In this document: one piece after another, positions 1 through 44,545 of the stretch | Numbering within the stretch: the stretch's first letter is position 1 | Layout of the letters: each line of letters starts with the position of its first letter | Virus record (IMG/VR): IMGVR_UViG_3300011116_000961 | Coordinates: 1-44,545 of that record | Length of the DNA stretch: 44,545 nt | Strand: one strand, 5' to 3' | Source of the DNA: a virus | Translations under genes and position numbers: made by a program | Notes under the pieces: generated by a model | Database searches by the model: none | The model's input: only the letters and a program-made list of their open reading frames with translations | Told to the model about the DNA's origin: nothing

Positions 1-177
1 AAACCCGTACACCATAAGCGTCTAGCTAAAGTTCTAGACCCCCACATTAAAGAACTAAAAACTGCATATAAAGGACAAGATGCAGATCTAAAAGAAGGGT
101 TTTCGTTTCTCGGCAAACGTAAGATCAAACAAATCATAACTACTTTAGAGGAATTTAAGGACGTTTTAAATGGCTGA
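1..177 (+). CDS. C-terminal end of an unknown protein (5' partial)
   Basis: The frame starting at base 1 is open for 58 codons and ends at TGA 175-177. It overlaps the start of the next gene (ATG at 170) by 8 nt, the tight packing used throughout the window. The visible tail is lysine-rich and probably helical, ending in a segment reading TTLEEFKDVLNG. No domain is recognisable and the N-terminus lies outside the window, so no function is assigned. The overlap with a downstream start and the protein-like composition support it as a real gene end. Confidence 0.6.
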   Translation, partial: KPVHHKRLAKVLDPHIKELKTAYKGQDADLKEGFSFLGKRKIKQIITTLEEFKDVLNG

Positions 178-490
178 TCTTCCACAAGTTTTTAAAGTTT
201 CTGATTCATCAGGATCGTGTATACAGTACATAAAAGGCGATATTGTATATAAAAAAGGGAAAGCATATATTGCAACCAGAAACCCAGATCTGTGTAAATC
301 GCCAGAACACATAGATTCTGGCTGGGCTCCCTTAAACAGTGAACGTGCAGGAAAATCTGTAATATTTTTTAGTTCTACTACTCCACCAACTAGAGTAGAC
401 TCTGGTGACGAATGGTACAATCCAAACACTGGAAAATTATACAAATACATTGTTGATACAGATTCAGAACAATGGGTGCAAATATTTTGA
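170..490 (+). CDS. Small putative virion/tail accessory protein with carbohydrate-binding-like fold
   Basis: The protein is 106 aa. Residues ~17-52 read GDIVYKKGKAYIATRNP followed by a Trp (GWAPL), the pattern of small CBM5/12-type chitin-binding-like modules common at the ends of phage tail proteins. Residues ~68-106 form a second module: TTPP, a spacer, GDEWYNPNTGKLY, then QWVQIF. The same module ends the collagen-like fibre at 23368-24429 ([15 protein letters not shown] ... GQWIEV). Start ATG 170 has AAGGA at 157-161. The role as a small receptor-contacting or fibre-tip structural protein is inferred from these modules. It is separated from rnh by a promoter. Confidence 0.6.
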   Translation: MADLPQVFKVSDSSGSCIQYIKGDIVYKKGKAYIATRNPDLCKSPEHIDSGWAPLNSERAGKSVIFFSSTTPPTRVDSGDEWYNPNTGKLYKYIVDTDSEQWVQIF

Positions 491-514
491 CTTTTGTTTT
501 TTATGTGGTATAGT
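487..514 (+). promoter_or_regulatory. Sigma70-like promoter of rnh, abutting the start codon
   Basis: TTGACT (487-492), a 16-nt spacer and TATAGT (509-514) form a near-consensus sigma70 promoter. Only 6 nt separate the -10 box from ATG 521, so the expected transcription start falls on or next to the start codon. No Shine-Dalgarno lies between. The dUTPase gene has the same arrangement (29044-29071), which argues against coincidence. Confidence 0.65.
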
Positions 515-520
515 TAAAGT

Positions 521-1357
521 ATGTTACTTATTGATAACAACCAGATTATTCTGGCTAATATTTTTCAGGCATCTAAAGATGGCGAACCTCTAAACGAAGA
601 TTACATTCGCCACACAGTTCTGAACACGTATCGTAAATATCGCACAAAGTTTCGTCAATACGGAGAGATGATTCTCTGTAATGACGGCAATAACTATTGG
701 CGTAAAGATATTTTTCCGTATTATAAAGCCAACCGTAAAAAGCAGCAAGAAGCTAAAAAGGACGAGTGGAAAGCCGTCTTTGATGTGTTGGATACCATTC
801 GTGAAGAAATCAAAGATATATTTCCGTATCCTAGTCTTCGCCTAAAGGGAGCAGAAGCAGACGATATTATCTATACACTTTGCAAGACATATTCACAAAG
901 TGAAAAGGTTCTTATTGTATCTAATGATAAGGATTTTCAACAACTACAAATTTTTCCTAATGTGGAACAATACAGCCCCACTACAGATAAATACCTTATG
1001 TGTTCAGATCCTCGTGGAGTGCTTTTTGAACACATTCTAGGGGGCGATTCCAGTGATGGAATTCCTAATATTCTTAGTGATGATGACACTTTTGTGCGAG
1101 ATGGTAAGCGGCAAACGCCAATGACACAAAAGCGTATCGCGCAGCTAAAGGCTGATGCAGAGCAATCTGGATTTTATGAAAATCCTAAATATATTCGTAA
1201 TAGCACCCTGATTGATATGAGTAATGTACCCCAAGATCTACAAGATCGTATTCTAGAAACCTACGAATCACAGAAAGGAAAAGGCAGAGATAAACTGCTT
1301 CAGTATTTTATTGATCACAAACTGAAGACTCTTATGCCACATCTAGAGGAATTTTGA
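521..1357 (+). CDS. rnh: RNase H / 5'-3' exonuclease (T4 Rnh, FEN-1 family)
   Basis: This 278-aa protein matches T4 RNase H (305 aa), the flap-endonuclease-family enzyme that removes RNA primers and adjacent DNA from lagging-strand fragments. Metal-binding acidic clusters are visible: LLIDNN at the N-terminus, GAEADDII (~109-116), VSNDKDFQQL (~133-142) and GGDSSDGIPNI (~174-184). The WRKDIFPYYKANRKK segment corresponds to the conserved WRRD..YYKKNR region of T4, and the C-terminus ends in EEF where T4 ends in NEF. It comes just before the clamp genes and is preceded by a promoter with no room for a Shine-Dalgarno. TGA 1355-1357 overlaps the next ATG by one base. Confidence 0.93.
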   Translation: MLLIDNNQIILANIFQASKDGEPLNEDYIRHTVLNTYRKYRTKFRQYGEMILCNDGNNYWRKDIFPYYKANRKKQQEAKKDEWKAVFDVLDTIREEIKDIFPYPSLRLKGAEADDIIYTLCKTYSQSEKVLIVSNDKDFQQLQIFPNVEQYSPTTDKYLMCSDPRGVLFEHILGGDSSDGIPNILSDDDTFVRDGKRQTPMTQKRIAQLKADAEQSGFYENPKYIRNSTLIDMSNVPQDLQDRILETYESQKGKGRDKLLQYFIDHKLKTLMPHLEEF

Positions 1358-1539
1358 TGTATACCCCAGAACCTGAATCAGAGTATGAGCGTTGGAGGCG
1401 CGAACAGAAAGAAGCAGCAGCACGTCGAAAGAAAAAGCGTGGCCGAAAACCCAATCAGCAAGGTTGGTTAAATGATCTACGCCACGGCCACACTTCTGAT
1501 AATGATGATTTTGAAAACTTTGAACGATTCAACAAATAA
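1357..1539 (+). CDS. Small basic protein of unknown function
   Basis: A 60-aa ORF starting at ATG 1357, in a TGATG overlap with the rnh stop, which implies translational coupling. It has a very basic centre (AAARRKKKRGRKPNQQG, residues ~20-36) between acidic ends. The GRKP stretch resembles an AT-hook core, so nucleic-acid binding is plausible but unproven. It lies between RNase H and the sliding clamp, so a minor replication accessory role is possible. I recognise no family. Confidence 0.6.
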   Translation: MYTPEPESEYERWRREQKEAAARRKKKRGRKPNQQGWLNDLRHGHTSDNDDFENFERFNK

Positions 1540-1553
1540 AGGAATTTTATATT

Positions 1554-2240
1554 ATGACTAAAGCGACAACAACAATTTCTAAGGACACCCTGAACATTCT
1601 TAAGAACTTCAGTGGTATTAACTCTAATCTGTACGTAAAGCCCGGATCTAAACTGGTAACCATGTCTCCTACTAAGAACATTATGGCAGAAGCGGAAGTA
1701 GACGAGACGTTTGATACTGAATTTGGTATTTGGGATCTCAACAAGCTGCTGGGTGTAATTTCACTGTTCCAAGATCCAGAAATGGCATTTGGAGACAAGC
1801 ACATGACCATTACCGGTGCTCGTGGATCCACAGTAAAGTATTACTACTCTGATCCTAAGCTTCTATCGTATCCCACAAAGAGCATCAAGAAAGTTGATGC
1901 TGTGGTAGAGTTTGATCTCACTGCAGACGACTTTAAAGAGCTACAGCGAGCAGCAGCAGTTCTAGGTAATCCAGATCTCTCATTTATTTCTAGAGACGAT
2001 ACCGTTCTTGCGATTGTTCGTGATCTCAAAGATCCTACCTGTAACGTTTTTTCTATTGAGGTTGGTGAGAATCCTGAAGGTGCAGATTTTTCGTTCAACT
2101 TCAAGATGGAAAACATGAAGATGCTAGACGGTGACTACCATGTAGCACTATCCAAGAGTGTTATCGGTCAGTTTACCCACGCCAGCCGTCCCCTGACGTA
2201 CTGGGTAGCCATGGATGCCAGCAGTACCTACAAGGCGTAA
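1554..2240 (+). CDS. 45: Sliding clamp (DNA polymerase processivity factor gp45)
   Basis: This 228-aa protein equals T4 gp45 in length, the trimeric ring that tethers gp43 to DNA and, in T4, also activates late transcription. Recognisable features are the N-terminal TISKDTLNILKNFS, the FGIWDLNKLLGVISLF interdomain segment, and the C-terminal YHVALSKSVIGQF strand followed by PLTYWVAMDASSTYKA. AAGGA precedes ATG 1554 at a suitable distance. It heads the conserved 45-44-62-regA block. If the late promoters seen in this window work as in T4, this clamp would also be part of the late transcription machinery. Confidence 0.95.
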   Translation: MTKATTTISKDTLNILKNFSGINSNLYVKPGSKLVTMSPTKNIMAEAEVDETFDTEFGIWDLNKLLGVISLFQDPEMAFGDKHMTITGARGSTVKYYYSDPKLLSYPTKSIKKVDAVVEFDLTADDFKELQRAAAVLGNPDLSFISRDDTVLAIVRDLKDPTCNVFSIEVGENPEGADFSFNFKMENMKMLDGDYHVALSKSVIGQFTHASRPLTYWVAMDASSTYKA

Positions 2241-2241
2241 T

Positions 2242-3201
2242 ATGCTAACCGCAAACGACAGTATCGGACTTCTCGTAGAGAAGTATCGTCCGGCTATTAT
2301 TCAAAACTGTGTACTTCCCAAAGATCTTAAAGCCACCTTTGAGGCAATTGTAGATTCTGGAGAGTGCCCTAATCTACTACTAGCAGGTAAGCCCGGTATG
2401 GGAAAGACCACAGTGGCAAAGGCTCTGTGTACTCAACTGGGAGCAGACTACATTTTAATCAACTGTTCTGAAGACGGTAATATTGATACTCTACGAACCA
2501 AGATTCGACAGTTTGCCAGTACAGTATCTCTGTCAGAAGGTGCCAAGCAAAAGATTGTTATTCTGGACGAGTTTGACTACTCTAACGCCCAGAGTATCCA
2601 GCCAGCCCTTCGTGGAGCTATTGAGGAGTTTGCCAAGACGTGTCGGTTTATCCTGACGTGTAACTACAAGAACCGTATCATTGAACCTATCCATTCTCGC
2701 TGTACGGTTATTGATTTTACCTTTCCGTCCAAGGAACGTCCAGAACTAGCCAAAGAATTCTTGGCTCGTTGTCAGGCTATTCTGGATGAGGAAGGTATCC
2801 AGTACGATCTCAAGGTGCTGTCTAAGGTCGTCGTCAAGTTTTTTCCGGATTTTCGTCGTACCTTGAATGAACTCCAGCGGTATTCTGCTGCTGGAGTTAT
2901 TGATATTGGAATTTTGAGCACCGCTGGAGAACTTAATATCAAGGAACTGATGGGATTCCTAAAGACCAAGAACTTTACGGAGATCCGTAAGTGGGTGGCT
3001 AACAACCTAGACAACAGCCCCCAGGACGTGTTTAGGAAGGTCTACGATGGCTTATACGAGCATCTAGACCCCAAGAGCATCCCTCAGGCGGTTGTGATTA
3101 TAGGCGAATACCAATACAAGACCGCCTTTGTAGCCGACCAAGAGATCAATCTGTGTGCGTTTATGGTGGAGCTAATGATGAATTGTGAGTTCAAGCAATG
3201 A
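2242..3201 (+). CDS. 44: Clamp loader large subunit, AAA+ ATPase (gp44)
   Basis: Taking ATG 2242, right after the clamp stop, gives 319 aa, identical to T4 gp44; upstream in-frame codons would lie inside gene 45. Walker A is GKPGMGKT (residues 49-56), Walker B ILDEFD (107-112), sensor-1 LTCNYKNR and the arginine-finger SRC motif (152-154). gp44 forms a 4:1 complex with gp62 that opens gp45 rings and loads them at primer ends using ATP. The 3' end overlaps the gp62 start by 4 nt (ATGA). Confidence 0.96.
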   Translation: MLTANDSIGLLVEKYRPAIIQNCVLPKDLKATFEAIVDSGECPNLLLAGKPGMGKTTVAKALCTQLGADYILINCSEDGNIDTLRTKIRQFASTVSLSEGAKQKIVILDEFDYSNAQSIQPALRGAIEEFAKTCRFILTCNYKNRIIEPIHSRCTVIDFTFPSKERPELAKEFLARCQAILDEEGIQYDLKVLSKVVVKFFPDFRRTLNELQRYSAAGVIDIGILSTAGELNIKELMGFLKTKNFTEIRKWVANNLDNSPQDVFRKVYDGLYEHLDPKSIPQAVVIIGEYQYKTAFVADQEINLCAFMVELMMNCEFKQ

Positions 3202-3593
3202 ATCCATTTGACTTTTTAAATTCTATAAATCAGACAAAAATTCCACTTATGGACGAAGATCCGGGGTGTGAACGGGAGTACAATCCATTTTTAGCTAACC
3301 GTGGTCTTTCGTATTTTTCTGATACCATTTTTCTGGCAAACGAAATGAATCGCCTACCAGGGTTGGGTAAAAAGCTCCAGTACGACTTTCTTCGGGTTTC
3401 CGCACGAGCCCGGAAACGATTCAGCAAGTGGATCAAAGATGAGTCTAATGAACGTATAGAAGCTTTAAAGACCTTATACGGGTATTCTCATACCAAAGCT
3501 AAACAAGCAGCAGATCTTATCTCTGAGAGAGACTGGAAAGTTATCTTTGCTCGTGTAGATCAGGGTGGTACAAATACCCAAATTCCTAAATAA
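3198..3593 (+). CDS. 62: Clamp loader small subunit (gp62)
   Basis: This 131-aa protein starts at ATG 3198 overlapping the gp44 stop. Motifs match T4-like gp62: N-terminal MNPFDFLNSIN, YNPFLANRGLSYF (~29-41), DTIFLANEMN, and RKRFSKWIK (~73-81). It is shorter than T4 gp62 (187 aa); the missing part is at the C-terminus. gp62 holds the clamp-loader pentamer together and contacts the clamp. Position directly after gp44 and before regA is the canonical T4 order. Confidence 0.92.
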   Translation: MNPFDFLNSINQTKIPLMDEDPGCEREYNPFLANRGLSYFSDTIFLANEMNRLPGLGKKLQYDFLRVSARARKRFSKWIKDESNERIEALKTLYGYSHTKAKQAADLISERDWKVIFARVDQGGTNTQIPK

Positions 3594-3630
3594 TTCCGTG
3601 TTACTGAAATTTTAATGAAAGCGGATTATT

Positions 3631-4035
3631 ATGGAACCCGAAGATATTTTTGATGGCCTTGGAGTGGAAGTTAAACTAAAAACCAAAGACGACTTTTTAA
3701 AGGTCAAAGAGACACTTACCCGTATGGGAGTGTCGTCCAAGAAAGAAAAAAAGCTGTATCAAAGCTGCCACATCCTCCACAAACGTGGTCGATATGCTAT
3801 TATGCACTTTAAAGAAATGTTAGATCTTGACGGACTAGAAACAGATATAGACGATACTGATCTGGGCCGTCGTAACATGATTGTAAAGCTGCTAGTAGAA
3901 TGGGGACTAGTAGAAGCAGTCGATCCAGAAGAATACAAAGAACCAATTATATCTTTGGCTCAATTAAAAATTATTCCCCATAAAGAAAAAAAAGAATGGC
4001 AACTGGTGCCTAAATACCATATAGGAAACTCTTAA
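3631..4035 (+). CDS. regA: RegA translational repressor
   Basis: This 134-aa protein closely parallels T4 RegA (122 aa), which binds early mRNAs near their start codons and blocks translation. Conserved stretches are DDFLKVKETLTRMG (~20-33), LYQSCHIL (~42-49), HFKEMLDLDG (~59-68) and the C-terminal EWQLVPKYHIGN. It has about 14 extra N-terminal residues compared with T4; a later in-frame start cannot be excluded because no strong Shine-Dalgarno precedes ATG 3631. In T4 gene 43 follows directly; here the glycan/adhesin island follows. Confidence 0.94.
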   Translation: MEPEDIFDGLGVEVKLKTKDDFLKVKETLTRMGVSSKKEKKLYQSCHILHKRGRYAIMHFKEMLDLDGLETDIDDTDLGRRNMIVKLLVEWGLVEAVDPEEYKEPIISLAQLKIIPHKEKKEWQLVPKYHIGNS

Positions 4036-4037
4036 TT

Positions 4038-4676
4038 ATGCAAACCGAAGTGATTTCTTTTTATAGTGACATAGACGGTAAAACATATTACAGCGATCAT
4101 GCAAAACGTCTTAAAATACAATTAGATGCTTTACGTATTCCTAATGATATACAAGAAAAACCGTCGCTAGGAACATATCAAAAAAATTGTTTAAGTAAAC
4201 CCGCATTTATTTACAAAATGCTTGTTGAAAAGCAACGACCTATTATATGGCTTGATATTGATTCAGATGTTCGCAAACCACTGCACGTGTTTGATCAGTT
4301 TGAAGGAAATACTGATTTAGCTGTGGCGTGCTCCACAGCCAAATTACATGCGGCCAAAGCATCGCCAATTTATCTGGCATTTAATTCTAAAACTTTAGAA
4401 TTTTTACAACATTGGAATTATATGGCACGCCAGATGATGAATAATGGCCAGTGGTTTGATCACGAAGCTCTGGTTGGGATTCTTCATTCATTTTATCAAA
4501 AAGACGGATTTCGAATGAAATTTGTTGGGCCAGAATATTGCGTGTGGCCCGGTGAAGAAAACGATAATAGTGTTATTGTTATGGGATTAGCTGATGCAGA
4601 TTCTAAAAAAGAAGCATTAAAGCGTTTAGGAATGAGTGAGGATTTAATAGCATGGCAAAGTCCGGGCACAAAGTAA
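4038..4676 (+). CDS. GT-A-type glycosyltransferase (nucleotide-diphospho-sugar transferase fold)
   Basis: The 212-aa protein has a DxD-type metal site in IIWLDIDSDVRKP (~69-81) preceded by a conserved NCLSKPAF.Y motif, as in small GT-A enzymes that use nucleotide sugars. It is clearly paralogous to the gene at 7799-8380 (shared NCL.KP.FI ... IIW.D.D..V). It starts 3 nt after regA and is the first gene of the AT-rich island. It overlaps the next GT gene by 25 nt. Donor and acceptor cannot be predicted; modification of a surface or virion glycan is inferred from context. Confidence 0.75.
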   Translation: MQTEVISFYSDIDGKTYYSDHAKRLKIQLDALRIPNDIQEKPSLGTYQKNCLSKPAFIYKMLVEKQRPIIWLDIDSDVRKPLHVFDQFEGNTDLAVACSTAKLHAAKASPIYLAFNSKTLEFLQHWNYMARQMMNNGQWFDHEALVGILHSFYQKDGFRMKFVGPEYCVWPGEENDNSVIVMGLADADSKKEALKRLGMSEDLIAWQSPGTK

Positions 4677-5515
4677 AAGGAATAGGATTACCGTTTGAAT
4701 CACAATATTCGTCTTGTTCTAATATAAAACCACAAAAATTTGAATGGTCTTTAGAAAAGGGCGAGTTTGATGTTCACGTAGATAAAGGATTACTTGTTCG
4801 ACCAGATAATTCTATCACAAAAGATAAACGTTATGGGTGGGTATGCGAGTCTAGATTTATCGTGCCAGATGTATATAATTTTTTAATCCATAACCATAAA
4901 GTACTTTTTGAAAATTTTTATACAGCAATCTACACATGTGATCAATCTTTATTAAATTTAGATCACCGATTTAAATACTGTCCAAACGGAAGTAACTATC
5001 CGTGGATACGAAAATCTGACTGGGGGATTTATCAAAAAACTAAAAAGTGTTCTATGTTTGCTTCTCCAAAACAATACACAGAAGGACATGTATACCGACA
5101 CACAATAGCTAGACTGGCTCTTGATCGCGGATTTGATGTTTTTGGTGGTGCACACGGAACACCCAGAACAGTAATAGACCCAATGAATCCTTGGAACACC
5201 AAACTAGAAGGAATAGGTTATTATATGTTTAGTATAATTATAGAAAATGGTAATTACGATGCTTATTATACCGAAAAATTAACAGATTGTTTTGCGACAG
5301 GAACTGTGCCCATATATTGGGGAACAAAAAAATTACCAAAAGAATTTGACCCAGAAGGAATAATATGGTTGAATAAAGACAGCGAACAATCGATATTAGA
5401 TTCGTTATCTCGTGAATTATATGAATCTAAAATAAAATCAATAAAACATAATTTAAATGCATTGGTTGATCTGCTTCCTGCTGACGATTTTTTGTTTGAG
5501 GAAATAGTTAAGTGA
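4652..5515 (+). CDS. GT10-like (alpha-1,3/4-fucosyltransferase-type) glycosyltransferase
   Basis: The protein is 287 aa. Its C-terminal half contains the GT10 signature IENGNYDAYYTEKLTDC followed by GTVPIYWG (about residues 200-225), the region that binds GDP-fucose in characterised GT10 enzymes. It starts inside the previous GT gene (25-nt overlap), and its TGA overlaps the GTG start of the GT11 gene. A second GT10-like gene follows at 6310. With GT11 and the GDP-mannose dehydratase at 16253 this points to fucose or a related GDP-deoxyhexose. The exact sugar is unproven. Confidence 0.83.
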   Translation: MAKSGHKVKGIGLPFESQYSSCSNIKPQKFEWSLEKGEFDVHVDKGLLVRPDNSITKDKRYGWVCESRFIVPDVYNFLIHNHKVLFENFYTAIYTCDQSLLNLDHRFKYCPNGSNYPWIRKSDWGIYQKTKKCSMFASPKQYTEGHVYRHTIARLALDRGFDVFGGAHGTPRTVIDPMNPWNTKLEGIGYYMFSIIIENGNYDAYYTEKLTDCFATGTVPIYWGTKKLPKEFDPEGIIWLNKDSEQSILDSLSRELYESKIKSIKHNLNALVDLLPADDFLFEEIVK

Positions 5516-6222
5516 TAACATTTTCGTTTATTGGAAACTTTGGTCGTTTGGGAAATCAGATGTTTCAATACGCTGCAATTGTGGGTATTGCAAAAAAGAA
5601 CGGTTACGATTACTGTTTTCCGTTAAAAAATACACAACTACCAAACTGGTTTAATATAACAGCCAAAGACGGAGTACACCAATGCCAACGAGCACATTTA
5701 GAGAGTTTTGGATTTGAGCCAGCAGTTTTTCAACTACCTGATAATATAGATTACTCTGGCTATTTTCAAAGTGAAAAATATTTTAAACACTGTTCAGACC
5801 TCATACGAAACGAATTTACATTTAAAAATAATGTAACACAAAAAGTAGACGAATGGTTTAAAGGTAAACAATTTGTTTCTGTTCACGTCAGACGTGGAGA
5901 CTATTTGCCAATTCAAGACATTCATCCAGTTGCTTCTATAGAATGGTATCGTGAAGCAATGAAACGCTTTCCTGATAAAAAATTTTTATTCTTTAGTGAT
6001 GATCTTGATTGGTGTAAACATACATTTCCAGAACACGAATTTTCTCCTTTTACAAATGAAGGAGAAGACATGTATGCCATGAGTAGATGTTCAGGACATA
6101 TTATTACCAATAGTTCTTTTAGTTGGTGGGGAGCTTGGTTGTGTAAAGGAAAAACTATAGCACCAAAAACATGGTTTGGTCCTAATGGACCACAAGATTG
6201 GCAAGTAAAGGAAAAACTATAG
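5512..6222 (+). CDS. GT11-like alpha-1,2-fucosyltransferase, 3' end altered by tandem duplication
   Basis: GT11 hallmarks are plain: GRLGNQMFQYAA (~11-22) and the GDP-binding HVRRGDY (~125-131), plus the late TNSSFSWWGAWL motif. The start is GTG 5512 inside the preceding gene's stop (GTGA). The reading frame ends after 236 aa with an odd VKEKL tail because a 62-bp unit is duplicated in tandem (6143-6266). If one copy is removed, the protein continues with DIYCTDWVII and stops, giving 241 aa with a normal-looking GT11 end. The present product loses only the last 10 residues, so it may still be active. Confidence 0.87.
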   Translation: MITFSFIGNFGRLGNQMFQYAAIVGIAKKNGYDYCFPLKNTQLPNWFNITAKDGVHQCQRAHLESFGFEPAVFQLPDNIDYSGYFQSEKYFKHCSDLIRNEFTFKNNVTQKVDEWFKGKQFVSVHVRRGDYLPIQDIHPVASIEWYREAMKRFPDKKFLFFSDDLDWCKHTFPEHEFSPFTNEGEDMYAMSRCSGHIITNSSFSWWGAWLCKGKTIAPKTWFGPNGPQDWQVKEKL

Positions 6223-6266
6223 CACCAAAAACATGGTTTGGTCCTAATGGACCACAAGATTGGCAA
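6143..6266 (+). repeat. Perfect 62-bp direct tandem duplication in the GT11 gene
   Basis: Bases 6143-6204 and 6205-6266 are identical, 62 bp each (63 counting one shared flanking G). Because 62 is not a multiple of three, the second copy shifts the frame and brings in the TAG stop at 6220-6222. Perfect identity implies a very recent event or an assembly artefact. Confidence 0.97.
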
Positions 6267-6309
6267 GATATATACTGTACTGATTGGGTGATAATATAAT
6301 TTTTATAAA

Positions 6310-7170
6310 ATGAAACCGTTAATATTTAATGCTGACCATCTAATACCACCATACACAATAAAAGATTTATCTGAATCTTACGAAATTCATTTTAACAGAT
6401 TTGGAAATAATCAAGGAATTGGTGGTCCTGTTACTTTTTTTTCTGATGCACCTAATAAAATATTTGTAGATATAAATGAACCACCATATCCTATTTGTAG
6501 CATGACAGAAAAAGCAGAAACTGTTATAGCAAATCAATCACATTATACGTCTATAATATCATCGAACACAACTATTTTAAATGGTTGTAAAAATTCTATA
6601 AAAATGTCCTACGGAACAACTTGGTTAAATAAATCAAAAAATAACCACAGAGATGCAATAGGAGTATTTACAGAATCTTTGGGCGAATTAAGAAAAGAAA
6701 ACACACTCAGTATGGTTTGTACTTCGCACACAAAGCACAAAGCATACGAGATCAGACACGAAATATGGAATAATAAAGAGAAAATACCAACAGAATTAAA
6801 ATTTTATTCTTCAACTCGTTATCCTGTGCAAAATGGAATACCTCTTCCTAATGATGATAAAATAAATTTATTTTATTCAATGTATTCTATTGCATTAGAA
6901 AATTCAAGTATAACTAATTATTTTACTGAAAAACTCATAGATTGTTTAATTACAAAAACTATTCCAATTTATTGGGGGTGTCCAAATATTACAGAGTATT
7001 TTGATACCAGTTATTGGATAGATGTTAAAGACATTTTTACTTTTAATTATACTAAAGAATACTATTATAGTAATTTAGATAAAATTAATAATAATTTTGA
7101 AAAAGCAAAAGAATATTGTAAACCTATGTTAGAAAGAATAATAACAGCAATTTCAAAGGAAACAAAATGA
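6310..7170 (+). CDS. GT10-like glycosyltransferase (second copy)
   Basis: This 286-aa protein is very AT-rich in coding sequence. Its C-terminal third carries the GT10 donor-site pattern: YSIALENSSITNYFTEKLIDC followed by KTIPIYWGCPNI (about residues 196-228). It is related to the gene at 4652 but well diverged. The N-terminal half (HFNRFGNNQGIGGPVTFFSD) is family-variable, as expected for acceptor binding. The 3' end overlaps the FkbM gene by 4 nt. The intergenic segment 6223-6309 holds the second repeat copy and the stranded GT11 tail. Confidence 0.8.
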   Translation: MKPLIFNADHLIPPYTIKDLSESYEIHFNRFGNNQGIGGPVTFFSDAPNKIFVDINEPPYPICSMTEKAETVIANQSHYTSIISSNTTILNGCKNSIKMSYGTTWLNKSKNNHRDAIGVFTESLGELRKENTLSMVCTSHTKHKAYEIRHEIWNNKEKIPTELKFYSSTRYPVQNGIPLPNDDKINLFYSMYSIALENSSITNYFTEKLIDCLITKTIPIYWGCPNITEYFDTSYWIDVKDIFTFNYTKEYYYSNLDKINNNFEKAKEYCKPMLERIITAISKETK

Positions 7171-7802
7171 TTATAGATATACAAAAATTAAATCTTCGTT
7201 CAAATGGTGTTATACAAATTGGTGCACACCATGGTCAAGAACACAAAACACACAAAAATATAGGTTGCACAAAATTTTTATATTTTGAACCACAAAAAGA
7301 CGTGTTTAATATATTAAAACAAAATATTGAAAAAGAAAAAACAGAAAAAGACTTTATAAAATTATATAATTGTGCTTTAGGCGAACAGTCTTGTATCATG
7401 GAAATGTATAAAGAAAAAGATAATACCGGTCAAAGCAGCTCGTTATTAGAACCGTATCTTCATCTAGAACAATATCCTGGAATAAAATTTACAGAAAAAG
7501 AAACAGTTACTGTAAAGACTTTAGACTCAGTTTTAGAAGAAGATAATTTAACGCCCGAAGATTACGATTTTTTAAATATAGATGTTCAAGGTTATGAATT
7601 ACAAGTACTAAAAGGTTGCAAAAAACAATTACAACACGTTTATAATATTATGCTAGAAGTAAACAGAGCCCCTGTTTATAAAAACTGCGCAATGGTATAC
7701 GAAATAGATGATTTTTTAAGAGAATATGGATTTAAAAGAATAGTAACTGAATGGGCAGGTGGTATATGGGGCGATGCAATCTACACTAGGAGCCAACAAT
7801 GA
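7167..7802 (+). CDS. FkbM-family SAM-dependent methyltransferase
   Basis: This 211-aa protein shows the FkbM pattern: VIQIGAHHGQE (~15-25, SAM-binding glycine motif), FLYFEPQKD (~39-47), and DFLNIDVQGYELQVLKG (~135-151), where the Asp precedes the characteristic QGYE. FkbM enzymes O-methylate sugars or small molecules. Here it sits among glycosyltransferases with 4-nt overlaps on both sides, so methyl-capping of a glycan is the likely role. Such a cap could end chain growth or hide a receptor. Confidence 0.88.
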   Translation: MIIDIQKLNLRSNGVIQIGAHHGQEHKTHKNIGCTKFLYFEPQKDVFNILKQNIEKEKTEKDFIKLYNCALGEQSCIMEMYKEKDNTGQSSSLLEPYLHLEQYPGIKFTEKETVTVKTLDSVLEEDNLTPEDYDFLNIDVQGYELQVLKGCKKQLQHVYNIMLEVNRAPVYKNCAMVYEIDDFLREYGFKRIVTEWAGGIWGDAIYTRSQQ

Positions 7803-8380
7803 CACCATTTGTAACTTATTATTATGACTATAGTGATTCAAAATATTATGAAAAAGCTGCAAATAATTTAAAACAACAGATACACAATTTAGGTGGAGAA
7901 TTATTAGTATACAATCCACAACTATCTGAGAGTTATAATATTAATTGTTTACAAAAACCAAGATTTATTTTAAATACGTTAGAGCAACTTAAACACGATA
8001 TTATCTGGATAGATGCAGATTGTTATGTAAATGTATTGCCTGTAGAGATGGATTCGCTACAAGAAGATATAGGTTTAGTTATACGAACCCACGACATGAA
8101 AACACCACACAGTGCAATCATTTATTTTAAATATAATGACAAAGTGTTATCATTTGTGAAAGAATGGTTGGATAAATGCGAAGCAGAAATAGAAAATGTA
8201 AAAACCGGTAAATACGACGGCGGCGATCATTGTAAGTTAATAGAAACCTTTAATAACCGAAATGATCTTACATACGCTTTATTTCCTCCATCAATCGCAT
8301 CATCAAATGATAGACGCTCTAAAGTGCTAATAGGAATTAGTCCCGGTGGTTGGGGAGTAGAAACAAGAAAAGTAAAATGA
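7799..8380 (+). CDS. GT-A-type glycosyltransferase, paralogue of the gene at 4038
   Basis: The protein is 193 aa. The motif INCLQKPRFI (~49-58) and the DxD site in IIWIDADCYV (~69-78) match the 4038-4676 gene, including spacing, so the two arose by duplication or are common modules in such islands. An acidic residue-rich loop GKYDGGDH follows later. It overlaps both neighbours by 4 nt (ATGA style), which implies coupled translation. Substrate unknown. Confidence 0.72.
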   Translation: MTPFVTYYYDYSDSKYYEKAANNLKQQIHNLGGELLVYNPQLSESYNINCLQKPRFILNTLEQLKHDIIWIDADCYVNVLPVEMDSLQEDIGLVIRTHDMKTPHSAIIYFKYNDKVLSFVKEWLDKCEAEIENVKTGKYDGGDHCKLIETFNNRNDLTYALFPPSIASSNDRRSKVLIGISPGGWGVETRKVK

Positions 8381-9153
8381 GAACTATTAATTGTATAAAC
8401 ACTAAACATCTTGGCGATTGTATACAAACACTTCATTTTTTAATAAATGCTGCAGAAAAAAATCATGTATTTTTTAATTTTATTTGCAATCCAACACACC
8501 ACCAACAATTACAAGAATTGTTAATAAATCATACAAATCAAATAAAATTAACAAACTTTATTAGACCCGGAGAAGAGTGTATAGAAACTTGGGTAGCTGG
8601 ATACGGAAATTACGGTAAAATTAATGAAGAGTCTATTAAAATTAATGGTTATTTAGATCAGGCCACGTGTTTTCTTATACACTGGAATAATGTGTCTGAT
8701 ATTATGAATATAACATGTCCATTTATTACAAAAAATGATCTGATATTTAATCAACAAGTTTTATCAGAATCGTGTAGACACGATGTAAAATATGACTATT
8801 TGTTTATAAACAGTCAGCCTTTAAGTTTATTATATGAAAATTTCAATGAAGAAAGTATATCATTTTTACAAAAGCTAAAAACAAAAAATAAAACAGTAAT
8901 AACAACTAAAAAAATAGAAGACTATCCGTGTACATTAGACTACAATTTATCTGTTGTGGAAATAGGAAAATTAGCAAAAAATGTTAAAAATATAGTATCA
9001 GTAAATTCTGGTCCTTTACATCTAACCATGAATAAATGGTCTTTAGCTCATATAAATACTTTTACTATATGGTCTCCAAGTGAGACGTTTGGTTATAATG
9101 AACGATTTAAAACAGTAAAAAGTTTAGGAGAATTAGATGAGAGTAGTCTTTAG
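8377..9153 (+). CDS. GT9/heptosyltransferase-like GT-B protein
   Basis: ATG 8377 overlaps the preceding TGA; an alternative start 27 nt upstream would give a large overlap. The 258-aa product begins with INTKHLGDCIQTLHFL, the N-terminal Gly-Asp-helix seen in GT9 (heptosyltransferase-like) proteins. Near the end, IVSVNSGPLHL (~208-218) and TIWSPSETFGY match the donor-binding GT9 pattern (V..dsGp.HlA ... lfGpT). It is shorter than bacterial WaaC/WaaF (~320-350 aa). Likely transfers a sugar in the island's glycan pathway. Confidence 0.65.
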   Translation: MRTINCINTKHLGDCIQTLHFLINAAEKNHVFFNFICNPTHHQQLQELLINHTNQIKLTNFIRPGEECIETWVAGYGNYGKINEESIKINGYLDQATCFLIHWNNVSDIMNITCPFITKNDLIFNQQVLSESCRHDVKYDYLFINSQPLSLLYENFNEESISFLQKLKTKNKTVITTKKIEDYPCTLDYNLSVVEIGKLAKNVKNIVSVNSGPLHLTMNKWSLAHINTFTIWSPSETFGYNERFKTVKSLGELDESSL

Positions 9154-9925
9154 TATTATTTTAAATGGTTTGCATCACTTATTGCACAATGATCAATACA
9201 GGTTTATTTTAAATAATTGTGATAAGTGGATTGTGGTAGAAGGCGCATCACAACCAAATGGGAGTACAGCTTGGTGTAAACCATTCCCCCCAGAATACCA
9301 CAAAAACGGAGGAAGTATAGATGGTACTCGTGAATTTTTATCAGAATTATCTGGATTAGAAAATAAATTAGTGTATATTCCATCAGATGGATTTTGGCAA
9401 TCTAAAGATGTTCAAGTAAATAGAGCTATAGAAGAAGTAAAAAAAATAACAGATAAATGTTTTCTTTGGGAGTTTGATATAGACGAACAATGGACGGCTG
9501 AAGCGATGGCTCAGGCAGAAAAAGAATTAGTAGAAAGAAATATTAAAACAGGAAAGTTTAGAGCAGATTGTTATGTGGGAAAAAATTTATTAGCGGTAGG
9601 AGAATGGGGAGAAGCATATAATGGTGGCTATAATAGACTTTGGAATTGGGAAGGAGAACTATTTGCTCGCCACGAACCTCCACTCTTAGAAGGAATTTTA
9701 GATGAACGTTCCGCAATACTGTCCCCAAGATTTAAACATTATAACTATTATTTTGAAAAAGATGTTAAATTTAAAGATCTTTGGTATAGTGGCCACGAAC
9801 AAATCCACCATCGATGGAAGCTGATAAACAATTTACCAAAAGAACAATTTCCAATACACATTTCTGCATTAATAACAGGTGGTTGGGGTCGTACAAATAG
9901 TGGTATAATTTGGAAAGAAGATTAA
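9137..9925 (+). CDS. Glycosyltransferase with DxD motif, GT17-like
   Basis: The 262-aa protein starts at ATG 9137 with TAGGAG at 9125-9130. The N-terminus FSIILNGLHHLLHN and the segment WIVVEGASQPNG, GSIDGTREFL, followed by CFLWEFDIDEQWT (~106-118, a DxD-like metal site), resemble GT17-type (beta-1,4-mannosyl-glycoprotein GlcNAc-transferase-like) and related phage enzymes. The C-terminus ISALITGGWGRTNSG is glycine-rich. Family assignment is tentative, but a GT-A-like transferase fits the sequence and context. Confidence 0.62.
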   Translation: MRVVFSIILNGLHHLLHNDQYRFILNNCDKWIVVEGASQPNGSTAWCKPFPPEYHKNGGSIDGTREFLSELSGLENKLVYIPSDGFWQSKDVQVNRAIEEVKKITDKCFLWEFDIDEQWTAEAMAQAEKELVERNIKTGKFRADCYVGKNLLAVGEWGEAYNGGYNRLWNWEGELFARHEPPLLEGILDERSAILSPRFKHYNYYFEKDVKFKDLWYSGHEQIHHRWKLINNLPKEQFPIHISALITGGWGRTNSGIIWKED

Positions 9926-9929
9926 TACA

Positions 9930-10790
9930 ATGTTTAAAGAAATACATTTTATAAATGATTGGCATAATGGCGATATTCATATGTCCCGTGGTATTATAAA
10001 AAATATTATGCGTCTTTATCCAGACGCAGATTATTTTTATCATCACAAACACGGTAAAAAATCCCTACAAGATATTCCTGGGACGTATTTAAATGATTCT
10101 GTAAATTATTCTGATATAATAACTATTGTTGATAATAAATTATATATTAATACCTGGATGGGTCAATTTTTACCAAATGGAAAACAGTTGTGCTCCTGGG
10201 GATGTAATTGTAATTCTAATAAAGAATTATTAAATTATATTTTAACAGTTTTAAATAAAAATATACCATTAGTAAATGAGTTAGATTTAATTCCTCATAT
10301 AGATTTTTCTAAATTTGATATAAAAAATATTGATATTTTTTTAAAAAATAATACAAATAAAAAAATATTAATTTGTAATGGCGAAACATTATCTGGCCAG
10401 AGTTATAATTTTTCTTTTACACCATTTATTATAAATCTTGCTATAAAATATGAAAATATAAATTTTATATTAACGCAAAAAGAAAATTTAATAAAAAGTA
10501 ATATTTTTTATACCGATGATATTATAAAACAAGATAGAAGCGATTTAAATGAAATATCATATTTATCTAGTTTCTGCCCAATAGTAGTGGGAAGAGGATC
10601 TGGTCCTTTTGTTTCTTCGCAAATATATGAAACATTAATTGATCAAAATAAAACATTTATATCATTTTCTAATAAAAGATTTGAATCGTTTCTAACAGAA
10701 AAAACAGGCTGCAAAAAAATATGGTCTAACAATTATTCTCCAGATAATATTTTAAATATTATTGACAGTGAACTAAATAAGTTAGGATAA
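9930..10790 (+). CDS. Putative GT-B-like glycan protein, unknown specificity
   Basis: A 286-aa protein, extremely AT-rich and rich in Asn, Ile and Lys. The opening HFINDWHNGDIHMSRGIIKNI has the Gly-Asp-helix start of GT9-like folds, and the late SYLSSFCPIVVGRGSGPFV (~211-229) resembles the donor-site loop (VGRGSGP..). The middle is not recognisable. A role as a sugar transferase or surface-glycan enzyme is inferred from this and from its neighbours; it could be inactive. Confidence 0.5.
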   Translation: MFKEIHFINDWHNGDIHMSRGIIKNIMRLYPDADYFYHHKHGKKSLQDIPGTYLNDSVNYSDIITIVDNKLYINTWMGQFLPNGKQLCSWGCNCNSNKELLNYILTVLNKNIPLVNELDLIPHIDFSKFDIKNIDIFLKNNTNKKILICNGETLSGQSYNFSFTPFIINLAIKYENINFILTQKENLIKSNIFYTDDIIKQDRSDLNEISYLSSFCPIVVGRGSGPFVSSQIYETLIDQNKTFISFSNKRFESFLTEKTGCKKIWSNNYSPDNILNIIDSELNKLG

Positions 10791-10798
10791 TTTATATC

Positions 10799-11659
10799 AT
10801 GTACATAATAGCTGGATGCAACACAAAAAATGGAACTACCGGAGACGATTCTGCAAGGGGTGAAGAATATTTTGAGTTGGGTTGGGAACTCGTATTAACT
10901 CGTCTTTGTGTAATATCTGGATTAAAGAATAAATTATTTGATCCCGAAAAAGACACAATTGTAACAATAAACACAAGACAGTTTTTATATAGTGGTTTAT
11001 TTAAAAAAGTTATTTCATATAAAGATTTTTTAGCATTAGATATAGACAAAAATGATGTTTACGATTTAACTTTGGATGTTGGTAATTGGGTTGTTTATAA
11101 TAAACCAGACACTACGGCTAACAAATTATGGACAATCCAAAATGATTTTATAAATTCAAGTTATCGTTATACTAAAGAAACTGCACCAGAAATAGGAAAT
11201 TTTGATCTAATTGATACACAAAAAATACTAAAAGATAATAATAGTTTTTGTTGTATGGTCGTCAGAAAAAGAGATCATGTTCCTAGTCGAGGATTATCGG
11301 ACATACATTTACAAGATTGTTTTACGAGATTATATAATAAAAACTATACAACTTATATAATGGGCAAAGGTGCAGAAATGTATGAAAATAAACAAAAAAA
11401 CATATATCATATCTCTCTACAAGAAATGGCATCATTAATAAACGATCCTAATTGCAAAACTCTTATAACACCACTGTCCGGTGGAGGAATGATTAGATTT
11501 TTTACTGGTGTCTGTCCAATGATTACCTTTGATATGACAGGCCATTATTCAAGCACTCATCCATTAATGTGGGGCGAGCCAATTAATTTTACAGGATTAT
11601 CTTCGTCTAATTGGAAATTAGTGAGAGGGTATGATCCTAGTGTTTTAAACTACATTTAA
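10799..11659 (+). CDS. Hypothetical glycan-island protein, possibly GT-B or pyruvyltransferase-like
   Basis: This 286-aa protein begins IIAGCNTKNGTTGDDSARGEEY, a Gly-Asp-rich opening reminiscent of polysaccharide pyruvyl-transferase or GT-B N-termini. A later segment TLITPLSGGGMIRFFTGVCPMITFD could form a nucleotide-sugar loop. No family is certain. It lies between two GT-B-like genes with 2-8 nt gaps, so it shares their operon. Function is left open. Confidence 0.5.
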   Translation: MYIIAGCNTKNGTTGDDSARGEEYFELGWELVLTRLCVISGLKNKLFDPEKDTIVTINTRQFLYSGLFKKVISYKDFLALDIDKNDVYDLTLDVGNWVVYNKPDTTANKLWTIQNDFINSSYRYTKETAPEIGNFDLIDTQKILKDNNSFCCMVVRKRDHVPSRGLSDIHLQDCFTRLYNKNYTTYIMGKGAEMYENKQKNIYHISLQEMASLINDPNCKTLITPLSGGGMIRFFTGVCPMITFDMTGHYSSTHPLMWGEPINFTGLSSSNWKLVRGYDPSVLNYI

Positions 11660-11661
11660 TT

Positions 11662-12372
11662 ATGAAAGATAAAATAGGAGCAAATCCAGGAAGCAGTGGT
11701 TTAGGTGATGTCACTTTGATGACTGCCGTATGCAAACATTTTCCAAATTTAATAGTACAACTACACCCCACATACGAAAAACTTGCTTTTTTATTCAATG
11801 GTATTTGTAAAGAAGTACAATTAACTGTAACTCCTGTCCACACTAAAGGAATACCTATCCCAAACGTTACATATAGCGAACGTATGCTCAGAGAATTTGG
11901 TTATTGGGGAGATGATACTCTTCCATTCATATTTACCAATACTGAAAAGTATATAAAAGCTAAAGAACGAATAAAAGATATTAAAAAACCAATAATAGTT
12001 AAATACAATTGTTCTAAACGGTGGAGCCACGTCAGACAATATAAATTTGATTATGTTCAAACAGAAGTAAACAAATTGATAGATCAAGGATATACGCCAA
12101 TACAAACAGGAATAAGTGATAATTTTACACCACTTAATGGTTGTATTCATTTTGTAGACGAACCTTTAGAAGATCTAGCAGCTTTATATAAAGCTGTAGG
12201 TTTGTATTTTGGAACAGATACCGGCGATCCACAATTAATGATTGCTGTCGGTGGAAAATGTGTTGTGTTGGTACCCAGTGCAGAACATCCTGGATATAAT
12301 CCAGACGATTTTTTACACAAAACTAATAGAATATACAGACAAATTGTTCCACGAGAACACATGATTTGGTAA
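11662..12372 (+). CDS. GT9/heptosyltransferase-like glycosyltransferase
   Basis: The protein is 236 aa. N-terminal IGANPGSSGLGDVTLMTAVCKHFP (in the order GLGD, then helix) and C-terminal LYFGTDTGDPQLMIAVGGKCVVLVP (~188-212) match the GT9 scheme in which the second half binds the nucleotide sugar (fGtDtG..hla.A.g...V.l). A segment PIIVKYNCSKRWSHVRQY lies at the domain boundary. Heptosyltransferase-like enzymes add heptose or related sugars to lipopolysaccharide core; here the true donor is unknown. This fits the possible heptose pathway genes just downstream. Confidence 0.7.
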   Translation: MKDKIGANPGSSGLGDVTLMTAVCKHFPNLIVQLHPTYEKLAFLFNGICKEVQLTVTPVHTKGIPIPNVTYSERMLREFGYWGDDTLPFIFTNTEKYIKAKERIKDIKKPIIVKYNCSKRWSHVRQYKFDYVQTEVNKLIDQGYTPIQTGISDNFTPLNGCIHFVDEPLEDLAALYKAVGLYFGTDTGDPQLMIAVGGKCVVLVPSAEHPGYNPDDFLHKTNRIYRQIVPREHMIW

Positions 12373-12377
12373 ATAAT

Positions 12378-12962
12378 ATGAATTTTTTAAATAATACAAT
12401 TAATAAAAATAATGAATCTATATTGCATCTAGTTCAAAATATAAATTTTCAAAAATTATATGAATTATATGAATTGTTAAAAAACAAAAAATGTTTATAC
12501 TTTTCTGGGGTTGGTAAAAATTACCATATAGCTAACATTATATCGTCTACTTTTAATTCTTTAACTATACGATCTATATGTGTAGACCCCGTACACGCAG
12601 TTCATGGAGACATGGGACTAATAGAAGACGATTCTACCGTAATATTAATTTCAAAAAGTGGCAATACGGATGAACTTAGTTTTTTTTGTGAAAAAATAAG
12701 ATCTAGAAATTGTAACAGCAAAATTGTTTTACTCCACTCCAACAATAATGCAAAATTAAAAAAGTATTCAGACTTTGATCTATATGTTCCATTTTTAAAA
12801 GAATGTGATCCTTGGAATAGAGTTCCTACGTGTTCATTAATATGTTATTTAATAGTACTACACAGTATTGCTATGGAAATAGTTGAGTATAAAAAAGTAA
12901 CAGTAGATCAATTTTATAAAAATCATCCAGGAGGAGACATAGGAAAATATGGAAAAAATTGA
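12378..12962 (+). CDS. SIS-domain sugar-phosphate isomerase (KdsD/GmhA-like)
   Basis: ATG 12378 follows the previous TAA by 5 nt and gives 194 aa. The SIS core is clear: CLYFSGVGKNYHIANII, then VDPVHAVHGDMGLI (His and Asp in the active-site region), then VILISKSGNTDEL. The end VDQFYKNHPGGDIGK matches the HPGG.lG segment of arabinose-5-phosphate isomerase KdsD. The CBS domains of KdsD are absent, so it resembles SIS-only isomerases that make Kdo or heptose precursors from a ketose phosphate. It precedes a nucleotidyltransferase-kinase fusion. Confidence 0.83.
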   Translation: MNFLNNTINKNNESILHLVQNINFQKLYELYELLKNKKCLYFSGVGKNYHIANIISSTFNSLTIRSICVDPVHAVHGDMGLIEDDSTVILISKSGNTDELSFFCEKIRSRNCNSKIVLLHSNNNAKLKKYSDFDLYVPFLKECDPWNRVPTCSLICYLIVLHSIAMEIVEYKKVTVDQFYKNHPGGDIGKYGKN

Positions 12963-13737
12963 TGTTTTTTTAAAAACTTCTAAATTAGATACTGAAAGCA
13001 TAAAAAACATTAAAAGGTGGATTTTTATATTTTCTTTGGATTTAAAATACACAATAAAATTAGTTATTCCAAAAAAATATAATAGTGAAGTTTCCTCTAT
13101 TTTTGGTAATATAGAAATATGTAATGATATTGATATAGACGGTACAACTAATAGTGATATTAAAATATTTTATAATAGTCTTAACAGTTTAGGAAAAAAA
13201 ACAGGTATAGCAAATTTAACATGTTACAAATACGCAGAAACTTTGTTTTTTTGGAATATAGATGCAGATGATACGTATTTTACTCTGAATTCTTTAGACG
13301 ATAAAGAGTTGTTACTAAAATTTAAACAAATAGAAAATTGTTGTAAATCTAATAATTATTATGCAGCAAGTTTAGATTTTTATAGAATCTTTAATTATCA
13401 TAATAATACAGAATGGTCAGATCATTGGTCGTTTGGTTTAGTTTTTATGAAAAACAATTTAAAATTAATAACAGATATTCTTTCTACCATAGAAATTGTA
13501 GACAGAGGATTTGGTATTAATAGTGATCATCTATTTGATACTGTCAGAAAACATAGTAATAATAAAATTATAACGTTTGTTATAAAAAATAGCAAATTAG
13601 TACATCCAACATTAAATCGTCCTGGTTGTTTTCTAGTGGAACATATATACAACAGCAGCAATAAAGAAACACATATTAATTCATTTAAAATTGTGAATAA
13701 TTATACAGAAGTTGATAAAGATTATATCATTATATAA
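12949..13737 (+). CDS. GT-A-like glycosyltransferase with DxD motif
   Basis: A 262-aa, AT-rich protein overlapping the SIS gene by 14 nt. The segment LFFWNIDADDTYF (~98-110) is a DxD/DxDD metal site, preceded by KYAETLF in the manner of GT-A capsule transferases. The HWSFGLVFMKNN stretch and late HPTLNRPGCF are consistent with an acceptor region. The specific family was not recognised; function as a sugar transferase is inferred. Confidence 0.6.
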   Translation: MEKIDVFLKTSKLDTESIKNIKRWIFIFSLDLKYTIKLVIPKKYNSEVSSIFGNIEICNDIDIDGTTNSDIKIFYNSLNSLGKKTGIANLTCYKYAETLFFWNIDADDTYFTLNSLDDKELLLKFKQIENCCKSNNYYAASLDFYRIFNYHNNTEWSDHWSFGLVFMKNNLKLITDILSTIEIVDRGFGINSDHLFDTVRKHSNNKIITFVIKNSKLVHPTLNRPGCFLVEHIYNSSNKETHINSFKIVNNYTEVDKDYIII

Positions 13738-13738
13738 T

Positions 13739-15226
13739 ATGAAAACAATAATAATTCAAGCCGGTGGTCGTGGTAGTCGGATGAATAATCTTACGACTAT
13801 AAAACCAAAATGTTTGGTTCCCGTATTTGGTAAACCTATTCTTTTTCATTGGCTAGATTTGTATCCAACAGATGAATTTATAATAATATGTGATTACAAA
13901 AAAGAAGTATTAAAACAATACACGAAAAAATTTAAACCAGAAGCCAAGATTACTTTTATAGAAACAAAAGAAAAAGGAACGTGTTCTGGTGTAAAACAAG
14001 CGTTGGAGCATATAAAATCAGATGATTCGTTCGTATTTACTTGGTCTGATTTAATTCCTATACAAAAACAAGAATTTATATTTAATGGAATTGGTGTCGG
14101 ATTAACTTCTACTAAATGTTCTTTTCCGTGTCGTTGGAAATACGAAAATGGTCTTAAAGAAGAAAATAATAATCATAATGGTGTAGCTGGCATTTTTACA
14201 ATACAAAATAAAGATTTAATTAAAGATATTCCTGATTGTGGTCCATTTACTGATTATTTGGTGGGTACAAATAAACAAATTAATAGTTTTTATATTGATA
14301 ACATGGTAGATATAGGAACAGAAGAACAATTTAGAAAACACCATACAAATAATAGATTTTTTAATGAAGTGATAATCAAAGAAAATACAGTTACAAAACG
14401 AGCAAAGGTTAAAGAATATGAAAAATTAATAGACGATGAATTGGCTTGGTACAGCCACGTTTCTAAACTTGGATTTGACAGAATTCCAAAAATAATATCA
14501 TCGTCTCCATTTGTTATGTCTAAAATAGATGGAGTAAATCCTTTTTTACGTGAACCTTCAGAATCTTTTTTATTAGATGTATTACAAACTCTTAAAACTC
14601 TTCATAAGTTACAATCAGCCGACATCGATACATCCGAAATGACTTTGGTATATAAAGATAAAACTTTGGAAAGAGTAGACTCTGTTAAAGATCTAATACC
14701 ATTTATACAAAACGAAACAATTAATATAAATTCTAAACTATACAAAAATCCATTTCATCCGCAAAATAATCAAGAGTTTATAGATAAAATTTTAAATGTA
14801 TGTAAAGTAGACTCTTTTACGTTGATTCACGGCGATCCAACATTTTCAAACATGATTGCTTCGGACAATAAAGCGTATCTTATAGATCCTCGTGGTTATT
14901 TTGGTAAAAAGAAATTAACAGGAGACCCGAGGTACGATTACGCAAAATTATACTATTCTTTTTACGGAAATTATGATAATATAAACTCAAAAAATTATTT
15001 TATTGATATTAAAGGCGATTGCGTAATTTTTAATATTAAAGATCATGGTTGGTCTGAATTAGAAGACGTATTTTTTAAAAATATACCGTATACTAAACAA
15101 GAAATTAAATTATTGCATGTTCTTATCTGGTTTTCTTTGTGTGGATATGTAATCGAAGATTACAGTTCAATATTGTTAGCATTTTATAATGGTGTCAAAC
15201 TATACAATGAATTTTTAGAGTTATAA
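13739..15226 (+). CDS. Bifunctional sugar nucleotidyltransferase / APH-fold kinase
   Basis: ATG 13739 gives 495 aa; the longer frame starts inside the previous gene. Domain 1 (~1-205) is a nucleotidyltransferase with IIIQAGGRGSRM, then TTIKPKCLVPVFGKPI, the NTP-binding signature of GlmU/RmlA/HddC-type enzymes. Domain 2 (~225-495) is an aminoglycoside/choline-kinase fold: SKIDGVNPF, the catalytic loop LIHGDPTFSNMI and the metal loop LIDPRG, then GDPRYDYAKLYYS. One protein could therefore phosphorylate and activate a sugar (or choline) to an NDP derivative. Similar fusions are known for anhydrosugar (AmgK/MurU-type) and LicA/LicC functions. The substrate is undetermined; flanking SIS and HAD genes favour a sugar phosphate. 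Confidence 0.82.
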   Translation: MKTIIIQAGGRGSRMNNLTTIKPKCLVPVFGKPILFHWLDLYPTDEFIIICDYKKEVLKQYTKKFKPEAKITFIETKEKGTCSGVKQALEHIKSDDSFVFTWSDLIPIQKQEFIFNGIGVGLTSTKCSFPCRWKYENGLKEENNNHNGVAGIFTIQNKDLIKDIPDCGPFTDYLVGTNKQINSFYIDNMVDIGTEEQFRKHHTNNRFFNEVIIKENTVTKRAKVKEYEKLIDDELAWYSHVSKLGFDRIPKIISSSPFVMSKIDGVNPFLREPSESFLLDVLQTLKTLHKLQSADIDTSEMTLVYKDKTLERVDSVKDLIPFIQNETININSKLYKNPFHPQNNQEFIDKILNVCKVDSFTLIHGDPTFSNMIASDNKAYLIDPRGYFGKKKLTGDPRYDYAKLYYSFYGNYDNINSKNYFIDIKGDCVIFNIKDHGWSELEDVFFKNIPYTKQEIKLLHVLIWFSLCGYVIEDYSSILLAFYNGVKLYNEFLEL

Positions 15227-15234
15227 TATTTTAA

Positions 15235-15241
15235 ATAAATA
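15235..15241 (+). promoter_or_regulatory. T4-late-type promoter element (ATAAATA) 5 nt before a start codon
   Basis: ATAAATA at 15235-15241 leaves 5 nt before ATG 15247. In T4 the late TATAAATA box lies about 6 nt upstream of the transcript start, so transcription would begin at the ATG itself. No Shine-Dalgarno is present. The region is AT-rich, so on its own this match is weak; see the similar layout at 18498 and 43009. Confidence 0.4.
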
Positions 15242-15246
15242 TAATT

Positions 15247-15891
15247 ATGAACACATACGACAAATTAATAAATCTTTATAAAGATAAAAATCTTACAGTA
15301 GAAGAAGTGTATTGTGTATATTTAACTCCAAAAGAAATGCCAGATATTGGAAGAAGTATAACAAAAAAAGAAGTATCATATTTTGAAAAATATAAAAATC
15401 AATTCAATGCGCCAAAAATTTTTATAATAGGAAACGCTTTTGGATTTAGCACGTTTGCTTTAAATTATATTTTTGAAAATGCTTCTATAGATGTTATCGA
15501 TGCAGAATCCGAGGGCGTTCATAATAAAGAGGGTTCTAGAATAACAAATGAACTAATAAAAGAAAACGGATTTGATATAAATTTAACTATTGGTTATTCT
15601 CCACAAGATATAAAACCCGCAACAAGATTTGAAAAATATGATATTGTTTTTATTGATGGTATGCACACTAACGAACAAGTTCTAAAAGACTTTTATGGAA
15701 TAAAGCCGTATTTAAAAACGGATTGGATTTGTTTCATGCATGATGTTAGATTAGCTAGCTTACAAAGTTCAATGAATGAAATAATTAAAAATGAACACGA
15801 TATAATAACATCTTCAATCATAGAGTTGCCTGAAATGCTTTCTGAATCGGGAATGGGAATAGTATCAAATAACGTACCTATATTATTGTGA
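15247..15891 (+). CDS. Class I SAM-dependent methyltransferase (Methyltransf_24-like)
   Basis: The 214-aa protein has IFIIGNAFGFSTFAL (~57-71, SAM-binding motif I), SIDVIDAESEG (motif II acidic residues) and YDIVFIDGMHTNEQVLKDF (~135-153) with the IDG.H pattern typical of Methyltransf_24 and cephalosporin hydroxylase-like enzymes. It ends with TGA sharing bases with the GTG start of the HAD gene. Sugar O- or N-methylation fits the operon. Confidence 0.78.
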   Translation: MNTYDKLINLYKDKNLTVEEVYCVYLTPKEMPDIGRSITKKEVSYFEKYKNQFNAPKIFIIGNAFGFSTFALNYIFENASIDVIDAESEGVHNKEGSRITNELIKENGFDINLTIGYSPQDIKPATRFEKYDIVFIDGMHTNEQVLKDFYGIKPYLKTDWICFMHDVRLASLQSSMNEIIKNEHDIITSSIIELPEMLSESGMGIVSNNVPILL

Positions 15892-16253
15892 ATTATCCTA
15901 AACTTAAAAAAACTTGGATATTTGATCTTGACGGAACTTTAGTTGTTCATGGCGGATATCTAAACGGTAAAGAAATAAAGTTACCAGGAATAGATGATTT
16001 GTTTAATACTATTCCTAAAAACGATATGATAATTATAGTTACTGGTCGCCCAGAAAGCGATAAAGAAACAACTATTCAAAATCTTAAAGAATTGAATATA
16101 AGATTCGATCATATAATATTTGATGCTGGCAAAGGGGCGCGAATAGTAATCAACGACACAAAACCCAGTGGATATAAAACAGCACATTCTTTCGGAATAA
16201 CTAGAGATGCTGGTATAAATAAAGACGACCTTACTTTTTTTATGGAGTTATAA
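15888..16253 (+). CDS. HAD-family phosphatase
   Basis: GTG 15888 overlaps the methyltransferase stop; 121 aa. HAD motif I is WIFDLDGTL (nucleophile D13 and acid/base D15), motif II IIIVTGRPES (Thr), and motif IV is IVINDTKPSG (Asp) with a preceding lysine. It lacks a large cap, as do GmhB- and KdsC-type sugar phosphatases. It stands between a sugar-activating enzyme and a sugar-nucleotide dehydratase, so removing a sugar phosphate is the likely step. A nucleotidase role cannot be excluded. Confidence 0.8.
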   Translation: MNYPKLKKTWIFDLDGTLVVHGGYLNGKEIKLPGIDDLFNTIPKNDMIIIVTGRPESDKETTIQNLKELNIRFDHIIFDAGKGARIVINDTKPSGYKTAHSFGITRDAGINKDDLTFFMEL

Positions 16254-17233
16254 TGAATAAAAGTGCTTTGATTATTGGCGCAAACGGCCAAGACGCATCT
16301 TATCTTGCCGAGTTTCTGTTGGAAAAAGGATATAAAGTTCACGGAACAATACGAAGAAATTCTGTACCAGAGTCGCAGACTACACGTATAGAACATCTAC
16401 ACAAAGATAATACAATAAGTTTACAATATATGGATCTGATAGATCCTATCAGTGTTGATTCGGTTATCAATAAAACACAACCAGACGAGATATACCATCT
16501 AGGAGCGCAATCACACGTTCAAATTTCGTTTGATCTTCCAAAATACACTTTAGATGTAAACAGTGGTGGAACACTAGCAGTATTAGAAGCAGTCCGTAGA
16601 TTCTCACCCCATTCTAGAGTGTATCATGCTGCAACATCTGAGATGTTTGGTAACTCGTGTGACCCCGATGGATTCCAAAGAGAAACAACACCATTAGTTC
16701 CAGTGAGTCCTTACGGTTGTTCTAAACTATACGCCCATACGTTATGCAACAATTACAGAAACGCCTACGGAATATACGTGTGCTCTGGTATTCTTTTTAA
16801 TCACGAGTCTCCCAGACGTGGAATTAATTTCGTAACCAATAAAACTGTTTTAGAGGCTGTAAAAATTAAGTTAGGCATGTCCGACAAATTAGTTTTAGGC
16901 AATCTACACTCCAAACGAGACTGGGGCCACGCAAAAGATTACGTAGAAGCTATGTGGTTGATGTTACAACAAAAGACTCCCAAAGATTTTGTTATAGCAA
17001 CAGGAGAAACCCGAACAGTAAAAGAGATGGTAGAGTACGTATTTGGTAAATTAGGTTTAGATATGAACCAATACGTAAAAACTGATAAAAAATTTGAACG
17101 TCCAGAAGAGTTAAACTATCTTCGTGGAGATTCACAGCTTGCCAGAAATATATTAGGATGGAAGCCCAAGTATACATTTGAAACCATGATGGACGAAATG
17201 ATCCAATACTGGTTGGTAAACTTGCCTAAATAA
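16253..17233 (+). CDS. gmd: GDP-mannose 4,6-dehydratase-type SDR enzyme
   Basis: The 326-aa protein starts ALIIGANGQDASYLAEFLL, the NADP-binding G..GQD motif of Gmd, and has the GTIRRNS segment. The catalytic Tyr lies in PVSPYGCSKLYAH (~150-162), and the NHESPRRGINFVTNK segment (~184-198) is diagnostic for Gmd-type dehydratases. Gmd converts GDP-mannose to GDP-4-keto-6-deoxymannose, the precursor of GDP-fucose, rhamnose or perosamine; close relatives (DmhA) act on GDP-heptose. GGAG precedes ATG 16253. It is slightly shorter than E. coli Gmd (373 aa). No GDP-fucose synthase lies in the window. Confidence 0.93.
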   Translation: MNKSALIIGANGQDASYLAEFLLEKGYKVHGTIRRNSVPESQTTRIEHLHKDNTISLQYMDLIDPISVDSVINKTQPDEIYHLGAQSHVQISFDLPKYTLDVNSGGTLAVLEAVRRFSPHSRVYHAATSEMFGNSCDPDGFQRETTPLVPVSPYGCSKLYAHTLCNNYRNAYGIYVCSGILFNHESPRRGINFVTNKTVLEAVKIKLGMSDKLVLGNLHSKRDWGHAKDYVEAMWLMLQQKTPKDFVIATGETRTVKEMVEYVFGKLGLDMNQYVKTDKKFERPEELNYLRGDSQLARNILGWKPKYTFETMMDEMIQYWLVNLPK

Positions 17234-17235
17234 TC

Positions 17236-17241
17236 AAGGAG
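17236..17241 (+). promoter_or_regulatory. Shine-Dalgarno AAGGAG deciding the start of the GT2-TPR gene
   Basis: AAGGAG at 17236-17241 is 9 nt from ATG 17251 but touches the in-frame ATG 17242. The spacing selects 17251. Confidence 0.75.
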
Positions 17242-17250
17242 ATGTTAACT

Positions 17251-18495
17251 ATGCCTAAACTATGCCTGTCAATGATTGTTAAGAATGAAACTCACATTAT
17301 TAAAGAGTGCCTTGATTCTATTCACAAGTATATTGATTATTGGATTATTGTAGATACTGGTTCCACAGACGGAACACAAGAGTTAATCAAACAATACTTT
17401 GCTGAAAAGGGAATTCCTGGCGAACTTCACGAGCGACCATGGGTGAGCTTTGGTGACAATCGCACGGAAGCACTACGGCTGTGTGATGGTAAAGCAGACT
17501 GGGCGTGGATGATTGATGCTGACGATTTTATTCAAGGCAAATTTGAGTTTCCGTTTAACATTCCCAATGAACTAGACGGCTGGGCTCTTAAATTTGCTCG
17601 CGGCGAGTTTGAATGGTGGAGAACACAAATTTTTAGAACAGGTAGAGACTGGAAGTACGTGGGGGTACTTCACGAATACCCCACAATTGAGGGTAAACAA
17701 CCTAATATTGGTAAAGTAGAAGGCAATTACGCAATTGTTGCTAGAACTTTAGGAGCCAGAAATAAAGATATAACTCCTGTAGAAAAGTATAAAAAAGATG
17801 CGGAACTTTTAGAAAAGGCTTTGCAAGAAGATCCTACCAATATTCGTTATCAGTTCTATCTTGCTCAAAGTTATTTTGATTCTCAACAATGGGATAAAGC
17901 TGAGGCGGCGTATATTAAAAGAGTGGAAATGGGTGGCTGGGAAGAAGAACAGTTTTATTCTGCTTTTAGAATAGGAATGTGCCGTGGACTACAAAATAAA
18001 CCGTGGCTAGAAATTCAGCAAGCGTTTCTAGAAGCATGGAATCTGCGTCCATCACGAGCAGAACCATTACATCAAATTGCAAAAATTTACAGAATGATGG
18101 GCCATCCACGACTGGCATTCTTGTTTGCTAAAATGGCTTTAGATCTGCCGTATCCTGAAAACGATATCTTGTTCGTGTCTGCAGACGTGTACAAATACGG
18201 AGTATTGGATGAGGTTGGCTCTACTGCTTTTTACGCTGGTAAACCACACATCGGCTACGCGGCATGTAAAAAACTGTTAACGGAAAATCTGCTACCAGAA
18301 TCGGAAATTCCCAGAGTTCAAAACAATCTTAAAGAGTACGTTCGTTTCTTTGAACAAACCAATCAGCTTCACCTGTTACAGCAAATGGACGAACAAGCCA
18401 AGAAACAAAGCGAAAAAAAGGACCATAAACCCGCCCTTTTCCCCGCCCATTTACCCCAAAGAAAGTTTAAACAACGAAAACCTGTAAGTAGATAA
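17251..18495 (+). CDS. GT2-family glycosyltransferase fused to TPR-like repeats
   Basis: The 414-aa product opens with the classical GT2 start LCLSMIVKNETHIIKECLDS, then IIVDTGSTDGTQELI (~29-43) and WAWMIDADDFI (~84-94) with the DxD metal site. From about residue 175 it changes to helical repeats (YQFYLAQSYFDSQQWDKAEAAY, then further A..Y...G...A units) typical of TPRs. The C-terminus is Lys/Pro-rich. TPR-fused transferases often act on protein acceptors, so this enzyme may glycosylate a virion protein from the adjacent adhesin genes. It is less AT-rich than the genes upstream. Confidence 0.85.
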   Translation: MPKLCLSMIVKNETHIIKECLDSIHKYIDYWIIVDTGSTDGTQELIKQYFAEKGIPGELHERPWVSFGDNRTEALRLCDGKADWAWMIDADDFIQGKFEFPFNIPNELDGWALKFARGEFEWWRTQIFRTGRDWKYVGVLHEYPTIEGKQPNIGKVEGNYAIVARTLGARNKDITPVEKYKKDAELLEKALQEDPTNIRYQFYLAQSYFDSQQWDKAEAAYIKRVEMGGWEEEQFYSAFRIGMCRGLQNKPWLEIQQAFLEAWNLRPSRAEPLHQIAKIYRMMGHPRLAFLFAKMALDLPYPENDILFVSADVYKYGVLDEVGSTAFYAGKPHIGYAACKKLLTENLLPESEIPRVQNNLKEYVRFFEQTNQLHLLQQMDEQAKKQSEKKDHKPALFPAHLPQRKFKQRKPVSR

Positions 18496-18497
18496 GT

Positions 18498-18505
18498 CAT
18501 AAATA
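18498..18505 (+). promoter_or_regulatory. T4-late-type promoter element (CATAAATA) before structural genes
   Basis: CATAAATA at 18498-18505 is one mismatch from the T4 late box TATAAATA. Five nucleotides separate it from ATG 18511, so the expected transcript starts at the ATG. It sits at the switch from glycosyltransferases to virion-type genes. Confidence 0.55.
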
Positions 18506-18510
18506 CTCGT

Positions 18511-18921
18511 ATGACAGCAAAATACGACTTATCGATAAATAAAGGTTCTAATTTTGATTTTTGGCTCCAGTACCTGTCCGATGGGAGTACTGCCGTAAAT
18601 TTAGCTCCGTATACCGCACAATTGCAGATTAAACGGTATAGGGGGGCAGATTATCCTGTTTTATTTGCCAGCACAAACGGATTAACATACGGTTATACAG
18701 GTGGTTATACCACTGGTATAGCTGGAATTGGTGGTATTTCTTTAAATACTAATTACGATGATACTAGTCTTACTGGTGGAATTAGTATTAAATTTGATTC
18801 AAACAGCACAGAATCTATTTCTGTAGGTAAATATTTTTACGATGTAAAACTGTTTATAGGAACCACATACAGCCAAAGACTGCTAGAAGGTAGAGTATCT
18901 ATTGAAGGAGATGTGGTGTAA
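18511..18921 (+). CDS. Small tail-fibre-associated structural protein, BppU_N-like
   Basis: The 136-aa protein opens with YDLSINKGSNFDFWLQYLSDG, then AQLQIKRYRG, and ends QRLLEGRVSIEGDVV. This layout (N-terminal 'kG.tf...l...dG....dltg...' beta domain ending in a 'l.G.v.i...v' strand) is typical of small phage baseplate or fibre N-terminal domains. Its stop overlaps the next ATG (TAATG). It probably adapts an adhesin to the virion. No enzyme motif is seen. A late-type promoter box lies just upstream. Confidence 0.6.
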   Translation: MTAKYDLSINKGSNFDFWLQYLSDGSTAVNLAPYTAQLQIKRYRGADYPVLFASTNGLTYGYTGGYTTGIAGIGGISLNTNYDDTSLTGGISIKFDSNSTESISVGKYFYDVKLFIGTTYSQRLLEGRVSIEGDVV

Positions 18922-19313
18922 TGAAGGTAAAAATACGAGAAACTTCTGAACGTATAAATTATGTAAACACAGAAGATTCTGAGCAAAATTATTTACGTGT
19001 ACTTATTACACAAATAATCAAGTATATTACGTTACCAGTCCATAGTTCAAAAATTAATTCTATATCTACAGAAGTAATTGAAATACCTTTGATACAAAAT
19101 TATGCAGTATATAGATTGATGGATACTGTTTCTAAAACATCTTTACTGGGTTGTCAAACTAAATTTTCTGCACCAGCATACACATTTCCTTCTTGGGATA
19201 TTGATATAGAAAAAACACCAGGAATTTCTTTTGGTCTTATAAAAATAAATGAATTTATACAATTAAAAGCCAAATTATCACAATCTCCCAATAGTTTAAT
19301 CGAACCGTGTTAA
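18921..19313 (+). CDS. Small protein sharing its N-terminal segment with the putative glycosidase
   Basis: The protein is 130 aa. Its first ~45 residues (MKVKIRE ... YVN.E ... L.+.IT ... LPV) match the pattern at the start of the 571-aa protein at 21634 (MKVKIKE ... YVNGEN ... LKIT ... LPV). Such a shared head suggests a common anchoring domain for proteins attached to the same virion site. The rest shows no known domain. The following 34 nt hold a TTAAATA element (19325-19331) before the tailspike. Confidence 0.55.
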   Translation: MKVKIRETSERINYVNTEDSEQNYLRVLITQIIKYITLPVHSSKINSISTEVIEIPLIQNYAVYRLMDTVSKTSLLGCQTKFSAPAYTFPSWDIDIEKTPGISFGLIKINEFIQLKAKLSQSPNSLIEPC

Positions 19314-19347
19314 ACTTAATATTTTTAAATAAAATACATACAGTATT

Positions 19348-20811
19348 ATGAGTATAATAACACCACTAGTAGGATCGGATACCTTTGAAACTTGGTTTGA
19401 TACCACAAATTCTTTAATTTCTAGGGTTAATAGTTCTGATATATTGTCTGTAAAAGATAAAGGAGCAATAGGAGATGGTGTTACAGACGATACTGCCAGC
19501 ATAAAATCTGCTGTACAAAGTGGCAAAAAGGTTGTATATTTTCCTGCTGGAACGTATAAAGTAACTAGTGGTATAACGCTTCCTGCATTTGTTTCTATAT
19601 TTGGAGACGGTCCGGATGCTACAATTATTGACGGTTCTGGTTGTACTTATCTTGGTTTAGGAACTTATAAAACTCATATACGAACCGCTGAAGGAACATG
19701 GTCTTCTCTTCCTGCGTTGGCTTCTCCTGGTATTACATTAGCAGATCAAAATATTTTCTTTGCATCTGCTCACGGATTAACTTTTAATGACTTAATTTGC
19801 GTATACAATCCTACAGATTTTTCTTGGTGTAAATTTAGAAACTACCACAGAGCAGGAGAAATACAATTTGTAGCATGGGCACCGTCAACAACTACCGTAC
19901 GTTTACAAGGCTCTGCATACGCCAGCTACAAATCTACAGACGTTTCGTTATATAAATTGTCAACATACACTTCGTGTTTCATGAAAGATTTTACCTTAAA
20001 ATGTGCCAAAATAACACCTAGTGTTGGTCTAGGTATTCGTGTGAATCAAGGAGTAAATTGTATATTAGAAAACGTTAAAGTTGTAAACGCTTCGGCTTCA
20101 GGAATCGAAATAAATCAATCCCATAATGTTTTGGTTAATAATTGTAATGTTATGGAAGACGCTTCTGATGATTTTGGTACAGATTATGGATTATCGATTA
20201 TGAATTCTTCGTCTGTTTTGGTAAACGGTGGTTACTACTCTGCGTCTAGACACGCAATTACTATTGGTGGACTTGATGGTATAGGAGCAGTTCCTAATAG
20301 AAATGTGAAAATTATTGGAACAAGTTGTCATACTTCTGGTGCTACTTTAGATGCTGTAAGTGTTGGTGCTTTGGACATTCATTCAAACTCTGAACATATT
20401 TTGTTTAGAAACTGTACTGTGAATGGTGGAATAGGAGGATTAGGTGGAGACAATATTACTGTAGAAGGATGCCATGTTGTTGGAAGAGGTGCAGGTGATG
20501 CTTTAATTTACGGTAGTGAATTTAAAGGCACCAACTTTGCAATACACAACAATCATTTTATATCCACCAGAAAAGGTCGGTTAAATCGTGGGGCGTTTAT
20601 AGATTTTGGTGCACAAAATGATGTAATATCAGATAAAACTTCCCAAGGTGGTATAATATCAATTAAAAACAATACGTTTGATTGGCAATACGCTCCCACT
20701 AGTTCTGGCCGTAGAGAAGCTGGAGAAACTGCAGCAGACGGTTATTCTTCGTACGGAAACTGGCTGTCTATAGTTATTCTGGAACTACAGGATACACTGG
20801 TGGTGATATAA
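19348..20811 (+). CDS. Tailspike, N-terminal part: right-handed beta-helix with pectate-lyase-3 motif (frameshifted)
   Basis: The 487-aa reading frame has the Pectate_lyase_3 opening SVKDKGAIGDGVTDDTASI, then VVYFPAGTYKVTSG (~35-75), followed by many short beta-helix coils (NVLVNNCNVMEDAS, ILFRNCTVNGG, NITVEGCHVVGRG). Such proteins form trimeric tailspikes that bind or cut host polysaccharide. The frame derails near 20769: after GNWLS it reads out-of-frame residues to a stop, while the beta-helix goes on in another frame through 21632. A missing T around 20767-20770 would join them. As written this part lacks the C-terminal coils. Confidence 0.83.
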   Translation: MSIITPLVGSDTFETWFDTTNSLISRVNSSDILSVKDKGAIGDGVTDDTASIKSAVQSGKKVVYFPAGTYKVTSGITLPAFVSIFGDGPDATIIDGSGCTYLGLGTYKTHIRTAEGTWSSLPALASPGITLADQNIFFASAHGLTFNDLICVYNPTDFSWCKFRNYHRAGEIQFVAWAPSTTTVRLQGSAYASYKSTDVSLYKLSTYTSCFMKDFTLKCAKITPSVGLGIRVNQGVNCILENVKVVNASASGIEINQSHNVLVNNCNVMEDASDDFGTDYGLSIMNSSSVLVNGGYYSASRHAITIGGLDGIGAVPNRNVKIIGTSCHTSGATLDAVSVGALDIHSNSEHILFRNCTVNGGIGGLGGDNITVEGCHVVGRGAGDALIYGSEFKGTNFAIHNNHFISTRKGRLNRGAFIDFGAQNDVISDKTSQGGIISIKNNTFDWQYAPTSSGRREAGETAADGYSSYGNWLSIVILELQDTLVVI

Positions 20812-21632
20812 CAATTGATATTCAAGGAAATACCGTTAAAGCTCCAAACAATTATCATCAAGGTGGTGCGTATATTCAAGTTAACGGAACCAGTTTAGAC
20901 GCACAGTTTAATGTGATTAATTTTTCCAATAATACATGCATAAATGCTGGGGGTGCAGAGGTAGACAGCGCATGTATTTCTGCTAATCATGTGATTTTTC
21001 AAGGAAATAATATTATTAATTCGGGAAATGTGGGATTAAAGGGATCTTGTGTAAAAAAATCAATAACATGTAAAGGAAATAATATAAATGGTACTAGAAC
21101 ATCACCAGGAATTCTTTTAAAAGGAAGAAGCAGTTCTCATTTAGAGTGGAATGGATTGTGTGAGTATATTGATGCTTCAGACAATACAGTTAATAATGGA
21201 GTTTTTACAATAAATTATTCTTTAAGTTCTGGTTCACTTTCGGATTATAGTTTATTTTATTTTGATTCTGCAGTCTTTAAAAATAATGTAATGGGCACAG
21301 ATACAAAAACATTTATAGTAAATTCCAATCCTGGATTTTTATTAAACGAAAAAATAACAGGAAATGATTCTGGGGCAGTAGCGACAATTAATGCTTTTCA
21401 GGGAATTACACAATTTGGTATAGGGGTAACCAATTACAGTGGTTCCTTCACGACAAATGAAATTATAACCGGAAATATTTCTGGAATAACTACAATTTTA
21501 CAAGGAATAACATCTACTCATAAATATGGTTCTTTTATTTTTTCTGGTAATAATTTGTGGAGTGGGAATAATGCTTGGTGGAGTGGTTTCACCCTAACTG
21601 TTTCTTCTGTAACCAACAAAAACAATTTATAA
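20715..21632 (+). pseudogene. Tailspike, C-terminal part in a shifted frame
   Basis: This frame is open from 20715 to the TAA at 21630-21632. From about 20769 it reads YSYSGTTGYTGGDITIDI followed by beta-helix coils with N-rich turns (INFSNNTCINAGG, VIFQGNNIINSG, ITCKGNNINGT). The only early start, GTG 20913, has no Shine-Dalgarno and sits inside a coil, so this is not an independent gene. Joined to the upstream part it gives a single tailspike of roughly 760 aa. The short span before 20769 is out-of-frame sequence. Confidence 0.78.
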
Positions 21633-21633
21633 A

Positions 21634-23349
21634 ATGAAGGTAAAAATAAAAGAAAATATTAGTTTATTAAACGCCAAATACGAATATGTTAATGGTGAAA
21701 ATATTTTTACTTTAAAAATTACAGACAAATACAAATGGTTAATACTGCCTGTAAAAATAATACCAGTAAAAATAGCTGGATCCGAAATAAAATATAATTT
21801 ACATCCTCTGTTAGTATTTTACGATGGAGATACTGGTGGTGTAGATCACAATTACGATATTAGAGCTATGGATGGTAGACGTGAATTTGCTCCCTATGAA
21901 ATGATGGGTGGTAAATATATGCCCTTTATACAGCTTACAGATCCTTATTACCTTTGGCGTTACGATCAATATGATGGTATTCCCGGTGTTACTACCGGTT
22001 GGGCTGGTGGTCTTACCGCTAGTGGTTCTTTACGACGCGGTGAAGGATATAACACAAACGCATTTAATTATGTAACTTCCAGAGAAATATTAGGTTTGCG
22101 AAGATCATTAGCTTTACAGGGTGTAACTACTGATGATGTTAAATACATTTATTTAAATTGGACTGAAGATTATAGAGATATTGGTGGATTTGGTTTTGGT
22201 ACAATGACTGGTCCCGCCGATACTGTTAATATTATTAATACTGGTGGTGTAACTTTTGAACAACCAAGAGGATTGATTTCTGAAGACAATCAAGGCCGAA
22301 CAGTACGACAGAATTTGACAGAATTAGCGTTTACAATAGCAAAAATTTTTGATGGTGGAACCGGAACTGATGGTGTGTATTTTCAAGGATTGCGTCATTA
22401 TTTTCCTAATTGTAAATTTGGTGTATACAATTGGCCTCCTTGGGCTTATTATTTTAGTGATGGTACTAATAACGCATCCGTTTCAAATATAAACGATAAA
22501 ATTAATTTTTTTGCTGATGCATGGATAAAAGGATTAAGTGGTGCTATTGATTCGTTTGATATGTGGATGCCTAGTTTTTATTGTGCATTGAATTCTCGTG
22601 AAATGAATAGATTACGATCTATACAAGGAATTTCTGCGTGTAATAAAATTAATGAAATGTTAGAAGCATCGGGGAAATCTAAAAAATTAATCGTTCCTTT
22701 CGTGTGGCCTTTCTGGTATACTATAGCTACCGGAGAACCATACGCTGATGCAATATACAATGGTTTACAGTATCGTTACACACCACCAAACACAGTAATG
22801 TCAGATGAAGATATGAGTTATCAACAACTAGAACCTATAGTTGCTGGTGGTGGAAACGGTGCTACCGTATGGCAAGGAACTTCATACCTTAAATTACAAA
22901 TATTAGGAAGAGCCACAAACGGATTATACGAAGACGTTGCTCCGCAAGCTAATTGGCGTAAATGGATGTTTAAACATCCCGGAGGAACAACTGCAGGTGT
23001 AAATCAATGGTCATCTAAAACTATGTGGAGACAAGCAATATCTGCACACTACAATTATACCCGAGGAGTATGTTTAGGAATAACAGGAAATCGTTGGTGG
23101 TGGGCTACTGCAAGTAAAACTACAACTCCTGGTCCTGCAGAACAATACACTCCACCAGAATGGCTACCATTGGGGTTGTCTTTATCACCATACGGAAATA
23201 AAGTTAAATATTATAACGGATCTGGAGATGCGGGGGCCACTTCTTCATACGAAACTCAAAAAATTGTAGAATATATTCTGGAAGACGCTAAAATACGAGC
23301 TATTAACAATTTTAAAACTCTGTGGGAAGAAAAATATCCTCCAGCTTAA
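21634..23349 (+). CDS. Virion-associated putative glycosidase/adhesin (TIM-barrel-like), family uncertain
   Basis: This 571-aa protein follows the tailspike by 1 nt. Residues ~1-60 share a head pattern with the 130-aa protein at 18921. The body is aromatic and Gly-rich: VKYIYLNWTEDYRDIG, FGVYNWPPWAYYFS, DSFDMWMPSFYCAL and IVPFVWPFWYT alternate strand-like stretches with acidic residues, as in TIM-barrel glycoside hydrolases (hyaluronidase-like folds come to mind). Candidate catalytic acids cannot be fixed by eye. Later GNGATVWQGTS and RWWWATASK may bind sugar. A glycan-degrading or glycan-binding tail protein is inferred. Confidence 0.5.
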   Translation: MKVKIKENISLLNAKYEYVNGENIFTLKITDKYKWLILPVKIIPVKIAGSEIKYNLHPLLVFYDGDTGGVDHNYDIRAMDGRREFAPYEMMGGKYMPFIQLTDPYYLWRYDQYDGIPGVTTGWAGGLTASGSLRRGEGYNTNAFNYVTSREILGLRRSLALQGVTTDDVKYIYLNWTEDYRDIGGFGFGTMTGPADTVNIINTGGVTFEQPRGLISEDNQGRTVRQNLTELAFTIAKIFDGGTGTDGVYFQGLRHYFPNCKFGVYNWPPWAYYFSDGTNNASVSNINDKINFFADAWIKGLSGAIDSFDMWMPSFYCALNSREMNRLRSIQGISACNKINEMLEASGKSKKLIVPFVWPFWYTIATGEPYADAIYNGLQYRYTPPNTVMSDEDMSYQQLEPIVAGGGNGATVWQGTSYLKLQILGRATNGLYEDVAPQANWRKWMFKHPGGTTAGVNQWSSKTMWRQAISAHYNYTRGVCLGITGNRWWWATASKTTTPGPAEQYTPPEWLPLGLSLSPYGNKVKYYNGSGDAGATSSYETQKIVEYILEDAKIRAINNFKTLWEEKYPPA

Positions 23350-23353
23350 TAAA

Positions 23354-23360
23354 ATAAATA
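23354..23360 (+). promoter_or_regulatory. T4-late-type element (ATAAATA) before the collagen-like gene
   Basis: ATAAATA at 23354-23360 lies 7 nt before ATG 23368 in an otherwise AT-rich gap without Shine-Dalgarno. It matches the T4 late core except for the first base. Confidence 0.4.
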
Positions 23361-23367
23361 ATTAATA

Positions 23368-24429
23368 ATGAAACCGTTTAAAAATTATTTTAATATGAAT
23401 GTTACTCCTCAAAGGGAGCAACCGTCTTCATTATTAGAAGAAAAGGTAATTCCTGCTGTTGTTTTGCCTAATGCAAATCCGGGTTTGCGTGGGCCTATAG
23501 GTCCTATGGGTCCTCCTGGCCCGCAGGGACCTCCGGGAGAAGACGGATGGGCTGGTCCTAAAGGAGATAAGGGCGACCAAGGTTCTGTTGGTCCTATTGG
23601 CCCTATGGGACCACAGGGGCCACAAGGACCTAAAGGAGACAAAGGCGAACCTGGTGATGTGGGATGGCCCGGAGACAGGGGCGAGCCTGGAGTTCAAGGG
23701 CCAAAAGGAGACAGGGGAGATACTGGAGAACGCGGTTCACAGGGTCCTATTGGTCCTATAGGACCCAAAGGAGAACCTGGTATGCCCGGTAAAGACGGAA
23801 AACCAGGACTTAAAGGAGACCGTGGTGACCAAGGAATTCCTGGTCCGGAAGGGCCAAGAGGAGAACCGGGTCCTGCTGGTTCTGTTGGTCCTAAGGGGGC
23901 CAAAGGAGAACGTGGTCCCAAAGGCGACTCTGGAACACCCGGTCCTCAAGGTCCTAAAGGAGAACCCGGAGACCGTGGACCCAAAGGTGAGCCTGGAGAA
24001 CCGGGCCCCGTTGGTGTTGTACAAGCAGAATTTCCATTAGTTCTAGAAGACCAGACCCTTTCGTTTGATGGATCTAAATTTAAAGAAGAGTTAACCAAAC
24101 TCGTAAAAACTAAACTAGACGCCCAGACGGTAGCTCAAAATTTTGGGTGGTTAAACACCGGATCTGTTGGTGGTGGTGCGGTAGGCATCTACGATCATGG
24201 TGCCCGTGTTATTAAATCTGTAAACGATCTTAATTTTAAAGGATCTGGAGTTACAATCACCAGAAAAGGAAAACAGGTAGATGTAGAAATTTCTGGTGGT
24301 GCTGCAGGATCGGCTTTTTATGAATCGGAAACACCACCGGCAGGAACAATAAATAATGGAGATCGTTGGTGGAACACTTCAGACGGTATACTGTACACAC
24401 GAATTTCTGGTCAATGGATAGAAGTATAA
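23368..24429 (+). CDS. Collagen-like tail fibre protein
   Basis: The 353-aa protein has an N-terminal head (1-38), then 60 uninterrupted Gly-X-Y triplets (residues 39-218; first glycines at 39, 42 and 45, last at 216), rich in GPQ, GPK, GDK and GEP units that would form a triple helix. A C-terminal domain (~219-353) begins [16 protein letters not shown] and ends with [15 protein letters not shown] ... GQWIEV, the module also seen at 170-490. Collagen-like shafts are common in phage side-fibres and probably end in a receptor-binding tip. A late-type promoter box precedes the gene. Confidence 0.9.
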
Positions 24430-24432
24430 ATA
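24425..24432 (+). promoter_or_regulatory. Perfect T4-type late promoter TATAAATA
   Basis: TATAAATA at 24425-24432 overlaps the stop of the collagen-like gene and lies 10 nt before ATG 24443. It exactly matches the T4 late consensus box and precedes a tail fibre gene. No Shine-Dalgarno occurs in the 10 nt, so the transcript leader would be about 5 nt. Confidence 0.65.
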
Positions 24433-24442
24433 TTAAATAACT

Positions 24443-26704
24443 ATGCCTATTAATTTTCCAACAACATCAACCGTAGGATTTACGTACACGTACAACAGTA
24501 TGTTGTGGACGTGGAACGGTTACGCATGGGATAAAACAGAGGGATTTGGTGTGGCTGGAACTACAGGAGCCACCGGTCCTACTGGTGCTACTGGTCCTGT
24601 TGGTGATTACGTTAGTTATTGGAACGGCCAAACGGGTGCAGTAACGTTTAGTAACTACGTGGCTAGTTTTGGTGGTCGAACCGGAACTGTTGGTGCTGGC
24701 GTAACTTCCACCCAGATCTTGTATTGGTCAAACAACAATGTAACCGGTTCCAATAATTTTACGTTTGACGGTGTAGACGTGGTTACTCTAGCAGAAACTG
24801 GGCATTATTCAGGACGATTGCTTGGCCCTGTTCTTCTGCCCATTAAAAATACAGGATTAACCTTGATCAATATGGGAGATCCTGTATACGCTGTGGGTAG
24901 CGTGGGAAACAGTGGAGTGGTAGAAGTTTTTGGTGCAGACGCTGCAGTATCCGATAAAATGCCTGCCATAGGTCTGGCAGACTCCAGTCTAGCCCACAAT
25001 GCTACAGGCCATGCGGTTGTGTTTGGTAATCTTAAACTGGTAGATACCAGTGCGTACACTATAAACGGTACCGTATTTGTGGCTCCCGGTGGTGGACTGA
25101 CCGGTATCAAACCTACCGGAGCTAACGACCAGATACAAAACATTGGTCGTGTGGTTCGTGTTAATCAAAGCACCGGAGACATTTTGGTGTCTGCTATTGG
25201 TCGTAGCAACGACGTACCAAACATCTTGCAAGCTCGTTCGTGGCTACAGATGCCAGACGGCATGACTGCCACAGGATTGGTAAAATCATTTAACGGTCTA
25301 ACCGGTGCTGTTACAGGAGTTACCACCTCTACATCTAACAGGTTTACAGCCACACAGATATTTGCTGCAGGTCTTACCGCATCAGGAATAACTACACCCA
25401 ACGTGTATCCACCACCTAGTGGCACTATTACTTTAGGTATTCCTACTTCTACTACTAATATAACTGTGAACGATTCTCAAGAAACAGTAAGTATAATAGC
25501 AGGATCTCAAGTTTTACTACAAGCCTCTACCTCTGTTACTGATGCTTTTAGTATTAGTGCTGATCAAACTGTTGCGGTTCCGTTTACTGTTTATACTGAC
25601 ACTACTGGATCTCAAAATGCTGTAGAAATAGTAGACCAGTCTTCCAACGTTCTTGCAGGAATAACACCTAAAGGTGTTGCATTTTTTAACAGAGGATTAA
25701 CCGGATCTGGCCTTACATTGATTGGTAACGGTCTGGTAACAGGATCGCTTGAGGTTGACGGTACTCTGATATTAGGTAGTGGTCAAGGTATAACAGGAGC
25801 TGTAACCTCGTTTAATGGACTAACAGGAGGAGCTGTAACCTCGTTTAATGGACTAACAGGAGCAGTATCAGGTGTTACTGCGATAAATGCTGGAACCGGA
25901 ATTTCTATAACCGGAACTACTAATCCTACAATTACCAATACCGGCGTTACAGGATTTAACGGAGCAACCGGAAATGTTACAGGAGTTACTGGAGTTGTGG
26001 CAGGTACCGGTATTAGCATATCAGGAACAACGCGTCCCACAATTACCAATACTGGTGTGCAAACCTGGAACGGATTAACAGGTGCCGTGACTGGTGTTAC
26101 CACTTCTGTAGCTAACACATTTACTGCACTACAAACATTTAATTCTGGTATTTCTGCTGCCGGTAGTACATTCACAACCATAGCAGCAGGTTACATTTAT
26201 TCTAATGTACCGACTCCAGTATATACACTTTATATTAATAATCTTGGAGCCAGTCAAACATTTATTGGTGATTGGGATGGAGCTGGTGCAAATACTTACA
26301 TTAAAGTAAATGACGATAGCGGAGATATTACTCTTAATGCTCCATCTTCTGGTGTTGTATCTTATGGAGAACTAAATAACGATACAAGTATTGGAGTTAA
26401 TGATGGGATAGCTGCTGCTTATACCAAAGTATATCCAGGTACTATTCAATTTTTTAGTAATACCACTCCTAATTCGCAAACTTGGACTCCATCCGTAGGA
26501 GGAGCAAACAGCACTATTACCTTCCCTGATACAACCACAACTCTGGCAGGATTGTCACTGGCTCAAACATTTACAGCCCTTCAAACATTTAATGCTGGTA
26601 TTACTGCGGCTGGTGCTACATTCTCTGGGAATGTCCATGTACTAAACACCACAAACAATACGTCTGTACAAGTAACAACAAACGCTAGGAGTTGGTTCTT
26701 ATGA
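24443..26704 (+). CDS. Large repeat-rich tail fibre protein
   Basis: The 753-aa protein begins FPTTSTVGFTYTYNSMLWTWNGYAW, a common fibre head module (t.P..G.tYt.ng..W.wdG..W). A short collagen-like GATGPTGATGP stretch follows at ~44-54. The body repeats the motif FNGLTGAVTGVTT and variants (at least eight copies), and a longer unit AGTGISI.GTT.PTITNTGV occurs twice. Residues ~115-255 hold a globular domain (AVGSVGNSGVVEVFGADAAV). This architecture is typical of long-fibre proteins in T4-like aquatic phages. The end overlaps the next gene by 4 nt (ATGA). Confidence 0.85.
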   Translation: MPINFPTTSTVGFTYTYNSMLWTWNGYAWDKTEGFGVAGTTGATGPTGATGPVGDYVSYWNGQTGAVTFSNYVASFGGRTGTVGAGVTSTQILYWSNNNVTGSNNFTFDGVDVVTLAETGHYSGRLLGPVLLPIKNTGLTLINMGDPVYAVGSVGNSGVVEVFGADAAVSDKMPAIGLADSSLAHNATGHAVVFGNLKLVDTSAYTINGTVFVAPGGGLTGIKPTGANDQIQNIGRVVRVNQSTGDILVSAIGRSNDVPNILQARSWLQMPDGMTATGLVKSFNGLTGAVTGVTTSTSNRFTATQIFAAGLTASGITTPNVYPPPSGTITLGIPTSTTNITVNDSQETVSIIAGSQVLLQASTSVTDAFSISADQTVAVPFTVYTDTTGSQNAVEIVDQSSNVLAGITPKGVAFFNRGLTGSGLTLIGNGLVTGSLEVDGTLILGSGQGITGAVTSFNGLTGGAVTSFNGLTGAVSGVTAINAGTGISITGTTNPTITNTGVTGFNGATGNVTGVTGVVAGTGISISGTTRPTITNTGVQTWNGLTGAVTGVTTSVANTFTALQTFNSGISAAGSTFTTIAAGYIYSNVPTPVYTLYINNLGASQTFIGDWDGAGANTYIKVNDDSGDITLNAPSSGVVSYGELNNDTSIGVNDGIAAAYTKVYPGTIQFFSNTTPNSQTWTPSVGGANSTITFPDTTTTLAGLSLAQTFTALQTFNAGITAAGATFSGNVHVLNTTNNTSVQVTTNARSWFL
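25796..25861 (+). repeat. Perfect 33-bp tandem duplication in the tail fibre gene
   Basis: Bases 25796-25828 and 25829-25861 are identical. The 11-codon unit encodes GAVTSFNGLTG and keeps the frame, extending the fibre repeat by one unit. Confidence 0.95.
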
Positions 26705-28455
26705 GCAAGCGAAGATACGGTTTAAATAATGGATTTATAGGCGGAACAGACACATGGCAAGCACATAGTGGTGTTATTAGTAATGCTAAAAACACACTAA
26801 CCAGATCAGATTATCTGATCAATCCCACAGCAGGAACGTGGGTAAGACCTTCAGACTGGCCAGAAATGCCTGCAGTTTCCACCAGCGAACAAAAAATAGT
26901 GATACTTCACTCTGTATACAATACAGGTACAAATTTTTGTTCGTTTCGTATAACTTGTTCAACAGGAAACTATACTGTAGACTGGGGAGACGGAACAACC
27001 ACCACACACGCATCTAATACTACAGCAGAAAAAAATTACGATTACGACACAGTCACCAGTGCTGTAACAAGTCGTGGTTACAAAACTGTACTTATAACTA
27101 TAACTCCGGTAACCGGAAACATAACCAATTTTAATTTCCGTGATTACCCCCACAGTTTGTCTAGAAACTACACGTACAGTGGCGGATTTTTAGACATGAT
27201 TGTGTCAGCCCCAAACGTTTCAGGAGTAAACCCTAAGATAAGTGGAGCTAGTACTGAAGGTGGTGTAGGCACAAACGTAAGAATGGACAAACTGGAACGA
27301 TTTCGTTGGATAGGCACAAACGGTGTTACCGATTGGAGTCTTTTGTTCTATGGGTGTTACAACTTACAGGTAGTAGAAGATCTACAAGTTACTAGTGCGT
27401 CCACTAGTTGTTACGGGTTATTTTACGAGTGTCGTTCGTTACGAGAACTAAAAAATGTGTCTTTTGACACCAGAAATGTTACAGATTTCAGTTACATGTT
27501 TTACAACTGTTTCGTGTTACCACAGTTACCGTGGTTAGACACGTCTAAAGGTACTAATATTGCTGTGTTTGCGTATCAATGTCTTGGTGTTCGTCATGTT
27601 CCACAGTACGATCTGTCTAAAATGACACGAACAGACTTGATGTTTTTTGGATGTAGAAGCGTGCAAGAAGTTCCTTCGTTTAATTGTCCACTAGCTACAC
27701 GAGTAGATTATATGTTTTCTGACATGACTGGTGTTCAAAAAATAGGAAAACTGATAACGGGATTATCGTTAACCAACTGTGATTCTTTATATCGCAACTG
27801 CTACTCTTTAAAAGAGTTTGAAGGACCTACAGTAACAACTAATGTTACAAACATGTACAGAATGTTTTACAACTGTTATAACATTATAAAGTTACCTTAC
27901 GTATACGATACAGCTAAAGTTACCACATTTGAAGAAGCGTTTTATACAAATTTCGGTCTATTGCGTGGTCCAACCTTAGACACGTCAGCGTGTACAAATT
28001 TTGCTAATATGTTTAATGCATGTTATAGTATGGTAGACACACCAGATTACAACACTGCTGCTGGAACCAATTTTACTGGTATGTTTAGTGCGTGTAGATC
28101 ACTAGTAAAACCAGGTGGTTTAACTCTGACTGGAGCTCCAACACTGACCAGTATGTTTAATACCTGTTATTCGTTACGTGAAATTCCCACAATAGGTATA
28201 AGTGCGGGTGCCACTCCTCCATCGTTTGCCAGCTTACAGTCTTTACAAAAATGTGGACTAACAGGAATGGGTCAAACCGTCAGTTTTGCAAATTGTCAAA
28301 TGGGATTCACGGCACTAAACAATTTGTACACTAGTCTAGCTACAGTAGGAGTGTCTGGTGCAGCCGCTAAAACTATAACAGTAACCAATAACTGGGGGAC
28401 CACAGGAGACAATACCATGATAGCCATCAGTAAAGGTTGGGCAGTTACGGGGTAA
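26701..28455 (+). CDS. BspA-type leucine-rich-repeat (DUF285-like) adhesin
   Basis: ATG 26701 has AGGAG 9 nt upstream and gives 584 aa. Residues ~70-125 look PKD/beta-sandwich-like (GNYTVDWGDGTTTTH). From ~190 to the end there are about 14 repeats of ~24 aa of the form MF.NC..L..LP..DTS..TN (for example SYMFYNCFVLPQLPWLDTS, RMFYNCYNIIKLPYV), the DUF285/BspA LRR pattern. These repeats form solenoids that bind proteins or host surfaces and are found in bacterial adhesins and some phage fibres. The Cys and Tyr/Phe-rich ladder is striking. A fibre tip or fibre-attached receptor-binding protein is likely. Confidence 0.85.
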   Translation: MSKRRYGLNNGFIGGTDTWQAHSGVISNAKNTLTRSDYLINPTAGTWVRPSDWPEMPAVSTSEQKIVILHSVYNTGTNFCSFRITCSTGNYTVDWGDGTTTTHASNTTAEKNYDYDTVTSAVTSRGYKTVLITITPVTGNITNFNFRDYPHSLSRNYTYSGGFLDMIVSAPNVSGVNPKISGASTEGGVGTNVRMDKLERFRWIGTNGVTDWSLLFYGCYNLQVVEDLQVTSASTSCYGLFYECRSLRELKNVSFDTRNVTDFSYMFYNCFVLPQLPWLDTSKGTNIAVFAYQCLGVRHVPQYDLSKMTRTDLMFFGCRSVQEVPSFNCPLATRVDYMFSDMTGVQKIGKLITGLSLTNCDSLYRNCYSLKEFEGPTVTTNVTNMYRMFYNCYNIIKLPYVYDTAKVTTFEEAFYTNFGLLRGPTLDTSACTNFANMFNACYSMVDTPDYNTAAGTNFTGMFSACRSLVKPGGLTLTGAPTLTSMFNTCYSLREIPTIGISAGATPPSFASLQSLQKCGLTGMGQTVSFANCQMGFTALNNLYTSLATVGVSGAAAKTITVTNNWGTTGDNTMIAISKGWAVTG

Positions 28456-28457
28456 CC

Positions 28458-28709
28458 ATGAGTACATCAGGATTTTATAAAAACGAAAACGGAATAATCG
28501 TGCACGGTCCTAATTTTGTAGAGGCAGGATCGTACAGTTTATACAGACAATCAAAAGACACGTATACATATCCTGTAGACGGATGGTATTGGTTTGACAC
28601 AATGGAAGAAGCGTACTCTTTTTTTGGTTTGGTGTATACAGAACAACCACAACAAACGGATGGACCGGTAATTCTTCCACCAAACCCAGATAAATACGGA
28701 GAAATATAA
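28458..28709 (+). CDS. Small putative tail fibre accessory/chaperone protein
   Basis: ATG 28458 lies 2 nt after the previous stop; 83 aa. The protein has many aromatic residues: SGFYKNENGIIVHGPNFV, YTYPVDGWYWFDTMEEAYSFFG, then a Pro-rich tail. Short 'W.WFDT.eEA..f' proteins next to phage fibre genes are often virion or assembly proteins, but I recognise no named family. It overlaps the next ATG by 1 nt (TAATG). Confidence 0.6.
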   Translation: MSTSGFYKNENGIIVHGPNFVEAGSYSLYRQSKDTYTYPVDGWYWFDTMEEAYSFFGLVYTEQPQQTDGPVILPPNPDKYGEI

Positions 28710-29038
28710 TGCCTGAAGCGTATAAAAGTTATGCAACATCTCTTGGAACCACTGCTGCTACCTTAATATATCCTGGATCTCCGGGTGTAACAGGAACCGC
28801 TATAGTTAATGGAATTAATATTAGTAATGTTAATTCTCTTGGTGCAACAACTATAAAAATAGAATTAAATAAAAGTGGAGTAACATATTCTGTTTTAAGT
28901 AATGCTGTAGTTTCTTCTGGAACTTCTTTGCAAGCTTTAGACGCTCCTATAGTTTTGGAATCAGGCAATAGATTATTTGCTACGGCAGGATTAACTGGAT
29001 ATTTTCATACTTTAGTTTCAGCTATGGAAATTACATAA
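28709..29038 (+). CDS. Small beta-sandwich virion protein
   Basis: The protein is 109 aa and reads as alternating strands: TTAATLIYPGSPGVTGTAIVNGINISN, ATTIKIELNKSG, VVSSGTSLQALDAPIVLESGNRLFATAG, FHTLVSAMEIT. This order (values at boundary, 's...l.a.dkPivLe.GD.l.a.a') matches a small structural protein repeatedly found in T4-like aquatic phages, often called neck, head-decoration or fibre-associated. GGAG precedes the start. It closes the adhesin island; the next gene has its own promoter. Confidence 0.65.
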   Translation: MPEAYKSYATSLGTTAATLIYPGSPGVTGTAIVNGINISNVNSLGATTIKIELNKSGVTYSVLSNAVVSSGTSLQALDAPIVLESGNRLFATAGLTGYFHTLVSAMEIT

Positions 29039-29043
29039 TTTTT

Positions 29044-29071
29044 TTGACTTTGTTACTTTTTGGTGTATATT
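29044..29071 (+). promoter_or_regulatory. Sigma70-like promoter of the dUTPase-polymerase block, abutting the start codon
   Basis: TTGACT (29044-29049), 16-nt spacer, TATATT (29066-29071). The -10 box ends 7 nt before ATG 29079, with no Shine-Dalgarno between, so a leaderless transcript is expected. It shares the TTTTGACTTT core with the rnh promoter and would drive the replication genes independently of the island. Confidence 0.65.
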
Positions 29072-29078
29072 ATGCCAA

Positions 29079-29606
29079 ATGCTGAAATTTTATAAAGTCC
29101 ATCCAGACGCGCAACTTCCCCAGTTTGCTACAATAGGATCAGCTTGTTTCGATCTGAAAGCGTATCTGGGAACCGGTATTTTTCAGGTACGTGGATACTG
29201 TCAGAACAATCGTGAGTGTAATGTGGCAATTCACCAAACACCCGAAGACCGTTACGTTCGTATAGAACCCGGACAACGGCTACTGATTCCTACAGGACTA
29301 ATCTTTGATATTCCACGAGACCACTCTCTACGAGTTCATGCCCGTTCTGGTCTGGCTCTCAAGCAAGGGCTGGTAATGGCTAATGCTGAAGGCATTATTG
29401 ACTGGGATTATGTGGAAGAAACCCATATCATGATGCTTAACGTGTCTAGTGAGCCCTTGTTTATCCATAACGGTGAGCGTATTGCTCAAGGTGAACTGGT
29501 GCCTGTGCATCACTACGGTATGGGTCTGACAGAAACCAAACCTGAACAAAAGACTACACGCAAAGGTGGATTTGGTTCCACAGGAGTACGCGATGACGCG
29601 AGATGA
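29079..29606 (+). CDS. dut: dUTPase (trimeric dUTP diphosphatase)
   Basis: This 175-aa protein has the five dUTPase motifs: GSACFDLKAY (~18-27), the Ser/Arg loop HARSGLALKQG (~87-97), NAEGIIDWDY (~102-111) with the catalytic Asp, GERIAQGELVPV (~136-147), and the C-terminal P-loop-like GGFGSTG (~163-169). It hydrolyses dUTP to dUMP, preventing uracil misincorporation and feeding ThyX with dUMP. An insertion of ~20 residues (YCQNNRECNVAIHQ) between motifs 1 and 2 makes it longer than bacterial enzymes. It overlaps the next gene by 14 nt. Confidence 0.93.
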   Translation: MLKFYKVHPDAQLPQFATIGSACFDLKAYLGTGIFQVRGYCQNNRECNVAIHQTPEDRYVRIEPGQRLLIPTGLIFDIPRDHSLRVHARSGLALKQGLVMANAEGIIDWDYVEETHIMMLNVSSEPLFIHNGERIAQGELVPVHHYGMGLTETKPEQKTTRKGGFGSTGVRDDAR

Positions 29607-29913
29607 TCTGATACGTAATCACGAACAGTTATGTAATGCTGCTCGTGAACTAATGAAAAAGAAAAATGCCGATTATGCTGGCAAGAACGGTGTAGAACCG
29701 TTTGCTAATTTTACCCGTGTGGAAGCTATGGGTATTTGTCCCACCGAAGTAGGGTTTCTGGTTCGTGTAACCGACAAAATGAGCCGTCTGTCTTCGTTTA
29801 TGGAATCGGGCAAACTAGAAGTTGCCAACGAGTCTTTTGAGGATACAATAGTAGATGTAATCAACTACATGGTACTACTACACTCGTATCTAAAAGACAA
29901 GAAGCATGGCTGA
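29593..29913 (+). CDS. Nmad1/DUF1599-like protein
   Basis: ATG 29593 has AGGAG at 29582-29586 and gives 106 aa. The pattern KKNADYAGKNGVEPFANF, GFLVRVTDKMSRL, and ESFEDTIVDVINYMVLL fits the all-alpha DUF1599 family ('nucleotide modification associated domain 1', PF07659), related to MazG-type nucleotide pyrophosphohydrolases with their acidic metal ligands. Lying between dUTPase and DNA polymerase, it may clean or modify the nucleotide pool. It overlaps dut and polymerase on both sides (14 and 8 nt), implying coordinated translation. Confidence 0.75.
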   Translation: MTRDDLIRNHEQLCNAARELMKKKNADYAGKNGVEPFANFTRVEAMGICPTEVGFLVRVTDKMSRLSSFMESGKLEVANESFEDTIVDVINYMVLLHSYLKDKKHG

Positions 29914-32476
29914 ATTTTACACTGCTGTACACTGTTTCGGTGATACTATTGCCGAAATTTATTACAAGGACGGTAAGCGTCACACACGGAAGACGCAGTT
30001 TCTTCCATCGCTGTTCGCTCCGTCACTAACCAAGGTAACTCCGTGGAGATCGCTGGAAGGTCTTCCTCTAGACGAGTTCTGCCCCGGTTCTATCTCTGAA
30101 TGTAAAGACACCATTGAACAATACTCCAACGTGGCTAATTTCCAGATATACGGTAATACCGACTGGACTGCACAGTATATTGCCAAGACGTATCCCGGAG
30201 AAGTGGAATACGATTACAAGTCTCTTCGTGTAGGGTTCTTAGATATTGAGACCGAATCGGAAGACGGATTCCCTTCTATCTCCGATCCTAACGAACGTAT
30301 CAATGCTATTACCATTGAGACAGACGGTAAGCGTGTCTCGTTTGCCCTACACGAGTTTGACCTGCCCGGTGTAGAGTGTCATGTGTTTGGAGACGAACGC
30401 AGCATGCTTCGGGCGTTCTTGGAGTATTGGGAGCTACACTATCCTGATATCATTACGGGATGGAACATCCGATTCTTTGATATTCCGTACATCTACGGGC
30501 GTGTTGCCAAACTGTTTGACGAGAAGACCGCCAAGCGGCTGTCTCCGTTCAAGAAGATCCAAGAAAAGATTATTAACCGTAAGGGTAAAGACCATACAGT
30601 ATTTGATCTGCTGGGTGTGGCCACTCTGGACTACTATGAACTGTACATCAAGTTTACGTACACCAATCGTGAGTCATACGCCCTGAACCATATCGCTCAG
30701 GTAGAACTGGGTGAGAGGAAGCTGGACTATACAGAACACGACAGTATCCGTGACTTCTACACCAACGACTTTCAGAAGTTCATGGAGTACAACTCCCACG
30801 ACGTTACTCTGGTTCAGAAACTAGACAAGAAGCTGAAACTGCTGGAACTGGTGGTGGCTCTGGCGTACAATGCCAAAGTTAATTTTACGGACACGTTCAG
30901 TCAGGTTAAGACGTGGGACTGTATCATCTACCATCACCTCCACTCCAAGGGTGTTGTGATTCCTCTGAAGCCCCAAGCAGAAGAGAAGGCCCAGCAGTTT
31001 GAGGGTGCGTATGTGAAAGATCCTCAAGTGGGTATGCACAACTGGATTGTGTCGTTCGACTTGGATTCACTGTATCCCCATCTTATCATGCAGTACAACA
31101 TCTCACCAGAGACCAAAGATAAGTTGGGCAAGCGTAACACCCTTAGCCCAGACTACATCTTAAATCCCCATTCTGAAGACGCACAGAAACAGTTTATCCG
31201 GTACCAAGACCACTACGAGTACGCACAAAAGCATAACACTACCATTGCTGCCAACGGTGTGTACTTTACACGAGCCAAGCAAGGGTTCCTGCCTGAACTG
31301 ATGGAAACCATGTACGGTGAGCGTAAACTGTACAAGGAAAAGATGTTGGAAGCCAAGCGTGAACTAAAGGCTCTGCCTGAAACTGCATCACAGGCAGAAC
31401 GAGACCGGTTAGAGTTTGACATAACCAAATACCACAACTTTCAGTTGGTGCGTAAGATCCAGCTAAACTCTGCTTTCGGTGCTGTAGGTAATCCGTATTT
31501 CCGATACTACGATATTGATTGTGCTGAAGCTATTACAGTTTCGGGTAAGCTGTCAATCCGTTGGATTGAACAAGAGTTAAACAAGTATCTGAACAAGATG
31601 GCCGGTACCACAGATGTAGACTTTGTAGTGGCATCGGATACAGATTCGGTGTACCTGTGTCTGGACAAGGTTGTACAAAAGATTTTTACCAAGCCTGCTA
31701 CTGACCAAAAGATTACTGAGGTTCTGGAAAAGCTGTGCAAGGACAAGATTGAACCGTACATCACAACCAAGTACGAAGAACTTGCTGCCAGAGTGAACGC
31801 ATACGATCAGAAGATGCGTATGAAGCGTGAAAGTATCTGCAGTAAAGGCATCTGGACTGCCAAGAAGCGGTACATGCTTAACGTGATGATGGGCGAAGAC
31901 GGAGTGCTCCTGAAAGAACCAGAACTGAAGATCATGGGTATTGAAACCGCACGATCCAGTACACCACAGATTGTGCGTCAGGCTCTCAAGACCGCAATAG
32001 GTTTGATTATGAACGAAGGAGAAGGGGCAGTTAAACGTTTTGTTCAAGAGTTTCAAGATCAGTTTAACTCTGCACCTGTGGAAGAGATTGCGTTTCCACG
32101 TTCGGTTACAGGTATGGAAAAATATTCGTGCAAGACTAATGTGTACAAGAAGTCTACACCAATTGCTGTCAAGGGTTCGCTACTGTTTAACCATTTCTTA
32201 ACAAAGCATGGATTAGATAAAAAATACCGGTTAATTGGTGAAGCAGATAAAATTAAATTTATTTACCTGAAAGAACCTAATCCACTTTCACACGTAAGTG
32301 GAAAAGAGCAAGTTATTTCGTTTATGAACCAGATTCCTAAAGAACTACACCTAGATAAGTACGTGAACCGGGATCTACAATTTGAAAAATCTTTCAAAGA
32401 ACCCTTGAAAACTATTTTAGATGTGCTATACTGGAGCATCGAAAACCAGCCGACGCTGGAGGACTTTTTTGTGTAA
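29906..32476 (+). CDS. 43: DNA polymerase, family B (gp43)
   Basis: The 856-aa protein (T4: 898) has both domains. Exonuclease: GFLDIETESEDG (Exo I, Asp113/Glu115), ITGWNIRFFDIPYI (Exo II), and YNSHDVTLVQKL (Exo III). Polymerase: SFDLDSLYPHLIMQYN (motif A), KIQLNSAFGAVGNPYFRYYD (motif B), and VASDTDSVYL (motif C). It also has the RB69/T4-like KKRYMLNVMM region, and the C-terminal STLEDFF-like end (TLEDFFV) is the clamp-binding peptide. Catalytic acids all appear present, so it should polymerise and proofread. In T4 it follows regA directly; here 25 kb intervene. Confidence 0.97.
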   Translation: MAEFYTAVHCFGDTIAEIYYKDGKRHTRKTQFLPSLFAPSLTKVTPWRSLEGLPLDEFCPGSISECKDTIEQYSNVANFQIYGNTDWTAQYIAKTYPGEVEYDYKSLRVGFLDIETESEDGFPSISDPNERINAITIETDGKRVSFALHEFDLPGVECHVFGDERSMLRAFLEYWELHYPDIITGWNIRFFDIPYIYGRVAKLFDEKTAKRLSPFKKIQEKIINRKGKDHTVFDLLGVATLDYYELYIKFTYTNRESYALNHIAQVELGERKLDYTEHDSIRDFYTNDFQKFMEYNSHDVTLVQKLDKKLKLLELVVALAYNAKVNFTDTFSQVKTWDCIIYHHLHSKGVVIPLKPQAEEKAQQFEGAYVKDPQVGMHNWIVSFDLDSLYPHLIMQYNISPETKDKLGKRNTLSPDYILNPHSEDAQKQFIRYQDHYEYAQKHNTTIAANGVYFTRAKQGFLPELMETMYGERKLYKEKMLEAKRELKALPETASQAERDRLEFDITKYHNFQLVRKIQLNSAFGAVGNPYFRYYDIDCAEAITVSGKLSIRWIEQELNKYLNKMAGTTDVDFVVASDTDSVYLCLDKVVQKIFTKPATDQKITEVLEKLCKDKIEPYITTKYEELAARVNAYDQKMRMKRESICSKGIWTAKKRYMLNVMMGEDGVLLKEPELKIMGIETARSSTPQIVRQALKTAIGLIMNEGEGAVKRFVQEFQDQFNSAPVEEIAFPRSVTGMEKYSCKTNVYKKSTPIAVKGSLLFNHFLTKHGLDKKYRLIGEADKIKFIYLKEPNPLSHVSGKEQVISFMNQIPKELHLDKYVNRDLQFEKSFKEPLKTILDVLYWSIENQPTLEDFFV

Positions 32477-32514
32477 GGACGCACATATGGACTTTTTTAC
32501 TTTAATTTTTTTAA

Positions 32515-32542
32515 TTGCTGTTGTGGTGATTTGTGATATACT
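32515..32542 (+). promoter_or_regulatory. Putative promoter upstream of uvsX
   Basis: TTGCTG (32515-32520), 16-nt spacer, TATACT (32537-32542), with an extended TGA just before the -10. The spacer length equals that of the rnh and dut promoters. Here 20 nt including GAGAGG follow before ATG 32563, so this mRNA has a normal leader. Confidence 0.55.
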
Positions 32543-32562
32543 AGAGAGGAAAATGAACGACG

Positions 32563-33576
32563 ATGAATCTAAATGAACTAATTAAAGAATCAGGAAATCA
32601 GTACGCAGGAATGATTGAAGACGGTATTGAAGGTAGCGATATCCGTGGCTTTATTGACACAGGCTCGTATGCGTTCAACGCTCTGGTGTCAGGCTCGCTG
32701 TACGGTGGTATTGCAGACAACAAGATTATTGCACTGGCTGGCGAGTCTGCTACAGGCAAGACGTACTTCTCAATCGGTATGGTACGTAAGTTTCTGGAAG
32801 ATCGCAAGGACGGCATGGTGTTGTACTTTGATTCAGAGCAGGCTGTCACTTCAGACATGTTCTTGGATCGTGGTGTGGATCCCAAGCGTATTGCAGTGTT
32901 TCCTGTGGCTACCATTGAAGAGTTTCGTGGTCAGCTAATCAAGATTGTGGACAAGTATTTGGAGCAAGACGCAGACAAGCGTAAGCCCCTGATGGTTGTG
33001 TTGGACTCACTGGGCATGTTGAGCACCAGCAAAGAAATGAACGATACTGCTGAAGGCAAGGAAGTGCGTGACATGACCCGTGCTCAGGTTATCAAGAGTA
33101 CCTTCCGTGTGCTTACTCTAAAGCTTGGTAAGGCTGGTATTCCACTGGTGATGACTAATCACACCTACGACGTGGTAGGCTCGTACGTTCCCACCAAGGA
33201 GATGGGTGGTGGTTCCGGTCTGAAGTACGCTGCATCCACTATTGTGTATCTGTCCAAGAAGAAGGACAAGGATGCAGACGGTCAGGTGGTTGGTAACATT
33301 ATCCACTGTAAGCTGTACAAGAGTCGTCTCACCAAGGAAAACCAAATGGTGGATGTACGTCTCAACTACGATAGTGGCCTGAATCGTTACTACGGACTTC
33401 TTGACATTGCCCTAAAGCATGATATATTTAAGAAGGTGTCTACTCGTATTGAACTTCCGGGCGGCGAAAAGGCGTTCGAGAAGAACATTAACGAAGAACC
33501 GGAAAAGTATTTCACTGAGGATGTAATGAAGCGTCTGGAAGATGCAGTAGCAAAGGAATTTAAGTATGGACAGTAA
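32563..33576 (+). CDS. uvsX: RecA-like recombinase UvsX
   Basis: This 337-aa protein (T4: 391) has Walker A GESATGKT (60-67) and Walker [12 protein letters not shown] (~143-153), [29 protein letters not shown], the L2-like/DNA-binding region of UvsX, and a C-terminal [16 protein letters not shown] typical of UvsX. It forms filaments on ssDNA for strand exchange, replication restart and repair. Start ATG 32563 has GAGAGG upstream. Its 3' end overlaps the small membrane gene by 11 nt. Confidence 0.95.
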
Positions 33577-33835
33577 TACCGTATGGTGGTTTGTTGGCGG
33601 TCTAGTAGGTGGCGTTGTTGGTGCTGGAATTGGAAGGGCAGTGTATAATTTTGTTTGGACGTATTACGAAGATCTGCAAAAGTTAAATCTGCGTATCATA
33701 GACGTTCAGCGTGAACTGGGTGAAAATATACGCCAAAATGATCTTCGTCGTAGTGATAATTTTCATTTCTTATACAACAAGATTCAAGATTTAACGTGTC
33801 GTATTACTGCACTGGAACCTAAGAAGACCAAGTAA
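33566..33835 (+). CDS. Small membrane protein with glycine-zipper segment and coiled coil
   Basis: The 89-aa protein has a hydrophobic segment with GG.VGG.VGAGIG spacing (~11-23), a glycine-zipper that could pack in a membrane, then a polar heptad-like helix (~35-85) rich in Arg, Asp and Leu. The topology resembles the 93-aa protein at 40197. Placed between UvsX and helicase gp41 with overlaps on both sides, it may tie replication or recombination proteins to the membrane. T4 has a membrane protein gp40 at the same place (uvsX-40-41); the position is equivalent, the sequence similarity is not established. Confidence 0.65.
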
Positions 33836-35229
33836 TGAAAGAATTTGAACTAGTGCTTCTGGAGGCTCTTCTCTTCCGAGAAGACTTCTACAAGAAGGTT
33901 ATACCTTTTATCAAGAACGAATACTTCCACAGGAAGCCTATTCAGATGATGTACACGTGCATTCACGACTTTGTGATGCAGTACAACACGTGTCCATCCA
34001 AGGACGCTGTGAGTATCTGTCTTGAGAAGCACAAGGGGATTGCTCAGAACGAATACGATGAATGCATTCAAATGCTGGAAGACTTTAGCAAGAAGTCTGC
34101 AGACCAACACAACTTGGAATGGCTGGTCACAGAAACTGAAAACTTCTGTAAGGAAAAGGCTCTATACAATGGTATCATGGAGTCCATTCAGATTATTGAT
34201 GGAAAGTCCAAGGACAAGATCCGAACAGCTATTCCAAGTATTTTATCTGATGCTCTTGCAGTTAGTTTTGATACTAATATCGGTCATGATTACCTGGAAG
34301 ATTCGGATAGACGGTACGACTTTTATCATCGAATCGAAAAGCGGATTCCGTTCGATCTGGAGTTTTTCAACACCATCACCAACGGTGGAACCCCCATCAA
34401 GACCTTGAATATTGTGATGGCAGGTACAGGTGTAGGTAAGTCACTATTTCTTTGCCATCATGCAGCAAATTGTCTTGCACAAGGCATGAACGTGTTGTAT
34501 ATTACATGCGAGATGGCCGAGGAACGAATTGCTGAACGTATTGATGCCAACATGTTGGATATCACTCTAGACTCGCTTCGTGAACTACCCAAGGAAGTGT
34601 ACGAGAAGAAAATGGCTACCTTGAAGCAAACCGCCAAGGGTAAGATTATTATTAAAGAGTATCCTACATCCAGTGCTAGTGTGAATCACTTCCGTGTGCT
34701 GCTAGACGAACTAAACTTGAAGAAGAAGTTTAAGCCAGACGTGATCATCATTGATTACCTAAATATATGTGCGTCCAGTCGTATGAAGCACAACGGAAAC
34801 GTTAATTCGTACATGTACATCAAGGCTATTGCAGAAGAACTGCGAAGCATGGCTGTGGAATACGGTGTTCCGGTCTGGTCTGCCACACAGGTTAATCGTG
34901 TAGGATTTGCCAGTACTGATATCGGTCTGGAAGACACTTCCGAATCGTTTGGTCTGCCTGCAACCGCAGACTTTATGTTTGCACTGATCTCTACAGAAAA
35001 GCTGGACGAGATGAACCAGATCATGGTGAAGCAGTTAAAGAACAGATACAACGATACCGCAATCAATCGTAAGTTTATTGTGGGTATCAATCGTGCTAAG
35101 ATGAAACTGTTTGATGTGGAGCAGACACAACTGGCGGATGCCAATCAAGAGCCGGATACCGAAGAAGATGAAGAGTATCGGTTTACCAGCAAGTTTGGTA
35201 AGAAAGACTTTTCTAAGTTTCGATCATGA
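33835..35229 (+). CDS. 41: Replicative DNA helicase (gp41, DnaB-like)
   Basis: The 464-aa protein (T4: 475) has an N-terminal helical domain (~1-160) and a RecA-like core: Walker A MAGTGVGKS (~195-203), ITCEMAEERIAERIDANML (H1a/hexamer interface), VIIIDYLNICASS (Walker B), WSATQVNRVG (H3), and the arginine-finger region NRYNDTAINRKFIVGINRAKM. It unwinds DNA 5'-3' at the fork with primase gp61. ATG 33835 overlaps the preceding TAA (TAATG). The C-terminus is acidic then ends KKDFSKF. Confidence 0.95.
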   Translation: MKEFELVLLEALLFREDFYKKVIPFIKNEYFHRKPIQMMYTCIHDFVMQYNTCPSKDAVSICLEKHKGIAQNEYDECIQMLEDFSKKSADQHNLEWLVTETENFCKEKALYNGIMESIQIIDGKSKDKIRTAIPSILSDALAVSFDTNIGHDYLEDSDRRYDFYHRIEKRIPFDLEFFNTITNGGTPIKTLNIVMAGTGVGKSLFLCHHAANCLAQGMNVLYITCEMAEERIAERIDANMLDITLDSLRELPKEVYEKKMATLKQTAKGKIIIKEYPTSSASVNHFRVLLDELNLKKKFKPDVIIIDYLNICASSRMKHNGNVNSYMYIKAIAEELRSMAVEYGVPVWSATQVNRVGFASTDIGLEDTSESFGLPATADFMFALISTEKLDEMNQIMVKQLKNRYNDTAINRKFIVGINRAKMKLFDVEQTQLADANQEPDTEEDEEYRFTSKFGKKDFSKFRS

Positions 35230-36257
35230 CGCTATTCATTGACAAAAAATTCATCAATCTGATGTCAGGCCAACTCCAACGGTTTGCGTGGAAGAAAGAC
35301 AATCTGGCAAACTGTCGTTGTCCTATCTGTGGTGATTCCAGCAAGAACAAAGTTAAGGCTCGTGGATTCTTTTTTGAGAAGAAAGGTGAGTTCTTTTTTA
35401 AGTGTCATAACTGCAGTATTGGTCTTAACTTATACAACTTTATGAGTAAAGTTGCTCCAAACCTATGTAAAGAGTACAGTCTAGAAAAGTTTAAAGAGAA
35501 ACAACCAACACAGGAAAGGGAAAAACCTAAGATGCTGTTCTCCAAGAAGCCCAAGAAGAAATATACGATTGAGCTACCTACCGTTGCGGAACTACCACCC
35601 AACCATATGTGCCGTCAGTTTGTGGAGTTGCGTCACATCCCTAAGAAGATGTGGCAACACCTGTATTACGCTGAAGATTTTGCACAATGGGCACGACGCA
35701 TCAATTCGGAATCTGCTGAAGGTCTTGCAAGCGAGCCTCGTCTAGTTATTCCTATTCTGGATCGTAAAGGGCATCTTGTAGGAGCACAAGGACGAATTCT
35801 TAAAGTGTCTACAGATCGTGCTGCTCGTAAAAGTGTACGTTACATCACAATTAAGCCTGATGATCAAGAACACAAGTCTTGGTACGGTCTAGATCGTCTG
35901 GATCTGTTGGGAACAGTATACGTGGTTGAAGGCCCATTAGATTCACTGTTTATTCCTAACTGTCTTGCTACTGTAGGAATGAGCGACGTGTTCAATCCAC
36001 CAAAAGAAATTAAATCTCGTTCTGTTATTTACGTCATGGATAACGAACCACGAAATCTACAAGTGGTTCAAACTATGGAAAAACTTATTGATCAACACAA
36101 ACGAGTTTGTGTATGGCCGGATCATATCAAGCATAAAGACGTTAATGATATGATTATGGATGGTATGGATGCAACCAAAATCCTAAATACCATTAACGAG
36201 AATGCTGTGTCGGGGCTTGAAGCACAAATAAGGATCAAAAAATGGAAGAAGATTTAA
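35226..36257 (+). CDS. 61: DNA primase (gp61, DnaG-type with zinc finger and TOPRIM)
   Basis: The 343-aa protein (T4: 342) carries an N-terminal zinc ribbon with Cys32, Cys35, Cys60 and Cys63 (CPIC ... CHNC), a central RLVIPILDRKGHLVGAQGR strand region (~172-190), and a TOPRIM domain with VVEGPLDSLF (~233-242) and YVMDNEPRN (~269-277), followed by CVWPDHIKHKDVND (~295-308). It makes RNA primers with gp41 for lagging-strand synthesis. It overlaps gp41 by 4 nt and the acidic gene by 16 nt. Confidence 0.95.
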   Translation: MTLFIDKKFINLMSGQLQRFAWKKDNLANCRCPICGDSSKNKVKARGFFFEKKGEFFFKCHNCSIGLNLYNFMSKVAPNLCKEYSLEKFKEKQPTQEREKPKMLFSKKPKKKYTIELPTVAELPPNHMCRQFVELRHIPKKMWQHLYYAEDFAQWARRINSESAEGLASEPRLVIPILDRKGHLVGAQGRILKVSTDRAARKSVRYITIKPDDQEHKSWYGLDRLDLLGTVYVVEGPLDSLFIPNCLATVGMSDVFNPPKEIKSRSVIYVMDNEPRNLQVVQTMEKLIDQHKRVCVWPDHIKHKDVNDMIMDGMDATKILNTINENAVSGLEAQIRIKKWKKI

Positions 36258-36529
36258 CTCCAGACGAGCCAGAAAAAGAATACGAAGAGATAGAAATAGA
36301 CAGTGATAATCCTATATTTGTGTTTTGTTTTATGTTCATGGAATATATTAAGGAAATAGATCCAAAACTATACGACAAAGCCCATAAATATGCACACGAC
36401 CATACAGATATTGATATTACAGATTTTGAAATAGGTGAATTTGAAGAAATAGAAGAAGACGATGAGATTGAAGATGAAGATGAAGAGGACGATGGAGATA
36501 TAGATTATGATACAGACAAATACGAATGA
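36242..36529 (+). CDS. Highly acidic small protein of unknown function
   Basis: The protein is 95 aa. Both ends are almost solid Asp/Glu (opening MEEDLTPDEPEKEYEE, tail EIEDEDEEDDGDIDYD), with a short less acidic centre (NPIFVFCFMFMEYIKEIDPKLYDKAHKYAHDH, residues ~22-55). Such acidic proteins can mimic DNA or bind basic domains, but no specific homology is visible. It overlaps primase by 16 nt and the TOPRIM gene by 23 nt, so it belongs to the same transcript. Translation in this frame is supported by coupled starts and GAAGAAG-type purine tracts upstream. Confidence 0.65.
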   Translation: MEEDLTPDEPEKEYEEIEIDSDNPIFVFCFMFMEYIKEIDPKLYDKAHKYAHDHTDIDITDFEIGEFEEIEEDDEIEDEDEEDDGDIDYDTDKYE

Positions 36530-37592
36530 TTATCTAAGTCCAGATGAAATTGGAGAATTAGATGACAGTAATTATATCGTAACAGAACAATATTATCTGA
36601 ACGATCAGTCGGATGATAACTACGGAGTCTTGTATGCAAATACAAGATTTGTCCCTGCTGAAGAAAAAGAATTGTATTTTTTTGTTGAAAATTTATACGA
36701 TTGGTTTGAAAAATATGCGGTTTTAGACGATGAAACATTAAATTTCATAAAAAACGAATATCCGTATATGTTAAAAGATCCTGCAGATGTAACAACACTA
36801 GGGAAAGGATACAGTTATATTGGTTGTTTTTGCAGAAATTCAGACGGAAAAATATATGGTGTTTCTTTAAGAAATATTGGGTTTACATTCGTGGAACGTA
36901 AGTTTGTAAGATTTTTCTTTAGATTTTGTTATAATAAAAATAAAAATAAATTAGTTTTTTTTAGATATAAAATTGGTACAACCTTTAAACCCGGTTTAAA
37001 GGATTTTATAAAATTTAAAGATTTTCAATGGTTTACTAATAGAAAGACTAAAGTAGATCCAACCAAACCTATAGTTGTTACAGAAGGGATATTTGATGCT
37101 AATTTTTTTGACAATTCAATAGCATTAGGTGGTATTTTACCAGGATTAGCAATACCAAAATTGTATAAAGATTCGGAATTAATATTTGTGTTAGATAATT
37201 CAATTAATAGAAATATATACAGAGTTTCTAAAAATATATTAAAAATGGGGTATAAACTATTTGTCTGGCCCAGTTCATTAATTGGATTTAAAGATTTTAA
37301 TGATTATATTAGAAGTATATACGAACAAAATTCTGTAAAATTTAGACTACAACTACCATTTGAATATAATTATGACATAAAAAAAGGATTAATGAATAAT
37401 ACAAATCAAGGATTTAGAAAATTGCCTATAAGAATAACTGAAGGCGAGTATCCTAATTATATTCTTCCTTCACCGGAATTTATAAGAGAAGCCAAATCTA
37501 TTTTGTATAAACTGGTGTTTTTAGATAATAATTTATTAGAGCATAAAGATTTACAAACATTTGAAGCAAAATATACTCGAAAACAATTATAA
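36507..37592 (+). CDS. Divergent second TOPRIM primase-like protein, no zinc finger
   Basis: A 361-aa AT-rich gene just after primase. Residues 190-270 parallel gp61: VVTEGIFDANFF (gp61 VVEGPLDSLF), FVLDN at 227-231 (YVMDN), LFVWP (CVWP) and FKDFND (HKDVND). The E-to-D distance (Glu193 to Asp230) is 37 residues in both. Upstream, YIGCFCRNSDGKIYGVSLRN matches gp61's IPILDRKGHLVGAQGR. There is no CxxC zinc ribbon; the N-terminal ~100 residues are instead acidic and aromatic. A primase paralogue with changed function is the best reading. GGAG at 36494-36497 supports the ATG 36507 start. Confidence 0.75.
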   Translation: MIQTNTNDYLSPDEIGELDDSNYIVTEQYYLNDQSDDNYGVLYANTRFVPAEEKELYFFVENLYDWFEKYAVLDDETLNFIKNEYPYMLKDPADVTTLGKGYSYIGCFCRNSDGKIYGVSLRNIGFTFVERKFVRFFFRFCYNKNKNKLVFFRYKIGTTFKPGLKDFIKFKDFQWFTNRKTKVDPTKPIVVTEGIFDANFFDNSIALGGILPGLAIPKLYKDSELIFVLDNSINRNIYRVSKNILKMGYKLFVWPSSLIGFKDFNDYIRSIYEQNSVKFRLQLPFEYNYDIKKGLMNNTNQGFRKLPIRITEGEYPNYILPSPEFIREAKSILYKLVFLDNNLLEHKDLQTFEAKYTRKQL

Positions 37593-38281
37593 TGAATACT
37601 ATTAAAATTTTAGATAAAGGACACGTAGAATATGTGGATCATATGGGTTCGGATCTTACAGTTGTCAATGCTGCTAGAGTCTCATTCGCTAAAACAAGTG
37701 AATGGGAAATCACAAAAGATGGTGCATATGTGTTATCAACCAGAGATCAAAAACTTATCAAATATCTGGCAGAACACAATCACTGGACGCCTTTTGCGCA
37801 CCCGCAGATTACCCTCAGAATCAAGGCTCCTATTTTTGTCCGAACACAACTATTCAAACACAAAGTCGGATTTACCGAAAATGAAATTTCGCGTCGTTAC
37901 GTAACCAACGAACCAGAAGTGTATCTTCCTAATTGGCGTAGTGCACCAACAAATGGTGCAAAACAAGGCAGTTCTGATTTTATCTACGACAGTATTATTG
38001 CGGATTTTGATGTTAATTATGAAAACACAGTGTCAAAATCAGTAAATTTATATAATGAGCTTATAAAACAAGGAGTTGCTCCAGAACAAGCACGGGCCGT
38101 ATTGCCGCAAGGCACCTACACTGAGTGGTGGTGGACCGGATCGCTCTCAGCGTACGCTCGTGTGTTTAAACAACGAATAGATACGCATGCTCAATGGGAA
38201 GTACAACAGTACGCTGACGGTATTGGAAAAATATTGGAACCATTGTTTCCACATTCTTGGGCAGTACTGACCGCTAAATAA
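37592..38281 (+). CDS. thyX: Flavin-dependent thymidylate synthase ThyX
   Basis: The 229-aa protein has HWTPFAHPQITLRIKAPIF (~65-83) and the ThyX signature FKHKVGFTENEISRRYV (~88-104; classical form RHRxxSxNExSxRY, with Lys-His-Lys here), followed by PEQARAVLPQGTYTEWWW (~168-185), which binds nucleotide. ThyX makes dTMP from dUMP using FAD, NADPH and methylene-tetrahydrofolate. It acts downstream of the phage dUTPase. It is followed by RNR, making a nucleotide-supply block. The start shares a base with the previous stop (TAATG). Confidence 0.93.
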   Translation: MNTIKILDKGHVEYVDHMGSDLTVVNAARVSFAKTSEWEITKDGAYVLSTRDQKLIKYLAEHNHWTPFAHPQITLRIKAPIFVRTQLFKHKVGFTENEISRRYVTNEPEVYLPNWRSAPTNGAKQGSSDFIYDSIIADFDVNYENTVSKSVNLYNELIKQGVAPEQARAVLPQGTYTEWWWTGSLSAYARVFKQRIDTHAQWEVQQYADGIGKILEPLFPHSWAVLTAK

Positions 38282-38299
38282 CCTTACTTACTTAACAAC

Positions 38300-38304
38300 A
38301 GGAG
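38300..38304 (+). promoter_or_regulatory. Shine-Dalgarno AGGAG of the RNR gene; CTAAATA box upstream
   Basis: AGGAG at 38300-38304 is 11 nt before ATG 38316. A CTAAATA element (38275-38281) overlapping the thyX stop lies about 35 nt upstream and may be a late-type promoter variant. Confidence 0.45.
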
Positions 38305-38315
38305 AAAAATTAAAT

Positions 38316-40187
38316 ATGCATTTACCTACACCTTATCAAGAGTTTATTCATCTTTCACGGTACTCACGTTGGCTAGAGGAGGAAGGCCGTCGTGAGAGTT
38401 GGGAAGAAACAGTTAATCGTTATTTTAACTATTTTGACAAGCACCTGAAAGCCAACACCAAGTGTAAACTGGATAAGGAGACTCGTGAAGAACTACGCCA
38501 AGCGGTTCTACATCTAGAAGTAATGCCTTCGATGCGTTCTCTGATGACCGCAGGTGAGGCACTTGACAGAGACAATACCGCAGGGTATAATTGTTCGTAC
38601 GTGGCCGTGAATCGTGTTCGTGCTTTCGATGAAATTCTATATATTTTGATGTGTGGAACCGGAGTGGGGTTCTCTGTGGAGCGACACTATGTTGACAAAC
38701 TTCCTACAATCGCTGAAGAGTTTACTGACTCTGACACGACAATCGTTGTACAAGACAGCAAGGCTGGTTGGGCTAAAGCTTTCAAGGAGCTTGTCTCCCT
38801 ACTCATTGGTGGTCAAATTCCACGATGGGACCTATCTAAGATACGCCCTGCTGGTGCCCGACTCAAAACTTTCGGAGGTCGTGCGTCTGGCCCAAAGCCA
38901 CTGGATGATCTGTTTAGGTTCAGTGTGGATACATTTAGAAGAGCTGCCGGACGAAAACTCACCTCCATCGAATGCCACGATATTGTCTGTAAAGTTGCGG
39001 AAGTTGTTGTGGTCGGAGGCGTCCGTCGATCAGCTCTTATCAGCCTTTCAAATCTTACCGATGAACGGATGCGTGATGCTAAGACTGGAGCATGGTGGGA
39101 AGCTAATCCTATCGGTACCTTCATGGAAGAATGGGTGTCCCTGTACAAGAGTAAGAGTGGTGAGCGTGGTATCTTTAACCGTGACGCATGCCAGAAGACT
39201 GTAGCCAAACTAGGTGAGCGTCGTGATGCAGGTTACGAGTTTGGTACCAATCCGTGCTCAGAAATTATTTTACGAGATCGTGAGTTCTGCAATCTTACAG
39301 AAGTAATTGTTCGTCCTAATGATACCCTAGAATCGCTAGCTCGCAAAGTTCGTCTTGCTGCAATTCTAGGTACATGGCAAGCCTCGCTAACCAATTTCCC
39401 GTATCTGTCCAGCGAATGGAAGAAGAACTGCGAAGAGGAAGCACTACTTGGTGTGTCTCTCACCGGCATTCTAGACAACACTACAATGCGTGATATGCAC
39501 GGCCTTAAAGCTAATCTGTCCAATCTCAAGGAGATGGCGATTAAAACCAATGCAGAATGGGCCAAAAAGCTGGGGATCAATCCTGCAGCAGCGATTACCT
39601 GTATCAAACCGAGCGGTACAGTTTCACAACTTACAGATGCGGCTTCAGGTATCCACGCTCGTCACAACGAGTACTATATCCGTACTGTTCGTGCTGACCG
39701 TAAGGATCCCCTGTGCCAGATGATGATTGAAAAGGGATTCACTCACGAACCGTGCGTGATGAAGCCTGATTCGGTTATGGTGTTCTCGTTCCCCATGAAA
39801 GCAGAAGGCTCGGTTACCCGTAACGACATGACTGCTATAGAGCATCTGGAACTGTGGCTGGCTTATCAGCGATACTGGTGCGAGCACAAGCCGTCTATCA
39901 CTGTGACTGTACGCGAGCACGAGTGGATGGAAGTAGGTGCGTGGGTGTACAAGCATTTTGACGAGATTAGTGGTATTTCGTTTCTACCACACTCAGACCA
40001 TTCATATCGTCAAGCACCGTATCAAGACTGCACCAAAGCCCAGTACGAAGAACTGCTTGCAGCCACTCCCAAGGATATTGATTGGAGTGAACTCAAGAAA
40101 TGGGAAAAGATGGACCAAACTGTTGGAACACAATCGTTTGCTTGTAGCGGCGATAAATGTGAACTGGTTGATTTAACTAATAACTAA
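38316..40187 (+). CDS. nrdJ: Class II (B12-dependent) monomeric ribonucleotide reductase
   Basis: This 623-aa protein resembles the monomeric Lactobacillus leichmannii-type ribonucleoside-triphosphate reductase. The cysteines fit: Cys93 (GYNCSYV) as redox partner, Cys314 with Glu316 (TNPCSEII) as thiyl and acid, Cys325 (EFCNL, 11 residues on) as second redox Cys, and a C-terminal pair Cys610/Cys615 (ACSGDKC). GTGVGFSVER and TCIKPSGTVSQL are family signatures. It reduces ribonucleotides to dNTPs using adenosylcobalamin and no NrdB, so it works with or without oxygen. The phage depends on host cobalamin. It is shorter than the 739-aa prototype. Confidence 0.93.
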   Translation: MHLPTPYQEFIHLSRYSRWLEEEGRRESWEETVNRYFNYFDKHLKANTKCKLDKETREELRQAVLHLEVMPSMRSLMTAGEALDRDNTAGYNCSYVAVNRVRAFDEILYILMCGTGVGFSVERHYVDKLPTIAEEFTDSDTTIVVQDSKAGWAKAFKELVSLLIGGQIPRWDLSKIRPAGARLKTFGGRASGPKPLDDLFRFSVDTFRRAAGRKLTSIECHDIVCKVAEVVVVGGVRRSALISLSNLTDERMRDAKTGAWWEANPIGTFMEEWVSLYKSKSGERGIFNRDACQKTVAKLGERRDAGYEFGTNPCSEIILRDREFCNLTEVIVRPNDTLESLARKVRLAAILGTWQASLTNFPYLSSEWKKNCEEEALLGVSLTGILDNTTMRDMHGLKANLSNLKEMAIKTNAEWAKKLGINPAAAITCIKPSGTVSQLTDAASGIHARHNEYYIRTVRADRKDPLCQMMIEKGFTHEPCVMKPDSVMVFSFPMKAEGSVTRNDMTAIEHLELWLAYQRYWCEHKPSITVTVREHEWMEVGAWVYKHFDEISGISFLPHSDHSYRQAPYQDCTKAQYEELLAATPKDIDWSELKKWEKMDQTVGTQSFACSGDKCELVDLTNN

Positions 40188-40191
40188 GGAG
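40186..40191 (+). promoter_or_regulatory. Strong Shine-Dalgarno AAGGAG overlapping the nrdJ stop
   Basis: AAGGAG at 40186-40191 overlaps the nrdJ TAA (40185-40187) and is 5 nt from ATG 40197, which supports translation of the short downstream gene. Confidence 0.75.
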
Positions 40192-40196
40192 ATACT

Positions 40197-40478
40197 ATGA
40201 ATATTGATAATATGGTTATGTTTAATTTTATTCTTACTGTGGTTCTTGCGTTTTTGGTGTATCGTCAAGCCGTAGTTTACACTTTCCGTCGTGAGCGTGA
40301 AGTAGAAGAAATTCATCAAGAGATCCGTAATAATATGGATTACGTGAATGGTCGTCTTGATAATCTTCAAGACCGTATAGACCGTGATATGGTTGATCTA
40401 TACCGAGATCTACAAGATGTACAAGACAAGAATCCTAAAAAGAATCCTAAAGGGATTAACTCACGAATCCCCTTCTAA
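40197..40478 (+). CDS. Small membrane-anchored coiled-coil protein
   Basis: The 93-aa protein starts with a hydrophobic segment (VMFNFILTVVLAFLVYRQAVV, two overlapping parts, ~7-27), then a basic stop-transfer (TFRRERE) and a charged amphipathic helix with heptad spacing (NNMDYVNGRLDNLQDRIDRD ... LYRDLQDVQD, ~45-77). The tail is Lys/Pro-rich. The layout matches the 89-aa protein at 33566. It is the last gene before the terminator and probably shares the RNR transcript. Function unknown. Confidence 0.72.
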   Translation: MNIDNMVMFNFILTVVLAFLVYRQAVVYTFRREREVEEIHQEIRNNMDYVNGRLDNLQDRIDRDMVDLYRDLQDVQDKNPKKNPKGINSRIPF

Positions 40479-40481
40479 AAC

Positions 40482-40512
40482 AAAAAACCCGGTCTCAAGG
40501 ACCGGGTTTTTT
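40482..40512. terminator. Bidirectional intrinsic terminator
   Basis: A perfect 13-bp stem pairs 40482-40494 (A6 CCCGGTC) with 40500-40512 (GACCGGG T6), with a 5-nt loop TCAAG. Because the stem has an A-run on one side and a T-run on the other, it can end transcripts from both the + strand RNR block and the minus-strand gene whose stop is at 40514-40516. Confidence 0.92.
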
Positions 40513-40513
40513 A

Positions 40514-42106
40514 TTAGTCATGCCCCATATGTTTCTTTAACAAATCTAAAGCCGCCCTATGGGCCTGTCCGTGTGTCATTTTGACACCTTTTTCTTGGGC
40601 TTGTGTCATTAATTTAATTACATGTTGTTTTACAAACGTTTCCGGATTTACACCATTGCTGGGTTTGTTTATTGCAGGCAGATCCGGTACAGTTGCTGTA
40701 TCACCACTCCAACTCATTTCAGGTCTAGTCTCTAATTGTTTTTGGTATAATCTGCCCTTTCTTTGGGCTTTTTTACTGGCTTGATATCCGCGTAAATTTA
40801 CACCTAAATTTTCACTGATAAACTTGCAGTATCGTTCTACGTTTGTTTGTTCGTTAACAAGATTAAGTGCTTTAACTATATCTCCGTATTGACCTTGTTC
40901 GCCATAACCTGGTTCATCAAATTTACCAGTTTCTTTATTGTAACGAATACTGATTGATGGGCCTTCTCCCTTGGCATAACGATCACGAACCGATTTTCGT
41001 TCTTCTGCAGACAGTTCACTCCACATTTGAGAACCTGGAACAATCTTGGAAGTATCTCTGGTAGGAGTTTCGGTGCTACTAGTTTGTGGTGTGGGCTGTG
41101 TTTTTTGTCCTGCCATATCTTTACGAACAGCATCTATATCTTTACTGACAGCATCGTAATGTTCTTGAGTCCAAGGTGTTACACCCAGACGTTTTGCATT
41201 TGCTTCCACTGCTGCTCTTTGCTCTGGTGTAGCTTTGTCGCGTTCTGCAGCAAAACGATCAGTACGCATTTGTGCCGCCATGGCTGCAACATCCATTGGT
41301 TGTTCTGGCAGTTTAGATTCTGGTTTTTTTACTGCTGGTTCTACACCCGGGGCTGGAATGTTAGGTTCATCTGCACGGGTTGGGAACATTTGTCCCGGAG
41401 CAACCGTTCCGGTTGAACGGGGAGCAGAAACAGGAGAAACTGCTGTTGGTTGTTTTTTTGCTGCAGGTGCAGTATGGAAAGGATTATACGATGCAGATGG
41501 CATTTCTACTGGAGGTATATTTTTTGGAGCCATCTTATAGTCAGAAAGTGCTGGTTTTGTTATTGTTGATGGTTCTGGAGTAAGTGGTTTTGGTGCAGCA
41601 GGAGTTTGTGGAACCCACGCTTTATTAGGATCGGTTACTCCAGTAGGAGAAGTTGGTGATATTTTTACACCACCTATTTCTTTGGCCGGTGAAACAGGAA
41701 GCATAGACCGCTCTTGTTTTTTATCCTTAGACGCCTGCGAACCCAGATACGCTAAACCACCAAGACCTGCAGCCGCTGCTAGACCGCCCCAAGGAATATT
41801 TTTTGCAGTGTCTTGTAGACCAGAAAAAGTGTTTTGAATTGTAGCAAGTTGGGGAATAGGTTCCCATTCTACTTTGCCCGGAGTTGTGATGGCACCACCT
41901 GTAATTCTAGCCAGATCTGTACCTGCTCCGGGAGGAAGAGCTTTGGGAGTTCTGGCAAGTTTTCCACCAAGTTTGCCTAAAATACGCATAATAGCACCAC
42001 CGGTATCTTCATTAAGGTGATGATTATTTAATTCATTGTAAGCGGCAGTTTCTGCCAGAATAGATTTAATAATATCTGTTTCGCTATTAATTGGTAGTTG
42101 ATTCAT
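40514..42106 (-). CDS. Large Pro/Ala-rich late protein, probably virion structural
   Basis: The 530-aa product has an N-terminal helical part (SETDIIKSILAETAAYNEL), a small hydrophobic Ala/Gly patch (WGGLAAAAGLGGLAYLG, ~105-121), then a long low-complexity region (~130-300) rich in Pro, Ala, Thr and Lys, and a charged helical C-terminal part with KAQRKGRLYQKQLE and HGQAHRAALDLLKKHMGHD. It is transcribed opposite to the replication genes, with a late promoter at 42134-42127 and AAGGA before the ATG. A capsid/internal or tail structural role is inferred from the late promoter and composition. No enzyme motif is seen. Confidence 0.75.
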   Translation of the reverse strand: MNQLPINSETDIIKSILAETAAYNELNNHHLNEDTGGAIMRILGKLGGKLARTPKALPPGAGTDLARITGGAITTPGKVEWEPIPQLATIQNTFSGLQDTAKNIPWGGLAAAAGLGGLAYLGSQASKDKKQERSMLPVSPAKEIGGVKISPTSPTGVTDPNKAWVPQTPAAPKPLTPEPSTITKPALSDYKMAPKNIPPVEMPSASYNPFHTAPAAKKQPTAVSPVSAPRSTGTVAPGQMFPTRADEPNIPAPGVEPAVKKPESKLPEQPMDVAAMAAQMRTDRFAAERDKATPEQRAAVEANAKRLGVTPWTQEHYDAVSKDIDAVRKDMAGQKTQPTPQTSSTETPTRDTSKIVPGSQMWSELSAEERKSVRDRYAKGEGPSISIRYNKETGKFDEPGYGEQGQYGDIVKALNLVNEQTNVERYCKFISENLGVNLRGYQASKKAQRKGRLYQKQLETRPEMSWSGDTATVPDLPAINKPSNGVNPETFVKQHVIKLMTQAQEKGVKMTHGQAHRAALDLLKKHMGHD

Positions 42107-42126
42107 TATGGTCCTTTTTCCACAAT

Positions 42127-42134
42127 TATTTATA
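42127..42134 (-). promoter_or_regulatory. Perfect T4-type late promoter TATAAATA (minus strand)
   Basis: On the minus strand, 42134 to 42127 reads TATAAATA, about 20 nt before the ATG at 42106; AAGGA lies between. This gives a normal short leader, unlike the + strand late boxes. Confidence 0.75.
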
Positions 42135-42167
42135 TTTTTTCCATTTTATCGTATACATATTTACGGA

Positions 42168-42935
42168 ATGAACAAGGCCACTGCAATATTTGCCGCAGTG
42201 CTTCTAGCCCTCCTAAACGGATGCCAGAAAGATGCCAGTGTCTCCAAAATTCCATACCCCACTGCAACAGTAACAGAACCTAAGAGTGTTAGTAACCCGG
42301 ATCCGTTTCCTGGATTCCAAATAGCAGATCACACCACTCAAGATAAGTACGGTTGTGTGGGGCACGTACATAACGAAAAGGGCGAATTTATAGGAAGTGG
42401 TGTTCTTATTGCTCCAGCTGTTGTTCTTACAGCAGGTCATGTGATAGACGGTGATGAATTAAAGTTTTTTATTACCAAAGATAAAGCGTACATCATAGAA
42501 AAAACTATTCTTCATCCGCAATACAAAACAGGAGAAGAGATTGTACATGATCTAGGATTACTAATACTAACAGAAGGTTGTGACGAAACACCAGCAGAAA
42601 TAATTCACAGTGGAGCAGAATTATCTCAAAGAGAATCACTAACAACAGTAGGATACTCTCATCAAATTAAAAAAATTAGTAAGCCTGGAACCTTTTGGTA
42701 TTACGGTACATTTGAAGAAGAGCCCCAGTACATGAGATTTTTGCCTCTTAAAGGACATATATGGTTTGGTGATTCTGGTGGTGCGGTGTTTGAAGAAGGC
42801 GGCCATCTGGCAGGCATTATATCGTCCATGACTGTTGTTGACGGCACTCTTGTAGAACAGTCTGCAAGCAGACTAGATCGTTACGTAAACTGGATAGAGG
42901 ACACCATAACACATGAAAAATGTCCACTTAAATAA
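42168..42935 (+). CDS. Lipoprotein with trypsin-like (S1) serine protease domain
   Basis: From ATG 42168, 255 aa. The N-terminus is a lipoprotein signal: NK, a hydrophobic run ATAIFAAVLLALL, then lipobox LNGC with Cys19; Gln at +2 favours outer-membrane sorting. The protease triad is visible: TAGH (His91), HDLGLLIL (Asp128) and GDSGGAVF (Ser203), with GSGVLIAPAVVL before the His. A longer upstream start (42108) would put a second hydrophobic stretch before the signal and overlaps the minus-strand gene. A periplasm-facing protease from a lytic-type phage is unusual; see findings. Confidence 0.88.
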   Translation: MNKATAIFAAVLLALLNGCQKDASVSKIPYPTATVTEPKSVSNPDPFPGFQIADHTTQDKYGCVGHVHNEKGEFIGSGVLIAPAVVLTAGHVIDGDELKFFITKDKAYIIEKTILHPQYKTGEEIVHDLGLLILTEGCDETPAEIIHSGAELSQRESLTTVGYSHQIKKISKPGTFWYYGTFEEEPQYMRFLPLKGHIWFGDSGGAVFEEGGHLAGIISSMTVVDGTLVEQSASRLDRYVNWIEDTITHEKCPLK

Positions 42936-43008
42936 CTGGGAAAAAATTATCATCTGTATCAACAGCTTTTTAGTTGGAATACTGATTGCACGGGCAATGG
43001 GATTTTAA
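42913..43008 (+). CDS. 31-aa single-span membrane peptide (candidate)
   Basis: ATG 42913 to TAA 43008 encodes 31 aa: a charged head (MKNVHLNNWEK), then a hydrophobic run IIICINSFLVGILIARAMGF. It overlaps the protease gene by 23 nt; GAGGA at 42897-42901 could be its Shine-Dalgarno. Its short length makes this tentative, but it fills the gap between protease and resolvase, and small membrane peptides are common in phages. Confidence 0.4.
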   Translation: MKNVHLNNWEKIIICINSFLVGILIARAMGF

Positions 43009-43015
43009 CTAAATA
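43009..43015 (+). promoter_or_regulatory. Late-type promoter variant (CTAAATA) 6 nt before ruvC-like start
   Basis: CTAAATA at 43009-43015 is followed after 6 nt by ATG 43022, the spacing expected if the transcript starts at the ATG. There is no Shine-Dalgarno. Confidence 0.4.
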
Positions 43016-43021
43016 TTGTAC

Positions 43022-43588
43022 ATGTTAATTGCAGGTGTAGATTATTCGTTAACAAGTCCAAGCATCTGTGTTTTTAATTCCACCGAACCGTTTTGTTTTA
43101 AACGTTGTTCTTTTCATTTTTTGTCTGATGTTAAAAAAAACCAAAAGCTATTTTTAAATAATATTAATGGAGAAGCATTTAACGATTGGACAAGTGATTT
43201 TTCACGATACGAAAACATATCAGATTGGGCGATGGAACATCTAGGTGTATGTGAACAAATTGCCATAGAAGGATACGCGTTTGGTGCAAAGGGGAAAGTG
43301 TTTCATATAGCCGAAAATACTGGAGTTCTCAAGTATAGACTACATCAAGCAGGCATTCCTGTAGAGGTAATTCCTCCCAGTGCCATCAAAAAACAAGCGT
43401 CTGGTAAGGGAAATGCCAACAAAGAAGAAATGTATAAAGCTTTTGTGCGTGAAACATTTATAGATGTCCAAAAGATTATCAGTCCGGGAAAAAAAGATAT
43501 CGGAAATCCAGTTTCCGATATCGTTGATTCTTACTTTATTTGTAAGGCTTTATATTTAAAATTAAAATCTAACAGTTCAATCGCTTGA
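43022..43588 (+). CDS. RuvC-like Holliday-junction resolvase (RNase H fold)
   Basis: ATG 43022 gives 188 aa. The fold's acidic residues lie in IAGVDYSLTSPSICVF (first Asp), CEQIAIEGYAFGAKG (Glu), and NPVSDIVDSYFICKA (Asp pair), with PPSAIKKQASGKGNANKEEMY typical of phage RuvC-like enzymes. It would cut branched DNA before packaging, replacing T4 endonuclease VII (gp49), which is not seen here. It converges with the minus-strand gene, overlapping by 12 nt at the 3' ends (43577-43588). Confidence 0.85.
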   Translation: MLIAGVDYSLTSPSICVFNSTEPFCFKRCSFHFLSDVKKNQKLFLNNINGEAFNDWTSDFSRYENISDWAMEHLGVCEQIAIEGYAFGAKGKVFHIAENTGVLKYRLHQAGIPVEVIPPSAIKKQASGKGNANKEEMYKAFVRETFIDVQKIISPGKKDIGNPVSDIVDSYFICKALYLKLKSNSSIA

Positions 43589-44545
43589 ACCTGGTCCCAT
43601 TAAGTGGCGGAAGTGTTCAATGTATTTTGATAACATATGATGAGAATCTTGTTTTTTGTGTTTGCCCATGGTATGAGCGGTGTATGTGTGGGACAGTGCA
43701 CCTTCGTGTGCTTGTTGAATTTTTTTCATCATTTCATCATGAGAAACAGGACCCCGTTGACGCATAGCAGCTTCACGGGCTTCGTCTTCGTATGCTTTAG
43801 CAGTTGCATCATCTTGTGATGAACCAGCAAATTCTGGGCCCCAAGATTCGCCTTCGGTTAGATCACCAGACGATTGTTGTTTTTTTGCTACGTATTCTTC
43901 GTGTTGTCGAAGACTTTCTAACCCCTGTTTTGCACGCAGAATTGCTGGCCAGTGGAATGATGATGCTTTGCCGTGTTCTGCCCAATGTTTCTTATTTTCT
44001 ATAGTGTGAAAATCAATAAAGTCTTTAGCAAATGCTTTAAAATTAGGATGAGTTATGGCGTGTGCAAATACTGGAAAGCCGTATTGATCTGTGCGTGCTG
44101 CATGTTCTTCTGCCATACCGTGTTTTTCGTATACTGGCAGCAGTCTTTGCATAGACCATTTTGCGTTTTGATCCATTCTGGCAATCTCTGCATCCTGTCT
44201 CATGTTTCTTTCAAAATTAGGAGTGTCTTCGTGTTTTAGTTCTTGATGTAGTTCCCATCGTTTGAACGGAGATACGCCTTCGTATACTTCACGTTGATCG
44301 CTCTCACGTTTGCCTTGTTCTCGCATTTTGCGTTTTTCAGAACCAGATTTGGTACCTTTGTTCCAACTTTTTGGACGTTGGCGGCCAGCACCACGACGAG
44401 CAAACTCGGGTTTGGCGTTTTCTAAAAAATTAAAAACAATATTTTCTTTTATTAAACTTTTAAATTCGTCCATTTCTGTGCTTTCTTTTACAGATCTCCA
44501 GCTTCCGCCTTTTTTCTTGTAACACTTTGCAGCCCATGCGTTTGC
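43577..44545 (-). CDS. Late-type protein of unknown function, 5' end beyond the window
   Basis: On the minus strand the frame is open from 44545 to the stop at 43577-43579. ATG 44473 would give 298 aa, but 24 further codons upstream stay open and look protein-like (WAAKCYKKKGGSW), so the gene probably starts outside. It is rich in Lys, Arg, Glu, His and Gln, with segments such as GRQRPKSWNKGTKSGSEKRK, FKAFAKDFIDFHTIENKKHWAEHG and a His-rich end (MGKHKKQDSHHMLSKYIEHF). No known domain is recognised. Orientation matches the other minus-strand late gene, so a virion role is plausible. Confidence 0.68.
   Translation of the reverse strand, partial: ANAWAAKCYKKKGGSWRSVKESTEMDEFKSLIKENIVFNFLENAKPEFARRGAGRQRPKSWNKGTKSGSEKRKMREQGKRESDQREVYEGVSPFKRWELHQELKHEDTPNFERNMRQDAEIARMDQNAKWSMQRLLPVYEKHGMAEEHAARTDQYGFPVFAHAITHPNFKAFAKDFIDFHTIENKKHWAEHGKASSFHWPAILRAKQGLESLRQHEEYVAKKQQSSGDLTEGESWGPEFAGSSQDDATAKAYEDEAREAAMRQRGPVSHDEMMKKIQQAHEGALSHTYTAHTMGKHKKQDSHHMLSKYIEHFRHLMGPGSSD

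Follow-up and report, generated by a model that had tools for sequence, protein, structure and literature searches.

Is a glycosyltransferase gene that carries a perfect tandem duplication switched off, and could it be switched on again? This question is raised by a gene of the GT11 fucosyltransferase family in a 44,545-base virus record of a marine T4-like phage, the whole of which is referred to here as the window. An earlier note on this DNA had proposed that a 62-bp repeat truncates the gene and might act as a phase switch.

A duplication within the sugar cassette of a T4-like phage

The left side of the window encodes an exonuclease, a sliding clamp, and a clamp loader, and the right side a DNA polymerase, a UvsX-like recombinase, a replicative helicase, a primase, and a ribonucleotide reductase. 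The best of the DNA polymerase matches listed in sequenced phages were those of Synechococcus phages (47% identity). A second primase-like ORF with weak matches to primase PHROGs was observed at 36507-37592, near the main primase gene (35226-36257) and in a stretch of lower GC content (0.31). The sugar cassette sits between the clamp-loader and DNA polymerase genes. It contains a GT10-like, the GT11, another GT10-like, and an FkbM methyltransferase gene; SIS-domain, nucleotidyltransferase, methyltransferase, GDP-mannose dehydratase-like, and GT2 genes also belong to it, and tail genes follow. The relevant features are listed below (L numbers denote loci fetched for comparison).

4652..5515, + strand: upstream GT10-like fucosyltransferase gene (Pfam PF00852), overlapping the GT11 start; syntenic in L089, L101, L102, and L002
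5512..6222, + strand: GT11 fucosyltransferase-family gene with the duplication (PF01531, PHROG 2644); 236 aa, GTG start, TAG stop within copy 2
6143..6204, + strand: copy 1 of the 62-bp unit
6177..6192 (second copy 6239-6254), + strand: short inverted repeat TGGTCC-TAAT-GGACCA inside the unit; modest hairpin (fold z −1.44)
6205..6266, + strand: copy 2 of the 62-bp unit, where the reading frame is shifted by one base; the match extends to a 63rd base, 6267
6267..6299, + strand: 3′ end of the one-copy GT11 gene (DIYCTDWVII, TAA 6297-6299), which the duplication puts out of frame; L089, L101, L002, and L238 have matching tails
6310..7170, + strand: downstream GT10-like gene (PF00852)
7167..7802, + strand: FkbM-family methyltransferase gene of the same cassette (PF05050)
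16253..17233, + strand: GDP-mannose 4,6-dehydratase-like gene (PF16363, 382 bits; TIGR01472, 376.9 bits, below its 415 cut-off), the predicted product of which is a possible source of a GDP-deoxysugar

The two copies of the unit are identical at 62 of 62 bases, as the earlier note had stated, and the match at period 62 spans 63 bases when the additional base at 6267 is counted. Identity of this length excludes chance as an explanation. Three perfect tandem duplications with a period of at least 12 were present in the window (periods 62, 12, and 33). A perfect 33-bp (11-codon) tandem repeat is found at 25795-25862, within a 753-aa ORF (24443-26704) among the tail genes.

The encoded protein scored 106.4 bits against Pfam PF01531 (curated cut-off 23.9) and 221 bits against PHROG 2644, and the Pfam match (residues 12-221) is untouched by the duplication. 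With two copies, the ORF ends in ...GPQDWQ-VKEKL-stop after 236 aa; the frame that continues through copy 2 ends in DIYCTDWVII (stop 6297-6299). With a single copy, the product would be 241 aa long, and the two-copy allele swaps the last 10 of these residues for five (VKEKL). Thus, what had been noted earlier about the family of the gene, the length and C-terminus of the one-copy product, and the closure of the frame after VKEKL agrees with the Pfam score, the orthologs L089, L101, L002, and L238, and ORF 5512-6222, respectively. The frame is indeed broken, but "truncates" overstated the result, as 236 instead of 241 aa remain and the GT11 domain match is whole: the duplication exchanges the tail rather than truncating the protein deeply. 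Rescue by ribosomal frameshifting was considered and rejected; a −1 shift would be needed, no canonical heptamer was seen by eye before the TAG, and the product would retain an insert of ∼20 residues. The duplication also lengthens the distance from the GT11 stop to the next start (6310) to 87 bases, versus 10 with one copy, which could lower translation of the downstream GT10-like gene.

Single-copy relatives

Six other distinct contigs contain the syntenic GT11 gene and its neighbors (L089, L101, L102, L002, L238, and L003; the L102 contig, also fetched as L163, L237, and L242, was counted once). L003 ends within the GT11 gene and stands outside the count of complete genes. All five others contain one copy of the unit and the tail of the 241-aa form, the L102 ortholog with an internal stop in addition. 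Alignment confirmed that the orthologs are single-copy at the DNA level, at 84-86% protein identity for the one-copy relatives. These five complete syntenic genes support the one-copy form as the ancestral state.

Synteny in L101 continues straight across the duplication site. As the lengths of the ORFs between 4652 and 12372 equal those in L101 within 1 aa, the GT11 gene excepted, the base quality of the window looks good. Among viral contigs, an exact 22-base search with the duplication junction gave no match in any second contig, and an exact 26-base search with the unit gave none elsewhere. No contig of the window's own strain turned up; a search for near relatives with positions 20000-44545 returned none, and a DNA search in phages yielded only five weak partial matches.

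The cassette itself is variable. Among 23 distinct contigs with ≥3.2 kb of sequence downstream of a gp44 of ≥85% identity (31 rows, loci of one contig merged), three carry GT11 at this place. The FkbM genes of L089 (14015-14641) and L002 (5954-6580) are free of synonymous differences across the 209 compared codons, while about 19 sites differ between the adjoining GT11 genes, which points to patchwork recombination within the cassette.

Contribution of the lost C-terminus

W238 is conserved in 59 of 63 aligned homologs and D232 in 55, and 60 of them end in I, L, or V. The resulting tail pattern, D-I/L-Y-x3-W-x2-I/L, is a feature of this set of phage homologs and not of the GT11 definition. The window allele lacks this conserved Trp-bearing tail. 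From the SWW motif to the end of the protein, 98 of 99 distinct complete homologs (98 with SWW) have 38-49 residues, compared with 33 in the window, and the profile score of the window protein is 312.7 versus 331.1 bits.

AlphaFold2 predicted the window protein with a mean pLDDT of 94, falling to 57 at the last residues; the end of the intact L101 protein was predicted at 96, with a terminal strand at 239-240. Both models have the same fold. Their best structural matches were POFUT1 and NodZ (Z about 14, about 203-212 residues aligned, rmsd 3.0-4.3), which places them in the GT-B fucosyltransferase fold; Foldseek matches were FUT8, NodZ, and POFUT1. A sequence search of solved structures gave no match.

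The GT11 dN/dS is 0.07 between the window and L101, at a dS of about 1, and about 0.07-0.08 against three orthologs, which indicates that the gene remained functional until recently. Because the copies are free of mismatches at this dS, the duplication is far younger than the split between the window and L101. As the tail is conserved and ordered in the L101 model, and the gene is under strong constraint, the two-copy allele is likely a loss of function. With the GT11 core and the fold match intact, the putative enzyme may retain some activity.

Origin of the repeat and frequency of such arrays

The sequences flanking the copies share 1 bp of microhomology, no more than expected by chance and short of the 6-10 bp of T4-type junctions. 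Since only this one base is shared, there is no sign of slippage on preexisting repeats or of the T4 route. No pre-existing repeat or hypermutable tract was found in the orthologs L089, L101, L102, and L002. A hairpin-driven origin was not convincing, as 15 of 200 shuffled sequences folded equally well.

Tandem Repeats Finder (TRF) detected seven arrays with a period of at least 25 and at least 90% identity in the 244 fetched loci (3.42 Mb, partly overlapping), and six of the seven periods are multiples of three. The seventh array, a perfect 26-bp repeat of 2.8 copies (L016, 18649-18720), is the sole other with a period of at least 25 that is not a multiple of three. The small number of such arrays suggests that coding duplications of this size that break the frame are rare, be it as mutations or as artifacts.

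A second lesion in the GT11 gene

L101 and L102, from two metagenomes, differ at four of 11,932 sites, and one of these differences converts codon 151 of the GT11 ortholog from AAA to TAA (K151*; L102 4958, locus coordinates). With four random substitutions, the probability that one or more of them creates a stop is about 1.4% for GT11 and about 19% for any gene of the stretch. K151* is a lesion independent of the duplication and hints, with small numbers, at an on/off polymorphism. Lesions are thus present in two of the six contigs with a complete syntenic GT11 gene, the window being included by ascertainment. GT11 genes are not generally broken: 119 of 120 homologs are intact, and the sole broken one is that of L102.

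Near-identical pairs of contigs were compared gene by gene (58 component pairs, 1,145 gene tests, 16 skipped). Four rows were flagged: the GT11 stop (one of 60 GT11 tests), a 2-bp indel in another gene (L147/L146), and two rows involving L131, which were judged to be a start-site artifact (an indel in an over-long start). That one of two genuine disruption events falls in GT11 is not significant. A looser version of the test was discarded; all four of its rows were K151*, entered via four loci of one contig, and the stricter test is less favorable to recurrence. Three GT10b rows flagged as broken probably reflect ORFs cut off at contig ends, as the matches lie near the ends of short loci. Recurrent GT11 inactivation in this clade is therefore suggestive only.

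Competing explanations

We consider it an even call that the two-copy allele is a real, recent, and revertible loss of function. A functional GT11 gene, part of the variable glycan cassette of this T4-like phage, would have acquired, very recently and spontaneously, the 62-bp tandem duplication; with copy 2 read out of frame, the conserved tail would be replaced by VKEKL, which probably renders the enzyme unstable or inactive, and the next gene may be translated less. Exact deletion of one perfect copy should restore the gene at high frequency. This reading presumes that the repeat is present in the phage and not merely in the assembly. As losing a copy would be far easier than making one, the allele is better described as a one-way revertible lesion than as a two-way switch.

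Possible, with a probability well short of even, is an assembly artifact in which pieces overlapping by 62 bases were joined with the overlap retained, so that the phage itself has one copy and an intact gene. The duplication was seen once, its copies are perfect, and its microhomology is a single base, all of which favor this explanation. Moreover, 62 equals k−1 for k = 63, a common assembler setting, but this agreement is weak because many values of k are in use. The arrays in the fetched loci are mostly of another type (six of seven in multiples of three, the seventh being the 26-bp array of L016), and an error-rich IMG/VR contig does exist: in L244 (IMGVR_UViG_3300045125_000073), gp44, the ortholog of 4038-4676, and GT10b are each split over several HSPs. 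Against an artifact speak the unbroken synteny with L101 across the site, which speaks for no chimera at all, and the full-length neighboring genes of the window; the rarity of such arrays favors neither side, since artifacts of this kind would be as rare as real duplications in the 3.42 Mb. A real duplication could also be harmless, the 236-aa VKEKL enzyme still working and nothing being switched. The whole GT11 match (residues 12-221), the mean pLDDT of 94, and a structural match to POFUT1 and NodZ as good as that of the intact ortholog are consistent with this view, but the near-invariant W238 and D232 are gone and only 33 residues follow SWW, compared with 38-49 in the 98 homologs, which renders it unlikely.

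We regard it as very improbable that GT11 is an evolved contingency locus, repeatedly turned off and on in phage populations by duplication or other lesions so that a glycan varies. K151* as an independent lesion among only four differences (chance about 1.4%), lesions in two of six complete syntenic genes (one by ascertainment), and the variable cassette (GT11 in three of 23 contigs) would fit such a locus. The single broken gene among 120 homologs, the nonsignificant pair test, and the orthologs devoid of a common repeat or hypermutable tract do not. Of the phase switch proposed in the earlier note, the mechanistic part stands in that perfect copies can collapse, for which the excerpt of PMC4243769 provides a precedent in pneumococcal capsule genes; the switch as an evolved device is not supported, given the repeat-free orthologs, the 1 bp of microhomology, and the confinement of the allele to one contig. 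We also doubt, somewhat less strongly than for the evolved contingency locus, the related idea that, in this clade, the phage GT11 gene forms a natural on/off locus, at which differently made broken alleles (the 62-bp duplication and K151*) coexist with intact ones because fucosylation of the host surface or virion pays or costs depending on the host or coinfection setting.

Comparison with known systems

If the real and revertible loss of function holds, the duplication together with K151* would constitute a concrete on/off polymorphism in a phage sugar-modifying gene that can be tested with reads; if the repeat is an artifact, it cautions against inferring switches from single metagenome contigs. 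The fucosyltransferases of Helicobacter pylori are phase-variable by frame changes at homopolymer tracts. The genes are frame-switched there by such tracts, whereas the window gene has neither a tract nor, by eye, a canonical −1 slippery heptamer before the TAG. A search of the literature by title found no phage glycosyltransferase phase-varied by tandem repeats, though one may exist in print.

Hypervariable islands of pelagimyophages and cyanomyophages hold glycosyltransferases that are thought to alter the host surface and prevent coinfection, according to the excerpt of PMC7029224. Those phages are likewise T4-like and marine and have glycosyltransferase clusters, but the main island described in that excerpt lies among structural genes (small clusters elsewhere are mentioned), and the cassette of the window lies between the clamp-loader and polymerase genes. 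In T4, segmental amplifications of dmd-tifA typically begin at microhomologies of 6-10 bp (PMC9391042, in excerpt). A T4-like phage generating tandem repeats through its own recombination is common to both cases; there, the repeats serve gene dosage and start from 6-10 bp, whereas the repeat in the window breaks a gene and is flanked by 1 bp. The closest parallel is found in pneumococcal capsule genes (cap3A, cap8E, and tts), which are reversibly inactivated by tandem sequence duplications (PMC4243769, in excerpt; its reference list names Waite 2001 and 2003 for these duplications). In both systems, a duplication within a glycan ORF breaks the frame; the capsule genes are bacterial and their phase variation is reported, whereas the gene described here is a phage gene, its duplication was seen once, and only the last 10 residues are affected. 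Should the two-copy allele be real and revert, it would extend to phages the type of revertible duplication in glycan genes that is known from bacterial capsules.

Follow-up and report, generated by a model that had tools for sequence, protein, structure and literature searches.

A second, zinc-less gp61-like TOPRIM protein encoded beside the primase gene in a viral replication cluster

The primosome of T4-like phages is regarded as one helicase plus one primase. Why, then, does the replication cluster of a T4-like phage carry a second gene for a gp61-like protein behind its gp61 primase gene? We addressed this question in the IMG/VR virus record IMGVR_UViG_3300011116_000961, positions 1 to 44,545 of which are called the window below. 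The gene in question, o361, its regions, and its neighbors are listed in Table 1. The local order on one strand is uvsX, an 89-aa ORF, gp41, gp61, o95, o361, thyX, ribonucleotide reductase, and o93, with a DNA polymerase gene upstream of this cluster. The start of o361 overlaps the end of o95 by 23 nt, and its TAA stop codon has one base in common with the ATG of thyX. No promoter or terminator of o361's own was detected beyond chance.

Table 1. Positions in the window of o361, its regions, and neighboring genes
Feature	Position	Strand	Remark
o361, second zinc-less gp61-like TOPRIM protein, 361 aa	36507..37592	+	ATG start; profile and structure matches
Acidic N-terminal stretch, o361 residues 1-46	36507..36644	+	
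N-terminal lobe of the RNA polymerase domain, o361 residues 47-185	36645..37061	+	
TOPRIM core, o361 residues 186-272	37062..37322	+	
C-terminal extension, o361 residues 273-361	37323..37589	+	
gp61 DNA primase, the paralog, 343 aa	35226..36257	+	zinc domain, N-terminal lobe, TOPRIM, HIM2
gp41 replicative helicase, 464 aa	33835..35229	+	named from gene order and T4 similarity; conserved in relatives
o95, acidic-tailed 95-aa ORF	36242..36529	+	conserved neighbor upstream of the insertion slot
thyX-like gene (thymidylate synthase)	37592..38281	+	named from sequence; conserved neighbor downstream of the slot

Other features of these sequences were noted in passing. The ribonucleotide reductase of the window (38316-40187) lacks, near position 39110, 16 amino acids, QRALANNSVVYKEKPE (48 nt, in frame), which were present in five of the five relatives read at this site. 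Either a conserved stretch has truly suffered a deletion here, or the assembly is wrong. At locus L001, a 208-aa ORF (4954-5580), HNH-endonuclease-like by eye, lies between the reductase gene and o93, which are adjacent in the window. A 417-aa protein encoded at 17242-18495 of the window matched a phage beta-1,4-glycosyltransferase family (PHROG, E 1.2e-28).

Homology and predicted fold of o361

The initial annotation described o361 as a zinc-less, TOPRIM primase-like protein next to gp61. Sequence profiles and structure give good support to this reading and to o361 as a paralog of gp61. In blastp, o361 matched the adjacent gp61 over residues 189-268 (E 1e-8), and it matched PHROG primase families with E values of 2e-9 and 7e-9. 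When a profile of the o361 copies was compared with a profile of 20 gp61s (hhalign), residues 27-273 of o361 aligned with residues 120-314 of gp61 (probability 99.1%, E 1.1e-18); therefore, the match extends beyond TOPRIM to the N-terminal lobe. Pfam gave no match to o361. Weak Pfam matches below the threshold, to Dna2 for the L004 copy and to DUF3841 for the N-terminus, were set aside as chance. A repeat of part of TOPRIM in the C-terminus was considered from a weak self-match and dropped.

An AlphaFold model of o361 from an alignment with gp61 cores (pLDDT 80, pTM 0.80) had T4 gp61 as its best solved match (Z 18.7, rmsd 2.8 over 224 residues), with o361 residues 15-357 superposed on residues 115-341. 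Foldseek matched the o361 model to T4 gp61 with an E of 1.2e-7. A second prediction was run without any gp61 sequences to avoid circularity. Its confidence was lower (59, pTM 0.47), and T4 gp61 was again the top match (Z 13.2 over 223 residues), which supports the TOPRIM fold independently of the gp61 rows. Thus checked, by profiles and by structure prediction, for a missing TOPRIM fold or matches to an unrelated family, the initial reading was not refuted. In both models, the alignment ends at residue 357 of o361 and 341 of gp61, the position of HIM2. The C-terminal extension (residues 273-361) consists of a low-confidence linker and predicted helices at 323-337 and 349-360, both of good confidence in the deeper, gp61-informed model.

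The N-terminal zinc-binding domain of gp61 reads the priming site. As initially annotated, o361 has no zinc ribbon: its homology to gp61 starts at approximately gp61 residue 111-120, past the zinc domain, and the CPxCGDS...CHNC stretch is absent. The N-terminus had been called new and acidic. It is acidic (residues 1-46, net charge approximately -10.5), but not wholly new, since the part from approximately residue 15 onward overlies the beginning of the N-terminal lobe in gp61.

Among other TOPRIM proteins, gyrase and topoisomerase IV matched the o361 model in TOPRIM only (Z 5-6.5), far below gp61, and the topoisomerase-like role once suggested for o361 thus found no support. RNase M5 and small TOPRIM proteins (Z 5.3-5.9) also matched in TOPRIM only. 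These matches and the partial metal site that remains in o361 might indicate a TOPRIM nuclease or other nucleotide-processing enzyme derived from primase. However, the matches are far below that to gp61, o361 carries no ATPase or other nuclease domain, and the second acid of the metal site is lost; we regard such an enzyme as highly improbable. Of the TOPRIM superfamily features, o361 has the fold and the E motif, with D-N-S/T/G in place of DxD. OLD, RNase M5, and topoisomerase proteins share the fold with o361, with weak, TOPRIM-limited structural matches; unlike them, o361 has no ATPase, rRNA-binding, or topoisomerase domains. Pfam detected no ATPase that would represent an OLD-type N-terminal ATPase, and the N-terminal half of o361 is a primase N-terminal lobe.

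Active-site residues and helicase contacts

Residues were compared between 43 gp61s and the three o361 sequence types. The TOPRIM core of the window o361 contains E193-G-x-x-D197, D230-N231-S232, W254, and K262-D263-F-N-D. The E-to-D interval is indeed 37 residues in both window proteins (E193-D230 in o361, E235-D272 in gp61); it is 35 in T4 gp61 (E234-D269). Ten residues invariant among the 43 gp61s (R136, R190, E235, G236, D239, G251, D272, N273, K304, and D305) are kept in all o361 copies that cover them, the partial L026 copy not reaching the region of the two arginines. The equivalents of R136 and R190 in o361 are R47 and R122. By motif, R47 may correspond to T7 R84, which affects ssDNA binding (PMC9198812). 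Lost from o361 are the equivalents of P176, G189, and T208 in the lobe, of E274 (replaced by S, T, or G) and P275 after D-N, and of A333 and W340 (the latter replaced by F) in HIM2; R276 is kept only in L004.

The loss of E274 bears on the metal site. The DxD motif of o361 had been considered reduced to D-N as in gp61, which is wrong for gp61: 41 of the 43 gp61s carry D-N-E, and a profile alignment places this motif over D-G-D of Staphylococcus aureus DnaG. Therefore, only o361 has lost the second acid, and it has done so in all three copies. The E is not absolute in gp61, since one sequence has D-N-Q and one D-N-D. A VWP...KD.ND tail shared with gp61 was also annotated; it is present in the window copy (KDFND), but not in the relatives (KDFTE and KDFNE). 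The change from D to E in this motif was first considered a loss of catalysis, and was not counted as such because T7 gp4 carries KDANE. Thus, of the complete gp61 metal site (E..D, D-N-E, KD), o361 has kept E, D, D, and KD. We do not see in this partly kept, partly lost site a clean sign of death, but take it as evidence against normal priming.

This pattern bears on the proposal that o361 is an alternative primase or an enzyme that extends primers. Its polymerase domain would then be active without a zinc domain of its own, perhaps with the gp61 zinc domain supplied in trans. In favor of this proposal, o361 retains the gp61 fold, and E193, D197, D230, K262, and D263 are invariant among three copies that are only 40-46% identical. 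However, the second acid is S, T, or G in every copy, and in T7 the equivalent residue, Asp-209, is reportedly indispensable, even for extension. o361 has also lost T208, P176, and most of the PR in DNEPRN. The losses of the second metal acid, the zinc domain, and the helicase motifs weaken this proposal, which we consider quite unlikely.

In the T4 primosome, gp61 binds gp41 via HIM1 (residues 74-97) and HIM2 (residues 327-341), one gp41 dimer is left unoccupied by gp61, and 4.9% of particles have only the RNA polymerase domain stably bound (PMC10359460). HIM1 falls in the part of gp61 that is absent from o361. The last helix of o361 (residues 349-360) lies at the HIM2 position; however, the A and W of the GLxA...W signature are not kept. 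Since these signature residues are gone, helicase binding by o361 is not supported by sequence.

Distribution and divergence

o361 was found in four IMG/VR records as three sequence types, always directly before thyX: in the window, in contig 3300007735_000477 (99% identical to the window copy), in contig 3300020183_000277 (L004), and in contig 3300047550_005102 (L026, cut at the 5' end). At 13 loci whose gp61 is 77-93% identical (L005, L007, L008, L010-L018, and L020; junctions read for seven), o95 runs straight into thyX and o361 is absent. The 13 records lacking the slot copy that were searched whole contained no copy elsewhere. Two populations of metagenome 3300007735 differ in the presence of o361. 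No further copies came from broader scans of IMG/VR in which N-terminal, TOPRIM, and thyX sequences were the queries. Among cultured phages, no record covered 80% of o361, the listed matches being gp61s over residues ~168-319, and no near-identical phage was found. Two pattern scans of bacterial and archaeal genomes yielded no relative of o361 at the sensitivity used. Distant copies may be missed because the contig scans rely on short conserved patterns. Matches at L028 and L029 were rejected as o361; they belong to a 645-aa protein with a gp61-like match.

Six more distant relatives (L041, L042, L061, L071, L074, and L075) carry other insertions of ~0.8-1.8 kb between gp61 and thyX, with no o361-like sequence. 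The slot between these genes looks like a general insertion place. Contig 3300020183_000277 (33 kb; L004 and L020) has a gp61-o95-thyX-reductase block at each end, the two being oppositely oriented. The two blocks differ in sequence, only one of them contains o361, and the contig is probably a chimeric assembly. L019, in which gp61 is 84%, gp41 61%, and uvsX 35% identical to the window, the latter two as in another phage group, is either mosaic or chimeric. At L018 (1222-2269), gp61 is interrupted by a frameshift at about residues 31-34, within the zinc domain or close to it.

As initially noted, o361 is much more AT-rich than gp61 (GC 26.4% vs 40.5% in the window). The three copies have GC fractions of 0.264, 0.246, and 0.231, vs 0.40 for gp61. 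Since the low GC occurs in every copy, we regard it as a lasting trait rather than the mark of one recent transfer. Between the window and L004, amino acid identity is 0.41 for o361, 0.91 for gp61, 0.81 for thyX, and 0.97 for gp41. The Nei-Gojobori dS is ~1.0 for o361, gp61, and thyX alike, whereas dN is 0.53, 0.059, and 0.128, respectively, that of o361 being 9-fold that of gp61. At fourfold sites, p is 0.64 for o361 (25 sites, near saturation) vs 0.46. Separate acquisition and fast divergence had initially been proposed as alternative origins. With fourfold sites few and near saturation, these comparisons make common descent at this locus and rapid change of the protein likely without proving them. 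In a tree, the three o361 copies formed one group (100/100) on a stem of 4.1 changes per site. This stem is too long for an origin to be trusted from the position of the group beside two distant gp61s.

Such a patchy gene may be a decaying, functionless duplicate of gp61 on its way to loss, as its lost motifs and low GC would also allow. However, the frames are intact in three lineages, the overlapping gene ends are maintained, and between the window and L004 the TOPRIM core is the best conserved region (44 of 87 positions) and the linker the least (5 of 35). In the comparison of the window with L001, pN was 0.006 vs a pS of 0.013 (five and three changes, weak). We consider decay very unlikely; with intact frames and TOPRIM as its most conserved part, o361 is probably functional.

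The same patchiness, together with the speed of protein change, suggests a role in interference or counter-defense. A primase mimic could soak up a host or rival factor aimed at gp61 or gp41, or, by blocking sites for ssDNA or helicase, poison the primosome of a relative infecting the same cell. The sporadic presence, including the difference between the two populations of one metagenome, the high dN at a dS similar to that of gp61, and the single slot with AT-rich composition in all copies are consistent with such a role. However, no PADLOC model, from a library of described defense proteins only, matched o361 up to an E of 1, and no known defense partner was identified. A pure decoy would have no need of active-site acids, yet these are retained, and speed and patchiness alone are no proof of conflict. 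We regard interference as the main rival to the explanation given below, and as somewhat unlikely.

Possible role of o361 at the replication fork

T4-type gp61 (T4 gene 61; PDB 8dvf, 8gao) resembles o361 in its N-terminal lobe, TOPRIM fold, and C-terminal helix, in the EG..D, DN, W, and KD residues, and in being adjacent to gp41. In contrast to T4 gp61, o361 has no zinc domain or HIM1, has lost the second metal acid and the HIM2 signature, carries an 89-residue C-terminal part past TOPRIM, evolves very fast, and is optional. Since it fails several defining features of gp61 despite the gp61 plan, we do not class o361 with the gp61 primases.

Primase domains that are inactive or have no zinc motif have precedents in the short form of T7 gp4 and in metazoan Twinkle (PMC3610141). 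T7 gp4B is, like o361, a natural zinc-less version of a DnaG-type primase beside a full-length form; however, it arises from an internal start in the same gene and is fused to a helicase, whereas o361 is a separate, diverged gene without a helicase domain. The primase-like N-terminal domain of metazoan Twinkle has likewise lost its zinc motif; its catalytic motifs are lost and the domain stays at the fork. Unlike o361, it is helicase-fused, stems from an unrelated loss event, and has lost different residues. The literature searched contained no description of a separate gp61 paralog gene next to an intact gp61.

Our best, albeit tentative, explanation is that o361 is a gp61 paralog turned non-priming accessory of the primosome. 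An accessory subunit and a decoy were both among the roles initially proposed. o361 has kept the fold of the RNA polymerase domain, with the N-terminal lobe, TOPRIM, and C-terminal helix, and shed the zinc domain with HIM1, the second metal-site acid, and the HIM2 sequence signature. We infer from these residue and domain losses that de novo primer synthesis has been lost. The lobe and the C-terminal helix that remain would let o361 bind ssDNA, the end of an RNA/DNA primer, or gp41 and gp61 in complex, and thereby influence how primers are made or handed on. A conceivable docking site is the gp41 hairpin dimer that is not occupied by gp61 in the T4 structure. The fold, the kept arginines, and the place in the replication cluster, where o361 stands directly behind uvsX-gp41-gp61-o95 in a co-directional, compact arrangement with overlapping ends, point to a role at the fork. 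However, E, D, D, and KD of the active site are retained, so that some metal-dependent chemistry may remain. o361 is not a core part of the replisome because most close relatives do without the gene.

We further speculate, as an unlikely case, that phages have a family of primase pseudoenzymes, of which o361 would be the first to be seen. A gp61 copy that occupies the gp41 hairpin or the primer site would then act as a dominant regulator or poison of primosomes, whether its own or those of a rival phage, or as a shield against host factors, and conflict would drive its sequence.

o361 would represent a natural dissection of a primase, in which the fold has been kept and the parts needed to read the start site, dock on the helicase, and bind metal fully have been dropped. 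If o361 touches the primosome, priming itself would be regulated, or contested between phages or by their hosts.
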